Shown: positions 1 through 64,000 of the stretch, piece after piece
Layout: every line of letters starts with the position of its first letter
How positions within the stretch are numbered: the stretch's first letter is position 1
Source of the DNA: Chitinophaga arvensicola
Lineage (GTDB): Bacteria > Bacteroidota > Bacteroidia > Chitinophagales > Chitinophagaceae
Reading direction: 5' to 3'
DNA: 64,000 bases
NCBI RefSeq assembly: GCF_900110835.1
Contig: NZ_FOJG01000001.1
Coordinates: forward strand, 1,189,022 to 1,253,021
The notes under the pieces: model-generated
Told to the model about the DNA's origin: nothing
What the model saw: the letters and a program-made list of their open reading frames with translations, nothing else
The model's database searches: none
Position numbers and translations under genes: made by a program

Positions 1-40
1 GGAGATCGCAGTCTGATAAAATTCGGCCACCTTTGGTATA

Positions 41-106
41 GGTTTTTCAATAAAGATATGGTTAAAATTTTTCGGGGCTGTAGTCTTGCAGCCCTGTTTC
101 TTTTTT
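41..106 (+). repeat. Intergenic box-hairpin element, copy A
   Basis: This is a short element with a 5' box (GGTTTTTCA, then GATATGGTTAAAATT) followed by a hairpin. The stem is GGGCTGTA (75-82) paired with TGCAGCCC (87-94), the loop is GTCT, and a T-rich tail follows. The same arrangement recurs at 2577-2632 and 15249-15302. A CACCTTTG box resembling the Bacteroidota -7 element lies just upstream (30-37), so a very short transcript ending at the hairpin is possible. The ATG in the box could open a 16-codon frame. The rest of 1-230 shows no gene; the end of the downstream peptidase gene lies at 231. Confidence 0.6.
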
Positions 107-230
107 AAGACCTCCCACTTTCTCTTCTTTCCCTTCCTTTTTATTTTCAGAAACACACTAACAGCAGTACGGCCCAACAAACAGCGTATATCTGTGTGTC
201 AGGCCGTAATGGTTTATATCCTGGGTAAAT

Positions 231-2384
231 TTACCTGATAAACTGCTCCGGATAAGATTTATCCAACAGATGATTATAGATAAAACGATAAGACTCACCG
301 GATGAATGCACGCTTTTTAAGCCACCCCATCCATGACGTTCGCCAGGATACAGCATAAACTCAAAATGCTTGTTCAGATTTTCCAGTTTATCGATCAGTT
401 GAATACAATTCTGCATGTGCACGTTATCGTCCATTGTACCGTGTACAATACGGATCAACCCTTTATATTTATCTGCATAGGTCATTACAGATGTTGCTTT
501 ATAGCCTTCAGGATTCTCCGCAGGGCTATCCATGTAGCGCTCGGTATAGTGGCTATCATATAACTGCCAGTCAGTAACCGCATAATTGGCCATACCGAAG
601 TTAAATACATCCGCACCGTAGGTAAGCGCCATACAGGTCATATATCCGCCAAAGCTGCCTCCTGTCATACATACCTTGTTGGTGTCTGTCCATGGCTGGG
701 ACCGAAGCCAGATAGCCGCATCCATATAATCTTCAATTTCATGTTTACCCATCTGGCGGTGAATATAGTTCATCCCCATTTTGCCCAACTGACCGCTGCT
801 GCGGTTGTCGATGGCCACCTGGATCACACCTTCCTGCGCCCACCACTGCTGTACATTGCCAAACTTCCAGGTATCGTATACGGTACCTGCATTCGGCCCA
901 CCATAGATGCTGATGAGGATAGGGTATTTTTTACCTGGCTGCAAATGCACCGGCATGGTGATCGTCATCGGTAATTCCAAGCCATCGCGGGTTTTGTAGG
1001 TTTTTAATTCAGTTTTAGCGAGATTGAAATCCGCAAAGTTGGCTCCTTTGCTGTCACCCAGTTCCCGTATCAGCTTACCATTGTTATCGAGCAAGGCCAT
1101 TTTTGAAGGCGTTTGCAGGTTGGAGTAAGTGGTAATGAAATACTTACCTCCCGGCGCCAGCTTGATCACGTTGTTATAGTCGCCATTGGTTAACCGTGTC
1201 ATCACACCGGTTTTCATGCTCACTTTATACAGGTCAAAACGGGTCGATGCTTCTTTTCTGGCAAGGAAGTATACGAGTTGATTCTTATCATCTATTTGTA
1301 ATACTTCTTTTACAGTCCAGTTGCCGGAGGTCAGCTGCTTTTTCAGGGAGCCGTCCATATTATACAGGTAAAGGTGCGACCAGCCTGTTTTATCGCTTTG
1401 CAGCAGGAAGCCTTTGTTGTTTTGTACGAAAGGAACGGCGTCAAACCAGTCAATCCAGGTTTTTTGCTTTTCATCATACACTTCCTTTTTAGCACCGCTT
1501 TTGGGATTGATGCTGTAGATCTTCAGGTTATCCTGGCCACGGTTCATCCACTGCATCCAGAGTTGCTGGCTGTCGTCAGTCCAGAAGGGTGTGCCGAAGT
1601 ACTGGTCGTCATTTTCGTTGAAGTCGGCCCATACGGTGGCGCCACCGTTAACAGGCACTACGCCCACTTTTACGGTTGGATTAGGATCACCAGCTTTTGG
1701 GTAACGTGTGTTTTCCAGGTAGCCATGCTGGCCCTTTTCGCTGTAAATGGGGAAAACCGGCACTTTGCTGTCGTTAAAGTGCATATAGGCGATCTGCCGG
1801 CTGTTGGGGCTCCACCAGAACGCACGGTAATGTGTAGGGCGGCCCAGAATTTCTTCATAATATACCCAGGATGCCCAACCATTATATACTACATCGGAAC
1901 CGTCGGTGGTATAACGGGTTTCCTTTTTGGTGGCTATTTCCACGCTGTAAAGGTCATTGTTGCGGGTGAAGGCCACATATTTCCCATCGGGAGAAAGCGT
2001 AGGGTTTTTTTCTTCGGCCGCATCGTTGGTTAAGCGGATGCTGCTGCCATCTGCCGCCTTATAAAACACATCTTTTTCGCGCACTTCTACACTGGGGCCA
2101 TCTACCGGCGCTGTATAAATAGTGGCTTTTCCGGAACGGGCATCTACCGACCATGCCTGCATACGGCCATTGGCAGGATCTGGGCGCATTTCGAGATAAT
2201 GCTCTCCGTCCGACCATTCCCTGATCGCTGGAAGCGGTTTGGTGATATTGGTAGACTTGCCTTTAAAAGCCTGTTCATAGGTAATGTCCTGCTTTTGCTG
2301 GGCCTGCAAACCGGGAGCGGTCAGTAACAGCAAGGCCACGGTGCAGATTGTGGTTGGCTTACACCATTGTTCGCTTTTCATCAT
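231..2384 (-). CDS. S9 family peptidase (dipeptidyl peptidase IV-like)
   Basis: This is a secreted serine peptidase of the prolyl oligopeptidase/DPP IV family, which removes N-terminal dipeptides, usually X-Pro, from peptides. From the ATG at 2384 it has 717 residues. A signal peptide (hydrophobic stretch ending in LQAQQ) is followed by a beta-propeller region (DPPIV_N) and a C-terminal alpha/beta hydrolase domain. The nucleophile is in GGSFGGY (about Ser577), with Asp in HGTMDDN (about 652) and His in GERHGW (about 684), so the triad is complete. The longer frame to 2453 would place 23 polar residues before the signal peptide, so the internal ATG pair at 2384/2381 is preferred. The gene stands alone, divergent from lysS. 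Family assignment is firm; exact substrate is inferred. Confidence 0.93.
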   Translation of the reverse strand: MMKSEQWCKPTTICTVALLLLTAPGLQAQQKQDITYEQAFKGKSTNITKPLPAIREWSDGEHYLEMRPDPANGRMQAWSVDARSGKATIYTAPVDGPSVEVREKDVFYKAADGSSIRLTNDAAEEKNPTLSPDGKYVAFTRNNDLYSVEIATKKETRYTTDGSDVVYNGWASWVYYEEILGRPTHYRAFWWSPNSRQIAYMHFNDSKVPVFPIYSEKGQHGYLENTRYPKAGDPNPTVKVGVVPVNGGATVWADFNENDDQYFGTPFWTDDSQQLWMQWMNRGQDNLKIYSINPKSGAKKEVYDEKQKTWIDWFDAVPFVQNNKGFLLQSDKTGWSHLYLYNMDGSLKKQLTSGNWTVKEVLQIDDKNQLVYFLARKEASTRFDLYKVSMKTGVMTRLTNGDYNNVIKLAPGGKYFITTYSNLQTPSKMALLDNNGKLIRELGDSKGANFADFNLAKTELKTYKTRDGLELPMTITMPVHLQPGKKYPILISIYGGPNAGTVYDTWKFGNVQQWWAQEGVIQVAIDNRSSGQLGKMGMNYIHRQMGKHEIEDYMDAAIWLRSQPWTDTNKVCMTGGSFGGYMTCMALTYGADVFNFGMANYAVTDWQLYDSHYTERYMDSPAENPEGYKATSVMTYADKYKGLIRIVHGTMDDNVHMQNCIQLIDKLENLNKHFEFMLYPGERHGWGGLKSVHSSGESYRFIYNHLLDKSYPEQFIR

Positions 2385-2576
2385 GAGTATATCAGGTGAG
2401 TTTTTGTTGTACTTAGCGGGCGAAAATAAGCATAACTCAAAAATAGCCATCACAATTTACATAAACGGACGCCCGGCAAAAACCGGGAATGAAGTAAATA
2501 CCACCACTTATGAAGGAATTCCCCGCGCCGGTTAAATGGGGCTGAAAATAGCAGTGGAAGCGGTTATCTTTAATAT

Positions 2577-2632
2577 GGTTTTCATAGGATATGGTCAAAA
2601 AATAAGAGGGCTGTAGTCTTACAGCCCTTTTT
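2577..2632 (+). repeat. Intergenic box-hairpin element, copy B
   Basis: This is the second copy of the element. The box reads GGTTTTCATAGGATATGG and the hairpin is GGGCTGTA (2608-2615), loop GTCT, TACAGCCC (2620-2627), then five Ts. A TATCTTTA box (2566-2573), close to the -7 consensus, precedes it. The hairpin ends two bases before the lysS -7 element, so it could terminate a short upstream transcript and insulate the lysS promoter. Compared with copy A, the stem differs by A:T in place of G.T, which keeps pairing. Confidence 0.65.
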
Positions 2633-2634
2633 AC

Positions 2635-2642
2635 TATTTTTG
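2635..2642 (+). promoter_or_regulatory. Putative lysS -7 promoter element
   Basis: TATTTTTG fits the Bacteroidota -7 consensus TAnnTTTG and lies 27 bases before the lysS ATG at 2670. No clear -33 TTG is visible because the element B hairpin occupies that position. Its position argues for the ATG at 2670 over the in-frame codon at 2640, which lies inside the promoter. Confidence 0.45.
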
Positions 2643-2669
2643 CACTCCATTAGTGCAATAAATTACTAC

Positions 2670-4184
2670 ATGACACAATTATCTGAGCAAGAGATTATAC
2701 GCCGGGAAAAATTACAGGAACTGCATAACTTAGGTATAGACCCCTACCCTGCAGCTGAATACCCGGTTAATGATACTTCCGTAAATATAAAAACAAACTA
2801 TTCGGAAGAAACGAAGGAACAATTCCAGGAAGTATGTCTGGCCGGACGGGTTATGAGCGTACGTGATATGGGAAAAGCTGCCTTTGCAGTGATCCAGGAC
2901 AGCGTAGGCCGTATACAGGTATACATCCGCCGGGACGATATCTGCCCCGGGGAAGATAAGTCACTCTACGACGTTGTTTTCAAGAAATTGCTGGATATCA
3001 GCGACTTTATAGGCATTAAAGGATACGCTTTCATCACTAAAACCGGTGAAACCTCCGTTCACGCCAGAGAAATTACCATCTTGTCCAAATCACTCCGCCC
3101 TCTTCCGGTAGTAAAAGCCAAGGAAGGCGAAGTATTCGATGAAGTAACCGATCCGGAATTCAAATACCGTCAGCGCTACGTTGACCTGGTGATCAATCCT
3201 GAGGTAAAAGAGGTTTTTATCAAACGTACCCGGATCATGCAAACTATCCGTGATTTCTACAACAACCTGGGTTACCTGGAAGTAGAAACACCGATCCTGC
3301 AGCCAATTCCCGGCGGCGCTACCGCGCGTCCGTTTATCACGCACCACAATGCGCTGGATATGCCGCTCTACCTGCGTATAGCCAACGAGTTATACCTCAA
3401 ACGCCTCATCGTAGGTGGTTTTGAAGGTGTATACGAGTTCGCAAAAGATTTCCGTAACGAAGGAATGGACCGTACACATAACCCGGAATTTACCGTAATG
3501 GAAATGTATGCGGCATATAAAGATTACGAATGGATGATGCGCACCACAGAATCCCTGCTGGAGAAAATCGCCCTCACCCTGCACGGTACCACCGTAGTTC
3601 AGGTTGGTGATAAAAGCATTGATTTCAAAGCACCATTCCGCCGTGTATCCATGTACGAAGCTATCCAGGAACATACCGGTTTCGATATCGCCGCTATGGA
3701 CGAAGCACAGCTCCGCGATGTCTGCAAACAACTGGGCATCCACGTAGACGCTAAGTTCGGTAAGGCTAAACTGATCGACGAAATATTCGGTGAAAAATGC
3801 GAAGGCAACTACATCCAGCCTACTTTCATTACCGATTATCCGGTAGAAATGAGCCCACTCACCAAGAAACATCGTAGCAAAGCCGGTCTGGTAGAGCGTT
3901 TTGAGTTGATGGTAAATGGTAAGGAAATCGCCAACGCCTACAGTGAACTGAACGATCCGATCGATCAGCGCGAACGCTTTGAAGAACAGGTGAAACTGAT
4001 GGAACGCGGAGATGATGAAGCGATGTATATCGACTACGATTTCCTGCGTGCCCTGGAATATGGTATGCCACCTACCTCCGGTATCGGTATCGGAATAGAT
4101 CGCTTAACCATGCTGATGACGAATCAGCCATCTATCCAGGATGTACTTTTCTTCCCGCAAATGAAGCCGGAACAACAGAAATAG
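2670..4184 (+). CDS. lysS: Lysine--tRNA ligase (class II)
   Basis: LysRS charges tRNA-Lys with lysine using ATP in the cytoplasm. The 504-residue product has an N-terminal OB-fold anticodon-binding domain (about residues 45-170) and a class II catalytic core. Motif 2 is seen as [15 protein letters not shown] and motif 3 as [12 protein letters not shown] near the C-terminus. Length matches the bacterial class II family. The start at 2670 (MTQLSEQE) is chosen because the longer frame begins inside the promoter box. The gene is monocistronic, ending 16 bases before a strong terminator hairpin. Confidence 0.97.
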
Positions 4185-4200
4185 TAATAATAACAGCATA

Positions 4201-4245
4201 AAAACAGGAAAGCGGATCACATTATGATCCGCTTTCCTGTTTTTA
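4201..4245 (+). terminator. lysS rho-independent terminator
   Basis: A perfect 19-bp stem (4201-4219 with 4225-4243) closes a 5-base loop and ends in a run of Ts, 16 bases after the lysS stop. Confidence 0.9.
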
Positions 4246-4304
4246 TAAGGCGCAAAAAGTGGCATTAAATTTTCATGAAGCGTTCATATACCGTCGCACA
4301 TCGT

Positions 4305-4312
4305 TAACTTTA
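4305..4312 (+). promoter_or_regulatory. Putative -7 element of the universal stress gene
   Basis: TAACTTTA differs by one base from TAnnTTTG and lies about 35 bases before the ATG at 4347. No convincing -33 box was seen. Confidence 0.3.
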
Positions 4313-4346
4313 AGTAGTGCTTATTAGTATCTAAAAATTAGCCCAT

Positions 4347-5180
4347 ATGAAAACAATATTAGTACCCACTGATTTTTCTGATACCGCTTACAATGCTGCC
4401 ACATATGCCATTTCCCTTGGAAATAGCCTGGGCGCCACCCGCATTGTTTTGTACCACGCATATGAGCTGATTGTACCCATTCCGGATGTTCCCACCATGA
4501 TTCCAATGGTAAATCCGGATGATCTGAGAGCCGCCAGCCTGGAAGGATTGGAGAAAATGAAGAAAGAACTGAGCGCACTCGCGCAGGAAGGTACTTCCCT
4601 GCTTACCCGTGCAGACAACACCCTGCTGGCAGCCACTATTGAAGAGGTTTGCAAAAATGAAGAGGTCGACCTTATCGTGATGGGCATCACAGGAGGCAGT
4701 AAACTCGAAGAAGTACTGGTAGGTTCCAATACCATCGACGTGGTGAAAAATACCAGCTACCCCGTACTGGTGATCCCCGGATCTGCCAGGTATAAACCGA
4801 TAGAAAAAATTGTTTTCGCAGCTGATCTCCGTAAAGTCGCCGAAACAACACCCATAGAACCCCTGAAAAAACTGCTGCATATTTTTAATGCAGAATTGCA
4901 TGTCATCAATATTGATCATGAAAGCAGGCATTTCAGTACCGATACACCTTTTGAAACATTGATGCTTGATACGCTCCTGGAAGATTTTCATCCGGAATAT
5001 CATTTCATAGATAATCCTAATGTAGTGGGAGGAATTGTCGAATTTGCAGAGGAAAATAAGGCGGATCTTATTCTAACTATTCCAAAGAAACACGGGTTGT
5101 TTGAAAGTATATTCAAACGCAGCCGCACATCAAAGTTGGCTTATCAAACACAGATACCCCTGTTGACTTTACACGAATAA
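4347..5180 (+). CDS. Universal stress protein with tandem UspA domains
   Basis: The 277-residue protein carries two Usp domains. The first (about 1-145) starts with the typical MKTILVPTDFSD strand and ends with DLIVMGITGGSKLEEVLVGS-type ATP-loop residues (GITGG followed by GS), then YPVLVIP. The second half (about 150-277) begins EKIVFAADL, ends with ADLILTIPKKH and keeps the fold with a weaker nucleotide loop. Cytoplasmic stress proteins of this type bind ATP or act as stress and redox sensors; the role of this one is unknown. It lies between lysS and the DUF4197 gene on the same strand, with terminators on either side of that pair. Confidence 0.9.
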   Translation: MKTILVPTDFSDTAYNAATYAISLGNSLGATRIVLYHAYELIVPIPDVPTMIPMVNPDDLRAASLEGLEKMKKELSALAQEGTSLLTRADNTLLAATIEEVCKNEEVDLIVMGITGGSKLEEVLVGSNTIDVVKNTSYPVLVIPGSARYKPIEKIVFAADLRKVAETTPIEPLKKLLHIFNAELHVINIDHESRHFSTDTPFETLMLDTLLEDFHPEYHFIDNPNVVGGIVEFAEENKADLILTIPKKHGLFESIFKRSRTSKLAYQTQIPLLTLHE

Positions 5181-5219
5181 TTTATACTTTTGAAAGATAT
5201 TAATATTTATAATAACACT

Positions 5220-5975
5220 ATGCTTAAACGTTCATTATTGGTACTGCTGGGCTTTTTCAGCCTGCAGGCAACTCAGGCCCAACTCCTGAAGAAACTGGGT
5301 AAACAGCTGGAAACCGCCACCAACAAAAGCAGCACCAGTAACAGTAGCGGCACTTCTCTCGCCGGATTAACAGAAGGAGACGCAGGATCTGCAATTAAAG
5401 AAGCCTTATCCAAAGGAGTGGCAGCAGGGATTGCCAAACTCAATAAAACAGATGGTTTCTTCGGAAGCGATGTGTATAAATTATTATTACCGGAAGATGC
5501 TGTGAAGATCGGCAACACTTTACGCGCTATCGGCCTGGGCAGCCAGGTGGATAAAGCCATCCTGCAGATTAACCGCTCAGCGGAGAAAGCAGTGGGATAT
5601 GCCGCTCCTATCTTCGTAGGCGCCATTAAACAAATGACCCTTACCGACGCCGTGAACCTGGTAAAAGGAGGCAATACCTCCGCTACCGACTACTTTAAAA
5701 GTAAAACCACGGATTCCCTGAAAACCGCTTTCCTGCCTGTAATCAGGAAAACGTTGGATAGTACCAGCGCCACCCGTTACTATACTGATATCGTAAACAA
5801 CTACAACAAACTGCCTACTACTTTCAATAAAGTGAATCCTGATCTGCAGGACTACGTAACCACCATGGCCGTAAACGCTTTATTTGATCAGATCGCAAAA
5901 GAAGAACTAGCCATCCGCGCTAATCCGGCCGCCAGGACTACCGACTTGTTAAAGAAGGTATTCGGCGCGAAATAG
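5220..5975 (+). CDS. DUF4197 domain-containing secreted protein
   Basis: The 251-residue product starts with a signal peptide (MLKRSLLVLLGFFSLQATQA) and continues with a DUF4197 domain. Recognisable blocks include GDAGSAIKEALSKGV, DGFFGSDVYKLLLP and a NLVKGGNTSATDYFK segment. The family is common in Bacteroidota and proteobacteria, is predicted to be periplasmic or envelope-associated, and has no known activity. A start at 5220 is preferred over 5190 because it places the signal peptide at the N-terminus. The gene follows the universal stress gene by 39 bases and could be co-transcribed with it. Confidence 0.85.
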   Translation: MLKRSLLVLLGFFSLQATQAQLLKKLGKQLETATNKSSTSNSSGTSLAGLTEGDAGSAIKEALSKGVAAGIAKLNKTDGFFGSDVYKLLLPEDAVKIGNTLRAIGLGSQVDKAILQINRSAEKAVGYAAPIFVGAIKQMTLTDAVNLVKGGNTSATDYFKSKTTDSLKTAFLPVIRKTLDSTSATRYYTDIVNNYNKLPTTFNKVNPDLQDYVTTMAVNALFDQIAKEELAIRANPAARTTDLLKKVFGAK

Positions 5976-5998
5976 CAGTATCGCTTTAAAATAAATAA

Positions 5999-6032
5999 CA
6001 GCCGGCTCATAACGAGCCGGCTGCTTTGTTTT
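5999..6032 (+). terminator. Terminator between convergent genes
   Basis: A 10-bp perfect stem, CAGCCGGCTC (5999-6008) with GAGCCGGCTG (6014-6023), is followed by a T-rich stretch. It lies between the stops of the DUF4197 gene and the minus-strand gene at 6047 and may serve both. Confidence 0.8.
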
Positions 6033-6046
6033 ATCCCCTCTCTGCT

Positions 6047-7435
6047 TTAAGGCCGTAATACCGTAAATAAATAATTTCCTGCTTCCGATGCGGTAAAAGA
6101 GAATGTTCCTTTGTCGTCCGTATTAATTAACAACATATTGCCACCGGGATTTTTGCCTCCTTTCACCACAATACCACCAATAGGACTACCTGCCGCCATA
6201 TTGCTCTCATTCCGTCGTGATTTAGTGCTGGATACCCCTTTCTCGCTAATGCTTTTGCCGGCTGGTTGCTCAGGTGCGGTAATAGTGAATACATAATCAC
6301 CTGCTTCGAGGTTGTTTAATTCCAACTGGCCTTTATCATTGGTGATAGCTGTTATCATGTTACCACCCGGATTTTTGCCGCCTTTCACCACAATACCGCC
6401 AATAGGAGTTCCCGCTACCATATTGTTTTCATTTCTTTTTGATTTGGTACTGGACACTCCTTTTGTGCTGATGCTTTTGCCCGCTGGCTCTCCGCCCGGA
6501 TTCTCTGCTATACTGATCTCATTTCTTCTGGACTTGGTGCTGGACACACCTTTCTCACTGATACTTTTCCCCGCTGGTTCGTCCACAGTATTTTTTAGTC
6601 CATTATCTCCCGGTTTGGTCACTTTACCTTTCAAACGCCTGCTGCTGCCAAAACTCCAGCTGGCGCCTATGCTCACATTCGCTTGCTGGTACCGGCTTTC
6701 ACTCCCCTTTTCCACCATTTTTCCGGTTGTGAGCTGCATGGATTCATATGTGCTTTTTTCATTGAAACCGCCTGCTGGCTTTAAATAGTTTTGTGTAGTG
6801 GTGATAACAGGTCCCAGGTGAATGGCGCCGGCTGCATAAACACTGAAATGCGGACTTAGTGCATAACTGATCTTTAACTGAGGAATGGTGATAAAGCCAT
6901 TGCTGTTGCTGGAAGACAGATTCCTTAATGTTACGCTTTCAGTAGTACCATTGCTGGCCACCATACTGTTTTGTGTAAACCCTTTTTGAGACAGGGAAAA
7001 GTAACCGCCGCTCATAGCAGGAGAGATAGTAACGCCACCAAGGGTAATATCTGCCTGTAAACCGGCAAAACCACTGTAGCTATGGCTTGTACCCTGCTGC
7101 TGTGTGGTAATGTTCAGCGCATCATTGTATAACCGGTAAGATGATTTTAAATCGTTTTCATCAGGAGTTAAGCTTTTAGCGGTGGCATATTCACCTCCGG
7201 CTATCACACCAAGGGCAAATTTACCACTACCTTTTATGGAACCATCCCATCCCTTGCGTAAGAAAGGAACAAATACCTGGGTTTGTATATGATAACCATC
7301 ACCGAGGAAGGCGTTGGTTTTTAAGCCGGAGGAAGTTGTGCTGATACCGCCACCCACAGCAACAGTGACAGGGTTTTGTGCGGTGGCGGTAGTGAAAGCA
7401 GATAAGAATAAAACGGTAAGTATATTTTTCTTCAT
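6047..7435 (-). CDS. Secreted protein with tandem repeats and beta-sandwich-like C-terminal units
   Basis: The 462-residue protein has a signal peptide ending in TTATAQ (residue 20). Residues 25-265 look like an outer-membrane beta-barrel or porin-like domain (alternating strands, SFSVY/GAIHLGP-type segments, ending in GASWSFGS). After a linker, PAGKSISEKGVSSTKSRRNE recurs at about residues 287-306, 317-336 and 391-410. The last two copies each lead into a similar segment (GGIVVKGGKNPGGNM, then D/NKG and EAGxYxFT), giving a 74-residue tandem duplication (317-390 and 391-462). These segments resemble carboxypeptidase-regulatory-like beta-sandwich units. Function is unknown and no family is named with confidence. 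Confidence 0.75.
   Translation of the reverse strand: MKKNILTVLFLSAFTTATAQNPVTVAVGGGISTTSSGLKTNAFLGDGYHIQTQVFVPFLRKGWDGSIKGSGKFALGVIAGGEYATAKSLTPDENDLKSSYRLYNDALNITTQQQGTSHSYSGFAGLQADITLGGVTISPAMSGGYFSLSQKGFTQNSMVASNGTTESVTLRNLSSSNSNGFITIPQLKISYALSPHFSVYAAGAIHLGPVITTTQNYLKPAGGFNEKSTYESMQLTTGKMVEKGSESRYQQANVSIGASWSFGSSRRLKGKVTKPGDNGLKNTVDEPAGKSISEKGVSSTKSRRNEISIAENPGGEPAGKSISTKGVSSTKSKRNENNMVAGTPIGGIVVKGGKNPGGNMITAITNDKGQLELNNLEAGDYVFTITAPEQPAGKSISEKGVSSTKSRRNESNMAAGSPIGGIVVKGGKNPGGNMLLINTDDKGTFSFTASEAGNYLFTVLRP
6206..6577 (-). repeat. In-frame repeats inside the 6047-7435 gene
   Basis: Three copies of a 60-base coding repeat lie at 6518-6577, 6428-6487 and 6206-6265. The second and third are the starts of two 222-base tandem units. 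Protein identity between units is high in the first 44 residues and lower after, so the duplication is probably not brand new. Confidence 0.85.
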
Positions 7436-7510
7436 AACAAAGCAGCGTTATTTTAATGTCCCGCTACATTGTTATATCAACAGGGGGAAGTATTTGTTAC
7501 CCCCTTGCTG

Positions 7511-8401
7511 TTAAAGGATGCTGCCGGCTGTCAGGAGTACCTGCCAGGCCGCTGCTACCTTGCCTTCCGTCAGTAGTTTTTTGGCATAATGGTGCAGTTC
7601 TTTTTCCATTTCATCCGGTGTGACGCTGTAATACTGGATAATATTTTTGAGATGATGATCCTCAAAGGTGGCGTCCACAAAGGGCACTTCATGCACATTC
7701 CCCAGCTGCCCCAGGTCGTTGCCGGTAAGAATGGTACTTTGGCGGATGGCCAACGGTAATGCATCTACGCCGATGCCCAGTTTGGTATTGGGCTTGGCTA
7801 CTTCAAACACGGCATCGCCGGAAGCGCGGCAATAGTAGTCGCCTCCCATACGGGCTACCAGGTCTATTTTATGCGGATCTATTCTGCCATTCAGGTCCAG
7901 GATGTCTTCATTGATATGCAGCATCACCGGTTCACAGATCACCAGGTTGCCGGCGCCGCCGCCTTGCCCGGTTTCAATGATCTGTTTTACAATACATTCC
8001 ATCTGCACCGGGCTTTCTTTTACCCGGAATGGCTGTACTTTTTCAGATTTCAGCGGCGTGAAACCAGCTTTTTCAAACTCGTTTACTCCTACCGGGTACT
8101 CGCAACTGGCCAGGGAGGCCTGTTGTACCATGGCATAGTTTACTACGTTGATCACCACTTCTTTGGTGGCATATACATTTTCCAGTGTATGCTTCACCGT
8201 ATTATCGCGTACCCGCCGTGCCGGTGAAAAGATCAGCGTTGGCGGATTGGAGCCAAATACGTTAAAGAAGCTGAAGGGAGAAAGATTTGGCTGGCCGTCT
8301 GCATCAATGGTGCTGGCAAAGCAAATGGGACGCGGTGACACCGCGCCCAGCAGGTAAGCATGCAGCTCACTTGTTTTTATCTGTGATGGATCTATCTGCA
8401 T
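7511..8401 (-). CDS. Flavin reductase family protein
   Basis: The 296-residue product belongs to the flavin reductase-like FMN-binding split-barrel family. Visible features are GAVSPRPICFASTID and NLSPFSFFNVFGSNPPTLIFSP near the N-terminus, typical of the FMN-binding core, followed by MECIVKQIIETG and LVICEPVMLHI strands. About 100 extra C-terminal residues follow the core. Members reduce or bind FMN and often accompany aromatic catabolism genes. Its ATG lies two bases after the stop of the fumarylacetoacetase-like gene upstream, so the two form an operon. Pathway assignment is by context only. Confidence 0.87.
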   Translation of the reverse strand: MQIDPSQIKTSELHAYLLGAVSPRPICFASTIDADGQPNLSPFSFFNVFGSNPPTLIFSPARRVRDNTVKHTLENVYATKEVVINVVNYAMVQQASLASCEYPVGVNEFEKAGFTPLKSEKVQPFRVKESPVQMECIVKQIIETGQGGGAGNLVICEPVMLHINEDILDLNGRIDPHKIDLVARMGGDYYCRASGDAVFEVAKPNTKLGIGVDALPLAIRQSTILTGNDLGQLGNVHEVPFVDATFEDHHLKNIIQYYSVTPDEMEKELHHYAKKLLTEGKVAAAWQVLLTAGSIL

Positions 8402-8403
8402 GG

Positions 8404-9417
8404 TTATGCTTTTTTCTTAAGTGCCAGCAGGGAGAAGTCCGTATCTTCTTTTACAATGGTGTTGGACAGGATGCCTAATCCGCTTACTTCCATCTCTACC
8501 ACGTCGCCGGGTTGCAGCCATTGTTCGGTATAGTCAGGATCATTCAGTTTACCGGTACCGTTGAGTTCCAGGAAACAGCCGGTACCCACGGTGCCGCTGC
8601 CTATTACATCACCTGGCAGAATATTTACGCCATAGGCACAACGTTCTACGATCTCTGCAAAAGTCCAGTCCATATCTCCCATATTGCCTTCGCTCACGGG
8701 GATGCCATTTACTTTGCAGGTCATTTTCAGGTTGAAGTTATTGCCGGTATGTCCTTCTTTGGCAGGTATTTTCAATGATTCGAGTTCATCGGGCGTTACC
8801 AGCATAGGGCCTATTACAGTGCTGAAATCCTTGCCTTTGGCGGGGCCCAGGTTCAGGAGCATTTCTTCCATCTGCAGGGTACGGGCGCTCATGTCGTTCA
8901 TGATCATGTAACCACCGATGTAGTCATCTGCTTCTGCTGCGGTAATATTGCGTCCGGCTTTACATATCACCACGGCCACTTCCAGTTCAAAATCGAGTTT
9001 CTCGAAATGATCCGGCATACAGAGAATTTCGCCGGGTCCCTGGATGGCGTTATGATTGGTAAAATAAAAAATCGGGTATTGATCAAATTCAGGGATCATA
9101 GGCACTTTGCGGTTGCGGCGCGCTGCGGCTACGTGCTGGCGGAAGGCGTATCCATCCCGGCAGGAGGTGGGGAATGGCACCGGTGAAAGGAGTTGTACAC
9201 TGTTTACAGCAATACCAACAGCGCTACCGGGATTTTTACCGGCTTTCAGCAAGGCATCGGCCTGTTTGGCAATGTCTATCACATCTTCCCACATCATCAG
9301 GAACATACCCATATTATTGGGCAGATCAGGATGTAATTCCTGTGTGTGATATAACAAACCATCCACCAGGATGGCCAGTTGATCTGTTTCCTCTCTTAAA
9401 TAGCTTACTAGTTTCAT
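8404..9417 (-). CDS. Fumarylacetoacetate hydrolase family protein
   Basis: The 337-residue protein has the FAH fold: a short N-terminal region (1-100), then the catalytic domain with metal-binding acidic residues in KLDFELEVAVVI and in the NDMSAR motif, plus GDVIGSGTVGTGCFLE near the end. Family members hydrolyse C-C bonds, such as fumarylacetoacetate to fumarate and acetoacetate in tyrosine degradation, or act on related acylpyruvates. It lies first in a two-gene operon with the flavin reductase. No other homogentisate-pathway gene is in view, so the exact substrate is open. Confidence 0.9.
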   Translation of the reverse strand: MKLVSYLREETDQLAILVDGLLYHTQELHPDLPNNMGMFLMMWEDVIDIAKQADALLKAGKNPGSAVGIAVNSVQLLSPVPFPTSCRDGYAFRQHVAAARRNRKVPMIPEFDQYPIFYFTNHNAIQGPGEILCMPDHFEKLDFELEVAVVICKAGRNITAAEADDYIGGYMIMNDMSARTLQMEEMLLNLGPAKGKDFSTVIGPMLVTPDELESLKIPAKEGHTGNNFNLKMTCKVNGIPVSEGNMGDMDWTFAEIVERCAYGVNILPGDVIGSGTVGTGCFLELNGTGKLNDPDYTEQWLQPGDVVEMEVSGLGILSNTIVKEDTDFSLLALKKKA

Positions 9418-9449
9418 GGTTTGGTAATTGTTCTGGTTGTATGAAGGAC

Positions 9450-9457
9450 CAAATATA
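9450..9457 (-). promoter_or_regulatory. Putative -7 element for the FAH/flavin reductase operon
   Basis: On the minus strand the sequence reads TATATTTG, a match to TAnnTTTG, 33 bases upstream of the ATG at 9417. Confidence 0.45.
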
Positions 9458-9537
9458 AGAATGGCGGGTAAAAACGGCTGCTATTTTTTTAGCGGCTGAC
9501 GGCTATTTACTTTATATTTATAGACAGAACCACCTTT

Positions 9538-10785
9538 ATGCGTCGCTGTTTGCTGCTACTCCTGCTGTATAGCCTGTTGTTGGTAGTGCAGGGCCAACCC
9601 CGCACAGATACCATGCTGAGAAACCTGTTGTTACGGGAGGCTTCCCCGGCGCTGCAACACATCCTGCAATACCCCGATTCCTTCCGCTACCAGTTGATTT
9701 ACACACAGATCGACCGTGATGCCAATAACATTCCGCATTTTAAAAACTACTGCCTGGCGGTAGATGCCCATCAATATTTCAATCCTGCCAGTACGGTAAA
9801 ATTACCGATAGCCCTGCTGGCGTTGGAAAAGCTCCATGAATTACAACGGCCGGGGCTCACCCGGAATACGCCTATGCTGACCGATAGCGCCCGCCCCTCA
9901 CAGGTAACTGTGCATACAGACAGCACTGCCCTGAACGGATTGCCATCCATCGCACAGTATATCAAAAAAATATTCCTCATCAGCGATAATGATGCCTATA
10001 GCAGGTTGTACGAGTTTGTAGGTCAGCAGGCTATCCATCAGCAATTATGGGCAAAGGGGTACAAAGATGTACGGATCGTGCGCCGCTTTATGCCACTCAC
10101 GGAAGAAGAAAACAGGTATACCAATCCGGTGCGTTTTGTGGATAACGGGAAGACGATATACGAACAGCCGGAGGCCTACGACACCCTGACCTTCGATTAC
10201 AGCCGTTCTGTGAGCCTTGGCCAGGGATACCTGGATAAAGACGATAAGCTGGTATTTCTGCCAATGGATTTTACGAAACATAATAATCTCCCGTTGTCAG
10301 ACCTGCAGCGGCTGCTGCAAACGACTTTATTTCCGGAAAGTGTGCCGGTACCGGAGCGGTTTAATATCTCCGGAGATGATTACCGCTTTTTATACCACTA
10401 TATGTCGGCATACCCTTCCGAAACTTCCTCGCCAAAATATGATACCGCAGAGTACTACAATAGTTTTACAAAATTCTTTTTTTTCAAGGCCGGGAGAAAG
10501 AACATTCCGCCATACATGCGTGTATTTAATAAGGCTGGCTGGTCATATGGGTTCCTGACGGATGCCGCCTATATCGTTGACTTTAAACACAAGACCGAAT
10601 TTATGCTCACCGGTACCATTTACGTAAACCGGGACGGTATATTGAATGATAATAAATATGAATATGAGGAAATGGGCCACCCTTTTTTCAGGGAAGTGGG
10701 GGAAATAATTTACAGGTACGAGTTACAGCGCAGCAAAAGGCATCAGCCAGACCTGCAGCATTTCAGGATCAACTATGAGGACTAA
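9538..10785 (+). CDS. Serine hydrolase, class A beta-lactamase fold
   Basis: The 415-residue exported protein has a signal peptide (MRRCLLLLLLYSLLLVVQG) and a beta-lactamase-like domain. The active-site SxxK is STVK (Ser85/Lys88), the second motif is SDN (149-151), and the third is KAG (about 332-334) instead of the canonical KTG. It is longer than classical class A enzymes (about 290 residues). It fits the broad 'beta-lactamase enzyme family' of periplasmic hydrolases. Whether it hydrolyses beta-lactams or another substrate cannot be told from sequence. It is a monocistronic plus-strand gene, divergent from the FAH operon. Confidence 0.82.
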   Translation: MRRCLLLLLLYSLLLVVQGQPRTDTMLRNLLLREASPALQHILQYPDSFRYQLIYTQIDRDANNIPHFKNYCLAVDAHQYFNPASTVKLPIALLALEKLHELQRPGLTRNTPMLTDSARPSQVTVHTDSTALNGLPSIAQYIKKIFLISDNDAYSRLYEFVGQQAIHQQLWAKGYKDVRIVRRFMPLTEEENRYTNPVRFVDNGKTIYEQPEAYDTLTFDYSRSVSLGQGYLDKDDKLVFLPMDFTKHNNLPLSDLQRLLQTTLFPESVPVPERFNISGDDYRFLYHYMSAYPSETSSPKYDTAEYYNSFTKFFFFKAGRKNIPPYMRVFNKAGWSYGFLTDAAYIVDFKHKTEFMLTGTIYVNRDGILNDNKYEYEEMGHPFFREVGEIIYRYELQRSKRHQPDLQHFRINYED

Positions 10786-10981
10786 TGACGCGGGATAAAT
10801 ATAAATTATACCCTTATAGACTGATGGGTTGAGCGAAATAATACATGAACGTTGTATTTTTGCGTTTCCATAATGACAGCCATCTTTAAAAATGCGCATC
10901 ATTTTTGACATGGCTGCCAGGGTTAATAAATAAGGAAGGTTTTATTCATATCCCGTAACTGCATTCTAAAATTTGGGAGCT

Positions 10982-11638
10982 ATGAAGTTTGAAAAGATTA
11001 AGAACAAAGGACAGGCAAGATTATTTGAAAGCCAGTATCTGGAGATGCTGACAAAGACGCATCCATTGGTGATCTGGGGGCTCTATTTGCCTATTATTGG
11101 CTATATGCTCTATTATAGCCACAATACCTTAGGCTTTACACCGGGTACAGTAGCCGGTATATTCTTCGGGGCCATGTTTTTCTGGTCGTTTTTTGAGTAT
11201 ATCATGCACCGGTTTATGTTTCACTTTGCGAGCGACAGCCCGAGGGTGCAACGTTTTATTTATGTAATGCATGGTAATCACCAGGAGTACCCGAGAGACA
11301 AACAACGTTTATTTATGCCTCCGGTACCCAGTCTGATACTGGCTTCCGCCATTTTTGGGGTGCAATATATCTTCCTGCGCGAAATCACTTTTATGTTTTT
11401 CCCCGGATTTATACTTGGATACCTGATCTATGGCAGCATGCACTACGCCATTCATGCATGGAATCCGCCTTTCCGGTTTATGAAGCCGCTGTGGCGCAAC
11501 CATCACCTGCATCACTACAAAAGTGAAGACAGGGGGTTTGGTGTGAGTTCATCTGTATGGGACCATGTTTTCGGTACCTTCTTTGATCTCGAAAAAGAGA
11601 AGGAAGACAAGGAAAAAGTAAAGGAACTGACTTTTTAA
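10982..11638 (+). CDS. Fatty acid hydroxylase/sterol desaturase superfamily protein
   Basis: The 218-residue integral membrane protein carries the histidine clusters of the di-iron hydroxylase superfamily: HRFMFH, HGNHQEYP, HYAIHAW and NHHLHHY. Hydrophobic segments lie at about 30-50, 60-80 and 115-150. Members hydroxylate lipid acyl chains or similar substrates using O2 and a di-iron centre in the membrane. In Bacteroidota a role in hydroxylating fatty acids of sphingolipids or other lipids is plausible but unproven. The ATG at 10982, preceded by GGGAGC, is preferred over an in-frame TTG at 10973. Confidence 0.88.
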   Translation: MKFEKIKNKGQARLFESQYLEMLTKTHPLVIWGLYLPIIGYMLYYSHNTLGFTPGTVAGIFFGAMFFWSFFEYIMHRFMFHFASDSPRVQRFIYVMHGNHQEYPRDKQRLFMPPVPSLILASAIFGVQYIFLREITFMFFPGFILGYLIYGSMHYAIHAWNPPFRFMKPLWRNHHLHHYKSEDRGFGVSSSVWDHVFGTFFDLEKEKEDKEKVKELTF

Positions 11639-11643
11639 AAAGT

Positions 11644-11682
11644 AAAAAAGAAGGGTGATGCTCAGCATCACCCTTCTTTTTT
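11644..11682 (+). terminator. Bidirectional terminator
   Basis: An 18-bp perfect stem (11644-11661 with 11665-11682) with a three-base loop has A and T runs on either side, so it can act on both strands. It overlaps the stop codon of the minus-strand gene ending at 11681. Confidence 0.88.
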
Positions 11683-12025
11683 ACCATCTTTCTTCATCAT
11701 CGGGCAAATCATCCTGTTTATAGGTAGCCCGGGAAGTTATTTTTTGCAGCTGTCGTTCTATAATCAGTGCGGCAATCTGCCGGTAAGGATCTGTAGTAGT
11801 AGCCACCGCATTCTCCAGTATGGCTTTTACTTTTTTCTCTGCTACATCTGTGCGGTACAGCAGGAAAATAAACTGGGAAAAATTATTGCTGATCAGTTGT
11901 TCCAATCTCGCCGCCAGTATCTCTTCCAGTAATTCATAGCTAACATTGACGGGCACACTGATCTCAAAGTTATCCCGCGTCCATGCGGCTGTTTCCTGGA
12001 GATATTGGTCTGGCAGAAGGGGCAT
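11681..12025 (-). CDS. Small conserved-looking protein of unknown function
   Basis: The protein has 114 residues, no signal peptide and no membrane segment. It is predicted mostly helical, with many E/L/R heptad-like stretches (ELLEEILAARLEQLI, VAEKKVKAILENAVA) and an acidic tail (DDLPDDEERW). No family is recognised. Its ATG shares one base with the stop codon of the gene upstream (TAATG), which implies translational coupling. The three-gene operon is its only context clue. Confidence 0.72.
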   Translation of the reverse strand: MPLLPDQYLQETAAWTRDNFEISVPVNVSYELLEEILAARLEQLISNNFSQFIFLLYRTDVAEKKVKAILENAVATTTDPYRQIAALIIERQLQKITSRATYKQDDLPDDEERW

Positions 12026-12966
12026 TATTTCATTTGTTTGATCTTATAGGAAGCATTGGTAATCACTTTCACCGGCACTTTCAGGTCATGCTTGATGCGC
12101 TTGGCCTTGTTGGCTTTGTAGGTGTAGTTACCAGACATCTCGGTGTTCTGTACGCAGATGCTAGGCATACCACTGCTGCGGTTGATCAGGTAATTGGAAG
12201 AGGTGGAACCGCTGATTTCCGCAGTAGCTTTAATACCATCATCCAGTGTCAGCATCTGTACTTTATCTGTATTGATCTTGGAGGTACCGCCAATTTTGGC
12301 TGTCTGTGCATCCCACGTCTGCAGGTTCCAGTAGAGGTCTATCCGGCCTATCAGTCCGCCGCGTAAAGGCACATTTTCCTCCCATTGCGTACCCGTTTTG
12401 ATACCATGTGCAGGGTACATAATCAGCAGTTGTTCCAGCCATCCCTGGAAGGCAGTGGTACCAAACTGGTCTTTCATGAGTTTTTTATAAGCCTCCTGTT
12501 CATCTTTTTTAAGACTGTTAAAAGCGCTAGCAGCATTGTCGAGAATGGCTTCCAGGCCGTCTACCTTATTAATGATACCAGAAGTCTGTATTTCTACCGT
12601 AAAGGGTTGGTCCAGTACTTTTTTCAGTCCTGCCTGGAAAGGTTCATTATCATTGGTCACTTTCGCATCTACAAAGATGTTGGTATTCTTTGCGTTGAAA
12701 TTGAATTTCAGATCTTTATAACGGAAGGTAAGAATAGTTTTGCCTGGTTCCACACTGGTCACGTCTATCGTAATAACGTTATTGTAATCGCGGGTGGTCC
12801 TTTGTACGATCTCGTTGACGGTCATGTAGGTTTCACTCTTGCTTTTCTGTTCCAGTTCAAATACTTCTCCTTTATGGAAGCTATAGTTGAGGGCTACATA
12901 CTCCTGTGCTTTAGCAGAAAAAGACAGGGTTACTACCATTGTTATCAGTCCCAGGATTCTATTCAT
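12025..12966 (-). CDS. Secreted protein, DUF6263-like
   Basis: The 313-residue product begins with a signal peptide (MNRILGLITMVVTLSFSAKA) and is mainly beta-strand after it. A helical insertion lies at about 160-185 (FNSLKKDEQEAYKKLMKDQ). The organisation (N-terminal YSFHKGEVFELEQKSKSE, central WEENVPLRGG, C-terminal SGNYTYK and SYKIKQ) matches Bacteroidota DUF6263 proteins as I recall them. No enzymatic motif is seen. It is the middle gene of an operon, 17 bases after the TIGR02757 gene and overlapping the next by one base. Confidence 0.75.
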   Translation of the reverse strand: MNRILGLITMVVTLSFSAKAQEYVALNYSFHKGEVFELEQKSKSETYMTVNEIVQRTTRDYNNVITIDVTSVEPGKTILTFRYKDLKFNFNAKNTNIFVDAKVTNDNEPFQAGLKKVLDQPFTVEIQTSGIINKVDGLEAILDNAASAFNSLKKDEQEAYKKLMKDQFGTTAFQGWLEQLLIMYPAHGIKTGTQWEENVPLRGGLIGRIDLYWNLQTWDAQTAKIGGTSKINTDKVQMLTLDDGIKATAEISGSTSSNYLINRSSGMPSICVQNTEMSGNYTYKANKAKRIKHDLKVPVKVITNASYKIKQMK

Positions 12967-12983
12967 TATTGTTTTTTATTTAA

Positions 12984-13757
12984 TCAGACATATTTTTCAA
13001 TCACCCCCAGGCCAAACAGGGCAAAGTCGTATTTGGCAGGATCGTCGGGATCCAGTTTCTTCAACTGGTGTGTAAGGGCGGCAGCTGTTTTCCAGTCGGC
13101 CTTTGCCTCGGAAATGATACCCAGTCTGGCGGCTACCCTGCTCACATGCACATCCATCGGACATACCAGTTGTGAAGGTGATATGTGCTGCCAGAGCCCA
13201 AAATCCACGCCATTTTCGTCATTTCTCACCATCCAGCGTAAATACATGTTTAATCGCTTGCAGGCAGAGTTTTTGGCCGGCGTGGCAATATGTTTACCGG
13301 TTCGTTCCGGATGCTCCAGCGCAAAAAATACTTTCCGGAATCCGATCAACGCTTTTTCCACGTTTTCATCTTCCGGCGTGATATGCGCACTGAAGGCGAA
13401 TTCCAGCGAAGTTACGTTCATGTAATAGTGCTGGAGGAATTCTACGAAATACAGCAGATCCAACCCGTTAAAGGTGCGGTGACAGAAGGAAAGTAGCTTC
13501 ATACGATCCTTTGGCTGATGATGACGGATAAACTCATAGGGTGAATCATCCATCATTTTCATCAGCTCCGTGCATTTGTTAATGATGCTGGTACGGTTTC
13601 CCCACGCCAGTATGGCGGCAAAAAGACCGGCTATTTCTATATCCTGCAATACACTGAACCGATGCGGTATGCTAATAGGATCATTAGCTATAAAGTCCGG
13701 GTGGTTATAGTATGCTGCCTTAGCATCTAAAAACTCCCTTAGTTTCTGGATCTTCAT
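12984..13757 (-). CDS. TIGR02757 (DUF2400) family protein
   Basis: The 257-residue cytoplasmic protein matches the TIGR02757/DUF2400 family, with conserved blocks RFSVLQDIEIAGLFAAILAWG, CHRTFNGLDLLYF and NMYLRWMVRND, then LVCPMDVHVSRVAARLG. The last blocks resemble the helix-hairpin-helix DNA glycosylase superfamily, and a DNA-related role has been suggested, but activity is unproven. The start at 13757 (MKIQKLREFL) is chosen because the eight upstream residues look spurious. It is the first gene of a three-gene operon. Confidence 0.88.
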   Translation of the reverse strand: MKIQKLREFLDAKAAYYNHPDFIANDPISIPHRFSVLQDIEIAGLFAAILAWGNRTSIINKCTELMKMMDDSPYEFIRHHQPKDRMKLLSFCHRTFNGLDLLYFVEFLQHYYMNVTSLEFAFSAHITPEDENVEKALIGFRKVFFALEHPERTGKHIATPAKNSACKRLNMYLRWMVRNDENGVDFGLWQHISPSQLVCPMDVHVSRVAARLGIISEAKADWKTAAALTHQLKKLDPDDPAKYDFALFGLGVIEKYV

Positions 13758-13895
13758 AAGTTTAATCACGTGTATTACCACAAGCCCTTTTATACCGGAA
13801 ATGTTCAGATATAAAACGGCTCTGGATATGGTTAGGATAAATATTTACGCTTCGGTAAAGATAATTTTTAACAGATAAGAATTAAAATCTAATCC

Positions 13896-15035
13896 TTATC
13901 CGATGGCTTTTTCCAGATCTTCGGTCAGGTCGCCGGCATCTTCGATCCCCACACTTAACCGGATGAGCGAGTCTGCCAGACCGTTTTTTATCCGCTCTGC
14001 GCGTGGAATGGAAGCATGGGTCATGCTGGCAGGATGGCCTATCAGCGACTCTACTCCTCCCAGGGATTCAGCCAGGGCAAAAAGATGCGTGTTGCTCAGG
14101 ATGCGGTTGGCGGACTCCATACTATCGTCTTTCAGGGTAAATGACATCATCCCGCCAAAACCCCTCATCTGCTGTTTGGCAATATCATGATTGGGATGAT
14201 CCGTAAATCCCGGCCAGTATACTTTGTCCACTTTAGGATGATTACGGAGATAGTTAGCCACTACAATACCATTTTCACAATGCCGCTGCATCCGCACATG
14301 CAGGGTTTTGATGCCCCGGAGTACCAGGAAGCAATCCTGCGGACCGGGTACTGCGCCGCAGCTGTTCTGGATAAAATACAGCTGGTTGGCCAGTTCTTCA
14401 TTCTTTACAATCACTACGCCATGTACCACATCACTGTGCCCGCCAAGATATTTGGTGGCAGAATGCAGCACAATATCGGCGCCAAGGTCCAGCGGATTTT
14501 GCAGGTAGGGCGATGCAAAGGTGTTGTCGACACACAGCATCACCTCGCTTTTACGGGCAATTTGTGCACAGGCAGCAATATCAATGATCCTTAAAAGCGG
14601 GTTGGTAGGGGTTTCTAACCATATCAGCCGGGTTTTGGGCGTAATATGGGCTTCTATGTTACGGGCATCAGACATGTCGATGAAATTGAACCGGATACCA
14701 TAACGTTCAAACACTTTGGTAAAGATCCGGTAGGTGCCGCCGTAAAGATCGTTGGTGGCAATCACTTCATCCCCGGGGCTTAAAAGCTTCATTACACCAT
14801 CCGTTGCTGCCAGTCCGCTGCCGAAAGAAATACCGTGGGTACCGTTTTCAATGGCCGCCAGCGCACTCTGAAGGGCATCCCGGGTCGGATTCTGTGTCCG
14901 GGCGTATTCGTAACCCTTGTGTACCCCGGGGGCACTCTGTACATAGGTGGAAGTTTGAAAGATTGGTGTCATAATAGCGCCGGTAGACGGATCGGGAGCT
15001 ACACCTGCGTGTATGAGTTTAGTACCCAGCTTCAT
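13896..15035 (-). CDS. Cystathionine gamma-synthase-type PLP enzyme
   Basis: The 379-residue cytoplasmic enzyme belongs to the Cys/Met metabolism PLP family (fold type I). The Schiff-base lysine is in HSATKYLGGHSD (Lys195), and the PLP phosphate region FGSGLAATDG and GDEVIATNDLYGGTYR are intact. Family members condense O-acylhomoserine with cysteine or split cystathionine; gamma-synthase, gamma-lyase and O-acetylhomoserine sulfhydrylase cannot be told apart confidently by eye. The gene stands alone. No methionine-pathway neighbours are visible. Confidence 0.9.
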   Translation of the reverse strand: MKLGTKLIHAGVAPDPSTGAIMTPIFQTSTYVQSAPGVHKGYEYARTQNPTRDALQSALAAIENGTHGISFGSGLAATDGVMKLLSPGDEVIATNDLYGGTYRIFTKVFERYGIRFNFIDMSDARNIEAHITPKTRLIWLETPTNPLLRIIDIAACAQIARKSEVMLCVDNTFASPYLQNPLDLGADIVLHSATKYLGGHSDVVHGVVIVKNEELANQLYFIQNSCGAVPGPQDCFLVLRGIKTLHVRMQRHCENGIVVANYLRNHPKVDKVYWPGFTDHPNHDIAKQQMRGFGGMMSFTLKDDSMESANRILSNTHLFALAESLGGVESLIGHPASMTHASIPRAERIKNGLADSLIRLSVGIEDAGDLTEDLEKAIG

Positions 15036-15248
15036 GTCTTGATAGTTTAGAATGAGAAATTTCTGGTGGTTTCCAAATATACTCCAGTTTTTGCGATTGG
15101 GCAGACCTCAACTTGATGAAGGGTAATACTTGTCCATTTTAGCTAATATTAAGATATGATCGTATAAAAATGGACGGTTACGAACATTTTTATATCGTTC
15201 ACCAATTAGGCACTAACGGATAAGGATAATCCGACTAAATTCGTTTTA

Positions 15249-15302
15249 GGTTTTTCATAGGATATGGTTAAAATTCTTAAGGCGGTATTCTTACCGCTTT
15301 TT
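15249..15302 (+). repeat. Intergenic box-hairpin element, copy C
   Basis: This is the third copy: the box GGTTTTTCATAGGATATGG is followed by TTAAAATT, then the hairpin GCGGTA (15282-15287), loop TTCT, TACCGC (15292-15297) and five Ts. The box matches copy B at GGTTTTTCATAGGATATGG apart from one T in the run. The stem sequence differs from A and B, yet pairing is preserved. Confidence 0.65.
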
Positions 15303-15347
15303 CCTTTTAAAGCAACGGCTGTTTAGGCAGTCTTAGTATAAACGCCA

Positions 15348-15393
15348 CCGGGGCGGAATAAAAGCTTAACATGCAGCTTTTATTTCGCCCCGG
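15348..15393 (-). terminator. Long hairpin downstream of the DUF2911 gene
   Basis: A 19-bp stem (15348-15366 with 15375-15393, one G.T pair) lies 22 bases after the DUF2911 stop on the minus strand. The T-tract is weak, so it may be a terminator or an mRNA 3'-end stabiliser. Confidence 0.6.
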
Positions 15394-15414
15394 CGTCATT
15401 TATATCAGTAAGCT

Positions 15415-16014
15415 TTATTTCTTCTTCGTAGCTACTACCGCATCTGTCCATTTGATAGGCAGACTTACACTTACCTTATCCCAGGCAATAATCAGGTTGG
15501 CGCCAGGATCGCCTTTCTCAAATACCATGGTAAATGCTTCTACCGGTGTATCCAGCGACATTACCGGCAGCGCAGTTCTTACTACATCCTTTTTAGGATC
15601 GTATTTAAAGGCGCCCCAGATATCTGTTTCCTTGTTCAGGATGATGGTCCAGGTTTTTTCAGTGGGAATGGCATACAGGGTATAACGTCCTTTAGGAATG
15701 CTTTTGCCGGCAATGAGTACCGGACGGAAAAACTCTATCTCCGTGGCCTCATTCGCTCCCAGGCGCCATATTTTGCCGTATTCTTCCAGGTTACCGAAAA
15801 TATCCCTTCCCTTGGTTTGAGGGCGGCTGTAAATAACTCTGGCTACCAGTGCTCCCGGTTCGCCTTTTACTTTTACAACATAGGGATACATGACAGGGTA
15901 ATAGGCCATGTCCATCGGGCTGGCATCAAGTGGTGGTAATTTTTTATCCTGTGCAGCAGCGCCTAAACTGATTAAACCTGCTACAAAGGCGAAAAGGAGA
16001 ACTTTTTTCATCAT
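15415..16014 (-). CDS. DUF2911 domain-containing secreted protein
   Basis: The 199-residue exported protein has a signal peptide (KKVLLFAFVAGLISLGAAA) followed by a DUF2911 domain: YSRPQTKGRDIFGNL, GKIWRLGANEATEIEFFRPV, IPKGRYTLYAIP and NKETDIWGAFKYD. The family is widespread in Bacteroidota, is predicted to be periplasmic or extracellular, and has no known activity. The ATG pair at 16014/16011 is chosen because the longer frame (16098) puts 28 polar residues before the signal peptide. Confidence 0.9.
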   Translation of the reverse strand: MMKKVLLFAFVAGLISLGAAAQDKKLPPLDASPMDMAYYPVMYPYVVKVKGEPGALVARVIYSRPQTKGRDIFGNLEEYGKIWRLGANEATEIEFFRPVLIAGKSIPKGRYTLYAIPTEKTWTIILNKETDIWGAFKYDPKKDVVRTALPVMSLDTPVEAFTMVFEKGDPGANLIIAWDKVSVSLPIKWTDAVVATKKK

Positions 16015-16109
16015 CCTGGAAAGCTTTATTTCTTTTATAGAATTATTGGCGGCAAACCTACCCAATTTTAAGGAATCTGAAAAGCGTAGTTCCCGCATTT
16101 AACAAGCTG

Positions 16110-16706
16110 TTAGCGGTTTTCCATTTGCAACAATCCTTCTACATAAGTTTGCAGTTCCGGGAAAAATTCCTGGTAACAGGTTTTGAGCGCGGCATAGTGC
16201 TCCATAAATACAGCAAAGACCACATTACCATCGGTTTCCAGGTATTTGGCCCGCCGGGCTACCCCCCGGATCGAACGCGAAATGCCATCAGTAGTATGGT
16301 AGTTATACAGCCAGTTATAGGTTTGCATATAGCCGAACATCTCTAAAAAAGCCGGCGGCAGCCCTGCTGCACGCTCATTGATCTGGCTATAAACGTAATG
16401 GGCAAACGAATACAACGTGTCATTGGTGAAGCGCGCGGTGTCGTTGGCCAGGAAATGATCATATACCAGATCAGTAAATACACCACTATATAATCCACAG
16501 GAGGGCCTGAAAAATAGTTTAGCCTTCCCCGTTACCGGGTGCTGGTCAGTGAAGTTGTCGATGGCCCGGTGTATCCGGATGCCCCGCTGAATGCCTGCTG
16601 AATACAGTTCCATATTCTTCCTGCCCTTCACAAAGTCTGCTATAAGGTTGCCGGTGATCAGTTCCGGTTGCCGGAATGATAAGTACGCGTGGGCCAGGTG
16701 ATTCAT
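16110..16706 (-). CDS. acpH: Acyl carrier protein phosphodiesterase (AcpH/DUF479)
   Basis: The 198-residue protein matches AcpH, which removes the 4'-phosphopantetheine arm from acyl carrier protein. Characteristic blocks are MNHLAHAYLS, GNLIADFVKG, GIRIHRAIDNFTDQHPV and FTDLVYDHFLA, where conserved His/Asp residues form the HD-like metal site. Length agrees with E. coli AcpH (193 residues). The protein is cytoplasmic. It may share a transcript with the downstream DUF2911 gene (gap of 95 bases). Confidence 0.9.
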   Translation of the reverse strand: MNHLAHAYLSFRQPELITGNLIADFVKGRKNMELYSAGIQRGIRIHRAIDNFTDQHPVTGKAKLFFRPSCGLYSGVFTDLVYDHFLANDTARFTNDTLYSFAHYVYSQINERAAGLPPAFLEMFGYMQTYNWLYNYHTTDGISRSIRGVARRAKYLETDGNVVFAVFMEHYAALKTCYQEFFPELQTYVEGLLQMENR

Positions 16707-17177
16707 GCACTCAAGATACGTATTTATGCAGAACGGCTGTTTACATGGTAATCAGCATTAACCGGTCAACCTACACAACAACCGTTTATCCACGCTCCTA
16801 TCCATACCCCGGAATTGTTGCCCGGATTCCCGGAGCTTATGCCTATTTTCCTGTTCTCCTTCACCAATAAGGGATTACGCAGCTCCACTTTTTTGGCACA
16901 TCCTTCCATAAATTAAAAGAATTCCGGAAACCTTATCCATTTTAACAATTTCTTAACTCTCACACAAGCAACATTGGCAGGTTGGCACCAACAAACAGGC
17001 TATGGCTGCTCTGAATACCCGTATGTCCGCCACCGGTCAGGCGGACGTTCAATAACGGATACTCCAACTAATCTAGTGCTGCCAGCAGTAAAGAATGCCT
17101 TGACCACTGGGCACTTCCCGGCGTAGCTTTGACTTATCGAAACAAAAAAATCACAATCACAATAAATTTTTTCCGCC
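16707..17177. other. Divergent intergenic region, 471 bases
   Basis: The only signals seen are an inverted repeat GTCCGCC/GGCGGAC (17025-17046) and the promoter-like boxes at 17100-17131. No gene, RNA gene or mobile remnant was recognised. Confidence 0.6.
17100..17131 (+). promoter_or_regulatory. Putative -33/-7 promoter of the 17178 gene
   Basis: TTG (17100-17102) and TAGCTTTG (17124-17131), with 21 bases between them, fit the Bacteroidota promoter pattern. The ATG follows 46 bases after the -7 element. Confidence 0.5.
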
Positions 17178-17630
17178 ATGAAAAAACTTATCTTATTAGT
17201 TAGCGCAGCTCTCCTGTTGAGTGCAAATGTGCTTCTCGCAAACCCTTATGAAACTACTGTTAACAACAGAATCAACAGTACTTTCAATGACTCCTTTAAC
17301 GGTGCTACCGATGTAAAGTGGTACACGGAAGACAATAAAACGTTTACCGCCAAATTTACCATGAGCAACACCAAGGTAACCGCCTTCTTTAAAGACGACG
17401 GTACCCTGCTGGCTACCTCCCGCTACCTGCAGGCAGAACAACTGCCCCTGAAAGTAAGCAGCAAGCTGAATAAAAAGTATCCGGGTACCAGCGTGTATTG
17501 TGTAGTGGAATATGCTTCTGCAGAAACAGTAGTATACTTTGTTACACTCGAAAGCAGCGACACCTGGACGGTAATCAAAACAGATGCAGACGCGAATATG
17601 AAAGTATACAGCCGCCTGAAAAAAGCTTAG
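17178..17630 (+). CDS. Small secreted protein of unknown function
   Basis: The 150-residue protein has a signal peptide (MKKLILLVSAALLLSANVLLA). The mature part has alternating short strands: INSTFNDSFNGATDVKWY, FTAKFTMSNTKVTAFFKDDGTLLATSRYL. This resembles the PepSY-like/BLIP-like small periplasmic proteins common in Chitinophagaceae, but I cannot name a family with certainty. It is flanked by a good promoter and a terminator, so it is a single-gene unit. Confidence 0.8.
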   Translation: MKKLILLVSAALLLSANVLLANPYETTVNNRINSTFNDSFNGATDVKWYTEDNKTFTAKFTMSNTKVTAFFKDDGTLLATSRYLQAEQLPLKVSSKLNKKYPGTSVYCVVEYASAETVVYFVTLESSDTWTVIKTDADANMKVYSRLKKA

Positions 17631-17653
17631 TTTTAGTAGTGTTAAAAATACCA

Positions 17654-17690
17654 GGCCCGTGGCATCTGCCATGGGCCGTTTTGTTTTATC
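17654..17690 (+). terminator. Terminator of the 17178 gene
   Basis: An 11-bp stem, GGCCCGTGGCA (17654-17664) with TGCCATGGGCC (17667-17677, one G.T pair), is followed by a T-rich tail, 24 bases after the stop. Confidence 0.85.
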
Positions 17691-17721
17691 CCCACGCTCC
17701 GCACCCCAGCAAAAATTATCT

Positions 17722-17729
17722 TAACTTTG
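17722..17729 (+). promoter_or_regulatory. Putative -7 element of the deoxyhypusine synthase-like gene
   Basis: TAACTTTG matches TAnnTTTG. It lies 34 bases before ATG 17763 and 55 bases before ATG 17784, and it overlaps the in-frame codon at 17727, which makes that far-upstream start unlikely. Confidence 0.5.
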
Positions 17730-17783
17730 CCACCTGTTAAGGCTTTATTAGCCAGACTGTTAATGTATAAAAGATTAAATGAC

Positions 17784-18758
17784 ATGAACAAGGGACCCGT
17801 TTCTCAATTTATCCAGCACCATTACCGCCACTTTAATGCTGCTGCATTGGTGGATGCTGCCAAAGGATATGAAACACATTTACTGGAAGGTGGTAAAATG
17901 ATGGTAACGCTGGCCGGTGCGATGAGTACGGCTGAACTGGGCATTTCTTTCGCAGAAATGATCCGTCAGGGTAAAGTGGATATCATCTCCTGCACCGGTG
18001 CAAACCTGGAAGAAGATATCATGAACCTGGTAGCACATACACATTACAAAAGAGTACCTAACTACCGCGATCTGAGCCCACAGGAAGAATGGGACCTGCT
18101 GGAACAAGGATTCAACCGCGTTACAGATACCTGTATCCCCGAAGAAGAAGCTTTCCGCCGCATTCAGAAACATATCTATAAAATCTGGAAAGATGCAGAA
18201 GAAAGCGGTGAACGCTATTTCCCGCACGAATTCATGTACAAGCTCCTCCTGAGCGGTGTTATGAAAGAACACTACGAAATCGATCCGAAAAATAGCTGGA
18301 TGATCGCTGCTGCAGAAAGAAATATTCCTATCATCGTTCCAGGATGGGAAGACAGCACCATGGGTAACATCTTCGCTTCCTACTGCATCAAGGGCGACCT
18401 GAAAACGTCTACCATGAAAAGCGGTATTGAATACATGATCTACCTGTCTGAGTGGTACCGCGCTAACTCCGGTGGTAAAGGCGTTGGCTTCTTCCAGATT
18501 GGTGGTGGTATCGCTGGTGACTTCCCGATCTGCGTAGTGCCGATGATGTACCAGGATCTCGAATGGACAGATGTGCCTTTCTGGGGTTACTTCTGCCAGA
18601 TATCTGACTCCACTACTTCCTACGGTTCGTACTCCGGTGCGGTGCCTAACGAAAAAATTACCTGGGGCAAACTGGATATCCATACACCTAAGTTTATCGT
18701 AGAATCAGATGCTACCATCGTAGCGCCACTGATGTTTGCGTATATCCTGGGCTGGTAA
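17784..18758 (+). CDS. Deoxyhypusine synthase-like protein
   Basis: The 324-residue protein belongs to the deoxyhypusine synthase family. Visible features are the NAD-binding LAGAMSTAELG and ISCTGANLEED blocks and the C-terminal WGK motif, whose lysine (about Lys296) corresponds to the active-site lysine that forms the enzyme-imine intermediate. In eukaryotes and archaea the enzyme modifies eIF5A, which bacteria lack; some bacterial relatives are reported to make homospermidine or related polyamines. A polyamine role is therefore an inference. ATG 17784 is preferred; ATG 17763 is possible. A bidirectional terminator follows. Confidence 0.88.
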   Translation: MNKGPVSQFIQHHYRHFNAAALVDAAKGYETHLLEGGKMMVTLAGAMSTAELGISFAEMIRQGKVDIISCTGANLEEDIMNLVAHTHYKRVPNYRDLSPQEEWDLLEQGFNRVTDTCIPEEEAFRRIQKHIYKIWKDAEESGERYFPHEFMYKLLLSGVMKEHYEIDPKNSWMIAAAERNIPIIVPGWEDSTMGNIFASYCIKGDLKTSTMKSGIEYMIYLSEWYRANSGGKGVGFFQIGGGIAGDFPICVVPMMYQDLEWTDVPFWGYFCQISDSTTSYGSYSGAVPNEKITWGKLDIHTPKFIVESDATIVAPLMFAYILGW

Positions 18759-18780
18759 GCGACCATAAGAATTTCATATA

Positions 18781-18818
18781 AAAAAAGAGCGGAGGAAATT
18801 TTCCTCCGCTCTTTTTTT
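18781..18818 (+). terminator. Bidirectional terminator between convergent genes
   Basis: A long stem centred at about 18799 (GAGCGGAGGAAA paired with TTTCCTCCGCTC), flanked by A and T runs, lies between the stops of the deoxyhypusine synthase-like gene and hemW and fits termination on both strands. Confidence 0.88.
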
Positions 18819-18824
18819 ATATCG

Positions 18825-19952
18825 TCAGATGATAAACAAGTCACCGGCTATCCCGTCGGCAAACAGCCGCCCGGCTTTCGTCAGCCGCAATATTTCTCCC
18901 GTATGTTCCATGCGGCCCATCCGGATAAAAGGTTCACTATGCGCCAGCAGATGAACCGCAGCTTCCGCACCAAACTTTTCTGCTACCCACTCCAGGTTAC
19001 ATCCGGCGGAAGTACGCAACGCCGTCATGATGTATTCATTGAACTGCATCGCTTTGGTGAGTGTCTCTATTTCAAAAGGAACACTGCCAGCGGTAATGCT
19101 TTTAATGTATTGGGCATTATTGGCAATGTTCCATTGCCGCGAATGACCGTTAAAAGAATGCGCTGAAGGCCCCAGACCCAGGTAATGTCTGCCCTGCCAG
19201 TAACTGCTGTTATGCCTCGAATGCCATTCCGGCAATGCGAAGTTGGAAATTTCATAATGCTCATAACCGGCCTCGCCCAGCCATTCCATCAGCATCTCAA
19301 AATGCTGCGCCGCCTTATCCGGATCCGTGGCGGCCATTTTTTTCTTCCGGATAAATTGGTCCAGTGCAGTACCTGGTTCTACCGTAAGGGCATAACAGGA
19401 TAAATGAGGCACGCCCAGTGTGATTGCCTGTTTTACATTCTGTTCCCAACCCTCATCTGTCAGCGTAGGGCCGCCGTAGATCAGGTCTATGGTAATATTC
19501 TGAAAGCCCAGTGCCTGTGCTTCCCGGATACAATCCAGTGCCTGCCGGCTATCGTGGGCACGGTTCATCCAGGTAAGATCTTCTTCGTGAAACGACTGCA
19601 CCCCGATGCTCAACCGGTTGATACCACCGGCTTTCAGATCGGCGAGCTTCTCTGGGGTAAGATCGTCAGGATTTGCTTCCAGTGTGATCTCCGCATCTGC
19701 GGTGATGGCAAAGGTGTTGCGCAGGTGCGATAAAAGCGCCGTGAGTTGTGCGGTTGTCAGTAAACTCGGTGTGCCGCCGCCAAAGTAAACGGTTTGCACC
19801 GGCTCCTGCGCCAGGTAGTCTTTTTGCAGGGTGATTTCCTGTAACAAACTATTCACCATGGCTTCCTGCTGCGACAGTGAAGTGGAAAAATGGAAGTTGC
19901 AGTAATAACAGGCCTGTTTGCAAAAAGGAATATGTATATAAATTCCGGCCAT
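18825..19952 (-). CDS. hemW: Radical SAM heme chaperone HemW
   Basis: The 375-residue cytoplasmic protein carries the radical SAM CxxxCxxC motif at Cys11, Cys15 and Cys18 (FCKQACYYCNF), typical of HemW (formerly called an oxygen-independent coproporphyrinogen oxidase). It goes on with GGGTPSLL, LEANPDD and RLSIGVQSF blocks and a C-terminal HemN-like domain. HemW binds heme and hands it to target proteins. The start at 19952 (MAGIYIHIPFC) is supported because a -7 promoter box lies at 19992-19999, inside the longer frame that would begin at 20006. Confidence 0.93.
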   Translation of the reverse strand: MAGIYIHIPFCKQACYYCNFHFSTSLSQQEAMVNSLLQEITLQKDYLAQEPVQTVYFGGGTPSLLTTAQLTALLSHLRNTFAITADAEITLEANPDDLTPEKLADLKAGGINRLSIGVQSFHEEDLTWMNRAHDSRQALDCIREAQALGFQNITIDLIYGGPTLTDEGWEQNVKQAITLGVPHLSCYALTVEPGTALDQFIRKKKMAATDPDKAAQHFEMLMEWLGEAGYEHYEISNFALPEWHSRHNSSYWQGRHYLGLGPSAHSFNGHSRQWNIANNAQYIKSITAGSVPFEIETLTKAMQFNEYIMTALRTSAGCNLEWVAEKFGAEAAVHLLAHSEPFIRMGRMEHTGEILRLTKAGRLFADGIAGDLFII

Positions 19953-19991
19953 GATACTATATTGTTCGCGTTTGCCTGCTCCGGCAAATGG

Positions 19992-19999
19992 CAAAGGTA
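19992..19999 (-). promoter_or_regulatory. Putative hemW -7 element
   Basis: The minus strand reads TACCTTTG, 39 bases upstream of the chosen ATG at 19952. It fits TAnnTTTG and decides the hemW start. Confidence 0.5.
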
Positions 20000-20072
20000 A
20001 ATGCAATTAAGGGTTTAATAAAAGATCCGTTTTTCCCGTTTATTCCTCCCGGTCAACTATGGACTATTTTAA

Positions 20073-20080
20073 TATCTTTG
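20073..20080 (+). promoter_or_regulatory. Putative -7 element of the DUF4271-hemD operon
   Basis: TATCTTTG matches the consensus and lies 75 bases before the DUF4271 start, facing away from the hemW promoter. Confidence 0.45.
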
Positions 20081-20155
20081 CCATAACATAATCGCGTGAA
20101 CAGTGCCATTGATTCCTTTGTGCAGCAGAAACGTTATTATTGAAGAACCGAATTA

Positions 20156-21229
20156 ATGTCATTGCAAAATATTTTCCTGGTGCGAAACTGGTTACTGCTG
20201 TTATTCATTTTTGGTTATTTGCCGCTATGGGCACAAACAACAGATTCCGCTGCGGTGCCGCCGGTAGTAAAGAAAAAACCGGTGATCACCCATACTGCTG
20301 GCGATTCGTCGCGCCCCAGAGTGCATACGGCGCCGGTTAAAAGAGACAGTACCAGGGCTTTACCTGCCGTCGCGCAGTTAAAGAAAGATACCACAAAGCT
20401 ACTCACCGATTCTGCTCATCTTAAAACAGACAGCCTGGCGCTGGCAGCAGTACCCAAAGTAAAGCCGGTATCGGACTACGATCTGTACCTGAAGAAGATC
20501 TCGCAGGAAAACGTCTTCCTGAAACCCGGGAAGCCCAGGTTTGTAGATACCAACCCGATCAGGCCTTACCGGAATATGGACTGGCTCATTTACCTGATGG
20601 CAGGTGTATTGCTGCTGTTAAGCGTAGTACGGTTGTCTTACCGGAAATATTTCTCCGACCTGTTCAGGGCTTTCCTCAATCCTACGCTGAGTCAGCGGCA
20701 GTTGAAGGATCAGTTGTCGCAGTCGCCCTTTCCCAATATGTTGCTGAATATCTTTTTTGCAATTGCACTGGGGCTTTACTGTTATCTCGTATTATACCGG
20801 CAGCAGGTATTCCCGCAGGCGGAGCCCTGGTTGCTCATCCCTGGTCTGGTGATCCTGGTGGCTGTGGTATATGGTTTCAAATATATTATGCTGCGCTTTT
20901 GCGGCTGGTTGTTTGGTAATTCGGAACTGGCGGATGCATATATTTTTATCCTCTACCTGATCAACAAGATCCTGGGGGTATTGCTGGTGCCGTTTTTGGT
21001 GGTTATTGCCTTCTGTTCGCCTGAAATAGCCCGTACTTTCCTATATATATCGTTGTTTTTTATTGTATTACTAATTATATACCGGTATATTAGGTCTTAT
21101 TCACTGGTTAGGCAGTACCTATCTTTCAGTAAATTGCATTTTTTTCTTTACCTTTGCGCATTCGAAGTAGCGCCCGTTTTAATATTAACCAAGGTGCTAC
21201 AGAATATCTGGTTAACTGGTAATCCCTGA
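20156..21229 (+). CDS. DUF4271 domain-containing membrane protein
   Basis: The 357-residue protein has an N-terminal signal-like segment, a Pro/Lys/Asp/Ser/Thr-rich low-complexity stretch (about 27-120), and then several hydrophobic segments: LIYLMAGVLLLLSVV, NIFFAIALGLYCYLVLY, LLIPGLVILVAVVYGF, ILGVLLVPFLVVIAF and YISLFFIVLLIIYRYI. The C-terminal LHFFLYLCAFEVAPVLILTK is typical of DUF4271, which is conserved in Bacteroidota, often just before hemD. Function is unknown. HemD follows after 35 bases, so they are co-transcribed. Confidence 0.88.
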   Translation: MSLQNIFLVRNWLLLLFIFGYLPLWAQTTDSAAVPPVVKKKPVITHTAGDSSRPRVHTAPVKRDSTRALPAVAQLKKDTTKLLTDSAHLKTDSLALAAVPKVKPVSDYDLYLKKISQENVFLKPGKPRFVDTNPIRPYRNMDWLIYLMAGVLLLLSVVRLSYRKYFSDLFRAFLNPTLSQRQLKDQLSQSPFPNMLLNIFFAIALGLYCYLVLYRQQVFPQAEPWLLIPGLVILVAVVYGFKYIMLRFCGWLFGNSELADAYIFILYLINKILGVLLVPFLVVIAFCSPEIARTFLYISLFFIVLLIIYRYIRSYSLVRQYLSFSKLHFFLYLCAFEVAPVLILTKVLQNIWLTGNP

Positions 21230-21264
21230 TTATCGCCTATTGTTAACACAAGAGCAAAAAACGT

Positions 21265-22056
21265 ATGATAAAAGGCGGGCCAAAAAAAGATTTGCAAGGA
21301 AAACAAATTCAGTCAATCCTAATTTCTCAACCTAAGCCTGAAACAGAAAAGTCACCCTACTTTGATCTGGCCAAGAAATTCAATATCAAATTGGATTTTT
21401 ATCCGTTCATAAGGGTGGAAGGTTTGCCAGCGAAGGAGTTCAGAAAACAGAAAATCGACATCCTCAGCTTTACTGCAGTGATTTTCACCAGCCGTAACTC
21501 GGTAGACCACTTTTTTCGTATCTGTGAGGAAATGAAAGTTAAGGTGTCACAGGATTGCAAATACTTTTGTATTACAGAAGCAGTGGCATTGTATCTGCAA
21601 AAATTCATTCTCTATCGTAAGCGGAAGGTTTTTTACGGAGCAGACGGTTCTACCAAAGGGGTACTGGAGGTAATGAACAAACACAGGGATAATGAAAAGT
21701 TCCTTTTCCCGAGTTCCGACAGCCAGAAGAAAGACATTGAAGAATGGTTGAAAGCAAACAAGTGTGAGTATGCTACCGCTACCCTCTACAAAACCGTTTC
21801 AACGGATGTAAAGGAAGTACTGGCAGCCACCGCTTACGACATGATCGTGTTTTTCAGTCCCTCAGGTGTGAAATCGCTGTTTGAAAACATGCCGGAGTTT
21901 GTACAGAATGGCACACACATCGGCGCCTTCGGTCCTACTACCTCCGCTGCTGTGGAAGAAGCAGGTTTACGGCTGGATGTAAAAGCACCGCTCCCTCAGG
22001 CGCCTTCTATGGCCGCTGCACTGGAGTTGTACCTTAACACACTCATAAAGAAATAA
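21265..22056 (+). CDS. hemD: Uroporphyrinogen-III synthase
   Basis: The 263-residue protein fits the Bacteroidota HemD form, with SILISQPKPETEKSPYFDLAKKF at the N-terminus, AVIFTSRNSVDHFF in the middle and VFFSPSGVKSLFEN and HIGAFGPTTSAAVEEAGLR near the end. HemD cyclises hydroxymethylbilane to uroporphyrinogen III in tetrapyrrole synthesis. Sequence conservation in HemD is weak, so the assignment rests on this overall pattern and on the DUF4271-hemD pairing. A strong terminator follows. Confidence 0.87.
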   Translation: MIKGGPKKDLQGKQIQSILISQPKPETEKSPYFDLAKKFNIKLDFYPFIRVEGLPAKEFRKQKIDILSFTAVIFTSRNSVDHFFRICEEMKVKVSQDCKYFCITEAVALYLQKFILYRKRKVFYGADGSTKGVLEVMNKHRDNEKFLFPSSDSQKKDIEEWLKANKCEYATATLYKTVSTDVKEVLAATAYDMIVFFSPSGVKSLFENMPEFVQNGTHIGAFGPTTSAAVEEAGLRLDVKAPLPQAPSMAAALELYLNTLIKK

Positions 22057-22080
22057 GCAGTTTACTGTAAATAAATTCCG

Positions 22081-22112
22081 CAGGGATGGCTTTCAGCTAT
22101 CCCTGTTTTTTT
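22081..22112 (+). terminator. hemD terminator
   Basis: CAGGGATGGC (22081-22090) pairs with GCTATCCCTG (22096-22105, one G.T pair) and is followed by seven Ts. Confidence 0.88.
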
Positions 22113-22151
22113 GCTGCTATATCAGCGCAGGCAACTCTTTCAAAATATTTC

Positions 22152-22181
22152 TTTGTAATCCTGAAAAAATAAATTTCTTTG
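22152..22181 (+). promoter_or_regulatory. Putative -33/-7 promoter of the DUF255 gene
   Basis: TTTG (22152-22155) and TTTCTTTG (22174-22181) are separated by 18 bases, close to the Bacteroidota pattern though the -7 box starts TT rather than TA. The ATG at 22224 is 43 bases on. Confidence 0.4.
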
Positions 22182-22223
22182 TAGAGAAATAAGAGTCACA
22201 TTTTTATCGCGTAACGGGAATCC

Positions 22224-24269
<2,046 letters not shown>

Positions 24270-24432
24270 TAATTATGTAACTTGCTGCCTGTAAGGGGGC
24301 GTTGCGATTCAATAAATGTTATTACGTTTATATAATAAAATGTTAAAAGCAGCGTTTAAACTAGTTACAGAACGGATGTAAGGCGAATTGAAAAAGTTGG
24401 ATAAAAAGTCACTACGGATTAAAATTAATTAT

Positions 24433-24440
24433 TACATTTG
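24433..24440 (+). promoter_or_regulatory. Putative gldKLMN -7 element
   Basis: TACATTTG matches TAnnTTTG and lies 100 bases before the gldK ATG, implying a leader of roughly 95 bases. No clear -33 box was seen. Confidence 0.45.
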
Positions 24441-24540
24441 CTATCTTTCATATAAACAAAGCGGGTGATAAAATGAGAAATGTGTTCCCTTGTATACAGG
24501 CAAATCACACCAGGCTGGTTAATAGAAAAAACATATTCTG

Positions 24541-25824
24541 ATGAAAGCTACCCTTATGAAGCTTAACTATGTAAAAGGTCTGTTGGCAGTTTTGCTGGTT
24601 TCCCTGCTGGCCAGCTGTGGCGGTAGTAAAACCCCTAAAAATGCACAAGGGCAATTGATCGGCGTAAGTCCGAGACCGAAGTACACTCCCCCTGTACCTT
24701 ATGGGATGGTATACGTACCAGCCGGAACTTTTCACATGGGTCCCAGTGATGAGGACGTAAACTACGCATACACGGCGCGTAACAAGGCGATTTCCATTTC
24801 AGGCTTCTACATGGATGCCACGGAGATCACTAACAATGAATACCGCCAGTTTGTGAATTGGGTACAAGACTCTATCGCGCACATCCTACTGGGCCATGTT
24901 AAATCTGATGATGGTCATGACATTATTGACTGGAAGCAGAAGATTGTCTACAAGGATAAAGCGACCATGGAAAAACTGGATGCAATGGTGTATACCGAAG
25001 CAGACCGTTTATATGGCCGCAAAGATATCGACGTAGGTAAACTGATTTATCACCAGGAGACTTTCAACTGGGATAAAGCAAAACTGAGAGAGAACTTCGG
25101 CAAGCCGCGTTCTACCTTTATTGTAAAGAAAGACGTTCCCATTTATCCGGATACACTTTGCTGGATCAGGGATTTCTCATACGCCTACAACGAGCCGATG
25201 ACACGTATGTACTTCTGGCACCCGGCGTTTGATAATTACCCTGTAGTAGGCGTAAACTGGCACCAGGCCACCGCTTTCTGCGAATGGAGAAGTAAATTCT
25301 GGGAAGACTACCGCGCCAGCAAAAAGCTGTTCACGGAAGATAAATTCCAGTTACCTTCTGAAGCACAGTGGGAATACGCTGCCCGTGGTGGTAGAGAACA
25401 AACACCTTATCCCTGGGGTGGTTACTACATCCGTAATAAAAAAGGATGTCTGCTGGCCAACTTCAAACCCGGTCGTGGTAACTATCCGGAAGATGGTGGA
25501 TTCTATACCGTACGCGCAGATGCTTACTGGCCTAACGATTACGGCTTATATAATATGTCCGGAAACGTAGCCGAATGGACCGCAGATATCTTTTATGAAA
25601 ATGCCTATTCCTTCACCTCAGATATGAACCCATACCTGAGAATGGACGTACCGGATGATGCACCATTAAAGATGAAACGTAAAGCCATCAGAGGTGGTTC
25701 ATGGAAAGACGTAGGATACTTCCTTCAAACAGGAACCAGGACATACGAATACCAGGACAGTTCGAAATCATATGTTGGTTTCAGATGTACCATTGCCCTG
25801 AGCAGAAGAGCCAAACACAGATAG
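24541..25824 (+). CDS. gldK: Gliding motility/T9SS lipoprotein GldK
   Basis: GldK is an outer-membrane lipoprotein that forms the periplasmic ring of the type IX secretion system with GldN. The 427-residue product has a lipobox LLASC (Cys26) and a formylglycine-generating-enzyme (SUMF1)-like domain: MVYVPAGTFHMGPSD, SGFYMDATEITNNEYRQFV, VGVNWHQATAFCEWRS, LPSEAQWEYAARGG, MSGNVAEWTAD and AIRGGSWKD. An ATG at 24556 would give a more compact lipoprotein signal and is an equally good start. It is the first gene of the gldKLMN block, followed by gldL after 161 bases. Confidence 0.96.
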   Translation: MKATLMKLNYVKGLLAVLLVSLLASCGGSKTPKNAQGQLIGVSPRPKYTPPVPYGMVYVPAGTFHMGPSDEDVNYAYTARNKAISISGFYMDATEITNNEYRQFVNWVQDSIAHILLGHVKSDDGHDIIDWKQKIVYKDKATMEKLDAMVYTEADRLYGRKDIDVGKLIYHQETFNWDKAKLRENFGKPRSTFIVKKDVPIYPDTLCWIRDFSYAYNEPMTRMYFWHPAFDNYPVVGVNWHQATAFCEWRSKFWEDYRASKKLFTEDKFQLPSEAQWEYAARGGREQTPYPWGGYYIRNKKGCLLANFKPGRGNYPEDGGFYTVRADAYWPNDYGLYNMSGNVAEWTADIFYENAYSFTSDMNPYLRMDVPDDAPLKMKRKAIRGGSWKDVGYFLQTGTRTYEYQDSSKSYVGFRCTIALSRRAKHR

Positions 25825-25985
25825 ATAGTAGAGAAACGGGAGCAGAAAATCAAAATCAGTAATAGCCTGTATTTATAACAACAAGAAACCTTTGTATTAT
25901 GTACACTATTATGAGTAAATCAGTGAGAATTAACTATTCCATACAGACTTTAACTATTAACATTTTAACCAGTAAATTTTAACCT

Positions 25986-26732
25986 ATGGCTATGAATCCT
26001 AACAAAGCTAAATGGCTGAACTTTTTCGTATGTATTGCGGCTTCCGTAGTAATTATCGGAGCATTATTCAAACTGCAACACTGGCGCGGAGCTGACATCG
26101 CTTTGATCCTGGGTCTGAGCACTGAGGCGCTCATCTTTTTCGTATACGCATTTGTTCCCGATTCAAGTGCATCACATCCTGAAGGTCAGGTGGTAGCAGT
26201 AGCAGGAAGCCCTGCAGTAGCCGGCCTCGACAAAATGCTGCAGGAAGCAGACATCACTCCTGCTAATCTGCAACGCTTAAGCGAAAACTTCCAGAAACTG
26301 GGTACTACCGTTGACAAAATGAGAGATATCAGCGATGTAGTAGCAGCTACCGGAGATTACACACAGAAAACAAGAGAAGCTGCCAGCGCTATCGGTAATG
26401 TAGCCAACGCTTACACTACTGCAGCAGCTGCCGTATCTTCCTTTAACAGTGCTTCGGAATCTACCAAGGAATTCCACGTACAGATGCAGGGCATGACTAA
26501 AAACCTGGCTTCCCTCAATGCTATCTACGAACTGGAACTCCAGGACACCAACAACCACCTGAAAGCAATGAACTCATTCTACAGCAACCTGCAGAATGCC
26601 TCCAGCGCTATGAGTGGCAGCATTGAAGATGCTAAGAAAACACAGGAACAAATTTCCCTGCTCGCGAAAAACCTCAGCAACCTGAATTCAATTTATGGTA
26701 ACATGCTGAGCGCCATGAACGGAGGAAGATAA
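25986..26732 (+). CDS. gldL: T9SS motor protein GldL
   Basis: GldL is the cytoplasmic-membrane subunit that forms the proton-driven motor with GldM. The 248-residue protein has two N-terminal transmembrane helices (WLNFFVCIAASVVIIGALF and ALILGLSTEALIFFVYAFV) joined by KLQHWRGAD, with an acidic residue (Glu) in the second helix, as in the family. A long coiled-coil-like cytoplasmic region follows (SENFQKLGTTVDKMRD and similar). The second ATG two codons downstream is also possible. The order K-L-M-N is canonical. Confidence 0.96.
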   Translation: MAMNPNKAKWLNFFVCIAASVVIIGALFKLQHWRGADIALILGLSTEALIFFVYAFVPDSSASHPEGQVVAVAGSPAVAGLDKMLQEADITPANLQRLSENFQKLGTTVDKMRDISDVVAATGDYTQKTREAASAIGNVANAYTTAAAAVSSFNSASESTKEFHVQMQGMTKNLASLNAIYELELQDTNNHLKAMNSFYSNLQNASSAMSGSIEDAKKTQEQISLLAKNLSNLNSIYGNMLSAMNGGR

Positions 26733-26787
26733 GGTACTGCTAATAGTTTCTGAATTAACACATATCAATTAAATCTGAAAACAAACT

Positions 26788-28329
26788 ATGGCACTACCTA
26801 AAGATCCTAGGCAGAAGATGATCAACATCATGTACCTGGTCTTGACGGCCATGCTGGCGTTGAACGTCTCTGCTGAAATATTGAACGCTTTTAGTATCGT
26901 AAATAATTCAATCAATACCTCCAATAAATCACTGACAGATAAGAATAACTTTATCTACGACCAGTTTGCTGCACAGATGAAGGATAACGCTGCCAAAGTA
27001 GCGCCTTACAAAGCAAAAGCGGAAGAAGTAAAGAAATTATCTGCCGGTATGTTCGACGAAATCCAGGCTTTAAAAGAAACCATTATCACTGAAAGTGGTG
27101 GAAAAGACGAACATGGTGAAATTAAGGATAAAGCCGGGCTGGATGCTCCTACCCGCGTGATGGAGAATAATAAAAAAGGACCTGAACTGGAAGCAAAGCT
27201 CACAGCGCTGCGTACTAAATTACTCTCTTTCATTGACGATCCTAAAGCTAAAGCACAGATTGAAAAAACTTTACCACTGAAAATCGAAGTAGGTAAATCC
27301 AATGACGAACACGGCGGCGGTCCTAAATCATGGACTACTTACCACTTCAACATGGTTCCTACTATCGCAGCAGTTACCATCCTGGGCAAATTCCAGAATG
27401 ATATCAAAAACTCAGAATCTGCTGTGATCGATTACCTGTTTGGTCGTATTGAAGCGAATACTTTCAAATTCGATAAAGTAAGACCATTCATCTCTCTGAA
27501 TTCCAAAAACCTCATGGAAGGCCAGAGCATTACTGCCAACATCGCAGTAGGCGCCTACAGCACTACCGTGAATCCAACGATCGTTGTTAATGGCCAGACC
27601 ATTGAAGCGAAAGAAGGTTTAGGAACATTTACCGCTGTTGCTTCCGGAATCGGTGAAAAAACCATCTCCGGTACTATTACCTTACCTAGCCCCTCTGGTG
27701 GCGCTCCTGAATCCTATCCCTTTACAGAAACTTATAATGTAGGTGCTTCGGCTACCTCCATCTCTGCAGATAAAATGAACGTGCTGTATATCGGTCTCCA
27801 GAATCCAATCTCGATCTCTGCTGCCGGTGTACCTGCTGAACAGGTATCTGCTTCTATCTCAGGTGGTAATATGACCAAACATGGTTCCGGCGAATACCTG
27901 GTAACTGTTAGCTCTCCGGGCAAAGCAGTGATCAATGTAGTAGCTAACATCGATGGTAAAACCAAATCACTCGGTCAGAAGGAATTCCGTGTAAAACGTG
28001 TTCCGGATCCGGTGCTGAAAGTAGGTGTTAACAAAGGCGGCGCCATGAAAGCAGCCGACTTTAAAGTACAGGGCGGTTTACGTGCCGACCTCGAAGATTT
28101 TGAATTTGAAGGCGTGAAATACGAAGTGATCGGCTACCGCGTTGGTATCTCTGCGAAAGGCAAGGAATACCAGGAAGGTGACGCTACCTCCGCTTATTTC
28201 CCAGGCAACGTTGCCGCATCTATCCGTTCACTGCGCCCAGGCGATGAAGTTTTCTTCGAAAACGTAAAAGTGAAAGGCCCCGATAATGTGGTTCGTTCCA
28301 TGCCGAGTACTATATTTAAATTAAACTAA
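26788..28329 (+). CDS. gldM: T9SS motor protein GldM
   Basis: GldM spans the periplasm from the inner-membrane motor to the GldK/GldN ring. The 513-residue product has a short cytoplasmic tail, one N-terminal transmembrane helix (MINIMYLVLTAMLALNVSA), a helical D1 region (about 30-220) and then beta-rich D2-D4 domains (for example FISLNSKNLMEGQSITANIAV, INVVANIDGKTKSLG, and the C-terminal RSLRPGDEVFFENVKVKG). Length agrees with the family. It lies 55 bases after gldL and 21 bases before gldN. Confidence 0.97.
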   Translation: MALPKDPRQKMINIMYLVLTAMLALNVSAEILNAFSIVNNSINTSNKSLTDKNNFIYDQFAAQMKDNAAKVAPYKAKAEEVKKLSAGMFDEIQALKETIITESGGKDEHGEIKDKAGLDAPTRVMENNKKGPELEAKLTALRTKLLSFIDDPKAKAQIEKTLPLKIEVGKSNDEHGGGPKSWTTYHFNMVPTIAAVTILGKFQNDIKNSESAVIDYLFGRIEANTFKFDKVRPFISLNSKNLMEGQSITANIAVGAYSTTVNPTIVVNGQTIEAKEGLGTFTAVASGIGEKTISGTITLPSPSGGAPESYPFTETYNVGASATSISADKMNVLYIGLQNPISISAAGVPAEQVSASISGGNMTKHGSGEYLVTVSSPGKAVINVVANIDGKTKSLGQKEFRVKRVPDPVLKVGVNKGGAMKAADFKVQGGLRADLEDFEFEGVKYEVIGYRVGISAKGKEYQEGDATSAYFPGNVAASIRSLRPGDEVFFENVKVKGPDNVVRSMPSTIFKLN

Positions 28330-28350
28330 CGGTCCATTAATTACTGAATT

Positions 28351-29373
28351 ATGCGAGCAGTAATATTTAACAGAATTGGTTGGTGCACTCTTTTGCTGGT
28401 AATGCTGGCAACAGCAGTTGATGCGCAACGTCGCGGAGGTACTACCCGCCGCAGAACAGCTACGTCAGCAACACCCACGGAAGATACGCCAGTGGTAAAC
28501 CCGGCTACCGGGAACGCTGTAACACCTCCCCCTGCTCCCCCTGCTTCTCAACGCCCGGACGGTATTACCAGCCCGCTGGTAGACACCCCACGCAAATCAC
28601 TGCGCGTAGATGGTGTGGTGGAAAGAAACCTGGCCAGAGAACGTACCCCGATCGCCTACGACTACATCCGCGAGGATGACCGGTTTTGGGAGAAAAGAGT
28701 ATGGCAGGTAATCGATATCAGGGAAAAAATCAACCTCCCCTTCCAATACAACGTGGAAGATGAGTCTGGTGTAAACCAGCTGTTTATCAATATTCTGCTC
28801 GAAGCAATCAAGAATAAAGAGATAGAAGCTTTCAGCGCTATCGACGACCGTTTCACTACCGTATTGCCTTACGCGGATATCCAGACCAAGCTTAGCGGCG
28901 AAGAAAGAACCGTACGCAGTATCGACCCAGTAACCGGCGAAGAAAAAATGGTCACCACCCGCGATGACTTCGATCCACGTACCATCAAACAGTACAAGAT
29001 CAAAGAAGTATGGGTGTTCGACAAAGAAGCTTCTGCCCTCAAAGTTCGCATACTGGGTATTGCTCCAATGGTATCCCGTATAAATGAAGATGGCTCCGTT
29101 CGCGCTTCCATCCCTTTATTCTGGGTGTATTATCCCGACTGCCGCGCTATCCTGGCCAAACACGATGTGTATAACCAGAATAACGATGCCTCTACCATCA
29201 GCTGGGAAGACCTTTTCGAAATGCGCTTCTTCGGTAGCTATATCGTGAAGGAAAATAATACCTACAACCGCGAAATCAAGGACTACATTAAAGACGGTAA
29301 TATGCGCCTCCTCGAAGGACAAGCCATCAAAGACCGTATCTTTAACAAAGAACAGGATCTCTGGCAGTACTAA
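28351..29373 (+). CDS. gldN: T9SS ring protein GldN
   Basis: GldN (PorN) is a periplasmic protein that forms the outer-membrane-associated ring with GldK. The 340-residue protein has a signal peptide ending near VDAQR, a Pro/Thr-rich linker (about 28-85), then the conserved domain with REDDRFWEKRVWQVIDIREKIN, FNxxxxIxxxE-like helices, LFWVYYPDCRAIL and WEDLFEMRFFGSYIVKE. It is the last gene of the block and is followed by a strong terminator. Confidence 0.96.
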   Translation: MRAVIFNRIGWCTLLLVMLATAVDAQRRGGTTRRRTATSATPTEDTPVVNPATGNAVTPPPAPPASQRPDGITSPLVDTPRKSLRVDGVVERNLARERTPIAYDYIREDDRFWEKRVWQVIDIREKINLPFQYNVEDESGVNQLFINILLEAIKNKEIEAFSAIDDRFTTVLPYADIQTKLSGEERTVRSIDPVTGEEKMVTTRDDFDPRTIKQYKIKEVWVFDKEASALKVRILGIAPMVSRINEDGSVRASIPLFWVYYPDCRAILAKHDVYNQNNDASTISWEDLFEMRFFGSYIVKENNTYNREIKDYIKDGNMRLLEGQAIKDRIFNKEQDLWQY

Positions 29374-29401
29374 TCCAAAAATGATCTCAGATCAATACCG
29401 G

Positions 29402-29438
29402 AAGGCAATCAGTTCATGCTGATTGCCTTTCTTTTTTT
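29402..29438 (+). terminator. gldKLMN operon terminator
   Basis: An 11-bp perfect stem, AAGGCAATCAG (29402-29412) with CTGATTGCCTT (29419-29429), is followed by CTTTTTTT. It lies 28 bases after the gldN stop. Confidence 0.92.
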
Positions 29439-29448
29439 ATCTTTCCGT

Positions 29449-30024
29449 ATGCACCTCCCACTGCTACAGAAAACCGTTTTCCAGATCATGCCGCTACCCG
29501 ACACCGAATGGGAAGCCATGGCTGCCTGCTGGCACCCCGTGCAGTTTAAACGCAGGGAAGTAATGACCGCCGCCGGTGAAGTAGAAAAATATATTTACTT
29601 CGTAATAGCCGGTGTTCAACGCGTATTCTGCCTGGAAGGCGATAAAGAATCTACCATCATTTTTTCCTATACCGGTTCCTTCTCCGGCGTACTGGATTCA
29701 TTCCTGCTTCAGATCCCCTCCCCCTGGTGCCTGGAAACCCTCACACACAGCGAGTTCCTGCGCATGTCCTACTCCGATTTCAATCAACTTACCCTCCGCT
29801 TTCCATTGATAGAAAGATGGGCGCGCATCGGCACCGCCGCCGCTATGGCTGGTGTACTGGAACGCCACAAGGAATTGCTGTCTTTCTCTGCCGAACAGAA
29901 ATTCAGAAAACTACTCACCCGCAGCCCGCAGGTATTGCAACTCATTCCTCATAAATACCTGGCTTCTTACCTGGGCATTGATCCTGCCACATTCAGCAAA
30001 CTGCTGAGTACCGTGAAATTATAA
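29449..30024 (+). CDS. Crp/Fnr family transcriptional regulator
   Basis: The 191-residue protein has an N-terminal cyclic nucleotide-binding-type domain (WHPVQFKRREVMTAAGEVEKYIYFVIAGVQRVFCLEG) and a short C-terminal helix-turn-helix (IPHKYLASYLGIDPATFSKLL). It lacks the classical Fnr cysteines. Such regulators are abundant in Bacteroidota and often sit next to the gene they control; the DinB-family gene follows after 65 bases. The start at 29449 is chosen because a longer frame would begin inside the gldN terminator hairpin. Confidence 0.88.
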   Translation: MHLPLLQKTVFQIMPLPDTEWEAMAACWHPVQFKRREVMTAAGEVEKYIYFVIAGVQRVFCLEGDKESTIIFSYTGSFSGVLDSFLLQIPSPWCLETLTHSEFLRMSYSDFNQLTLRFPLIERWARIGTAAAMAGVLERHKELLSFSAEQKFRKLLTRSPQVLQLIPHKYLASYLGIDPATFSKLLSTVKL

Positions 30025-30064
30025 AATGTTGATCTGCACAAAGATTTTCTACGCCTGGCCCGCC

Positions 30065-30072
30065 TACATTTG
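30065..30072 (+). promoter_or_regulatory. Putative -7 element of the DinB-family gene
   Basis: TACATTTG matches TAnnTTTG, 17 bases before the ATG at 30090. The leader would be about 10-14 bases. Confidence 0.45.
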
Positions 30073-30089
30073 TAGCAAATAAGTATAAC

Positions 30090-30692
30090 ATGAGTGCCGT
30101 AAATAGTCTCGAATTGCTCCGGCAACTGAGGAAAAATATAGTTGCTGTGCAATACAAAGTGGAAAACAGTTTGGGTTCGCAAACACCCGCTATCCTGCAA
30201 CATGCGCCTGCCCCCGGAAAGTGGAGCGCCATACAATGCCTCGAACACCTGAATACCTATGGCAGAGTATATCTGCCAGCACTGGACACTGCTATCGCTA
30301 ATGCAGCCCAACGCAATAGCCAGCCCAATAAATTGTTCAAAAGCAGCTGGCTGGGCGCCTATTTTACCCGCCTCATGCAACCCTCCGCAGACGGACAATT
30401 ACGCTCCCGCATGAAATCCCCCAAAGGTCACCTCCCGGCCATACAGCCGGAAGTAGCCACGGTATTACAGGAGTTTATCCAACAGCAGGAACAGATGGAA
30501 AAATTGATGTTACGCGCAGAGAAAGTAAATATCCAGCAGATCAAAATCCCGACCTCCCTGTCACGGTTTATAAAACTATCCGCAGGAGATACCTTCGGGT
30601 TTTTAACTGCACATATCAACAGGCACGTACTACAGGCAGAAAGAGCCGTCAAAAGCGCACAGGCTATAGAGAAAGATTACCAGGACGCGTAA
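30090..30692 (+). CDS. DinB family protein (DinB_2)
   Basis: The 200-residue cytoplasmic protein is a four-helix-bundle DinB-like member with candidate metal-binding histidines: GKWSAIQCLEHLNTYG (His in EHL) and HINRHVLQAER at the C-terminus. Members are metal-dependent and include thiol transferases, but the substrate here is unknown. The Crp-like gene before it is probably the associated regulator; its own -7 box suggests separate transcription. It ends 33 bases before the stop of uvrC on the other strand. Confidence 0.85.
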   Translation: MSAVNSLELLRQLRKNIVAVQYKVENSLGSQTPAILQHAPAPGKWSAIQCLEHLNTYGRVYLPALDTAIANAAQRNSQPNKLFKSSWLGAYFTRLMQPSADGQLRSRMKSPKGHLPAIQPEVATVLQEFIQQQEQMEKLMLRAEKVNIQQIKIPTSLSRFIKLSAGDTFGFLTAHINRHVLQAERAVKSAQAIEKDYQDA

Positions 30693-30725
30693 CGCGTCCC
30701 GGTTTATATCGTGTATGCATTCAAG

Positions 30726-32534
30726 TTATGCCTCCTTGTGAAAATGATCCCAGATCAGTTTCGCCTTGGCAGTACCCACTTCTTTCACCAGGTCATCCTG
30801 CGATAATAATTTGATCTTTGCTACAGAACGGAAGGTTTTCAATAATTGTGTCGCTGTATTTTCACCAATGCCTTTAATGCTTTCCAGCTCATTTTTAAAG
30901 GTACCCTTGCTGCGCTTCTGGCGGTGAAAGGTGATACCAAAACGGTGTACCTCATCACGTACCCGGCGGATCAGTTTCAGACTTTCACTGTTATAAGGCA
31001 GTTTGATACTTTCGGAGTCGCCAGGGAAAAATATTTCTTCTTCATTTTTCGCAAGCCCTACTACTGTCATACTACCTATCAGGTTCAGCTCCCGGATACT
31101 CTCCATAGCAGAGCCCAGCTGCCCTTTACCGCCATCAATAATTACCAGTTGGGGTAATGGCTGCTGCTCTGCCAGCAGGCGGTTATATCGCCTGAAAACA
31201 ATCTCCTTCATAGAGGCAAAGTCGTTGATGCCTTCTACCGTTTTGATATTAAAATGCCGGTAGTCTTTCTTGGAAGCTACACCGTCTTTAAATACTACGC
31301 AGGCGGCTACCGGATAGCTGCCCTGGAAGTTGGAGTTATCAAAACATTCAATATGCTCCGGTAGCGCGGGCAATTCCAGGTCGGCTTGTAATTGATACAA
31401 CACCTGTTTGCGTTCCATATCTGATTTCCCTTCCAGGTGCAGGATCTTCTTACGGTATAATTCTTCTTTAAAATAATTCACGTTTTTCTCAGACAGTTCC
31501 AGCAGCTTCTTCTTGTCGCCGCCTTTGGGAACTGTTACAGTAACATTGCTTTCCGGATATTCTAACGGAAATGGTACTACGATTTCTGAGTTGATGCTTT
31601 TAAACACTTCCCGCAGATAGGCAATCGCATAAGCCAGTACTTCTTCATCACTTTCTTCCAGCTGCTTTTCGAGCGTTACCGTTTTGGTGTCGGCGATGGT
31701 ACCGTTCAGGATCCGCAGGTAATTCACATACGCATGGTTCCCTTCACTGATAATGGAAAACACGTCCACATTGCCCATGCGGGTATTCACGATGGTTGAC
31801 TTGGCAGAGTAATCTTCCAGGCTGGCAATTTTCTTGCGCATGATCTCTGCTTTCTCAAACTCCATCCGGGATACATGCTCCATCATCTGTTCTTTAAACA
31901 GATTGACCACCGGCGTGAGATTGCCTTTTAACACGTTCTTTACCTGCTGCAAGCCCTCACGGTAATCTTCCTGTGTCTGTAACCCTTCACAGGGACCTTT
32001 GCAGTTGCCCAGATGATATTCCAGGCATACCTTGAATTTTCCTCTTCGTATATTCTCTTCCGATAGGTTCAGGTTGCAGGTACGCAGGGGAATGTTGTAT
32101 TTGATCACCTCCAGTATTTCACGCACCCGGCCTACAGAAGTAAAGGGCCCCAGATAATCCGAGCCGTCTTTGATCACATTGCGGGTGAAAAATACCCTTG
32201 GAAATGATTCATGTTTAATAACAATGTAAGGATAGGTTTTATCATCCTTCAGGTTGATATTGTATTTGGGCCGGAATTGTTTGATCAGTGAGTTTTCCAG
32301 CAGGAACGCATCCTGTTCGGAATCTACGATCGTAAACTCAATATGGTGGATATGTTCCACCAGTTTACGCGTTTTGTAGTTATCATGATTTTTAACAAAA
32401 TAGGAACTCACCCGTTTGCGGAGGCTTTTGGCCTTTCCCACATATAACAGGGTGCCTGCTTCATCGTAGTATTTATAGATACCTGCATTGAGCGGTATGG
32501 TATGTGATATTTGTTGGAACTCCGCTGCTGTCAT
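30726..32534 (-). CDS. uvrC: Excinuclease ABC subunit C
   Basis: UvrC makes both incisions in nucleotide excision repair after UvrA/B damage recognition. The 602-residue protein has the N-terminal GIY-YIG nuclease (about 15-95: GIYKYYD, LLYVGKAKSLRKRVSSYF), a UVR domain (about 205-240: EFEKAEIMRKKI), the RNase H-like C-terminal nuclease (about 385-540: IECFDNSNFQGSYPVA, LVIIDGGKGQLGSA) and a helix-hairpin-helix (ESIKGIGENTATQLL). Length and order match the family. The ATG follows two bases after the stop of the lipoprotein gene upstream. Confidence 0.97.
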   Translation of the reverse strand: MTAAEFQQISHTIPLNAGIYKYYDEAGTLLYVGKAKSLRKRVSSYFVKNHDNYKTRKLVEHIHHIEFTIVDSEQDAFLLENSLIKQFRPKYNINLKDDKTYPYIVIKHESFPRVFFTRNVIKDGSDYLGPFTSVGRVREILEVIKYNIPLRTCNLNLSEENIRRGKFKVCLEYHLGNCKGPCEGLQTQEDYREGLQQVKNVLKGNLTPVVNLFKEQMMEHVSRMEFEKAEIMRKKIASLEDYSAKSTIVNTRMGNVDVFSIISEGNHAYVNYLRILNGTIADTKTVTLEKQLEESDEEVLAYAIAYLREVFKSINSEIVVPFPLEYPESNVTVTVPKGGDKKKLLELSEKNVNYFKEELYRKKILHLEGKSDMERKQVLYQLQADLELPALPEHIECFDNSNFQGSYPVAACVVFKDGVASKKDYRHFNIKTVEGINDFASMKEIVFRRYNRLLAEQQPLPQLVIIDGGKGQLGSAMESIRELNLIGSMTVVGLAKNEEEIFFPGDSESIKLPYNSESLKLIRRVRDEVHRFGITFHRQKRSKGTFKNELESIKGIGENTATQLLKTFRSVAKIKLLSQDDLVKEVGTAKAKLIWDHFHKEA

Positions 32535-32536
32535 GT

Positions 32537-33121
32537 TTACATCCCTGTTTTTGGTGCAATCGTTACATTTACTTCCATCTCTTTGGGAGAGAGGAAGGCA
32601 ATTTTCTGATAGGTAGTCATCCGAACTTGCCTGTTTTGCTGGTAGTGGAGATCCTGTCGGAATTCGTATACCATGTTACTCGTATAGGAATGAATGTTAA
32701 CCTGTTGTATGTTCCCTTGTTTATCCAGTTCCAGGGTTACTTCCGAAGGACTTGTTTGTTTGCCTTTGGATTTATAGATCACAGATTTTCTTCCGGAAAA
32801 AGGATCAGACAAACTGGAGGTATCATAATCGTCCCGGAGGGATGGTTTATTCAGGTCGGCATCCATAAATGGTTTTAACAGATCGTGTACGGTGGCACTG
32901 TCACTGCCCGTTATGCTGCTGGTATCCGTTTTACCATTGAGGGTCACTGATTTATGGAGAATGAAGTTGCCTGTAAGCAGCTGTTGGCCCTCCCGGGTAA
33001 AGTATTCCGGCAGCCGGATAAACTTGTCCGTCGTTAGTTTGGGAGATGGATTATTTGCCAGGTTACAGGCCATGGTGCCAATCATGATCAACAATGCCGT
33101 TGCTTGCGGGAATCTTTTCAT
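32537..33121 (-). CDS. Putative lipoprotein of unknown function
   Basis: The 194-residue protein has a hydrophobic signal and a possible lipobox (GTMAC, Cys19; -3 Thr and -2 Met are atypical). The mature part contains LPEYFTREGQQLL, KSVIYKSKGK and LELDKQGNIQQVNIHSYTSNMVYEF. No family is recognised. The stop lies two bases before the uvrC start, so they are one operon; a -7-like box (33126-33133) is only four bases from the ATG, which suggests a nearly leaderless mRNA. Confidence 0.75.
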   Translation of the reverse strand: MKRFPQATALLIMIGTMACNLANNPSPKLTTDKFIRLPEYFTREGQQLLTGNFILHKSVTLNGKTDTSSITGSDSATVHDLLKPFMDADLNKPSLRDDYDTSSLSDPFSGRKSVIYKSKGKQTSPSEVTLELDKQGNIQQVNIHSYTSNMVYEFRQDLHYQQNRQVRMTTYQKIAFLSPKEMEVNVTIAPKTGM

Positions 33122-33125
33122 GCTG

Positions 33126-33133
33126 CAAAATTA
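33126..33133 (-). promoter_or_regulatory. Putative -7 element of the lipoprotein-uvrC operon
   Basis: On the minus strand TAATTTTG matches TAnnTTTG, ending five bases before the lipoprotein ATG. If real, transcription starts at or just before the start codon. Confidence 0.4.
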
Positions 33134-33157
33134 AGACTTAAATATGGGTCATAAAAA

Positions 33158-33179
33158 ATGCGCCGTAAAAACGGCGCAT
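33158..33179 (-). terminator. Hairpin upstream of the lipoprotein-uvrC operon
   Basis: ATGCGCCGT (33158-33166) pairs perfectly with ACGGCGCAT (33171-33179). On the minus strand the stem runs into a T-tract, so it can stop read-through from gpmI before the uvrC operon. Confidence 0.65.
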
Positions 33180-33341
33180 CGATGCATGAGCAAATCTGTC
33201 GAGAGCACTAAAAATATGTAAATCAGCTTGTTGGGCTGATATTTTTTCTTGGGTAACGAATATTAAACGGGAGCGGTGAAGTAAATGTTACAGTGGTAGA
33301 TAAATAAAGCGTAGAAATTGTGACGGAGGATCGTAAACAGA

Positions 33342-33385
33342 TTCGGGGAGATGGAAGCAGCCATAGCTGCTTCTATCTCCCCGAA
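33342..33385. repeat. Hairpin behind gpmI, related to that at 37898
   Basis: A 20-bp stem with one G.T pair (33342-33361 with 33366-33385) encloses a 4-base loop. Both arms closely resemble the hairpin at 37898-37939, in the same orientation. No T-tract follows on the gpmI strand, so it does not look like a classical terminator for gpmI. Confidence 0.7.
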
Positions 33386-33409
33386 ATATTAAAAAATAGT
33401 TTGATTATG

Positions 33410-34933
33410 CTACACCAGCAAATTACCGGTCATCTCCTTAGGAATAGGTAATCCCATGAAATGAAGGATAGTAGGCGCAATATCTCCCAGTTTACCATCT
33501 TTTACCGGCCCAATGAAATCTTTATTGATAATAAAGAAAGGCACCAGGTTCAGGGAGTGGGCGGTGTTGGGAGAACCGTCTGCATTGATCATGAAGTCGG
33601 CGTTACCATGATCGGCTGTCAGGAAAACGGTATAATCGCTGGCCAGAGCAGCGGTAACAACACGTTCTACGCAATGATCAACGGTTTCCACGGCTTTAAT
33701 AACGGCTTCGAATACACCGGTATGACCCACCATGTCGGCGTTGGCAAAGTTCAGTACCACAAAGTCGGCTGATTTTGCCTGCAGTTCCGGTACAATCAGG
33801 TCTGCCAGTTCGTTGGCACTCATTTCCGGTTGCAGATCATAGGTAGCTACTTTAGGAGAAGCTGCCATCAGTCTGCGTTCACCATCAAATTCTTTTTCGC
33901 GGCCACCCGAAAAGAAGAAGGATACGTGTGGGTATTTTTCTGTTTCTGCAATACGGATCTGCGTGCAGCCGTCTTTCGCCAGCACTTCACCCAGGGTCAT
34001 ATTGAGGTTATCATTTTCGAAGATGACATGTACATTTTTATAGGTACGGTCATAATCGGTCATAGTAGTATAATAAATATCCAGCGGTTTCATACCGAAG
34101 TCAGGGAAAGCTTCCTGGCTGAGTACCTGGGATATTTCGCGGCAGCGGTCTGTACGGAAGTTGAAGCACAGTACGGCGTCGCCTTCCTGTATAGTGGCTA
34201 CTGCCTTATGTTGGTCATCGGTAACGATGATCGGTTTAATAAATTCATCGGTAACACCTTCTGCGTAAGATGCTTTCACAGCGGTGAGCAGGTCCTGGGT
34301 AGGGGTACCTACACCATTTACCAGGGCGTCATAGGCGAGCTTCACTCTTTCCCAGCGCTTATCGCGGTCCATCGCATAATAGCGTCCGGTAACGGAAGCA
34401 ATTTTGCCGGTGGTTTTTTCGAGGTGGGCAGACAGGTTTTCCAGGAAGCCTAATCCGCTTTTGGGATCTGTATCGCGACCATCCGTAAAGGCATGGATAT
34501 ATACTTTTTCAAGTCCGTGTGCGTGGGCAATGGTAGCCAGGGCTTTTACATGTTCAATATGGGAGTGAACGCCGCCATCACTTACCAGGCCAATCAGGTG
34601 CAGGGCTTTATTGTTATTTTTGGCGTGTGCCAGTGTATCGAGCAGGATCTGGTTGGCTGCCAGTTCACCATCGCGGATGGCTACATTGATCCTTTGCAGC
34701 TCCTGGTACACAATTCTGCCGGCGCCGATGTTCAGGTGACCTACTTCAGAGTTGCCCATTTGTCCGTCAGGAAGACCCACGGCCTCTCCACAGGTAACCA
34801 GGTTACTATGCGGGTATTGCTTATATAAACTGTTTACAAAAGGGGTTTTTGCATGTGCAATGGCATCAGCTTTAGGAACTTTACCTTCGCCCCATCCGTC
34901 CATAATTACGAGAATGGCTCTTTTCTTTTCCAT
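33410..34933 (-). CDS. gpmI: 2,3-bisphosphoglycerate-independent phosphoglycerate mutase
   Basis: GpmI interconverts 3- and 2-phosphoglycerate in glycolysis/gluconeogenesis using two metal ions. The 507-residue cytoplasmic protein has the alkaline-phosphatase-like metal site starting at Asp12 (VIMDGWGEG), the nucleophile Ser62 in MGNSEVGHLNIGAGR, and later conserved motifs HIEHVKALATIAH, TDGRDTDP, FNFRTDR, YPHVSFFFSGG and HTGVFEA with TADHGN. Length agrees with the family. It is transcribed alone, away from the DUF4783-nadC group. Confidence 0.97.
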   Translation of the reverse strand: MEKKRAILVIMDGWGEGKVPKADAIAHAKTPFVNSLYKQYPHSNLVTCGEAVGLPDGQMGNSEVGHLNIGAGRIVYQELQRINVAIRDGELAANQILLDTLAHAKNNNKALHLIGLVSDGGVHSHIEHVKALATIAHAHGLEKVYIHAFTDGRDTDPKSGLGFLENLSAHLEKTTGKIASVTGRYYAMDRDKRWERVKLAYDALVNGVGTPTQDLLTAVKASYAEGVTDEFIKPIIVTDDQHKAVATIQEGDAVLCFNFRTDRCREISQVLSQEAFPDFGMKPLDIYYTTMTDYDRTYKNVHVIFENDNLNMTLGEVLAKDGCTQIRIAETEKYPHVSFFFSGGREKEFDGERRLMAASPKVATYDLQPEMSANELADLIVPELQAKSADFVVLNFANADMVGHTGVFEAVIKAVETVDHCVERVVTAALASDYTVFLTADHGNADFMINADGSPNTAHSLNLVPFFIINKDFIGPVKDGKLGDIAPTILHFMGLPIPKEMTGNLLV

Positions 34934-35225
34934 ATCCTATCTGGTTATAGTTTTAATAAATTCACTCGGGAGGGTGAAAGTACTTATAAAGGGTTTAAAT
35001 ATTTTACAAAAATAAAGCTTCTGCTAAAAAATAAGTATTAACGTTCGCTTAAATACATTTTGAATTAACAATATTCAATTCGAAACACATATTATCTTCC
35101 TGTTATTACTTATGCCTTAAGCGCTACCACTATAATGTGATTTTGTTGATTTGCAGTGTGTTTGGCATAGTTTTCGCTTTTAATTTGAGTTGGAGAAACT
35201 CACATTTTTAATAAAAAAACTGACA

Positions 35226-35639
35226 ATGAAGAAGCTATTGATGGTGCTGGGGATTATGTTGTTGGGAGGTGCTTTTACAACATTGAAACTATCAGCCAGG
35301 TCAATTGAACTCACTGTTGCCGGCCCGTTCGATGATGTAGTGGCAGCACTGAAGAAAGGAGATGTAAGCGGATTAGCCAGTTACCTCGACACCAATGTAG
35401 AGATCAATGTAAGTGGAAAATCAAATTCTTACAGTAAAGCACAGGCAGAAATCATTCTAAAGGATTTCTTCTCAAAAAACCAGGTAAAATCGTTCGAACT
35501 TGTGCACCAGGGTGGTGATAATTCCCGCTTTGGTATTGGTAATATGGTTACCGCCAGCGGCACTTTCCGGGTATCTTTTTTCCTTCAGAAAAAAGGCGGT
35601 AGCATGGTGTTGAATGAACTGAGATTTGAGGTTAAATAA
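35226..35639 (+). CDS. DUF4783 domain-containing protein
   Basis: The 137-residue exported protein has a signal peptide (MKKLLMVLGIMLLGGAFTTL) and a NTF2-like DUF4783 domain: DDVVAALKKGDVSGLASYLDTNVEINV, KAQAEIILKDFFSKN and LNELRFEV. Function is unknown; in Bacteroidota it is commonly found next to nadC, as here. The start at 35226 places the signal peptide at the N-terminus, while the frame from 35190 adds 12 unlikely residues. The terminator at 35672 separates it from nadC. Confidence 0.88.
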   Translation: MKKLLMVLGIMLLGGAFTTLKLSARSIELTVAGPFDDVVAALKKGDVSGLASYLDTNVEINVSGKSNSYSKAQAEIILKDFFSKNQVKSFELVHQGGDNSRFGIGNMVTASGTFRVSFFLQKKGGSMVLNELRFEVK

Positions 35640-35671
35640 AAATGCCAATATAAAATAGTTGAAAAACCCCG

Positions 35672-35703
35672 GTGCCCCGCAATTTATTGCGGGGCACTTT
35701 TTA
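35672..35703 (+). terminator. Terminator between the DUF4783 gene and nadC
   Basis: GTGCCCCGCAA (35672-35682) pairs with TTGCGGGGCAC (35687-35697), followed by TTTTT. Confidence 0.88.
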
Positions 35704-35775
35704 TTTTTGACCTATCTTTCGCGCTTAGAAATAAAGCACTCATCTTTGCGTGAACACCAGATAATACCATCAATT

Positions 35776-36627
35776 ATGTTAGATGAAGCAGCGCTGAACG
35801 CGTTTATCAGAAGCGCGCTGGCAGAAGATATAGGAAGCGGAGACCACTCCACCATGGCTTGTATTCCTCCTACCGCCAAAGGGAAAGCAGTATTGAAAAT
35901 CAAGGAAAACGGTATCCTGGCCGGTATGGAAGTAGCGGCCGCCATCTTCAAATGGCTCGATATGTTTACCGTATTCACCCCCCACAAAAAAGACGGCGAC
36001 GCCATGAAAGCCGGCGAAACCGCCTTTGAAGTAGAAGCCGCCGTACACACCCTGCTGATGGGAGAACGACTAGTGCTTAACTGCATGCAGCGCATGAGCG
36101 GTATCGCTACCCTAACGCACCAGTATGTGGAAAAGCTGAAAGGGTATCATACCCGTATTCTCGATACCCGCAAAACCACTCCTAACTTCAGGATGCTGGA
36201 GAAAGAAGCCGTTCGTATAGGCGGTGGCGTTAATCACCGGATGGGTCTGTATGACATGGTCATGCTGAAAGACAATCACATCGATTTTTCCGGCGGCATC
36301 ACTGCTGCCATTACCAATACAGTGGCCTACCTGCAAGAACGCAAGCTGCCCTTACAGATTGAAGTGGAAACACGTAACCTGGAAGATGTGAAAGAAGTAT
36401 TGGCGGTAGGCCAGGTACACCGGATCATGCTCGACAACTTTGCCCCTGCCGATATTGTTAAAGCACTGGAATTGATCAACGGCCGCTTTGAAACGGAAGC
36501 TTCCGGCGGTATTACCATAGATACGATTGAAGACTACGCCAAAACAGGGGTAGATTACATTTCAGTAGGCGCTATCATACATCACGCAGTAAGCCTGGAT
36601 CTGAGCCTGAAGGCGATTATATTATAA
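35776..36627 (+). CDS. nadC: Nicotinate-nucleotide pyrophosphorylase (carboxylating)
   Basis: NadC makes nicotinate mononucleotide from quinolinate and PRPP in de novo NAD synthesis. The 283-residue cytoplasmic protein shows ALAEDIGSGDHST, NCMQRMSGIATLTHQYV, ILDTRKTTPNFRMLEKEAV, VMLKDNHI, IEVETRNLEDV and ISVGAIIHHA. These include the basic residues that bind quinolinate and PRPP. The start at 35776 (MLDEAALNAF) is chosen because the 39 upstream residues run through a terminator hairpin. It heads a likely operon with the lipid kinase and yciH. Confidence 0.96.
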   Translation: MLDEAALNAFIRSALAEDIGSGDHSTMACIPPTAKGKAVLKIKENGILAGMEVAAAIFKWLDMFTVFTPHKKDGDAMKAGETAFEVEAAVHTLLMGERLVLNCMQRMSGIATLTHQYVEKLKGYHTRILDTRKTTPNFRMLEKEAVRIGGGVNHRMGLYDMVMLKDNHIDFSGGITAAITNTVAYLQERKLPLQIEVETRNLEDVKEVLAVGQVHRIMLDNFAPADIVKALELINGRFETEASGGITIDTIEDYAKTGVDYISVGAIIHHAVSLDLSLKAIIL

Positions 36628-36637
36628 AACAGTTTTT

Positions 36638-37519
36638 TTGAAGAAGATTCTATTTATCATTAACCGCAAAGCGGGCACTGATCGGGAGAAACGATTGGAA
36701 AGCGCTATCAGCCGGCATTTACCGGCAGATCAGTACGATGTGAGCACCGCATACCTCGCTTACCTCGGCCATGGTGCAGATCTCGCCAGGGAGGCCGTAC
36801 AGAATGGCGTACATACCGTTGTTGCCGTAGGCGGCGATGGCTCTATCAATGAAATTGCACAAGGCCTCGTAGGAAGCTCCACCGCTATGGCCATTCTGCC
36901 GCTGGGCAGTGGCAACGGCCTCGCCCGCGCCCTGAAAATTCCGCTCGATGTCAATAAAGCACTAAGCCTTATTGTCACCAATAAACAACGGGCCATTGAT
37001 GTAGGCTACGCCAATGAACACCTGTTCCTCAGTAATGCCGGTGTTGGCTTCGATGCCCTCATCGCAGAACAGTTCAGACACAATACAAAACGTGGTTTAT
37101 CTGGTTACGCCAAACTGGTACTTAAAAGTTTTAATACCTACCAACCCGCTGAATACAGGATCGATATTGATGGCGAAATATTGCAGACAAAAGCATTCCT
37201 GCTCACAGTAGCCAACGGCAACCAGTTTGGATATGAATTCAAACTCGCGCCCAAAGCCAGCGTTTTCGATGGTCGGCTGGATCTGTGTGTAATGCCGCCG
37301 GTAGGCATTCTCAGCCTGCTGCCCGTGAGCGTTTTTTCCCTGATGGGCAACATCGATCAAACCAGGTACCTGAAACATTATACCGGAAAGGATATCACCA
37401 TCAGCAGCCAGGAACTGCAATACCTCCAGGTAGATGGTGACGCAGTACCATTGACCGAAAATGGTGTGGTACGGATCCGTATTCAGCCGGAGGCCATTCA
37501 ATTAGTAGTAAACGAATAA
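36638..37519 (+). CDS. Diacylglycerol/lipid kinase family protein (YegS/BmrU-like)
   Basis: The 293-residue protein is a DAGK-catalytic-domain lipid kinase. It shows KKILFIINRKAG at the start, VVAVGGDGSINEIAQGL (the GGDG ATP-binding motif), MAILPLGSGNGLARAL, and a C-terminal DGDAVPL stretch. Members phosphorylate diacylglycerol, sphingoid bases or related lipids with ATP. The start codon is TTG at 36638, because no ATG precedes the conserved KILFIINRKAG strand. It follows nadC by 10 bases and precedes yciH by 20. Confidence 0.9.
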   Translation: MKKILFIINRKAGTDREKRLESAISRHLPADQYDVSTAYLAYLGHGADLAREAVQNGVHTVVAVGGDGSINEIAQGLVGSSTAMAILPLGSGNGLARALKIPLDVNKALSLIVTNKQRAIDVGYANEHLFLSNAGVGFDALIAEQFRHNTKRGLSGYAKLVLKSFNTYQPAEYRIDIDGEILQTKAFLLTVANGNQFGYEFKLAPKASVFDGRLDLCVMPPVGILSLLPVSVFSLMGNIDQTRYLKHYTGKDITISSQELQYLQVDGDAVPLTENGVVRIRIQPEAIQLVVNE

Positions 37520-37539
37520 CCTTTAAATATTTTAGAGAG

Positions 37540-37878
37540 ATGTCGAAAAAGAAAAATACACCCGGCAATGGAATTGTTTATTCCACCGATCCTAACTTCT
37601 CATTGGAACCAGAGCAGGAAGAAGTTACCGAAACACTGGCGCCCGCAGAACAGATCCTGAGAGTAACGTTGGATAAAAAACAACGCGCAGGTAAAGTAGT
37701 TACCTTGATTACCGGCTTTGTTGGTAAGGAAGAAGATATTGAGAAACTTGGTAAAGAATTGAAAACCAAATGCGGTACCGGTGGTAGCGTAAAAGATGGC
37801 GAAATCCTTATCCAGGGAGATTATAAGGAGAAAGTGGTGAAATGGTTACTGGATTGGGGGTATAAAAGAACGAAGTAA
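37540..37878 (+). CDS. yciH: Translation initiation factor SUI1/eIF1-like (YciH)
   Basis: The 112-residue protein is of the eIF1/SUI1 type: ILRVTLDKKQRAGKVVTLITGFVG, then LGKELKTKCGTGGSVKDGEILIQGD and VVKWLLDWGYK. YciH in bacteria binds the 30S subunit and affects initiation fidelity under stress. An AGAGAG stretch lies right before the ATG. It ends the nadC-lipid kinase-yciH run and is followed by the hairpin at 37898. Confidence 0.94.
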   Translation: MSKKKNTPGNGIVYSTDPNFSLEPEQEEVTETLAPAEQILRVTLDKKQRAGKVVTLITGFVGKEEDIEKLGKELKTKCGTGGSVKDGEILIQGDYKEKVVKWLLDWGYKRTK

Positions 37879-37897
37879 CTTGCTTACCTGGATGATA

Positions 37898-37945
37898 TTG
37901 GGGAGATAAAAACAGCAACTGCTGTTTCTATCTCCCCAAATTTTT
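37898..37945 (+). terminator. Hairpin behind yciH, related to that at 33342
   Basis: A 19-bp stem with one mismatch (37898-37916 with 37921-37939) and a 4-base loop is followed by AAATTTTT. It probably terminates the nadC operon. The arms nearly repeat those at 33342-33385. Confidence 0.75.
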
Positions 37946-37977
37946 AAACTCCTGTTATAGGAGACGCACTGTTTTAG

Positions 37978-38970
37978 CTACCTGTTAACCAGCTTCATGC
38001 CGCCTTCTGTATATCTCAGTCCGGCTATCGCATGCTTACTTAAAATATGGTCAATGGCAGCTAAATCCTCTGCTGACAATTGAACATCTGCTGCACCTGC
38101 ATTTTCCTGCAGATACTTCCTGCGTTTGGTGCCCGGAATAGGCACAATATCTTCTCCCTGTGCCAGTAACCAGGCCAGTGACAGCTGTGCAGCTGCAATA
38201 CCTTTTTCCTTTGCAAAAGCTTCTAAGGCATTTACCATCTGTAAGTTCTGATCAAAATTAGCACCCTGGAAGCGTGGTAAGTTTTTACGGAAGTCGCCGT
38301 CGCTTAAATCGCCGGTTTTGTTAATGGCGCCAGTCGAAAGCCCTCTTCCCAAAGGACTGTAGGCAACAAGACTGATACCCAGTTCACGCGTGGTGGCTAA
38401 AATGCCATCTTCCACATCGCGGGTAAACAAAGAATACTCTGTTTGCAACGCCGCTATCGGATGCACGGCAGAAGCACGCTTAATTGATTCCACACTGGCT
38501 TCAGACAGGCCGAGATAGCGCACCTTACCTTCTTTCACCAATGCTGCCATGGCGCCAACAGTTTCTTCTACGGGGATGTTTTCATCTATGCGGTGTGTAT
38601 AGTAAAGGTCGATCACATCTACCTTCAGTCTTTTCAAACTGGCTTCCACCGATTGTTTGATGTATGCAGGAGATCCATCAAAATAAGTGGAGTTATCATC
38701 TCTATACCGGAAGCCGAATTTAGTAGCAAGGAAAACTTTATCTCTTTTAGTAGCGAGTATTTTTGACAGCAGGATTTCGTTGGCGCCTTTTCCATACATA
38801 TCTGCGGTATCCCAGAAATTGATGCCGAGATCGAGGGCAAGTTCCAATGTAGCCAGGGATTCCGGCTCATTAAAATCCTGTTCGTTGCCGTATGCAAAAG
38901 ACATACCCATGCAACCCAGTCCTATTGCGGAAATTGATTCACCTGTTTTACCTAGTTTTCTGTACTGCAT
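37978..38970 (-). CDS. Aldo/keto reductase
   Basis: The 330-residue cytoplasmic protein is an NADPH-dependent aldo/keto reductase with the full catalytic tetrad: Asp and Tyr in NFWDTADMYGKG, Lys in VFLATKFG and His in DLYYTHRID. The C-terminal VPIPGTKRRKYLQENAGA forms the coenzyme site. It probably reduces an aldehyde or ketone; the substrate is unknown. The start at 38970 (MQYRKLGKTG) is standard for the family. The AraC-type regulator immediately upstream on the same strand probably controls it. Confidence 0.93.
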   Translation of the reverse strand: MQYRKLGKTGESISAIGLGCMGMSFAYGNEQDFNEPESLATLELALDLGINFWDTADMYGKGANEILLSKILATKRDKVFLATKFGFRYRDDNSTYFDGSPAYIKQSVEASLKRLKVDVIDLYYTHRIDENIPVEETVGAMAALVKEGKVRYLGLSEASVESIKRASAVHPIAALQTEYSLFTRDVEDGILATTRELGISLVAYSPLGRGLSTGAINKTGDLSDGDFRKNLPRFQGANFDQNLQMVNALEAFAKEKGIAAAQLSLAWLLAQGEDIVPIPGTKRRKYLQENAGAADVQLSAEDLAAIDHILSKHAIAGLRYTEGGMKLVNR

Positions 38971-39060
38971 ATTGTTAAAATTTTTAGAGATACAAATGTA
39001 CATGCAGGTACAGGGCTGGCAATTGTATAAGGCAAAGTATTACTTGTTAATATCAAAGTA

Positions 39061-39999
39061 CTACTGCGCCCGGTAGAGATGCGGAGATATGCCGCTATGG
39101 TTTTTAAAGAAGTGGGTAAAGTTGCCGGGATCTTCAAAGCCAAGACACCAGGCAATTTCCGCGATCTGCCAGTCGGTATGCATCAGTAACAACCTTGCCT
39201 CCAGCAGCATCCGCTGACGGATATGTTCACTCACGGTACGGCCGGTCGCCTGCTTTACACAAGCATTCAGGTGATTGGGATGCGTATTTAATACCTGCGC
39301 AAATTCTTTGGCGGTTTTAAGTGTCAGCTGGTGATGGCTGAATTCAATCGGGAACTGTTTTTCCAGTTTATCCGTAAAGCGATGCGCCAGCAAGTGTGCA
39401 GCCGTTAACTGACGCTGCGGCTCATTCACCTGCGACGACAGCCTTTTACCTTCCAGCATCAACAGCTTCAGGTAAATCAGAATGGCTTCGTGTTTAAACG
39501 CAGCATTCTCTCTATACTCTTTTACCAGCTGCCGGAAAATGGATTGCAGATAATCCGATTGTTCGTCTGTTAAAGTAAATACAGCCCTCGCTCCCATCTG
39601 TAACAACGGATGTTGCAACAGATTTTCCGGGTGATTGGGTTGCGCTTCGAACAGCAGATCTGTAAACAGGCAATAGTAGCCTTCCTGCTCATCGGAAGTA
39701 GCCCGCCATGTTTTTAATTCAAACGGATTAATAAAAATTAAAGTGGGACTGTTAATCTCGTAGCGGTCATCTCCCAAAGTGAAAATACCGCTGCCCTTGG
39801 TGAAGAAACTGATTTTGTAATAATCCCGTCTGCTGGCGGTTACTTCATCCATGCAGGGATAGTCTGATCTCTCATGCACTGCGAAACTGCCACGTAACGG
39901 TGCTTTGGGGGTTACCTCTTTACGTGTGTATAATAACAGTTCGTCGTTGAATTCATTGAAAGTTTTGAGCGTAATGGAGTTGTTTTTATTTGAAGGCAT
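39061..39999 (-). CDS. AraC family transcriptional regulator
   Basis: The 312-residue protein has an N-terminal cupin-like sensing domain (SFFTKGSGIFTLGDDRYEI) and a C-terminal double helix-turn-helix (RMLLEARLLLMHTDWQIAEIAWCLGFEDPGNFTHFFKNHSGISP), typical of AraC/XylS regulators. It is most likely the regulator of the downstream aldo/keto reductase gene. The ATG at 39999 is chosen; a -7-like box (40003-40010) lies just four bases upstream, so the mRNA may be nearly leaderless. Confidence 0.92.
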   Translation of the reverse strand: MPSNKNNSITLKTFNEFNDELLLYTRKEVTPKAPLRGSFAVHERSDYPCMDEVTASRRDYYKISFFTKGSGIFTLGDDRYEINSPTLIFINPFELKTWRATSDEQEGYYCLFTDLLFEAQPNHPENLLQHPLLQMGARAVFTLTDEQSDYLQSIFRQLVKEYRENAAFKHEAILIYLKLLMLEGKRLSSQVNEPQRQLTAAHLLAHRFTDKLEKQFPIEFSHHQLTLKTAKEFAQVLNTHPNHLNACVKQATGRTVSEHIRQRMLLEARLLLMHTDWQIAEIAWCLGFEDPGNFTHFFKNHSGISPHLYRAQ

Positions 40000-40002
40000 A
40001 TC

Positions 40003-40010
40003 CAAATTTA
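40003..40010 (-). promoter_or_regulatory. Putative -7 element of the AraC-type gene
   Basis: The minus strand reads TAAATTTG, fitting TAnnTTTG. It overlaps the longer frame's first codon, which favours the start at 39999 and a leaderless or near-leaderless transcript. Confidence 0.4.
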
Positions 40011-40196
40011 AACAATTCTATGTTAAAATTTTTCACTCGTGCTACCTGCTATGTTAAGTTTTACCTCTGTGAATTATCGGGAAATCCTTACTGGTGCTGA
40101 TTGAATTTAAAAAATGAAACTCTGTTGCAATTTCATTTTTGATTAATCAGAAAAAATTTCACAATTTGTTAACGCCTTTATCAACCAAAATCTTGT

Positions 40197-40313
40197 TATC
40201 ATCAAGCCCTGATGATTGCTATGTAGAGCGGCCTGCCACATATGCCACCGAACAAGAAACTTTAAAATCTATAACGGAAATACATTGCTAAAAGCAGGTA
40301 TTTCCGTTTTTTT
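40197..40313 (+). ncRNA. Candidate small structured RNA
   Basis: The region starts with a 7-bp hairpin (ATCATCA/TGATGAT at 40198-40216), contains the strand GCCTGCCACATATGCCACCG, and ends in a good intrinsic terminator: AACGGAAATAC pairs with GTATTTCCGTT and runs into eight Ts (about 40274-40313). No upstream plus-strand gene explains this terminator. A 6S-like or other small RNA is one idea, but I cannot align it to a known family by eye. Its 5' end is not defined. Confidence 0.3.
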
Positions 40314-40317
40314 TAAT

Positions 40318-40640
40318 GTGCTAATTCAGGATCAACCCGTGAAGTCACTGGCTACTACGACACCAGCCTCCCGCCGTATTTCCGGGTTATTACTCCTGTT
40401 TATTATAGTGAAGATGATTTTCCAGTACGCGGTGCTAAGTCCGTATTATGAACTGCATCGCGATGAATACCTGCACCTGGATATGGTTAACCCCTGGCAG
40501 CAGGCTATTTGTCGGTATCTTCCCTGATCGCTTTTAATCCCTGGGTCATATAATTCCCGGGAAATGGTTTCTTCTGGGTCAGGTTTTTTCCAGCCTTGTA
40601 TGGAGAGATAATTGTCATATCTGTCGTCATCGTATACGGT
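40318..40640 (+). pseudogene. Decayed glycosyltransferase family 39 N-terminal fragment
   Basis: From a GTG at 40318 one frame reads a membrane helix (ISGLLLLFIIVKMIFQYAV) and SPYYELHRDEYLHLD, the typical N-terminal motif of GT39 (PMT-like) transferases. Around 40500 the similarity moves to another frame (GYLSVSSLIAFNPW), is interrupted by a stop, and continues near 40573-40630 with FFWVRFFPALYG. GT39 proteins have about 500 residues; only the first ~100 remain, with frameshifts, and the rest is gone. The family would add lipid-linked sugars to proteins or lipids in the membrane; this copy cannot be functional. Confidence 0.75.
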
Positions 40641-40641
40641 G

Positions 40642-40676
40642 TATCAAGTCCACCTCCTCCCTATATCAAGTCCACC
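40642..40676 (+). repeat. 13-base direct repeat
   Basis: TATCAAGTCCACC occurs at 40642-40654 and 40664-40676 (22-base period), at the broken end of the GT39 remnant. It may mark the recombination that deleted the rest of the gene, but it could be chance. Confidence 0.6.
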
Positions 40677-40736
40677 TTTAGTGCTTGTCAGGGCAGGTGC
40701 AAAGCATACCAAGCGCACCTGCCAGGCGACTGCTTC

Positions 40737-41480
40737 CTATCTGGTAATAATGAATTCAATCTCTCCAAAGCCCAGTTTTAGTATTTCTCCATCTTTTTCG
40801 AGGCAGAGGTGTCCGTCTGGTAATACGTCCCGGATAATGCCTTCGAAAATCTCACCGTCTTTCCGGTACAGGCCGGGCTGTTGCCAGCGGAAGAGCCGGG
40901 AGGTGTAATCGGTGAGCAATGTATCGTAGTTGCCGGGTTGCAGTTGCCGGATCCTTTTATCCAGGAAGGTACAGAGTTCGCGGGCGGCTTCTTCGGCCGA
41001 CCGGGTTTTGCCGGTGATCTGGCGGAGCGAAACGGCATTGGGCAGATCTGCCGGGAAAGCGGCCTGATTAATATTCAATCCGATGCCGATGATGGCATAT
41101 TGCCATAAACTTCCACGTAAAACGTTCTCAATCAGGATGCCTCCTGCCTTTCTGTCACGCCAGTAAATATCGTTTGGCCACTTAATCAGGGTTTCATCTC
41201 CGGCAATGGAAGCAAAGAAATCGGATGCCGCAAGTGCAACCGCTATGCTGAGCATAAACTGCCGTGAAAGCGGTAACATAGCCGGTTGAAGGGCAATTGT
41301 AAGTGCGCTGATATCACCTGGTTGGTTGTGCCATTGTTTCCCACGGGTACCTTTTCCCGCTGTCTGGTTGCTGGTAAACCAGGCTGTGCCGGATGTCACC
41401 TGGCCCGAATTTACCTGCTCCATGGCATAGTTATTGGTGCTGTCTATTTCGTCTAGTATATGAAACGGGTGTCCTATCAC
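40737..41480 (-). CDS. birA: Biotin--[acetyl-CoA-carboxylase] ligase
   Basis: The 247-residue enzyme activates biotin as biotinyl-5'-AMP and transfers it to the carboxyl carrier protein. Family blocks are ILDEIDSTNNYAM, QTAGKGTRGKQWHN (biotinyl-AMP loop), LIKWPNDIYW and GIGLNINQ. It lacks the N-terminal repressor HTH, so it is the monofunctional form. The start codon is GTG at 41480. It is divergent from rsfS. Confidence 0.95.
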   Translation of the reverse strand: MIGHPFHILDEIDSTNNYAMEQVNSGQVTSGTAWFTSNQTAGKGTRGKQWHNQPGDISALTIALQPAMLPLSRQFMLSIAVALAASDFFASIAGDETLIKWPNDIYWRDRKAGGILIENVLRGSLWQYAIIGIGLNINQAAFPADLPNAVSLRQITGKTRSAEEAARELCTFLDKRIRQLQPGNYDTLLTDYTSRLFRWQQPGLYRKDGEIFEGIIRDVLPDGHLCLEKDGEILKLGFGEIEFIITR

Positions 41481-41595
41481 ATGAATCTTTTTTAGTCAGT
41501 ATATCCGGCCCGAAAAGTAATTCATTTTATTATTTTCTTAACATTTCCGGCCCCCCGCAGGCGATATTAAACATCTTATATTACTGCTTGTTTAG

Positions 41596-41603
41596 TAACT
41601 TTG
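41596..41603 (+). promoter_or_regulatory. Putative rsfS-ftsH -7 element
   Basis: TAACTTTG matches TAnnTTTG and lies 36 bases before the rsfS start codon. Confidence 0.5.
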
Positions 41604-41639
41604 ACAATTAAAGATTATTTTTAACAAAAACGAGATTTA

Positions 41640-42044
41640 TTGGCACCCTTAACCGTTCTGAGCACGAGAAAGAAGGCGCAGCAACGCCTGACCAGAGAAA
41701 GTGAAATTTTTACCACCATCATAAAGGCCATACAGGATAAGAAGGGGGAAAATATCGTGTCCCTGGATCTACGCCAGATTCCTGAAGCCGTGGCCGATTT
41801 CTTTATCATATGTGAAGCCAATTCGGGCACCCAGGTGAAAGCCATTGCTGATTATGTGTCACATGAAGTGGAGAAGCACACGTCCGAGGAACCGTATAAG
41901 CATGAAGGTTTTAGTTCGCAAAACTGGGTTCTGGTGGATTATGTGAATGTAGTTGTACACGTTTTCCAACCCGAAAACAGAAAGTTCTATAATCTGGAAG
42001 AAATGTGGAGCGACGCTGATAGGATGGACCACACAGAAGACTAA
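41640..42044 (+). CDS. rsfS: Ribosome silencing factor RsfS
   Basis: RsfS binds the 50S subunit and blocks subunit joining in slow growth. The 134-residue protein shows the Iojap/RsfS pattern: IIKAIQDKKGENIVSLDLRQI, ADFFIICEANSGTQVKAIADYV, NWVLVDYVNVVVHVF and FYNLEEMWSDAD. The start codon appears to be TTG at 41640, since no ATG lies before the conserved part. The gene precedes ftsH by 76 bases, as in many Bacteroidota. Confidence 0.93.
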   Translation: MAPLTVLSTRKKAQQRLTRESEIFTTIIKAIQDKKGENIVSLDLRQIPEAVADFFIICEANSGTQVKAIADYVSHEVEKHTSEEPYKHEGFSSQNWVLVDYVNVVVHVFQPENRKFYNLEEMWSDADRMDHTED

Positions 42045-42120
42045 ACCAAACAGTTGTTTTAGAATTTAATTATTCATATTATTCTGATAGCTATAAACAT
42101 CCGTAAAGGAGCGTAAGATT

Positions 42121-44151
42121 ATGGAAAAAGGAGGCAATAACTTCAACAAGGGTTCAGAGAAATCACCTAAGAAAGGACCGAAGTTCAATATATACTGGGT
42201 ATATGCCTTTATTGGCGTGGCCCTGCTGGCTATGAACATTTTTGGTGATTTCAGATCCTCAACAAAGGAAATCAGTTTCCAGGAGTTTCAGATCAAGTAT
42301 CTGAAACCTGGTGATGTAGATAAGCTGGTCGTTGTAAACAAAAAATATGTAGAGGTCTACATAAAACAGGACTCTTTAAAAGAGGCTAAATTTGACAATG
42401 TCAACAAGAGCAGATTCGGCGGTGAAAACCCCGGTCCTCACTACCGTTTCACAATAGGTAGCGAAGAAAGCTTCAAAAAAGATATTGATAAAGCACAGGA
42501 AGGTATTCCGGTAGAAAACCAGGTAAAGATCTCTTATGATGAGCGTCAGAGCTGGTTCGAACCGATCTTCCAGTTACTGTTACCGATCATCCTCATCATT
42601 GGTCTGTGGATATTGCTGATGCGTAAAATGGGCGGTCCTGCCGGTGGCAGCGGTGGTCCGGGCGGTATCTTCAATATCGGCAAATCCAAAGCTACCCTGT
42701 TCGACAAAGGTACCCGCGTAAACATCACATTCAACGATGTAGCCGGTTTGGACGAAGCAAAAGTAGAAGTAATGGAAATTGTGGATTTCCTGAAAAATCC
42801 GAAAAAATATACTGCCCTCGGCGGTAAGATCCCGAAAGGAGCCCTGCTCGTAGGCCCTCCGGGTACCGGTAAAACCCTCCTGGCAAAAGCTATGGCAGGT
42901 GAAGCACAGGTACCATTCTTCTCTATGTCCGGTTCCGACTTTGTGGAATTGTTCGTAGGGGTAGGTGCCAGCCGTGTACGTGACCTGTTTAAACAGGCCC
43001 GCGAAAAAGCACCATGTATCATCTTTATCGATGAAATTGATGCCATCGGCCGTGCAAGAGGTAAGAATGTAATGATGAGTAACGACGAACGCGAAAACAC
43101 CCTGAACCAGTTGCTGGTAGAAATGGATGGTTTCGGAACAGACAGCGGTATCATTATCCTGGCTGCTACCAACCGCCCTGATGTACTGGACAGCGCCTTA
43201 TTACGTCCAGGTCGTTTCGATCGTCAGATCTCTATCGATAAACCAGATCTGGCTGGAAGAGAAACTATTTTTGAAGTGCACTTAAAGCCTATCAAAACTT
43301 CTCCCAACCTGGATGTGAAAAAACTCGCTTCCATGACGCCTGGCTTTGCCGGTGCCGATATTGCCAACGTATGTAACGAGGCTGCCCTCATTGCCGCACG
43401 TAAAGGCAAAACGCAAGTGGAAATGGACGACTTCAATGACGCCATTGACCGTGTAATCGGTGGTCTGGAAAAGAAAAATAAAATCATCTCTCCGGAAGAA
43501 AAAGAAGTGATCGCATACCACGAAGCAGGCCATGCTATCTGCGGATGGCACCTGGAACATGCGAACCCACTGGTGAAAGTAACGATCGTTCCCCGTGGCG
43601 TAGCCGCACTCGGTTATGCACAATATCTTCCGAAAGAACAATACCTGTACAACACCGAACAGTTACTCGATGATATCTGCATGACCCTCGGTGGCCGCGC
43701 AGTTGAGGAACTGGTATTCGGTAAAATTTCCACCGGCGCACAAAACGACCTGCAGGTAATTACCCGTATGGCCTATGCCATGGTAACCGTGTACGGTATG
43801 AATGATAAAGTTGGTAACGTTTCCTTCTACGATCCGAACAGCGAGCAGTCATTCACAAAACCTTACTCCGAAGAAACATCCAAGATGATCGACGACGAAG
43901 TAAGAAAACTGATTGCTACTGCCTACGAAAGAACCAAAAACCTGCTCACTTCCAAAATGGATCAGGTAAAGGCGCTGGCAGAAGAATTGCTGAAGAAAGA
44001 AGTTTTATACCAGGCCGACCTGGAAAGACTGATAGGTAAACGTCCTTATGATACCCATAAGGAACATCAACTGGGTAAAGAAGGTGCCCCTACTGAAGGA
44101 GTACATCCGTCAGATATCATTAATCCTTCTCCATCACCAGCTAATGCGTAA
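42121..44151 (+). CDS. ftsH: ATP-dependent zinc metalloprotease FtsH
   Basis: FtsH is a membrane-bound hexameric AAA+ protease that degrades misfolded and regulatory proteins. The 676-residue protein has two N-terminal transmembrane helices (about 24-41 and 149-167), a periplasmic loop, Walker A GPPGTGKT (245-252), Walker B IIFIDEID, the second region of homology ([18 protein letters not shown]) and the zinc site HEAGH (467-471) in the M41 domain. A good Shine-Dalgarno (AAAGGAG) lies at 42105-42111, which is unusual in this window. LUD follows after eight bases. Confidence 0.97.
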
Positions 44152-44159
44152 ATAGTGAT

Positions 44160-44795
44160 ATGAAGATTTCTCCTGCCAAGGAAAATATTCTGAAGAGAGT
44201 ACGGAATGCATTAAGTCAGTCAGTACAGTTGCCCTTCCCCAATTCGGAGGGCAACTCTTCTGTTTTCAGAACCGAGAACGAGAGCCTGGAATTAAAGTTT
44301 GCAGAAGAGTTTACCCGCTTACAGGGCAAATTTGTTTTCTGCACGGGCAAAGGTGAACTGCTGGAAAGTCTTCGCGCGCTTTGTGAACACAAAGAATGGC
44401 ACAATGTCTTTTGTCAGACGCCTTCCCTGCTGAAAACCATTCACCAGGAAGACTTACCCGTTCTGAACCAGGGCAACATGCACGACGCAGACGCCGCCAT
44501 CACAGATTGTGAATACCTGGTAGCCCGCACCGGAACAGTGGTGCTAAGCTCCGCACAACCCAGTGGCAGAGCATTACCCGTATATGCCCCCGTGCATATC
44601 ATGATTGCCTACACGCATCAATTGGTATTCGACCTGAAAGATGCATTCAGTAAACTGAAAGATAAATATGGTAACGAACTGCCCTCTGCGATATCCTTTG
44701 CAACAGGCCCCAGTCGTACCGCAGATATCGAGAAAACACTGGTGGTAGGGATTCATGGTCCCAAAGAAGTATACGTATTTTTAGTAGACGAATAA
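44160..44795 (+). CDS. LUD domain-containing protein (LutC-like)
   Basis: The 211-residue protein has a LUD domain: KISPAKENILKRVRNAL at the start, AAITDCEYLVARTGTVVLSS in the middle and a C-terminal ISFATGPSRTADIEKTLVVGIHGPKEVYVFLVDE that includes the characteristic GPSRTADIE motif. LutC acts in lactate oxidation with LutA/LutB, which are not seen here, so a lactate role is uncertain. It is eight bases after ftsH and is followed by a 30-bp imperfect hairpin. Confidence 0.88.
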   Translation: MKISPAKENILKRVRNALSQSVQLPFPNSEGNSSVFRTENESLELKFAEEFTRLQGKFVFCTGKGELLESLRALCEHKEWHNVFCQTPSLLKTIHQEDLPVLNQGNMHDADAAITDCEYLVARTGTVVLSSAQPSGRALPVYAPVHIMIAYTHQLVFDLKDAFSKLKDKYGNELPSAISFATGPSRTADIEKTLVVGIHGPKEVYVFLVDE

Positions 44796-44803
44796 TATAA
44801 ACG

Positions 44804-44884
44804 GCTTTTAGTCTTTAACTGTTAGCTTTTAGTGGAAACGAATGTCGTTGTCAACTGAAAGCTAACCGTTAAAAGCTAAAAGCT
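44804..44884. repeat. Large imperfect inverted repeat between LUD gene and lpxH
   Basis: Two arms of about 30 bases (44804-44833 and 44855-44884) pair with about five mismatches around a 21-base loop. The arms contain repeated AGCTTTTAG/AAAGCTAAAAGC motifs. No T-tract follows on either side, so it is not a simple terminator. A region with related words (TAGCTAAAAG, GCTAACAGCTAATAGCT) lies at 46561-46607, also right before a plus-strand gene. Confidence 0.65.
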
Positions 44885-44898
44885 TCATAATTTTAAGA

Positions 44899-45723
44899 AT
44901 GGATATTCACTTACCGGCCAATAAGAAAGTATATTTTGCCTCCGATTTTCACCTGGGAGCGCCCAACCCTGCTGTTAGCCGGGAGCGCGAGAAATTGCTC
45001 CTTCAATGGCTGGAGCAGGTGGAAGCAGACGCACAGCATATTTTCCTGGTAGGCGATATATTCGATTTCTGGTTTGAATACAAACATGTCATCCCCAAAG
45101 GCTACACCCGCATCTTAGGGAAGCTGGCCACATTAAGCGACAAAGGCATCGGTATCTCTGTATTTATCGGTAACCATGATATGTGGATGAACGGCTATTT
45201 TGAAGAAGAGCTGAATATCCCGGTATACTATGAGCCACAAACCTATACCATTGCCGGTAAAAGCTTTTATATCGGTCATGGCGACGGTCTCGGTCCTGGT
45301 GACCATGGCTATAAGATGCTGAAGAAGGTATTCAGAAATCCTTTTTGCCGCTGGCTTTTTTCTATTATTCATCCGGCCTGGGGTATTGCCCTCGCCAATT
45401 ATTTCAGCCGTAAAAGCCGTTCTGCCACCGGGCAGGAACTCGAACATTTCCTCGGAACAGAGAATGAATGGCTGGCTATTTACAGCAAAGAAATATTGGA
45501 GAAAGAGCATTTCGATTATTTTATTTACGGACACCGGCATCTGCCGCTTGATATCCCATTACCGGGCAACAGCCGGTATATTAATCTGGGCGACTGGCTG
45601 AATTATTTCTCCTACGCTGTTTTTGACGGAAATACAGTTGACCTGAAATTCTTTACAGAGGAAGGCGCGAAAGCAGCTGTGCGCGGGCAACAGATCAGGC
45701 GTCCAGAATCTCATGCAAAATAG
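44899..45723 (+). CDS. lpxH: UDP-2,3-diacylglucosamine diphosphatase-like metallophosphatase
   Basis: LpxH cleaves UDP-2,3-diacylglucosamine to lipid X in lipid A synthesis. The 274-residue protein has the calcineurin-like metal motifs in order: DFHLGAPN, GDIFDFWFEY, GNHDMW, GHGDGLGPGD and IYGHRHLP. The longer length compared with E. coli LpxH (240) is usual in Bacteroidota. The C-terminus overlaps recO on the other strand by 29 bases (45695-45723). LpxH assignment over other phosphoesterases rests on the GDxxD...GHGD pattern and is fairly confident. Confidence 0.88.
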   Translation: MDIHLPANKKVYFASDFHLGAPNPAVSREREKLLLQWLEQVEADAQHIFLVGDIFDFWFEYKHVIPKGYTRILGKLATLSDKGIGISVFIGNHDMWMNGYFEEELNIPVYYEPQTYTIAGKSFYIGHGDGLGPGDHGYKMLKKVFRNPFCRWLFSIIHPAWGIALANYFSRKSRSATGQELEHFLGTENEWLAIYSKEILEKEHFDYFIYGHRHLPLDIPLPGNSRYINLGDWLNYFSYAVFDGNTVDLKFFTEEGAKAAVRGQQIRRPESHAK

Positions 45724-46432
45724 GCGGAGAATGCATCTCTGTAAAGTCGGGTAAATGCAGCCGGAAGAACTCCAGGTACGCATACAATAATTTTCTTCTT
45801 CTTTCCTTATTCATCGTAATCGCCGCCAGGTGCGCTACTTCCGTGCATTGAAACAATTGATCTGTTAGTTCACTGCTATGCGTATCGAGGTGATGTGGGT
45901 GATGCGGTGGCAGATCCGCAAACGTTCCTTCCTGCAGATCCAGGTAAGGTGTGTATTCGGAGAAGCGTCCGTTTAACCGGAAGCCGAGGTGCTCTCCCAT
46001 CTTCAAAGTAAAATACAAAGGCAGGTTGGCTACTACCGGTAAAGCCGAGATATCCAGCAGCTGCAGGATATTTTCTGTAAAGAAATAAAGATCCAGTTGT
46101 TGTTCCGGTTGCTTCAAACATTTTTGCAGTAGCTCTATCATGTATAGCGCCACCGTATTTTTTACCACGTTCAAATGCACTGAGTTATACAGGTAGCCGA
46201 GTTTATACTCTGAGATCCTTTGCAGGTTCTTGATCTCGTTGTGATAGACCACCATTTCAAGGATATTGCCGGGCTGCAACAGGTTACCTTTGGCCGCTTT
46301 GGGCTTTGAGGAGCGGGCCCCGTTTACCATATAGGATTGTACCCCGAAGAGTTCAGTAAAAATATTTACGATCAGACTGGTATCGCCATACCTGACTGTG
46401 CGTAATACGATGCCACGTGTTTTATGAAGCAA
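45695..46432 (-). CDS. recO: DNA repair protein RecO
   Basis: RecO helps load RecA by displacing SSB in gap repair. The 245-residue protein shows an N-terminal OB fold (MLHKTRGIVLRTVRYGDTSLIVNIFTE-type start: TRGIVLRTVRYGDTS), then YKLGYLYNSVHLNVVKNTVALYMIELLQKCL and a helical C-terminal domain. No zinc-finger cysteines are visible, as in many Bacteroidota RecO proteins. The start codon is TTG at 46432: the family's MLHKT start fits this codon. It is convergent with lpxH, sharing 29 bases. Confidence 0.92.
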   Translation of the reverse strand: MLHKTRGIVLRTVRYGDTSLIVNIFTELFGVQSYMVNGARSSKPKAAKGNLLQPGNILEMVVYHNEIKNLQRISEYKLGYLYNSVHLNVVKNTVALYMIELLQKCLKQPEQQLDLYFFTENILQLLDISALPVVANLPLYFTLKMGEHLGFRLNGRFSEYTPYLDLQEGTFADLPPHHPHHLDTHSSELTDQLFQCTEVAHLAAITMNKERRRKLLYAYLEFFRLHLPDFTEMHSPPILHEILDA

Positions 46433-46615
46433 TTTAATCCTGTTTAGCGGTGAGTCAGTCGCTTTTTAAGCAGTAACCGGAATGCAAGTTACTACAAACC
46501 CGATTGCGAAAGCACTAAATGCGGCAGGCCGACAGTTGAAGGGCAAATGCAGACAGCTGGTAGCTAAAAGAAGTCGGCTCATCGCTGTCTGCTAACAGCT
46601 AATAGCTATTTTAAT

Positions 46616-46623
46616 TACCTTTA
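46616..46623 (+). promoter_or_regulatory. Putative -7 element of the MMPL gene
   Basis: TACCTTTA differs by one base from TAnnTTTG and lies 26 bases before the ATG at 46650. Confidence 0.35.
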
Positions 46624-46649
46624 CGCCCATTACTAAAAAGGAAATCCTT

Positions 46650-49058
46650 ATGTGGCAACGTTTAGCAGGCTTTGTGCTAAAATACAGATTATTGCTTCTT
46701 CTTCTTTTGCTCGCCGGTACCGGTGTGATGGGTTATTTTGCCAGTAAGGTACAAATGTCGTACGACTATGTAGCCACCATACCGCATGATAATCCAAAGT
46801 TTCTTGAGTACCAGGATTTTAAGCAGAAATTTGGAGGAGATGGTAATGTACTGATGCTGGCCGTGCAAACGGATAAATTCTTCCAGGCCGACTTTTTCAA
46901 GGACTATGTGCAGCTGAATAAGGACATGAAAAATGTTTTCGCGGTAGAGAACATTATGAGTGTGCCGATGGCGATTAACCTGGTGAAGAACGATAGTACA
47001 CAGAAGCTGGAGGCGAATCTGCTGTTTAAGGGGGATTTGTCGAGCCAGGCTGCGATCGACAGCTTGTCCGGTGTTTTTCAGACCCTCCTGTTTTATAAAG
47101 GCCTGTTATACAATCCAGACACCCATGCTTATCTCATGGCGATCTATGTGAATAAGGATGTATTTAATTCTCCCAAAAGAACAGCGGTGGTGGCGGAAAT
47201 CACCAAACTGGCTACTGCATTCCAGGAAAAACAGCATACGGAAGTACACCTGAGTGGGTTGCCACTTATTCGTACTGCCATGGCCGTTAAGGTGGCAGAT
47301 GAGCTGAAACTCTTCCTGAAAATATCTTTCCTCTTAACCGGTCTGATCTTGTTCCTCTTCTTCCGTTCCTTTGGCGCGGTGCTGATGTCCATGATTGTGG
47401 TGGCTATCGGGGTGATCTGGTCAGTTGGTACTATCGTATTGATGGGGTATAAAATTACTTTGCTGACAGGGCTGATTCCATCGTTGATAGTGGTGATTGG
47501 TATTCCGAACTGTGTATACTTCCTGAGTAAATATCATACGGAATATGCCAAGGATGCCAATAAAACACGGGCGTTGGTGCATATGATCCAGCGCATGGGC
47601 ATTGTAACACTGTTTACCAACCTCACGGCGGCTATTGGTTTCGGTGTTTTCTGTTTTACCAATAGTGCTATCCTGAAAGAGTTTGGAGTAGTAGCAGGAT
47701 TAAATATCATGTTCATCTTCCTGATCTCTTTCATTTTCCTGCCTTCTGTGCTGAGCTATCTGCCGGCGCCTAAGAGCAAGCATACTACTTACCTGGATAA
47801 CCGGTTTTTTGGTGCGATACTCGATTTCCTGACCACGCTGGTGTTTAAGTACCGGCCATGGGTATATGGAGTGAGTCTTGTGCTGGTGATCGGTGCTATT
47901 GTGGGTATGGGACGTTTACAATCTGTCGGGTATATGCTGGATGATATTCCGCATACCGATAAACTATATACGGATCTGAAATTCCTGGAAACAAACTTCA
48001 AGGGTGTAATGCCGCTGGAAATAGCGGTAGATACGAAAAAGAAGAACGGGGTGGTGAACCTGCAAACGCTGAATAAGCTGGATGAGCTGACACAGCTGAT
48101 TGCATCTCAACCGGATTTCGGCAGACCATTGTCGGTAGTAGAAGGAATCAAATTTGCCAAACAGGCTTATTATAACGGCGACAGTTCCAACTTTGCAGTG
48201 CCTAACCAGTTTGATCTGGGTTTCCTGGCGCCTTACCTGCGTATGAAAGGGGGCAATACAGCCGGACCGGCTTCTACCTTCTCCAAGCTGGTATCTTCCT
48301 TTATGGACAGCACCAAGCAGGTAGCAAGGTTAAGTGTGAATATGAAAGATGTGGGATCTCAGAAGCTGCCTTTACTCCTGGATTCATTGCAACCTAAAGT
48401 GACAGCTATATTTGATACGGCGCATTACAAGGTTACTTTTACGGGTACCAGTGTGATTTTCCAGGAGGGAACGCGTTTCATCATCAATGGGTTGATGGAA
48501 AGTATTGTTCTGGCCTTTGTGCTGATTATGCTCTGTATGTTGTACCTGTTCCGTTCCTGGAGGATGCTGATCATATCATTGATTCCGAACGTGATTCCGC
48601 TGGTGGTAACTGCCGGAGTGATGGGCTGGGTAGGCGTTCCCTTGAAGCCGTCTACGGTGTTGGTATTCAGTGTAGCGCTCGGTATAGCCATCGACGTTAC
48701 GATCCGTTTCCTGGTAAACTTCAAGCAGGAGTTACCGCGTCATGATTTTGATATCAGTGCTACGGTGAAGCAAACAATTCATGAAACGGGGCTTAGCATT
48801 ATTTATACGTCTGCTATTCTTTTTGCCGGGTTTATGATTTTCAGCTTTTCAGGTTTTGGTGGTACCAAGGCGCTGGGCTGGCTTACTTCTCTGACCCTGG
48901 TAGTGGCTATGATTACGAATCTCACCATATTACCGGCTTTGCTGTTGTGGATGGAAAAAGCGTTGTTGAAGAAAGCGAAGAAGAAAGAGTTATGGAAGAC
49001 GTTGGACGAGGAGGAAGATATTGACATTGAAAAATTAGGGATCAGCGACAAAGAATAA
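46650..49058 (+). CDS. RND/MMPL family transporter
   Basis: The 802-residue inner-membrane protein has the RND double layout: helix 1 near the N-terminus (YRLLLLLLLLAGTGVMGYF), a large periplasmic loop (about 32-215), helices 2-6 (LFLKISFLLTGLILFLFFR, VLMSMIVVAIGVIWSVGTIVLMG, FGVVAGLNIMFIFLISFIFLP and others), then a second half repeating this arrangement (WVYGVSLVLVIGAIVGMG onward). Asp/Gly-rich segment helices such as ALGIAIDVTIRFLVNF are typical. Such proteins export lipids or other hydrophobic compounds by proton motive force; substrate is unknown. The C-terminus is a short charged cytoplasmic tail. It is a single gene followed by a strong terminator. Confidence 0.9.
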   Translation: MWQRLAGFVLKYRLLLLLLLLAGTGVMGYFASKVQMSYDYVATIPHDNPKFLEYQDFKQKFGGDGNVLMLAVQTDKFFQADFFKDYVQLNKDMKNVFAVENIMSVPMAINLVKNDSTQKLEANLLFKGDLSSQAAIDSLSGVFQTLLFYKGLLYNPDTHAYLMAIYVNKDVFNSPKRTAVVAEITKLATAFQEKQHTEVHLSGLPLIRTAMAVKVADELKLFLKISFLLTGLILFLFFRSFGAVLMSMIVVAIGVIWSVGTIVLMGYKITLLTGLIPSLIVVIGIPNCVYFLSKYHTEYAKDANKTRALVHMIQRMGIVTLFTNLTAAIGFGVFCFTNSAILKEFGVVAGLNIMFIFLISFIFLPSVLSYLPAPKSKHTTYLDNRFFGAILDFLTTLVFKYRPWVYGVSLVLVIGAIVGMGRLQSVGYMLDDIPHTDKLYTDLKFLETNFKGVMPLEIAVDTKKKNGVVNLQTLNKLDELTQLIASQPDFGRPLSVVEGIKFAKQAYYNGDSSNFAVPNQFDLGFLAPYLRMKGGNTAGPASTFSKLVSSFMDSTKQVARLSVNMKDVGSQKLPLLLDSLQPKVTAIFDTAHYKVTFTGTSVIFQEGTRFIINGLMESIVLAFVLIMLCMLYLFRSWRMLIISLIPNVIPLVVTAGVMGWVGVPLKPSTVLVFSVALGIAIDVTIRFLVNFKQELPRHDFDISATVKQTIHETGLSIIYTSAILFAGFMIFSFSGFGGTKALGWLTSLTLVVAMITNLTILPALLLWMEKALLKKAKKKELWKTLDEEEDIDIEKLGISDKE

Positions 49059-49073
49059 TTTACGGTTTTTTAT

Positions 49074-49131
49074 AAAAGCCATCGGGGCAAACAGAAAGAA
49101 GTTACTTTTTGTTTGCCCCGATGGCTTTTTT
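49074..49131 (+). terminator. Terminator of the MMPL gene
   Basis: A long stem (AAAAGCCATCGGGGCAAAC at 49074-49092 with GTTTGCCCCGATGGCTTTT at 49111-49129) is followed by Ts. Confidence 0.9.
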
Positions 49132-49303
49132 ATTGGCTGAAAACCGCAGTGAATGCTAAATATTTAGCTAGAATGGACAAGAAATGAGGCTGAAATAATC
49201 TAGTGGGGAGCATTCACATACCATTATCGCCGTTTGTAAAAAAAGGGGGGATATTATAATTAAAAAGTATGAGGTTTAATACGCCATTCTAACCACATAG
49301 TTC

Positions 49304-49993
49304 ATGAAAAATAAGTACTTAAAGGGCGCTCATTTATCCGAGCGCAAATTTAAGGAGATCCTGCGGCTGTTTGCCGATGATCTTACTGCGACCCAGATAG
49401 CGAATATCAGCGGTGTCAGCAGGGTAACTATTAATAGCTACCTGAAGAAGCTAAGACACCAGATAGCGCGGTTTTGTGAAACGCAGCATCCTGCGCCAGT
49501 TCCCGTATTGACTTACGAAACCAGGCAAAGCGACCTGACCCCGGACCACGACAGCGACACGCTGGTGGCCGTAAAACCGGAAGTAGACCGGATTGTAAAG
49601 CCCGTTATCTTCGGTATCTGCAGATCCTCAGACAGGTTACACACCGAAATTCTCCCAGACGTAAGCCGCTCCATGATTCATGCTGCTACAAGAGGTCGTT
49701 CCGTATTGGAAACCCAGGTAGCTGCGGAACGTTTGCGCCGCTTCAATGGTCTGGTAGATTTAGGTCAGTACCGTTTATACAGGCTGGGGCAAACATCTGA
49801 CTCACATCAGATGGATGATGTAGATGCGTTCTGGGGCTTAACCAAACACCGTTTGGCGAAGTTCAAGGGGCTGAACCGGAATACGGCTTATTTGCACCTG
49901 AAAGAGTGTGAATACCGGTTTAATCATCGTAATGATGATCTCTTTTTGGTATTGCTGGAATTGTTAAAAAATTACCCGCTTACCCTTTCCTGA
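49304..49993 (+). CDS. IS1595/ISXO2-like transposase-derived protein with altered catalytic residues
   Basis: The 229-residue protein begins with a helix-turn-helix (KFKEILRLFADDLTATQIANISGVSRVTINSYLKKLRHQIARF) and ends with WGLTKHRLAKFKGLNRNTAYLHLKECEYRFNHRND, the typical tail of IS1595-type transposases. In aligned memory of ISXO2 the first Asp (ADESYFGG) has become VKPEVDR, the second Asp (TDCW) an AERL and the third acidic residue a Asp in DVDAFW. No zinc ribbon is present and no terminal inverted repeats were found. It is intact yet probably not an active transposase; it may be a domesticated DNA-binding protein or a relic. The alignment is by eye. Confidence 0.65.
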   Translation: MKNKYLKGAHLSERKFKEILRLFADDLTATQIANISGVSRVTINSYLKKLRHQIARFCETQHPAPVPVLTYETRQSDLTPDHDSDTLVAVKPEVDRIVKPVIFGICRSSDRLHTEILPDVSRSMIHAATRGRSVLETQVAAERLRRFNGLVDLGQYRLYRLGQTSDSHQMDDVDAFWGLTKHRLAKFKGLNRNTAYLHLKECEYRFNHRNDDLFLVLLELLKNYPLTLS

Positions 49994-50003
49994 TAAGACA
50001 TTC

Positions 50004-50023
50004 GCCCCGCTTTTATGCGGGGC
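50004..50023 (+). terminator. Hairpin after the transposase-like ORF
   Basis: GCCCCGC (50004-50010) pairs with GCGGGGC (50017-50023) with a T-rich loop; only a short T stretch follows, so it is a moderate terminator. Confidence 0.6.
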
Positions 50024-50062
50024 AACTTTAATCTCGATTTAGATTTTGGTTGATGAGCACAG

Positions 50063-50078
50063 GCGGTATTCTTGCCGC
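50063..50078 (+). repeat. Hairpin variant D of the box-hairpin family
   Basis: GCGGTA (50063-50068), loop TTCT, TGCCGC (50073-50078) repeats the copy C hairpin almost exactly (one base changed, G.T pair kept). The conserved 5' box of copies A-C is not present here. Confidence 0.5.
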
Positions 50079-50199
50079 TTGTTTCATTTTCATAACCTTA
50101 CATTTAATAATTATTAATTATACGTTAATGATAAGTTAAAAAGTCGTTATCTAAATGTTATCGGCAACTTTTCAAGCTTAATTTTTTGTTAAGAATTAT

Positions 50200-50207
50200 T
50201 ATATTTG
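50200..50207 (+). promoter_or_regulatory. Putative -7 element of the first susCD operon
   Basis: TATATTTG matches TAnnTTTG. It is 269 bases before the susC ATG, implying a long untranslated leader, which is known for several Bacteroidota susC transcripts. Confidence 0.35.
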
Positions 50208-50475
50208 AAGCTGGTTGAAAATTTGCTAAGGAAACTGCTTATGAGAAAGAAGTTGGTTACTTCTATTGTGATTTTTTAAATAAATCGCAATGAAATAGTC
50301 AATTGTTTAAATGAGGTTACAATATACAACAGATATCACTGTACCGTTGCCGACTCTCCAGCTATAGTATTTCCAATTTCATTTTTATCGACTTGTTATT
50401 AACGGGAACCAAATGAATTAGGGCTTTAAAGCCTTGATGATGATTATTATTTTTTAAGGTTAAGGAAACAAAATC

Positions 50476-53400
50476 ATGCTTATGAGGAAAGTATTATTTC
50501 TCCTCCTGTCCGTGCTATTTCTGGGCGGTCAGGTCTTTGCGCAAAGTCGCACTGTAACAGGGAGAGTCACTGATGCCAAAGATGGCTCGGGCATTCCTGG
50601 TGCCAACATCCAGATTAAAGGCACTTCCAAAGGAACCGTAACGAATCCGGATGGCGCTTACACCATTTCGGTAGATGAAAACGCCACACTGATTTTCTCC
50701 TTTATCGGCTTTGAAGCCAAAGAAGTTCGTGTGGGTCCTGCTACTACATTAAATGTGAAACTGAACACCGATTCCAAGAGTCTGGAAGAAGTAGTAGTAA
50801 CAGGTTACACCGTGGAGAAAAAAGTAAACTCCACCATCGCTGCATCTACTATCAGCGGTGCTAAAATCAACAACGTAGCATTGCCAGACATCAACCAGAT
50901 GTTACAGGGTAACGCTCCAGGTGTAGCAGTATCCACCAACTCCGGTCAGCCTGGTGCGAGAACCGAAGTTCGTATCCGTGGTATCGGTTCCATTTCAGCG
51001 AGCACCAGCCCGTTGTATGTAGTAGATGGTGTGGTAATTTCTTCCGGAGATTTCACCCAGAATACGCCTTCTCAGGATATCCTGGCTAACATGAACCCTG
51101 CGGATATCGAGAACGTAACCATCCTGAAAGATGCGTCTGCTACTGCATTGTATGGTGCACGTGGTTCTAACGGTGTGGTAGTAATCACTACCAAAACCGG
51201 TAAGAAAGGACAGAGCCGTATTAACTTCAATGCCAAGTATGGTTTCCAGAACCTGTCTCATGGCATCGATATGATGAGCTCTACAGAGTTACTGGCTTAT
51301 CAGCGTGAAGCGATGAAGAACGCCACCAACAAAGATGGTTCCCGTACTTTCACGGATGCACAGATCCTGGCTAACCGTCCTGATAACCTGGCCAACATCA
51401 GCACTAACTGGATGGACGAAGCCTTCCGCACTGGTAACACCCAGGCTTACGGTATCAACGCTGGCGGTGGTAGCGACAAAACACAGTTCTATGCTTCCGG
51501 TGATTACTTCAAACAACAGGGTATCCTGATTGGTTCCGGTTTCAGCCGCTACAGTGGCCGTGTAAACGTAGATCACAAATTCAACGACAAGTTCGACCTG
51601 AGCGTGAAAGTAAACGGTTCCTACACCGATCAGAAAAATGCCGGTGAAGGTAACAGCTACTCTTCCCCACTGATGGGTGCATTGGCTAACACTCCGTTTA
51701 TTCCTTCCCGTGATGAGAACGGTGTGCCTTACAATGGTTATACTGCCGGTCAGCCAGGTTCTACTTCCTGGGATCATTTCAGCGGTATCTCCAGCACTTA
51801 CCGTCCTATACTGCGTGGTGGTAACTTCCTGAATACCGTAGCACAGAACTACAAGAGCAACAACAACACACAAACGGTGTTCAATGCAGCGCTCGGATAC
51901 AACATCATCGACGGTTTACGTTTCGTAGTGAAAGGTAATGCTGAGCTGACCAACATCCGCGAAAAGCAATGGACTTCCCCTACTTCTTACGATGGTCGTA
52001 ACTACGGCGGTTACCTGTATAATGTAAACACCAACCTGGCGTTGTACACTACACAGCAATTACTGACGTACAACTTCAATCTCGGAAAAGATCACAGCTT
52101 CCGCTTACTGGCAGGTAATGAATATTCCTTCCAGAACCGTATCTGGAACTATAGTGCAAAGAATGGTTTCCCAACCAATAGCGCACAGGTACCAAGTGCA
52201 GGTTCCCAGTACTTCGATATGGCCGGTAATGAAACATCTTACGCATTCCAGGGGCTGATCGGTAAAGTGGACTACGATTATAAATCTAAATATTTCCTGA
52301 GTGGTAGCTTCAGAAGAGACGGTTCTTCCCGTTTCCCTAAAGACAACCGCTATGGTAACTTCTACTCTGTAGGTGCTGCATGGCGTATTACAGAAGAAGA
52401 ATTTACTAAAAACATTTCCTGGCTGAACGACCTGAAACTGCGTTCCAGCTACGGTATCATGGGTAACGCTGAACTGTTGAACGATTATCCTTACCAATCG
52501 CTGTATAGCCTGGAAGGTGCTTACAACGGTGAATCAGTAGCTTTCCTGAAACAACCGGGTAACCCTGCACTGAGCTGGGAAAAACAAAACCTGTTTGACG
52601 TAGGGCTGGATTTCAGCGTGCTGAAAAGACGTGTATACGGTAGCGTAGGTTACTATGACAAACGTTCTTCTGCGTTGCTGATGCAGTTACCGGTGTCTAT
52701 GACCACTGGTTACGATGTAATGAATATGAACGTCGGCCAGATGCTGAACCAGGGCTTTGAAGTAACGTTGGGCGGTATTCCGGTATCTACCAAAAACTTC
52801 CAGTGGACTTCCGATGTGAACTTTGCTACTCTGCGTAACAGGGTGCTGAACCTCGGCGGACAACAATCTATTCCTGCGGGCAGCCGTCAGAGAATTGAAG
52901 TAGGTATGCCATTCGGTTCCTGGTATATGCCGGTTTGGGCTGGTGTAGATCCTGCTACCGGTGCCGCTACCTGGGAAGGTGCGGATGGTAAACCGACAAC
53001 CGATTATACCAAAGCGGTTAGAAAATATGTTGGTCAGGCACTGCCTAAGATCACCGGCGGTTTCACCAACAAATTCAGCTACAAGAATATTGATCTGACT
53101 GCATTCTTCACTTTCAGTGCAGGTAACAAAGCATACAACTATAACCGTTCCTTCCTGGAAAGCGATGGTAACAACACCACCGGAAACCAGGCCAAAGATG
53201 CAGGTTCACACTGGGAAAAACCAGGTGACATCGCAGACAGACCTAAGGTTATCTGGGGTAATGGTACCAGCTCTAACTCCACTTCTACCCGCTACCTGGA
53301 AGATGTTTCCTACTTCAGGCTCAGAAACCTGACTTTAGGTTACAACCTTCCAAAAGCAACCCTGAACAGATTGAAAATGCAGGGTGTAAGAGTGTACGCA

Positions 53401-53574
53401 CAGGCGGAAAACCTGTTTACACTGACCAGCTACAAAGGATGGGATCCGGATATCAGTACTAACCCTATTTCTCCAACCAGCACTGCTTCTCCTGCTACAA
53501 CTAACGCGGGTGTTGACTTCTACCGTTATCCAACTTCAAGGGTAATTACGTTTGGTATCAGTGTAGGCTTGTAA
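50476..53574 (+). CDS. SusC/RagA family TonB-linked outer membrane protein (first pair)
   Basis: The 1032-residue TonB-dependent transporter has a signal peptide (MLMRKVLFLLLSVLFLGGQVFAQ), a carboxypeptidase-regulatory-like domain (about 25-110: VTGRVTDAKDGSGIPGANIQIKG), a plug domain (LPDINQMLQGNAPGV, RIRGIGSISASTSPLYVVDG, ASATALYGARGSNGVVVITTKTG) and a 22-strand barrel ending in ...GFISVGL-type YPTSRVITFGISVGL. SusC pairs with SusD to import large nutrients. No glycoside hydrolase or dedicated regulator is nearby, so the substrate is unknown. SusD follows 31 bases after the stop. Confidence 0.95.
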   Translation: MLMRKVLFLLLSVLFLGGQVFAQSRTVTGRVTDAKDGSGIPGANIQIKGTSKGTVTNPDGAYTISVDENATLIFSFIGFEAKEVRVGPATTLNVKLNTDSKSLEEVVVTGYTVEKKVNSTIAASTISGAKINNVALPDINQMLQGNAPGVAVSTNSGQPGARTEVRIRGIGSISASTSPLYVVDGVVISSGDFTQNTPSQDILANMNPADIENVTILKDASATALYGARGSNGVVVITTKTGKKGQSRINFNAKYGFQNLSHGIDMMSSTELLAYQREAMKNATNKDGSRTFTDAQILANRPDNLANISTNWMDEAFRTGNTQAYGINAGGGSDKTQFYASGDYFKQQGILIGSGFSRYSGRVNVDHKFNDKFDLSVKVNGSYTDQKNAGEGNSYSSPLMGALANTPFIPSRDENGVPYNGYTAGQPGSTSWDHFSGISSTYRPILRGGNFLNTVAQNYKSNNNTQTVFNAALGYNIIDGLRFVVKGNAELTNIREKQWTSPTSYDGRNYGGYLYNVNTNLALYTTQQLLTYNFNLGKDHSFRLLAGNEYSFQNRIWNYSAKNGFPTNSAQVPSAGSQYFDMAGNETSYAFQGLIGKVDYDYKSKYFLSGSFRRDGSSRFPKDNRYGNFYSVGAAWRITEEEFTKNISWLNDLKLRSSYGIMGNAELLNDYPYQSLYSLEGAYNGESVAFLKQPGNPALSWEKQNLFDVGLDFSVLKRRVYGSVGYYDKRSSALLMQLPVSMTTGYDVMNMNVGQMLNQGFEVTLGGIPVSTKNFQWTSDVNFATLRNRVLNLGGQQSIPAGSRQRIEVGMPFGSWYMPVWAGVDPATGAATWEGADGKPTTDYTKAVRKYVGQALPKITGGFTNKFSYKNIDLTAFFTFSAGNKAYNYNRSFLESDGNNTTGNQAKDAGSHWEKPGDIADRPKVIWGNGTSSNSTSTRYLEDVSYFRLRNLTLGYNLPKATLNRLKMQGVRVYAQAENLFTLTSYKGWDPDISTNPISPTSTASPATTNAGVDFYRYPTSRVITFGISVGL

Positions 53575-53605
53575 AATGAGGTATAACAAAAATTCTAGTT
53601 TAATT

Positions 53606-55012
53606 ATGAAATACACAAAACTCTCCATATTAGCACTGGCTTCGGCTGGTCTGTTTTCAGCCTGCAGCAAGCTGGATCAGGATCCGCAGTTATCATTGAG
53701 TGATCAGGTGGCAGTAACGGAAGACAATGCGCGCATACTCGCCAACGGTATGTATGAGCGTATGCAGACGCTGGAATATTACGGTCGTGACTTCCTGATA
53801 GTATCTGATCTGGGTGGAATTGATATGAAAATCACTTCCCAGAACTCCAACAGGTTTACCACCGAGTTCCAGATGAACTATACACCGCTGGTAGCACCAC
53901 AAACCAATACGTTTTTGAATGCGTACCGGGTAGTGAACCAGGCGAACGTACTGATCGTGAAAATGCCGGAAACGGCTAAAACATCTACCATCCGTGGTGA
54001 AGCTTACTTCCTGCGTGCATTGGCAGAACTGGACCTGGCAAAAAGATACACCAGACCATATACCAACGTAGACGCCAAAGTAACTTCCCCTAATACGGGC
54101 ATTACCTTGGTAACTACTACTCCCGATGCACCAGCTACTGCTAAACCAGGCCGTAGCACATTGGAAGAAACATATACCGCTATCATCAACGACCTGAAAG
54201 TAGCACAGCAAACAGCTCCGGATGCAAAACCTAACACTGCAGCTGTTTTTAAAGCATCTAAAGATGCAGCTACTGCGCTTTTAACCCGTGTTTACGTGTA
54301 CAAAGGTCAATGGCAACTGGCTATTGATGAAGCAACTAAACTGATCGGCAAATATCCGCTGTACGAACCAGCTCTAGTAGCAGGTGCGTTCAACAAAGAT
54401 GAAGCTGGTTCTGAAGAAATCTTCTCCCTGCGTTTCCTCACGCCTGATGGCGCTGGCTCCAATAACTTCGGTTATCTGTATGTACCGGCTTCTAAAGGTG
54501 GTTATGGCGACGTAAGACTGACAGACGAATTCATGGGCTTACTGGATCCGAAAGATGTGCGTCTGGGTTATACCCTTAACCTGGATGGCAGTAATTACCT
54601 GATGAAGTTCTCCGGTAACCCGGCTACTGGCCAGGTTGGTCTGGTAAACGTGAAAATTGCACGTATCAGTGAAGTATTGCTGAACCGCGCAGAAGCTTAT
54701 GCTGAACTGGGTAACCTGCAGAAAGCGACAGACGATATCAACCTGCTGAGAGCAAAACGTGGACTGGATCCGTTTACCGATGTAGCTAAAGTAAAAGCAG
54801 AGATTGTAAAACAGAGAAGACTGGAACTGGTAGGTGAAGGTTTTGGTATGACCGATCTGTATCGCAAAAATGGCACCCGTAACATTACTGATGCCAATGC
54901 TTTGAGCACAAGAAAAACAGAACCTAATGATATCCGCGTAGCGTACCCGATTCCGCAGGCAGAAATGGATGCCAATCCAAATATGGTGCAGAATCCTGGA
55001 TATTCTAACTAA
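53606..55012 (+). CDS. SusD/RagB family nutrient-binding lipoprotein (first pair)
   Basis: The 468-residue lipoprotein has a lipobox (GLFSAC, Cys20), a Cys followed by Ser-Lys, then SusD features: AYRVVNQANVLIVKM, GEAYFLRALAELDLAKRYT, an alpha-helical TPR-like scaffold and a C-terminal LLNRAEAYAELGNLQKATDDINLLRAKRGL block with VKQRRLELVGEGFGMTDLYR. It binds the ligand at the cell surface and caps the SusC barrel. A start at 53606 gives a standard lipoprotein signal, while the frame from 53576 adds ten polar residues. It ends in a terminator. Confidence 0.94.
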   Translation: MKYTKLSILALASAGLFSACSKLDQDPQLSLSDQVAVTEDNARILANGMYERMQTLEYYGRDFLIVSDLGGIDMKITSQNSNRFTTEFQMNYTPLVAPQTNTFLNAYRVVNQANVLIVKMPETAKTSTIRGEAYFLRALAELDLAKRYTRPYTNVDAKVTSPNTGITLVTTTPDAPATAKPGRSTLEETYTAIINDLKVAQQTAPDAKPNTAAVFKASKDAATALLTRVYVYKGQWQLAIDEATKLIGKYPLYEPALVAGAFNKDEAGSEEIFSLRFLTPDGAGSNNFGYLYVPASKGGYGDVRLTDEFMGLLDPKDVRLGYTLNLDGSNYLMKFSGNPATGQVGLVNVKIARISEVLLNRAEAYAELGNLQKATDDINLLRAKRGLDPFTDVAKVKAEIVKQRRLELVGEGFGMTDLYRKNGTRNITDANALSTRKTEPNDIRVAYPIPQAEMDANPNMVQNPGYSN

Positions 55013-55732
55013 GAGACAGGTATATATGTTTGTACAGGGCGACTCTCCGGAGTCGCCTTTTTTTGTTCAGAATGCCAGTACTGGATAAGTAAATGAAGAA
55101 GCAGGTTAGTTATCTAGTGTTAAATTTTCGGGGATTTCACGGGGAGAAGATCCTACTTGGCTAATAAGCGCTGGCTTTCGACATCCGGATAATCAGGTGG
55201 CTTACTCGTAGTTCCAGTAAAACAAAGGGAAGCAACCAGCTGTTTTTTCATAAAAAAAGAATAACTGGGTATGTAATTTATATGATTACGTATTATTATT
55301 CTTATTATATTTTAATAATTATCACAAATAATTAGAAAGATTTAAATATTAGGGCTTATTTCTCATAGATTTAAAAAAATGCTCTTTTTGCGATTGTATT
55401 TTTTAAATTTCCTATATTGCAGTAGAATTTAAACAATATTTAACACTTGTATCAAGATCTAAAACAACATCCTAAACACAAAATCTAAGTCAATTGGCTT
55501 TTGACCACAATAACCCTGCGTAGTGTGGCTTCAATGAGGCCAATGGAAGAACACAAAATAGAATATGAGATTTTTTGCTTTTTGAGAAGTACTAAGACGG
55601 AGAATGACGACCATGAAGATGAGAGAAAATAACCTGAAGACAAATAAGTCTGGTACTCCTTGTTTATTATTAGTTAACTGACAATATCTTTCAAATCTAA
55701 ATTGCTTATGAAAAGAGGACTACTCTTTATGG
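55013..55732. other. Long leader of the second SusC gene
   Basis: The 720-base gap holds the terminator of the first pair (55038-55064) and then AT-rich sequence (about 55255-55460). A TTG...TATATTGC arrangement near 55394-55420 could be a promoter, but it fits the consensus only loosely. The extended frame of the next gene starts within the last bases (55708-55732). No other gene was recognised. Confidence 0.6.
55038..55064 (+). terminator. Terminator of the first susCD pair
   Basis: GGCGACTC (55038-55045) pairs with GAGTCGCC (55050-55057) and runs into seven Ts. Confidence 0.9.
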
Positions 55733-58700
55733 TTGCTTATGGCCATCAGTGTCGTGCATGCCTATGCACAAACTAAGTTAATCAGCGGCAAGGTTACGGA
55801 TGCCAAGGACGGCGCCGGACTCCCTGGTGTTTCAGTAGGAATTAAAGGCACCGGTAAAGGTGCGTTAACTTCAAACGATGGCTCTTACAAACTCGAAGTT
55901 CCCAATGGCTCCGTGCTTGTTTTTTCTTTTATTGGATATTCTTCCAAGGAAGTGCCGGTTGGATCCGAGAGCACCATTAATGTTTCACTTGGCACCGATA
56001 ATAAAGATCTCAGTGAGGTAGTAGTAACCGCACTGGGTATCAAGCGTGAAAAACGCACATTGGGTTATGCTACCCAGGAAGTAAAAGGTGATGATATCGT
56101 ACAAACGAAGGAAGTAAACTTCCTGAACGGTTTGCAGGGTAAAGTTGCCGGTGTACAAATCAACAACACTTCTGGTATGCCAGGTGGTGGTACCCGTATC
56201 CTGATCCGTGGTTCCTCTTCCCTGACTGGTAATAACCAGCCACTGTTCGTTGTGGATGGTAACCCTATCAGCAATGATCAGATTGGTGCAGGTGATGATG
56301 ATCCGGTGCGTGCTGGTGGTACTACTGCCAACAGAGGTATCGATATTGACCCGAACATCATTGAATCTGTAAACATTCTCCGTGGTGCATCTGCTACCGC
56401 ATTGTATGGTTCCAGAGCAGCAGGTGGTGCGGTAATCATTACTACCAAGAAAGGCTCCAAAAAAGGTAGCTTCAACCTGGTAGTAGGTTCCAGCACAACT
56501 ATTGATAAAGTAATCCTGCCTGAATTCCAGGATCAGTGGGGACAAGGTACCAATGGGGTATTTAACAGCACTACTTCCCAGTCATGGGGGGGTCCCAGAA
56601 TGGATACTTTCAAGATCAATGGTCAGCTGGCTCCCAAGTATGATCCACGTAAAATGTTCTTCAAAACAGGAACTACCCTGGATAACAGCCTTAGCCTGAA
56701 CGGTACTACCGATAAATCAAGCTATCTGTTTTCTTATTCCTCTTTAAGACAAGAAGGTGTGGCACCTACTACAGATTACTACAGGAATGCTTTCTATGGT
56801 AATTTCGCTACTAACCTTACAGAGAAATTGAAAATGACGATCGGCGTCAATTATATTGATTCCCGTAACCATCGTTTAACAGAAGGTAACTACTTCTCCG
56901 GATATTTGTCCAGTCTTTACTTTGAACCAATCAGCTTCAATCCATACCCGATCAAGAAGCCGGATAATACGCAGAATCTTTATGCGCCAACCACTGCCAA
57001 CAACCCATTCTGGGCTTCGCAGAACATTGGTCTGGACCTGAATGTTCGTCGTGTTATTCCGAATGTTTTGTTGGAATATTCTCCGTTGAACTGGTTAACA
57101 TTCACAGAAAGACTGGGTGCTGACGTATATACAGAAAGACGTACATTCCAGGAAGGTATCGGTTCTGTAGGTAGCTTCCCTAATGGTCGTATGTACAATG
57201 AAACTGTAAACAGCCAGCAGGTGAACCACGATTTTTATGTTACAGGACGTAAGAATTTTGATAAACTTGACTTAACTGTGATGGTAGGTAATAATATCAT
57301 CTCCGAATATTATACCGACGAGTTTACAAAAGGTATTGGTTTATCAGTAGAAGATTTTTATGATATCTCCAATGCTGAATCAGTAAGTTCTAAATTAACT
57401 TATTATAACAGAAGAAGAGTAAGCTTATATGCACAGGCTATCCTGGAGTATAACAGAATGCTGTCATTAACCTTAACGGGAAGAAATGACTGGTCATCTT
57501 CCCTGCCAGCTGGTGGAAACTCTTATTTCTATCCATCTGCCACTGCCGCCTTTATCTTCTCTGAACTGGGTGGATTGAAAGACAGTAAAGCATTGTCATT
57601 TGGTAAGTTGAGAGTGGGTTACACTGGTATCGGTAACGATGCACCTCCTTACAAAGTGAGCAACCGCTACTTTAAAACCTCCGTTACAGATGCGCTTGAC
57701 GGTACTATCACTATTCCATTCAATGGTGCAAACGCCTTCTCTCTGAACAATATCCTTGGCAATCCAAATCTGAAACCAGAAAGGATCCGTGAATTTGAGG
57801 TTGGTCTGGAAACCAAATGGTTGAATAACCGTATTGGTTTGGACGTGAGCTACTACAATAAAGTGAGTAAAGATCTGATCTACGAAACAGATATATCTGC
57901 CGCAGCAGGTTTCCAGAGCGCTGTTATCAATGCCGGTAAAATCACCAACAAAGGTATTGAGGTTACTTTAACAGCTACTCCGGTACAAACCAAGAATTTC
58001 AACTGGAACATCGCTGTTAACTACTCTAAAAACAAGAGTATGATTAATGAACTGTCTGAAGCAGTTAGCCAGATCCAGATCGGTGGTTTCACTTCTCCTG
58101 GTATTTACCTGATTGCCGGTCAGCCTTATGGTACCATTATGGGAACCCGTCAGGCAAGAGATGCAAGCGGAAAAAAACTGATTGATGATGATGGTTATCC
58201 TATTCAGGATCCTAATGGTGATGGTATGATTGGTAATATCCAGCCAAGATGGATTGGCGGCGTAACCAATACCGTTTCTTACAAAGGCTTTGATCTGTCA
58301 TTTACATTTGATGGCCGTTTTGGTGGAGACATCCTGAACCTGGATGAATACTACCTGACTGGTGGTGGTCAAAGTATCCGCTCTGCTAACAGAGAAGGAA
58401 CTACTATCCTCGATGGAGTTCGTGAAAGTGATGGTAAACCTAACACCACTGTTATTAAAACCGATCAGACTTACTACAGAAGCTACTGGCGTAATATGTT
58501 TGAGAACGTAGTACAGGATGGTACATTTGTGAAACTGAGAAACGTAACATTAGCGTACAACTTCTCGTCTAAATTATTAGAAAAAACCTTTATTAAGGGA
58601 GCAACTATTTCCGTTGCAGGACGTAACCTCTGGTTATACAAACCTAATTATACCGGTTCCGATCCTGAGTTGAGCTTGTATGGTTCCGGCAGTAACTCCG

Positions 58701-58768
58701 GTGGTTTTGTGAACTTTGTTTCACCTTCAACCAGATCCTATAATGCAACTGTGAAATTAACTTTCTAA
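55733..58768 (+). CDS. SusC/RagA family TonB-linked outer membrane protein (second pair), frameshift in the signal peptide
   Basis: The open frame encodes 1011 residues with the regulatory-like domain (ISGKVTDAKDGAGLPGVSVGIKG), plug (NFLNGLQGKVAGVQIN, ILIRGSSSLTGNNQPLFVVDG, ASATALYGSRAAGGAVIITTKKG) and a full barrel ending in SPSTRSYNATVKLTF. Its N-terminus is odd: an ATG at 55708 opens MKRGLLFMV in another frame, and this frame stops 23 codons on. Dropping one T near 55732-55735 joins them as MKRGLLFMVLMAISVVHAYAQ, a proper signal peptide. As given, the gene would have to start at TTG 55733 or ATG 55739 with a truncated signal. Sequencing error, real mutation or recoding are all possible. 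Confidence 0.9.
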   Translation: MLMAISVVHAYAQTKLISGKVTDAKDGAGLPGVSVGIKGTGKGALTSNDGSYKLEVPNGSVLVFSFIGYSSKEVPVGSESTINVSLGTDNKDLSEVVVTALGIKREKRTLGYATQEVKGDDIVQTKEVNFLNGLQGKVAGVQINNTSGMPGGGTRILIRGSSSLTGNNQPLFVVDGNPISNDQIGAGDDDPVRAGGTTANRGIDIDPNIIESVNILRGASATALYGSRAAGGAVIITTKKGSKKGSFNLVVGSSTTIDKVILPEFQDQWGQGTNGVFNSTTSQSWGGPRMDTFKINGQLAPKYDPRKMFFKTGTTLDNSLSLNGTTDKSSYLFSYSSLRQEGVAPTTDYYRNAFYGNFATNLTEKLKMTIGVNYIDSRNHRLTEGNYFSGYLSSLYFEPISFNPYPIKKPDNTQNLYAPTTANNPFWASQNIGLDLNVRRVIPNVLLEYSPLNWLTFTERLGADVYTERRTFQEGIGSVGSFPNGRMYNETVNSQQVNHDFYVTGRKNFDKLDLTVMVGNNIISEYYTDEFTKGIGLSVEDFYDISNAESVSSKLTYYNRRRVSLYAQAILEYNRMLSLTLTGRNDWSSSLPAGGNSYFYPSATAAFIFSELGGLKDSKALSFGKLRVGYTGIGNDAPPYKVSNRYFKTSVTDALDGTITIPFNGANAFSLNNILGNPNLKPERIREFEVGLETKWLNNRIGLDVSYYNKVSKDLIYETDISAAAGFQSAVINAGKITNKGIEVTLTATPVQTKNFNWNIAVNYSKNKSMINELSEAVSQIQIGGFTSPGIYLIAGQPYGTIMGTRQARDASGKKLIDDDGYPIQDPNGDGMIGNIQPRWIGGVTNTVSYKGFDLSFTFDGRFGGDILNLDEYYLTGGGQSIRSANREGTTILDGVRESDGKPNTTVIKTDQTYYRSYWRNMFENVVQDGTFVKLRNVTLAYNFSSKLLEKTFIKGATISVAGRNLWLYKPNYTGSDPELSLYGSGSNSGGFVNFVSPSTRSYNATVKLTF

Positions 58769-58779
58769 ACTGTGTAAAG

Positions 58780-60195
58780 ATGACAAAAAAGATAATTATA
58801 TCCATAATAGCAGGGAGTCTCTTATTTGCGGGTGCGGGATGTAAAAAGTTCCTCAACGTAAACGATGATCCTTCAGGAGCGGAAAAAGTGAATGATGGTC
58901 TGTTACTGACCGGCGTTGAAATGACTACCGCATTTTCCATTTCCGGTGGTTACCCCGCCAGAACCAGTACTTTCTGGACACAACAGCTGGCTTATAACCA
59001 ACCGGCTCCGGATTGGGATACCTATTCATCCACCTCTTCGGATGTAAATAACACCTGGGCATTTGATATGTACCCAGCTATTCTGAAAAATCTGAAAGTG
59101 CTGGAAGCCCAAGCCAACGAGGCTGGTCACAAGCATTTTGAAGGTGTTGCTAAAATTATGATTGCCTATAACCTGGCAGTTACCACAGACGTATGGAATG
59201 ACGTTCCATATTCTGAAGGATTTCAGGGTTTTGGTAAACTGACACCTAAATATGATAGCCAGAAAGATATTTATGCTTCTATAAATACGCTGCTGGATGA
59301 TGCTATAACCTTGCTGTCTGCGGCCGATAATACCGTGGTGCCAGATGCAAAAGATCTCATTTATGGCGGAAAAGCCAGCAAATGGGTATCATTTGCTTAC
59401 TTCCTGAAAGCACGTTATGCACTTCGCTTATGTTATGCTCCTGGTAATGTAACCACAACACAAGCTCAGGCTGCACTGACTGCCATTGATAAAGCATTCC
59501 CGGATGAAAGTGGTAATGCCTTTGTTCAATTCGCTACTGGTGCTGGTGCTGAATCACCCTGGTACCAGTTTATTCAAAACTGGGGTAGCGTGGTAACTTC
59601 TAAGACCTTTATCGATTTTCTGCAGGGCAAAAATGATCCGCGTTTACCTTTAGTGGCTGAACCGCTGGATGATGGCTCTTTTGTTGGTCGTAAAATAGGT
59701 ATTACTGCTACCAGTCCTAGTGGAACCGTTTCAGAAGTAGGAGCTGCGTTTTCTGCCGCTGATATGAAAATTAACCTGGGTACTTATGATGAGCAATTGT
59801 TCATCAAAGCCGAAGCTACTTTCTTGACAGCTGGTGCTGCTGCTGCCCAACCAATCTTAAAGCAGGCAGTGGAAGCTACTATGAAAAGATTTGGATTAGA
59901 TGCGGCCAGTGCAGAAGTGCAGGCGTATATCACTGCGAATTGCACCATCACGCCGGCAAATGCTTACGCTACTATCATGTATGAAAAATACATAGCGAAC
60001 TTCCAGACACTGGAGGCATTCAACGACTGGAGAAGAACCAATCTGCCGGCTCTGACTCCAGTAGCCAATGCTTATCTGAATCTGACAACAATTCCACGCA
60101 GATGGGTATATCCTGCTTCTGAGAATGCTACCAACAAACAGCCTCAGCAACCAGGTTTACTCACCGGCCGTGTATGGTGGGATACCAAACAATAA
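58780..60195 (+). CDS. SusD/RagB family nutrient-binding lipoprotein (second pair)
   Basis: The 471-residue protein has a lipobox ending in FAGAGC (Cys21), the N-terminal helical region (TSTFWTQQLAYNQPAPDWDTYS), KIMIAYNLAVTTDVWNDVPYSEGF and a C-terminal YEKYIANFQTLEAFNDWRRTNLPAL block found in the SusD-like (SusD_2-type) subgroup. It lies 11 bases after the SusC stop and is its partner. The pair differs from the first pair in length and in its SusD subtype, so they probably serve different substrates. Confidence 0.93.
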   Translation: MTKKIIISIIAGSLLFAGAGCKKFLNVNDDPSGAEKVNDGLLLTGVEMTTAFSISGGYPARTSTFWTQQLAYNQPAPDWDTYSSTSSDVNNTWAFDMYPAILKNLKVLEAQANEAGHKHFEGVAKIMIAYNLAVTTDVWNDVPYSEGFQGFGKLTPKYDSQKDIYASINTLLDDAITLLSAADNTVVPDAKDLIYGGKASKWVSFAYFLKARYALRLCYAPGNVTTTQAQAALTAIDKAFPDESGNAFVQFATGAGAESPWYQFIQNWGSVVTSKTFIDFLQGKNDPRLPLVAEPLDDGSFVGRKIGITATSPSGTVSEVGAAFSAADMKINLGTYDEQLFIKAEATFLTAGAAAAQPILKQAVEATMKRFGLDAASAEVQAYITANCTITPANAYATIMYEKYIANFQTLEAFNDWRRTNLPALTPVANAYLNLTTIPRRWVYPASENATNKQPQQPGLLTGRVWWDTKQ

Positions 60196-60221
60196 GCTAT
60201 ATTGTATTAACTAATAATTGC

Positions 60222-60253
60222 AACGGCTGCTTCTTATGAAGCAGCCGTTTTTT
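60222..60253 (+). terminator. Terminator of the second susCD pair
   Basis: AACGGCTGCTT (60222-60232) pairs with AAGCAGCCGTT (60239-60249) and is followed by Ts. Confidence 0.9.
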
Positions 60254-60311
60254 ATTGTTGGATTGCCATATTGCAGAGGATTAAACCATGTATGCTTTAT
60301 GCATCGAGCAT

Positions 60312-60345
60312 AAAAAAACTCACCGGTATACTGCCAGTGAGTTTT
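60312..60345 (-). terminator. Terminator of the TlpA-like gene
   Basis: On the minus strand AAAACTCACTGG (60334-60345) pairs with CCGGTGAGTTTT (60315-60326, one G.T pair) and ends in a seven-T run. Confidence 0.85.
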
Positions 60346-60363
60346 CTTTATGGAGATAAAATC

Positions 60364-61524
60364 TTACTTTAATACTTCCTGTAACTTCGCTTCCAGCGCA
60401 GGTCCTCTCAGATTGGAGGCAATTACTTTACCCTGTGGATCCAGTAAGAAGTTAGTAGGAATCGCGTTGAGACCATATAACGGTACTACTTTGGAATCCC
60501 AGAATTTCAGATCGCTTACATGACTCCAGGCAAGACCATCCTGCTTAATAGCTTCCTGCCATTTGTCTTTGGTTTTATCCAGCGATACACCCAGGATCGT
60601 GAAGTTCTTTCCTTTATACTGCTGATAAGCTTTCACCACGTTTGGATTTTCCTGGCGGCAAGGTCCGCACCAGCTGGCCCAGAAATCTACCAGTACATAT
60701 TTACCACGGAATGAATTCAGGCTGATCATTTTGCCGGAAGGATCCGGTAAGGTGAAGTCAGGTGCTACCTGACCTACTTTGATAGCAGATGGTTCTTCGC
60801 CGCCTGCAGCATCGCCCTGGTTAGCCGCCTGCTGGTTGCCTTTTTCCAGTTCTGCTATTTTATCTGTCATGCTTTTTACCAGGGTATTTTTTGGAAAACG
60901 TTTGGTGAGGTTAGTGATCACTTGTTTGTGTGCCACTATCTCTTCTCCGTTTCTTACCTGGCTGATGGCAAATACTGCTGTAGCAGGATTTTTTGTTTTA
61001 TCGGCCATCAGGAAAAAGCCGTTTTCAAATTCTTTCTCTTTTTTCTGGAATGATTCTACCTGTGGTTTGAATACGCTGTCTGGTACTACCGCATGCAGGC
61101 TATCCAATTTGCGCATTTCTTCCGTTAAAGCGATAGATTGCTTGCTGATATCGCTCATAAACTGCTGCAGTTCGGCAGTAGGCTCAGAACCACTGATCTT
61201 TACATCTTCCAGTTTATCAACATCGCCATCTATTTTCATATCACCGGCATCGAGTGCCAGCAATATAAATTTGCCATTTTCAAAGCGCACCCGGTACAGC
61301 CCCTGTTCAGGAACCATTCCTTTCAGCGTGAATTTTCCGCTGGCATCTTTTACGTTGGTAGAATCCACCACTTTCACATTGTCCAGTGTTAATTCTTCCA
61401 GCAATACCGGACCCAATGGTAAATTACTCAGGTGTCCTTCTATTTTAAATTCTCCCTTTTCCGTTTGTCCGGCGCATCCTGCAAGGAAAGCGGCAGCGGA
61501 AATCCATAATAAGTATTTTTTCAT
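60364..61524 (-). CDS. TlpA-like thioredoxin lipoprotein with DUF4369
   Basis: The 386-residue lipoprotein has a signal with lipobox LAGC (Cys17), an N-terminal DUF4369 beta domain (about 25-115), a helical linker (about 120-240) and a C-terminal thioredoxin/AhpC-TSA domain with the redox motif CGPC (Cys286/Cys289) in FWASWCGPCRQENP and the cis-Pro of AIPTNF (about 370). These proteins are periplasm-facing disulfide reductases, common beside SusCD genes in Bacteroidota. It lies convergent with the second SusCD pair; co-function with it is only suggested. Confidence 0.9.
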   Translation of the reverse strand: MKKYLLWISAAAFLAGCAGQTEKGEFKIEGHLSNLPLGPVLLEELTLDNVKVVDSTNVKDASGKFTLKGMVPEQGLYRVRFENGKFILLALDAGDMKIDGDVDKLEDVKISGSEPTAELQQFMSDISKQSIALTEEMRKLDSLHAVVPDSVFKPQVESFQKKEKEFENGFFLMADKTKNPATAVFAISQVRNGEEIVAHKQVITNLTKRFPKNTLVKSMTDKIAELEKGNQQAANQGDAAGGEEPSAIKVGQVAPDFTLPDPSGKMISLNSFRGKYVLVDFWASWCGPCRQENPNVVKAYQQYKGKNFTILGVSLDKTKDKWQEAIKQDGLAWSHVSDLKFWDSKVVPLYGLNAIPTNFLLDPQGKVIASNLRGPALEAKLQEVLK

Positions 61525-61577
61525 GCTACTATTTTTTGAACATTCATCTGACGTATGCCACTCAATATAGGCTAAAT

Positions 61578-63026
61578 TTAACCTTTCAGCTTTTCCGCCA
61601 GCAATTCGTTGGTAAGCCGGGGATCTGCCTTGCCTTTGGATAACTTCATTACTTCCCCTACAAACAGTGACATCAGTCCTTTTTTGCCTCCTTTAAATGC
61701 GGCCACTTTATCCGGATATTTCGCCAGCACTTCATCAATGATCGGAGAAATATTATCAGCGTTGTTATCCTGTAATAAGTTCAGGCGGATGGCTATTTCC
61801 AGCGGATCGGCCGGCGCCTCGATCATTTCCGGTAAAATACGGGAAGAGGCGATGGAGAAGCTCACTTTGCCGGCATCTGTGAGTGCAATCAGCGCTGCCA
61901 ATGCCTGTGGTGTTACCGGGAACTGGCTGATTTCTGCTGAATGCTCATTCAGCCAGGATTTCACAGGTCCAAGCATCCAGTTGGCGGCAGCTTTATATTG
62001 GGAAGTAACGGCGATCAGGCTTTCGTAATAATCTGCGGTGGATTTATCATCACAGATCACCCTCGCATCATATTCAGGTAAGCCAAAATCGGCGGTATAT
62101 TTACGGATCAGTTCTTCCGGCAGGGCAGGAAGAGTAGCCCGGATGCTATCTATAAATTCGTCGGTGAGCTTAAATGGCGCCAGGTCTGGTTCCGGGAAGT
62201 AGCGGTAATCATTGGCTTCTTCCTTGGAACGGAGGGAAAAGGAACTCCCGTTGGATGCGTCAAAACTGCGGGTTTCCTGCACCAGGGTACCACCGGCTTC
62301 AATTAGATCGATCTGTCGTTTTACCTCGTTATCGATGGCCCGCTTTACATTGCGGATAGAGTTCATATTTTTTACTTCCACCTTGGTGCCCAGAGTGGTA
62401 GCGCCTTTCAGCCGAACGGAGATATTGGCGTCGCAGCGCATACTGCCTTCTTCCATATTACCATCACAAACGCCCAGGTAGCGCACCAGCCGCCGCATTT
62501 CAGTCAGATAGGCATAAGCCTCATCACTGGTATGCATATCCGGCTCGGTAACTATTTCCACCAGGGGAACGCCGGCCCGGTTTAAATCTACATAGCTGTT
62601 GTCAGGATCCTGGTCGTGCAGCAGTTTGCCGGCATCTTCTTCCAGGTGAATACGGTTTAACTGTACATTTCGGGTACCTGCATCGGTAACGATGGTAATA
62701 TAGCCACCTTTACAGATCGGCGCCGTATGCTGCGATACCTGGTAGCCTTTCGGCAAATCAGGGTAGAAGTAGTTCTTACGGGCAAAATAGTTGTCCTTTT
62801 CTATTTCACAATGACAAGCCAGTCCCAGTTTGATGGCATATTCAGCCGCTTTACGGTTCATACGGGGTAAAGTACCCGGATGCGCCATCGTAATAGGACT
62901 GATATGCGTATTAGGAGCGCCGCCAAAGGCTGCGCTGTCGCTGCAGAATAATTTACTTTCGGTAAGCAGTTGGGCGTGCACTTCCAGCCCGATCACTGTT
63001 TCATATTTGCTATATATATCGCTCAT
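61578..63026 (-). CDS. gatB: Aspartyl/glutamyl-tRNA(Asn/Gln) amidotransferase subunit B
   Basis: GatB is part of the GatCAB complex that converts Asp-tRNA(Asn) and Glu-tRNA(Gln) to the amidated forms. The 482-residue protein starts MSDIYSKYETVIGLEVHAQL and shows family motifs TESKLFCSDS, GTLPRMNRKA, DYKYFPEPDL-type RYFPEPDLAP, and a C-terminal YqeY-like domain (FVGEVMKLSKGKADPRLTNELL). Start 63026 is preferred over 63047 because a promoter-like box overlaps the longer frame. Its partner subunits GatA and GatC are not in this window. Confidence 0.96.
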   Translation of the reverse strand: MSDIYSKYETVIGLEVHAQLLTESKLFCSDSAAFGGAPNTHISPITMAHPGTLPRMNRKAAEYAIKLGLACHCEIEKDNYFARKNYFYPDLPKGYQVSQHTAPICKGGYITIVTDAGTRNVQLNRIHLEEDAGKLLHDQDPDNSYVDLNRAGVPLVEIVTEPDMHTSDEAYAYLTEMRRLVRYLGVCDGNMEEGSMRCDANISVRLKGATTLGTKVEVKNMNSIRNVKRAIDNEVKRQIDLIEAGGTLVQETRSFDASNGSSFSLRSKEEANDYRYFPEPDLAPFKLTDEFIDSIRATLPALPEELIRKYTADFGLPEYDARVICDDKSTADYYESLIAVTSQYKAAANWMLGPVKSWLNEHSAEISQFPVTPQALAALIALTDAGKVSFSIASSRILPEMIEAPADPLEIAIRLNLLQDNNADNISPIIDEVLAKYPDKVAAFKGGKKGLMSLFVGEVMKLSKGKADPRLTNELLAEKLKG

Positions 63027-63044
63027 ATTCCGTACTGATTCCCA

Positions 63045-63052
63045 CAAATATA
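63045..63052 (-). promoter_or_regulatory. Putative gatB -7 element
   Basis: The minus strand reads TATATTTG, matching TAnnTTTG, 18 bases upstream of the ATG at 63026. It overlaps codon 1 of the longer frame starting at 63047, which argues for the shorter start. Confidence 0.45.
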
Positions 63053-63135
63053 TTCAAATAATACCGTGATTTCAGGCTATTTGGTGCCAATAAATCCCTA
63101 AATTGAGATACTCATCATCTAAAAATTTCTTCCCT

Positions 63136-64000
63136 ATGATCAGCAAGGCCCAGGCAAGTCAACTTTATCAGGCGCAACAGGTTTACTTCGACTCCGGCGC
63201 CACGCTCTCCTATGCTTTCCGGAAAACGCAGTTAAAACGACTGAAAAACGGGATCAAAAAATTTGAAGATAAGATCACCGCCGCTTTACATGCCGATCTG
63301 CATAAACACCCGCTGGAGGCCTATGGCAGCGAAATAGGCTTTTTATATGAAGAAATAAGCTATATACTCGATGGCCTGAAACAATGGATGGAACCCGAGC
63401 TGGTTACCTCTCCCTTTGTGACCTATCCCAGCAGCAGCCGGATCTATAAACAACCCCTTGGACTAACCCTGATCATTGGTCCCTGGAATTACCCGTTTAT
63501 GTTGCTGCTCAGCCCTTTACTGGGAGCCATTGCGGGAGGCAACTGTGCTATTATCAAACCTTCGGAACTGGCGCCGCATACCGCAGCCGTTACCGCCGCC
63601 CTTATAAAAGATACTTTTGACCCCGCTTATATCACCGTGGTGGAAGGCGATGGCATGGAAGTAATTCCTACCCTGATGAGTTTCCGTTTCGACCATGTTT
63701 TCTTTACCGGCAGTATTCCCGTGGGTAAAAAAATCATGGAAATGGCCGTGCCGCATCTTACGCCGGTAACGCTGGAACTGGGTGGTAAATCCCCCTGTGT
63801 GGTTGATGAAAAAGTAAATGTAACAGTGGCGGCTAAACGAATTGTGTGGGGTAAATTCTGGAATGCCGGTCAAACCTGTGTGGCGCCCGACTACCTGCTG
63901 GTACATCGTAACGTGAAGGAAGAACTGGTGGCTGCATTGAAAGCAGCTATCACGGAATTCTTTGGAGAAGATCCTTCGCAGAGCGACGATTACGCCCGTA
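63136..64000 (+). CDS. Aldehyde dehydrogenase, ALDH3-like, truncated by the window edge
   Basis: The frame opens at ATG 63136 and runs off the end after 288 codons. It shows PLGLTLIIGPWNYPFMLLLSP, AIAGGNCAIIKPSELAP, FDHVFFTGSIPVGKK, the general-base Glu in TLELGGKSP (about 214) and the nucleophile Cys in NAGQTCVAPDY (about 248). These positions and the lack of a long N-terminal extension fit class 3 aldehyde dehydrogenases, which oxidise aliphatic or aromatic aldehydes with NAD(P)+. The C-terminal part is missing only because of the window. It is divergent from gatB. Confidence 0.93.
   Translation, partial: MISKAQASQLYQAQQVYFDSGATLSYAFRKTQLKRLKNGIKKFEDKITAALHADLHKHPLEAYGSEIGFLYEEISYILDGLKQWMEPELVTSPFVTYPSSSRIYKQPLGLTLIIGPWNYPFMLLLSPLLGAIAGGNCAIIKPSELAPHTAAVTAALIKDTFDPAYITVVEGDGMEVIPTLMSFRFDHVFFTGSIPVGKKIMEMAVPHLTPVTLELGGKSPCVVDEKVNVTVAAKRIVWGKFWNAGQTCVAPDYLLVHRNVKEELVAALKAAITEFFGEDPSQSDDYAR

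Follow-up and report, generated by a model that had tools for sequence, protein, structure and literature searches.

A gene of apparent IS1595 transposase descent is retained across Chitinophaga, usually beside an RNA-like hairpin element and SusCD genes

The locus in Chitinophaga arvensicola

The window, by which we mean the whole stretch of 64,000 nucleotides analysed here (assembly GCF_900110835.1, contig NZ_FOJG01000001.1, positions 1,189,022 to 1,253,021 of the forward strand), contains a gene for a 229-residue protein that lies between a transporter gene and a pair of SusC- and SusD-like genes, together with several non-coding features (Table 1). The frame starts with ATG; that it is uninterrupted had already been described in a first-pass annotation made from the sequence alone. 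Behind the transporter gene there is a strong hairpin (49071-49132), which is likely its terminator.

Table 1. Features of the locus, in positions of the window
Feature	Positions	Strand	Basis and remarks
MMPL-family transporter gene	46650..49058	+	Pfam MMPL; conserved upstream neighbour in Chitinophaga (38/38 loci)
Conserved non-coding block before the gene start	49192..49303	+	From near AATCTAGTGG at 49197; promoter, leader or operator
Gene of the domesticated, IS1595-derived protein, 229 aa	49304..49993	+	Profile search, conservation, dN/dS, model, triad alignment
Layout of the protein (residues): HTH about 10-61; disordered linker 67-97; RNase-H-like core remnant and C-terminal helices 99-229			
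GC hairpin between stop codon and RNA element	50004..50023	+	Read from sequence; possibly terminates the gene weakly
21-nt conserved segment GATTTAGATTTTGGTTGATGA, candidate small-RNA seed	50036..50056	+	Exact in 31/39 Chitinophaga loci
Terminator-like hairpin of 10 pairs behind the 21-nt segment	50059..50082	+	Covariation on alignment A2
SusC-like TonB-dependent receptor gene, downstream neighbour	50476..53574	+	Pfam Plug and CarbopepD_reg_2
SusD-like gene	53576..55012	+	Pfam SusD_RagB

Fold and catalytic site of the protein

The IS1595-type C-terminus of the protein is recognised by the NCBIfam model NF033547 with 52.4 bits (E = 6e-14), which is below the family cut-off of 75, and in a six-frame search the gene scores 35.2 bits against the same model. 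The Pfam family DDE_Tnp_IS1595 reaches only E = 0.019, and the N-terminal HTH matches several Pfam HTH families, each below its cut-off. Both parts that had led the first-pass annotation to IS1595, the tail and the HTH, are recovered. The closest named protein records are from Chitinophaga, at 95-97% protein identity. The structural model has a mean pLDDT of 80.4, and a Foldseek search of it against the PDB gave zero matches at E-values up to 0.001. By structure comparison the modelled HTH is similar to those of LuxR/NarL regulators, and fold matches at Z scores of 4-5 may reflect a common arrangement alone. The model also has a weak match to the avian sarcoma virus integrase core (1asu, Z 3.9 over 94 residues), which begins at chain residue 72, and we take the first catalytic aspartate of this integrase to precede the point where the match begins.

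The catalytic triad had been read as K, E and D in place of D, D and E. It is indeed altered, but this reading needs correcting: all ten intact short relatives of the IS1595 type, which come from Acidobacteriota, Dyella and an Oscillospiraceae MAG, carry D-D-N and not D-D-E, so that the expected third residue is N, and the residues aligning to these columns are E72, E142 and D171. The alignment with the relatives, in which an intact triad might have come to light elsewhere, shows that the triad is not intact. Across 30 Chitinophaga sequences the first catalytic column is scattered over seven residues (D 6, A 6, E 5, Y 5, T 3, V 3, Q 2), and residues 67-97, E72 included, are modelled with a pLDDT under 50 and without the strand. 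The second column stays acidic in the genus (E 25, D 5) and so does the third (D 26, E 4). In ten other Chitinophagaceae proteins the second column is mostly non-acidic (H 5, Y 3, S 1, D 1) and the third reads D. Because the E72 column is scattered and disordered, and because the E142 and D171 columns differ from D and N, the first catalytic position has clearly disappeared and the other two carry substitutions. The comparison shows that the segment with the first catalytic aspartate and its strand has been replaced by the disordered linker. This does not establish the loss of every metal ligand, since the second and third columns remain acidic in Chitinophaga. We regard it as very likely that the protein is incapable of catalysing transposition.

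The zinc ribbon is absent, as had been noted, but it should not be counted as lost. Three intact short relatives (L082, L085 and L086, with 226, 222 and 221 residues; L and G numbers are our handles for loci and genomes) also do without it, and their alignment to the family model begins at residues 6-10. Therefore, the ribbon was not lost in the lineage of the 229-residue protein. A single-sequence model of L086 had a pLDDT of 34 and was set aside.

Descent and immobility

Judged by its sequence, the protein is a descendant of a short, zinc-ribbon-free IS1595 transposase. In the tree, the Chitinophagaceae proteins and the short IS copies form one clade, and the long IS1595 type stands apart. 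The short relatives (L082, L085-L093) can be aligned to the protein over its full length with 33-38% identity and have the N-terminal HTH and the IS1595 C-terminal helices (NF033547) in common with it. Three of the short transposases score 161-194 bits, above the cut-off that the 229-residue protein does not reach, and whereas D-D-N is found in ten of ten of them, the first D is missing here. A clear terminal inverted repeat pair, such as GGCTCTAGAGTAGCAAAGC, is present in 13 of the 14 relatives scanned (none in L089), and in eleven relatives with such repeats the element length is 697-751 bp. By contrast, the best pair flanking 49304-49993 was equalled or exceeded in 10 of 60 shuffles, whereas none of 60 did so for any of the four IS copies used as controls, which agrees with the first-pass annotation having seen no terminal repeats. 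The gene is present as a single copy in its 8.3-Mb genome, the sole other match having E = 0.12; many identical copies with inverted repeats, which would have spoken for a live element, were thus looked for, and neither further copies nor flanking repeats were found. Of the IS1595 traits tested only common descent is left to the protein, as it falls below the family cut-off and shows no D-D-N triad, no terminal repeats and no multiple or mobile copies. The gene is almost certainly domesticated and immobile and is no longer part of an insertion sequence.

Long IS1595 transposases above the cut-off occur besides the domesticated gene in 11 of the 79 sampled genomes of the genus (L137-L147). CxxC pairs are present in seven of the eight long-type sequences viewed, the eighth (L138) having been taken from a later start.

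Distribution, gene order and selection

The gene is matched in all 79 genomes of the genus that were sampled, 77 of them with one unbroken match without stops; in G026 the match is split into two pieces, and in G064, which is 65% complete, it contains two stops. In the family sample it is matched, in some cases partially, in 45 of 294 genomes belonging to 16 of 101 genera including Chitinophaga, so that outside Chitinophaga, where 15 further genera have it, its distribution is patchy. In each of the 38 loci L032-L069 it is preceded by the same MMPL gene; two of these loci are recorded under genus names other than Chitinophaga. Other Chitinophagaceae have a different upstream block in eight of ten loci, with partial blocks in L071, whose contig starts there, and in L083; from their sequences we take the genes of this block to be prs, rplY, pth, a FAH-family gene and a dehydrogenase gene. 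Given these two conserved neighbourhoods, the place of the gene is stable within each clade.

Downstream of the gene, an open reading frame of at least 600 residues begins within 900 nt in 37 of the 38 loci and was identified by searches as SusC-like. The reported proximity to SusCD genes is therefore true and recurrent. In the other genera a SusC gene is next in four of ten loci (L070-L073, L075, L076, L079-L081, L083).

The median dN/dS (NG86) is 0.065 for the 168 of 741 pairs with dS of 0.1-1.5, the 573 pairs outside this range having been left out. The regional values are 0.037 (HTH), 0.23 (linker), 0.063 (residues 99-145) and 0.032 (C-terminal part). The comparison shows that the protein is maintained by purifying selection. 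The first-pass annotation had suspected selection for another role and had proposed dN/dS across relatives and orthologues at the same place as checks; the median of 0.065, the MMPL neighbour in 38 of 38 loci and the presence in 79 of 79 genomes strongly support it.

The conserved block upstream of the gene

At least 90% identity is found at 59 of the last 120 columns before the start codon in 39 Chitinophaga loci, and at 32 of the last 40, compared with 21 of 215 third codon positions in the same loci. This block, which is unique in its genome, is by its conservation selected non-coding DNA, in which a promoter, a leader and an operator are indistinguishable. A relic of the terminal inverted repeat serving as operator was considered, as the start of the block, AATCTAGTGGnnAGCA, resembled the ends of the relatives by eye, and was rejected because the weight matrix did not support it: with the ungapped matrix of 11 relatives, the score of 51 of the 52 upstream regions was reached by more than 5 of 100 shuffles, and the sole exception (L052) has its match at -198, outside the block. 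A search for a regulon through the upstream pattern gave three genomic matches including the block itself, against three control matches. Palindromes near the start were mostly not significant in 19 representatives, the best (L048) being reached by 6 of 200 shuffles.

The RNA-like element behind the gene

The 21-nt segment, or its GATAA form, is present with at most one mismatch in all 79 genomes of the genus, and the control matched in none. For the covariation analysis (alignment A2) the 31 Chitinophaga loci with the exact 21-mer were chosen, 27 of them distinct, and the 8 of 39 loci without it were excluded. Within this alignment the pairing of the stem is kept in every cell with letters. 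Two-sided changes number 17, compared with 6.1 in shuffles, of which none in 500 reaches that number; kinship inflates this kind of count, and the stem pairs with a two-sided change number 5 as against 3.4 (58 of 500 as high). The Rfam release searched, which may lack FopS, gave no relevant match to the element. Its matches were sub-threshold only, mostly to eukaryotic miRNA models on the terminator of the MMPL gene, and are due to chance.

A second copy of GATTTAGATTTTGGTTGATGA is found elsewhere in the same genome (locus L171, G000:C3:1808128-1808148, minus strand), where it has an extended 5' part and a covarying hairpin of its own and lies upstream of a gene that is presumably yqgE-like. 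The extended form occurs in 16 of 24 loci read.

Other genera have a counterpart, AGTTGCGGTAATAGAATTTTTCTCATGTGACTC followed by a hairpin within 900 nt behind the gene, in 22 of 34 loci when 4 mismatches in 21 are allowed, compared with 0 of 34 upstream of the gene and 0 of 34 with the reversed sequence. Its core TTTTCTCATGT is present in 21 of the 24 distinct loci of other genera; this count omits 10 loci with duplicate downstream sequence, and alignment A3 omits L130 and L135, which have unlike hairpins. In three loci (L070, L071, L079) two copies of the element lie behind the gene, about 40 and about 330 nt past the stop. Searching whole genomes, 65 of the 294 family genomes match the counterpart with at most three mismatches, but many of these matches are probably due to chance because the control also produces matches. 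An exact match is present in 13 genomes, all of which belong to the 45 that bear the gene. In G132, a genome outside those 45, the element lies close to a SusC-like gene (locus L181), and it is therefore not strictly tied to the transposase-derived gene.

Possible SusC targets and comparison with FopS

Thirteen non-self sites (L218-L229, L231) were picked from 11 genomes of other genera, favouring good matches; at all 13 the complement of the segment covers the ATG of a reading frame starting with MRK, with one or two mismatches in 21. Three of three such frames checked by Pfam encode TonB plug proteins, and several of the sites lie on the opposite strand at a distance of about 12-20 kb from the gene. 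Out of a further 20 loci (L174-L193) seven were translated, the others being viewed as DNA only; five of the seven have SusC-like starts, one (L187) does not, and one (L181) is the RNA element itself. In the C. arvensicola genome, 29 matches at up to 2 mismatches in 15 compare with 29 control matches, and two of the 29 are the RNA genes themselves. Starts of reading frames lie near 5 of the 27 remaining matches and near 6 of the 29 reversed controls, and SusC-like ones, judged by eye, number 4 and 1. Targets in the own genome are not supported, matches being no more frequent than those of the control.

The FopS small RNAs of Bacteroides thetaiotaomicron act on the start regions of susC genes, and the RNA-binding protein RbpB works together with them (PMC11697453). 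The element in the window has the same layout, with a conserved segment on the 5' side and a terminator hairpin behind it, and at the sites chosen in other Chitinophagaceae its segment is likewise complementary to SusC start regions. It differs from FopS in having another sequence, in adjoining a gene derived from a transposase and in having no supported targets in its own genome. In the sister genera the element looks like a SusC-silencing small RNA.

Function of the protein

A role as regulator is probable because the protein is under strong selection across the genus even though its cutting site is partly lost and the DNA ends of the element are gone, usually beside the RNA element and a sugar-uptake gene. 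The best overall explanation, which we favour with some reserve, would be an IS1595-derived, domesticated DNA-binding regulator that may well control its own synthesis and possibly governs the RNA/SusCD unit. The DNA binding proposed by the first-pass annotation is likely in view of the low dN/dS of the HTH and its likeness to LuxR/NarL regulators; an operator was not revealed by the searches described above. That the protein is a sequence-specific DNA-binding regulator is the part of the explanation in which we have the most, if still measured, confidence. On this explanation an immobile, very probably catalytically dead IS1595 descendant is kept as a host gene in Chitinophaga and part of the family, and would bind, most likely as a dimer, the block just upstream of its own start. 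Such autoregulation, which is quite conceivable although we would not count on it, would set the output of its own mRNA. Control over the adjoining unit, meaning the downstream hairpin element and possibly the SusCD operon, would come about in that way and is more doubtful. The RNA element is linked to the gene in two different upstream neighbourhoods, and this supports the explanation.

The main rival, which we consider unlikely but worth keeping in mind, is a DNA-binding regulator or a nucleoid-type protein with targets elsewhere, to which the RNA element and the SusCD genes would be incidental neighbours. The bodies of the downstream SusC genes do vary between species, SusC is the next gene in only four of ten loci of other genera, the exact 21-mer is missing beside the gene in 8 of 39 Chitinophaga loci, and G132 has the element without a detected gene. 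Yet mere neighbourhood does not easily account for the element lying beside the gene in 31 of 39 and in 21 of 24 loci while both controls, upstream and reversed, gave 0 of 34. An RNA-binding partner of the adjoining small RNA would fit this linkage, and it has a precedent in RbpB and FopS (PMC11697453). However, no RNA-binding domain was found and the recognised domain is the HTH, which makes such a partner improbable.

The SusC gene at 50476-53574 and its counterparts (L032, L034, L047-L051, L069) keep their first 30 residues, and their bodies differ by species. Identity falls from 97% in the N-terminus to 44% in the body in L032 and L034, from 80% to 45% in L047 and from 70% to 29% in L069, compared with 97% and 88% in L033. 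The protein might be a DNA-structural or recombination accessory factor that aids the exchange of SusC cassettes behind a conserved leader and N-terminus, but homologous recombination can explain the exchange by itself and the catalytic segment is lost, so that we hold such a factor to be very improbable. That the protein remains an active transposase, or belongs to an IS remnant in decay, is hardly credible despite its descent and the two catalytic columns that are acidic in Chitinophaga, given a single copy at a fixed place without detected terminal repeats, a dN/dS of 0.065 and its presence in 79 of 79 genomes.

Returning to the DNA-binding regulator, the protein and the FopS-like RNA might even form one module for SusCD, in which the protein sets or releases an RNA blocking SusC starts. 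Such a module is decidedly unlikely. If it existed, a dead DDE transposase would have given rise to a two-part locus of protein and RNA, which would be the DDE-transposase counterpart to exapted TnpB regulators. RAYTs, which derive from Y1/HUH transposases, and TldRs, which derive from TnpB, are transposon-derived proteins retained by their hosts like the 229-residue protein, which instead stems from the DDE-type IS1595. To our knowledge, domesticated DDE transposases that are fixed throughout a bacterial genus have seldom been described, and we found no paper on the protein or the RNA element in Chitinophaga in the open-licence PMC literature. Automatic annotation would probably overlook the gene, labelling it as a transposase or as a hypothetical protein. 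The linkage of the gene to the RNA element bears on the way in which glycan transporters are selected for expression in these bacteria.

Relatives in Campylobacterota

Three relatives from Campylobacterota (L074, L077, L078) have an altered triad and adjoin a gene that we take to be aroE-like; L074 is above the IS1595 cut-off with 95 bits. The first tree joins them with the Chitinophagaceae proteins with a support of 99/97. When the intact relative L293 is added they fall between the groups, and a tree constrained to group them with L293 is rejected (p = 0.02, with a long-branch warning). They may or may not share one domestication with the Chitinophagaceae proteins. The taxonomic family sampled here has mostly fragments, in 15 of 120 genomes, and one genome (G373) contains 11 short pieces of the C-terminal end, which look like what is left of an element that was formerly active.
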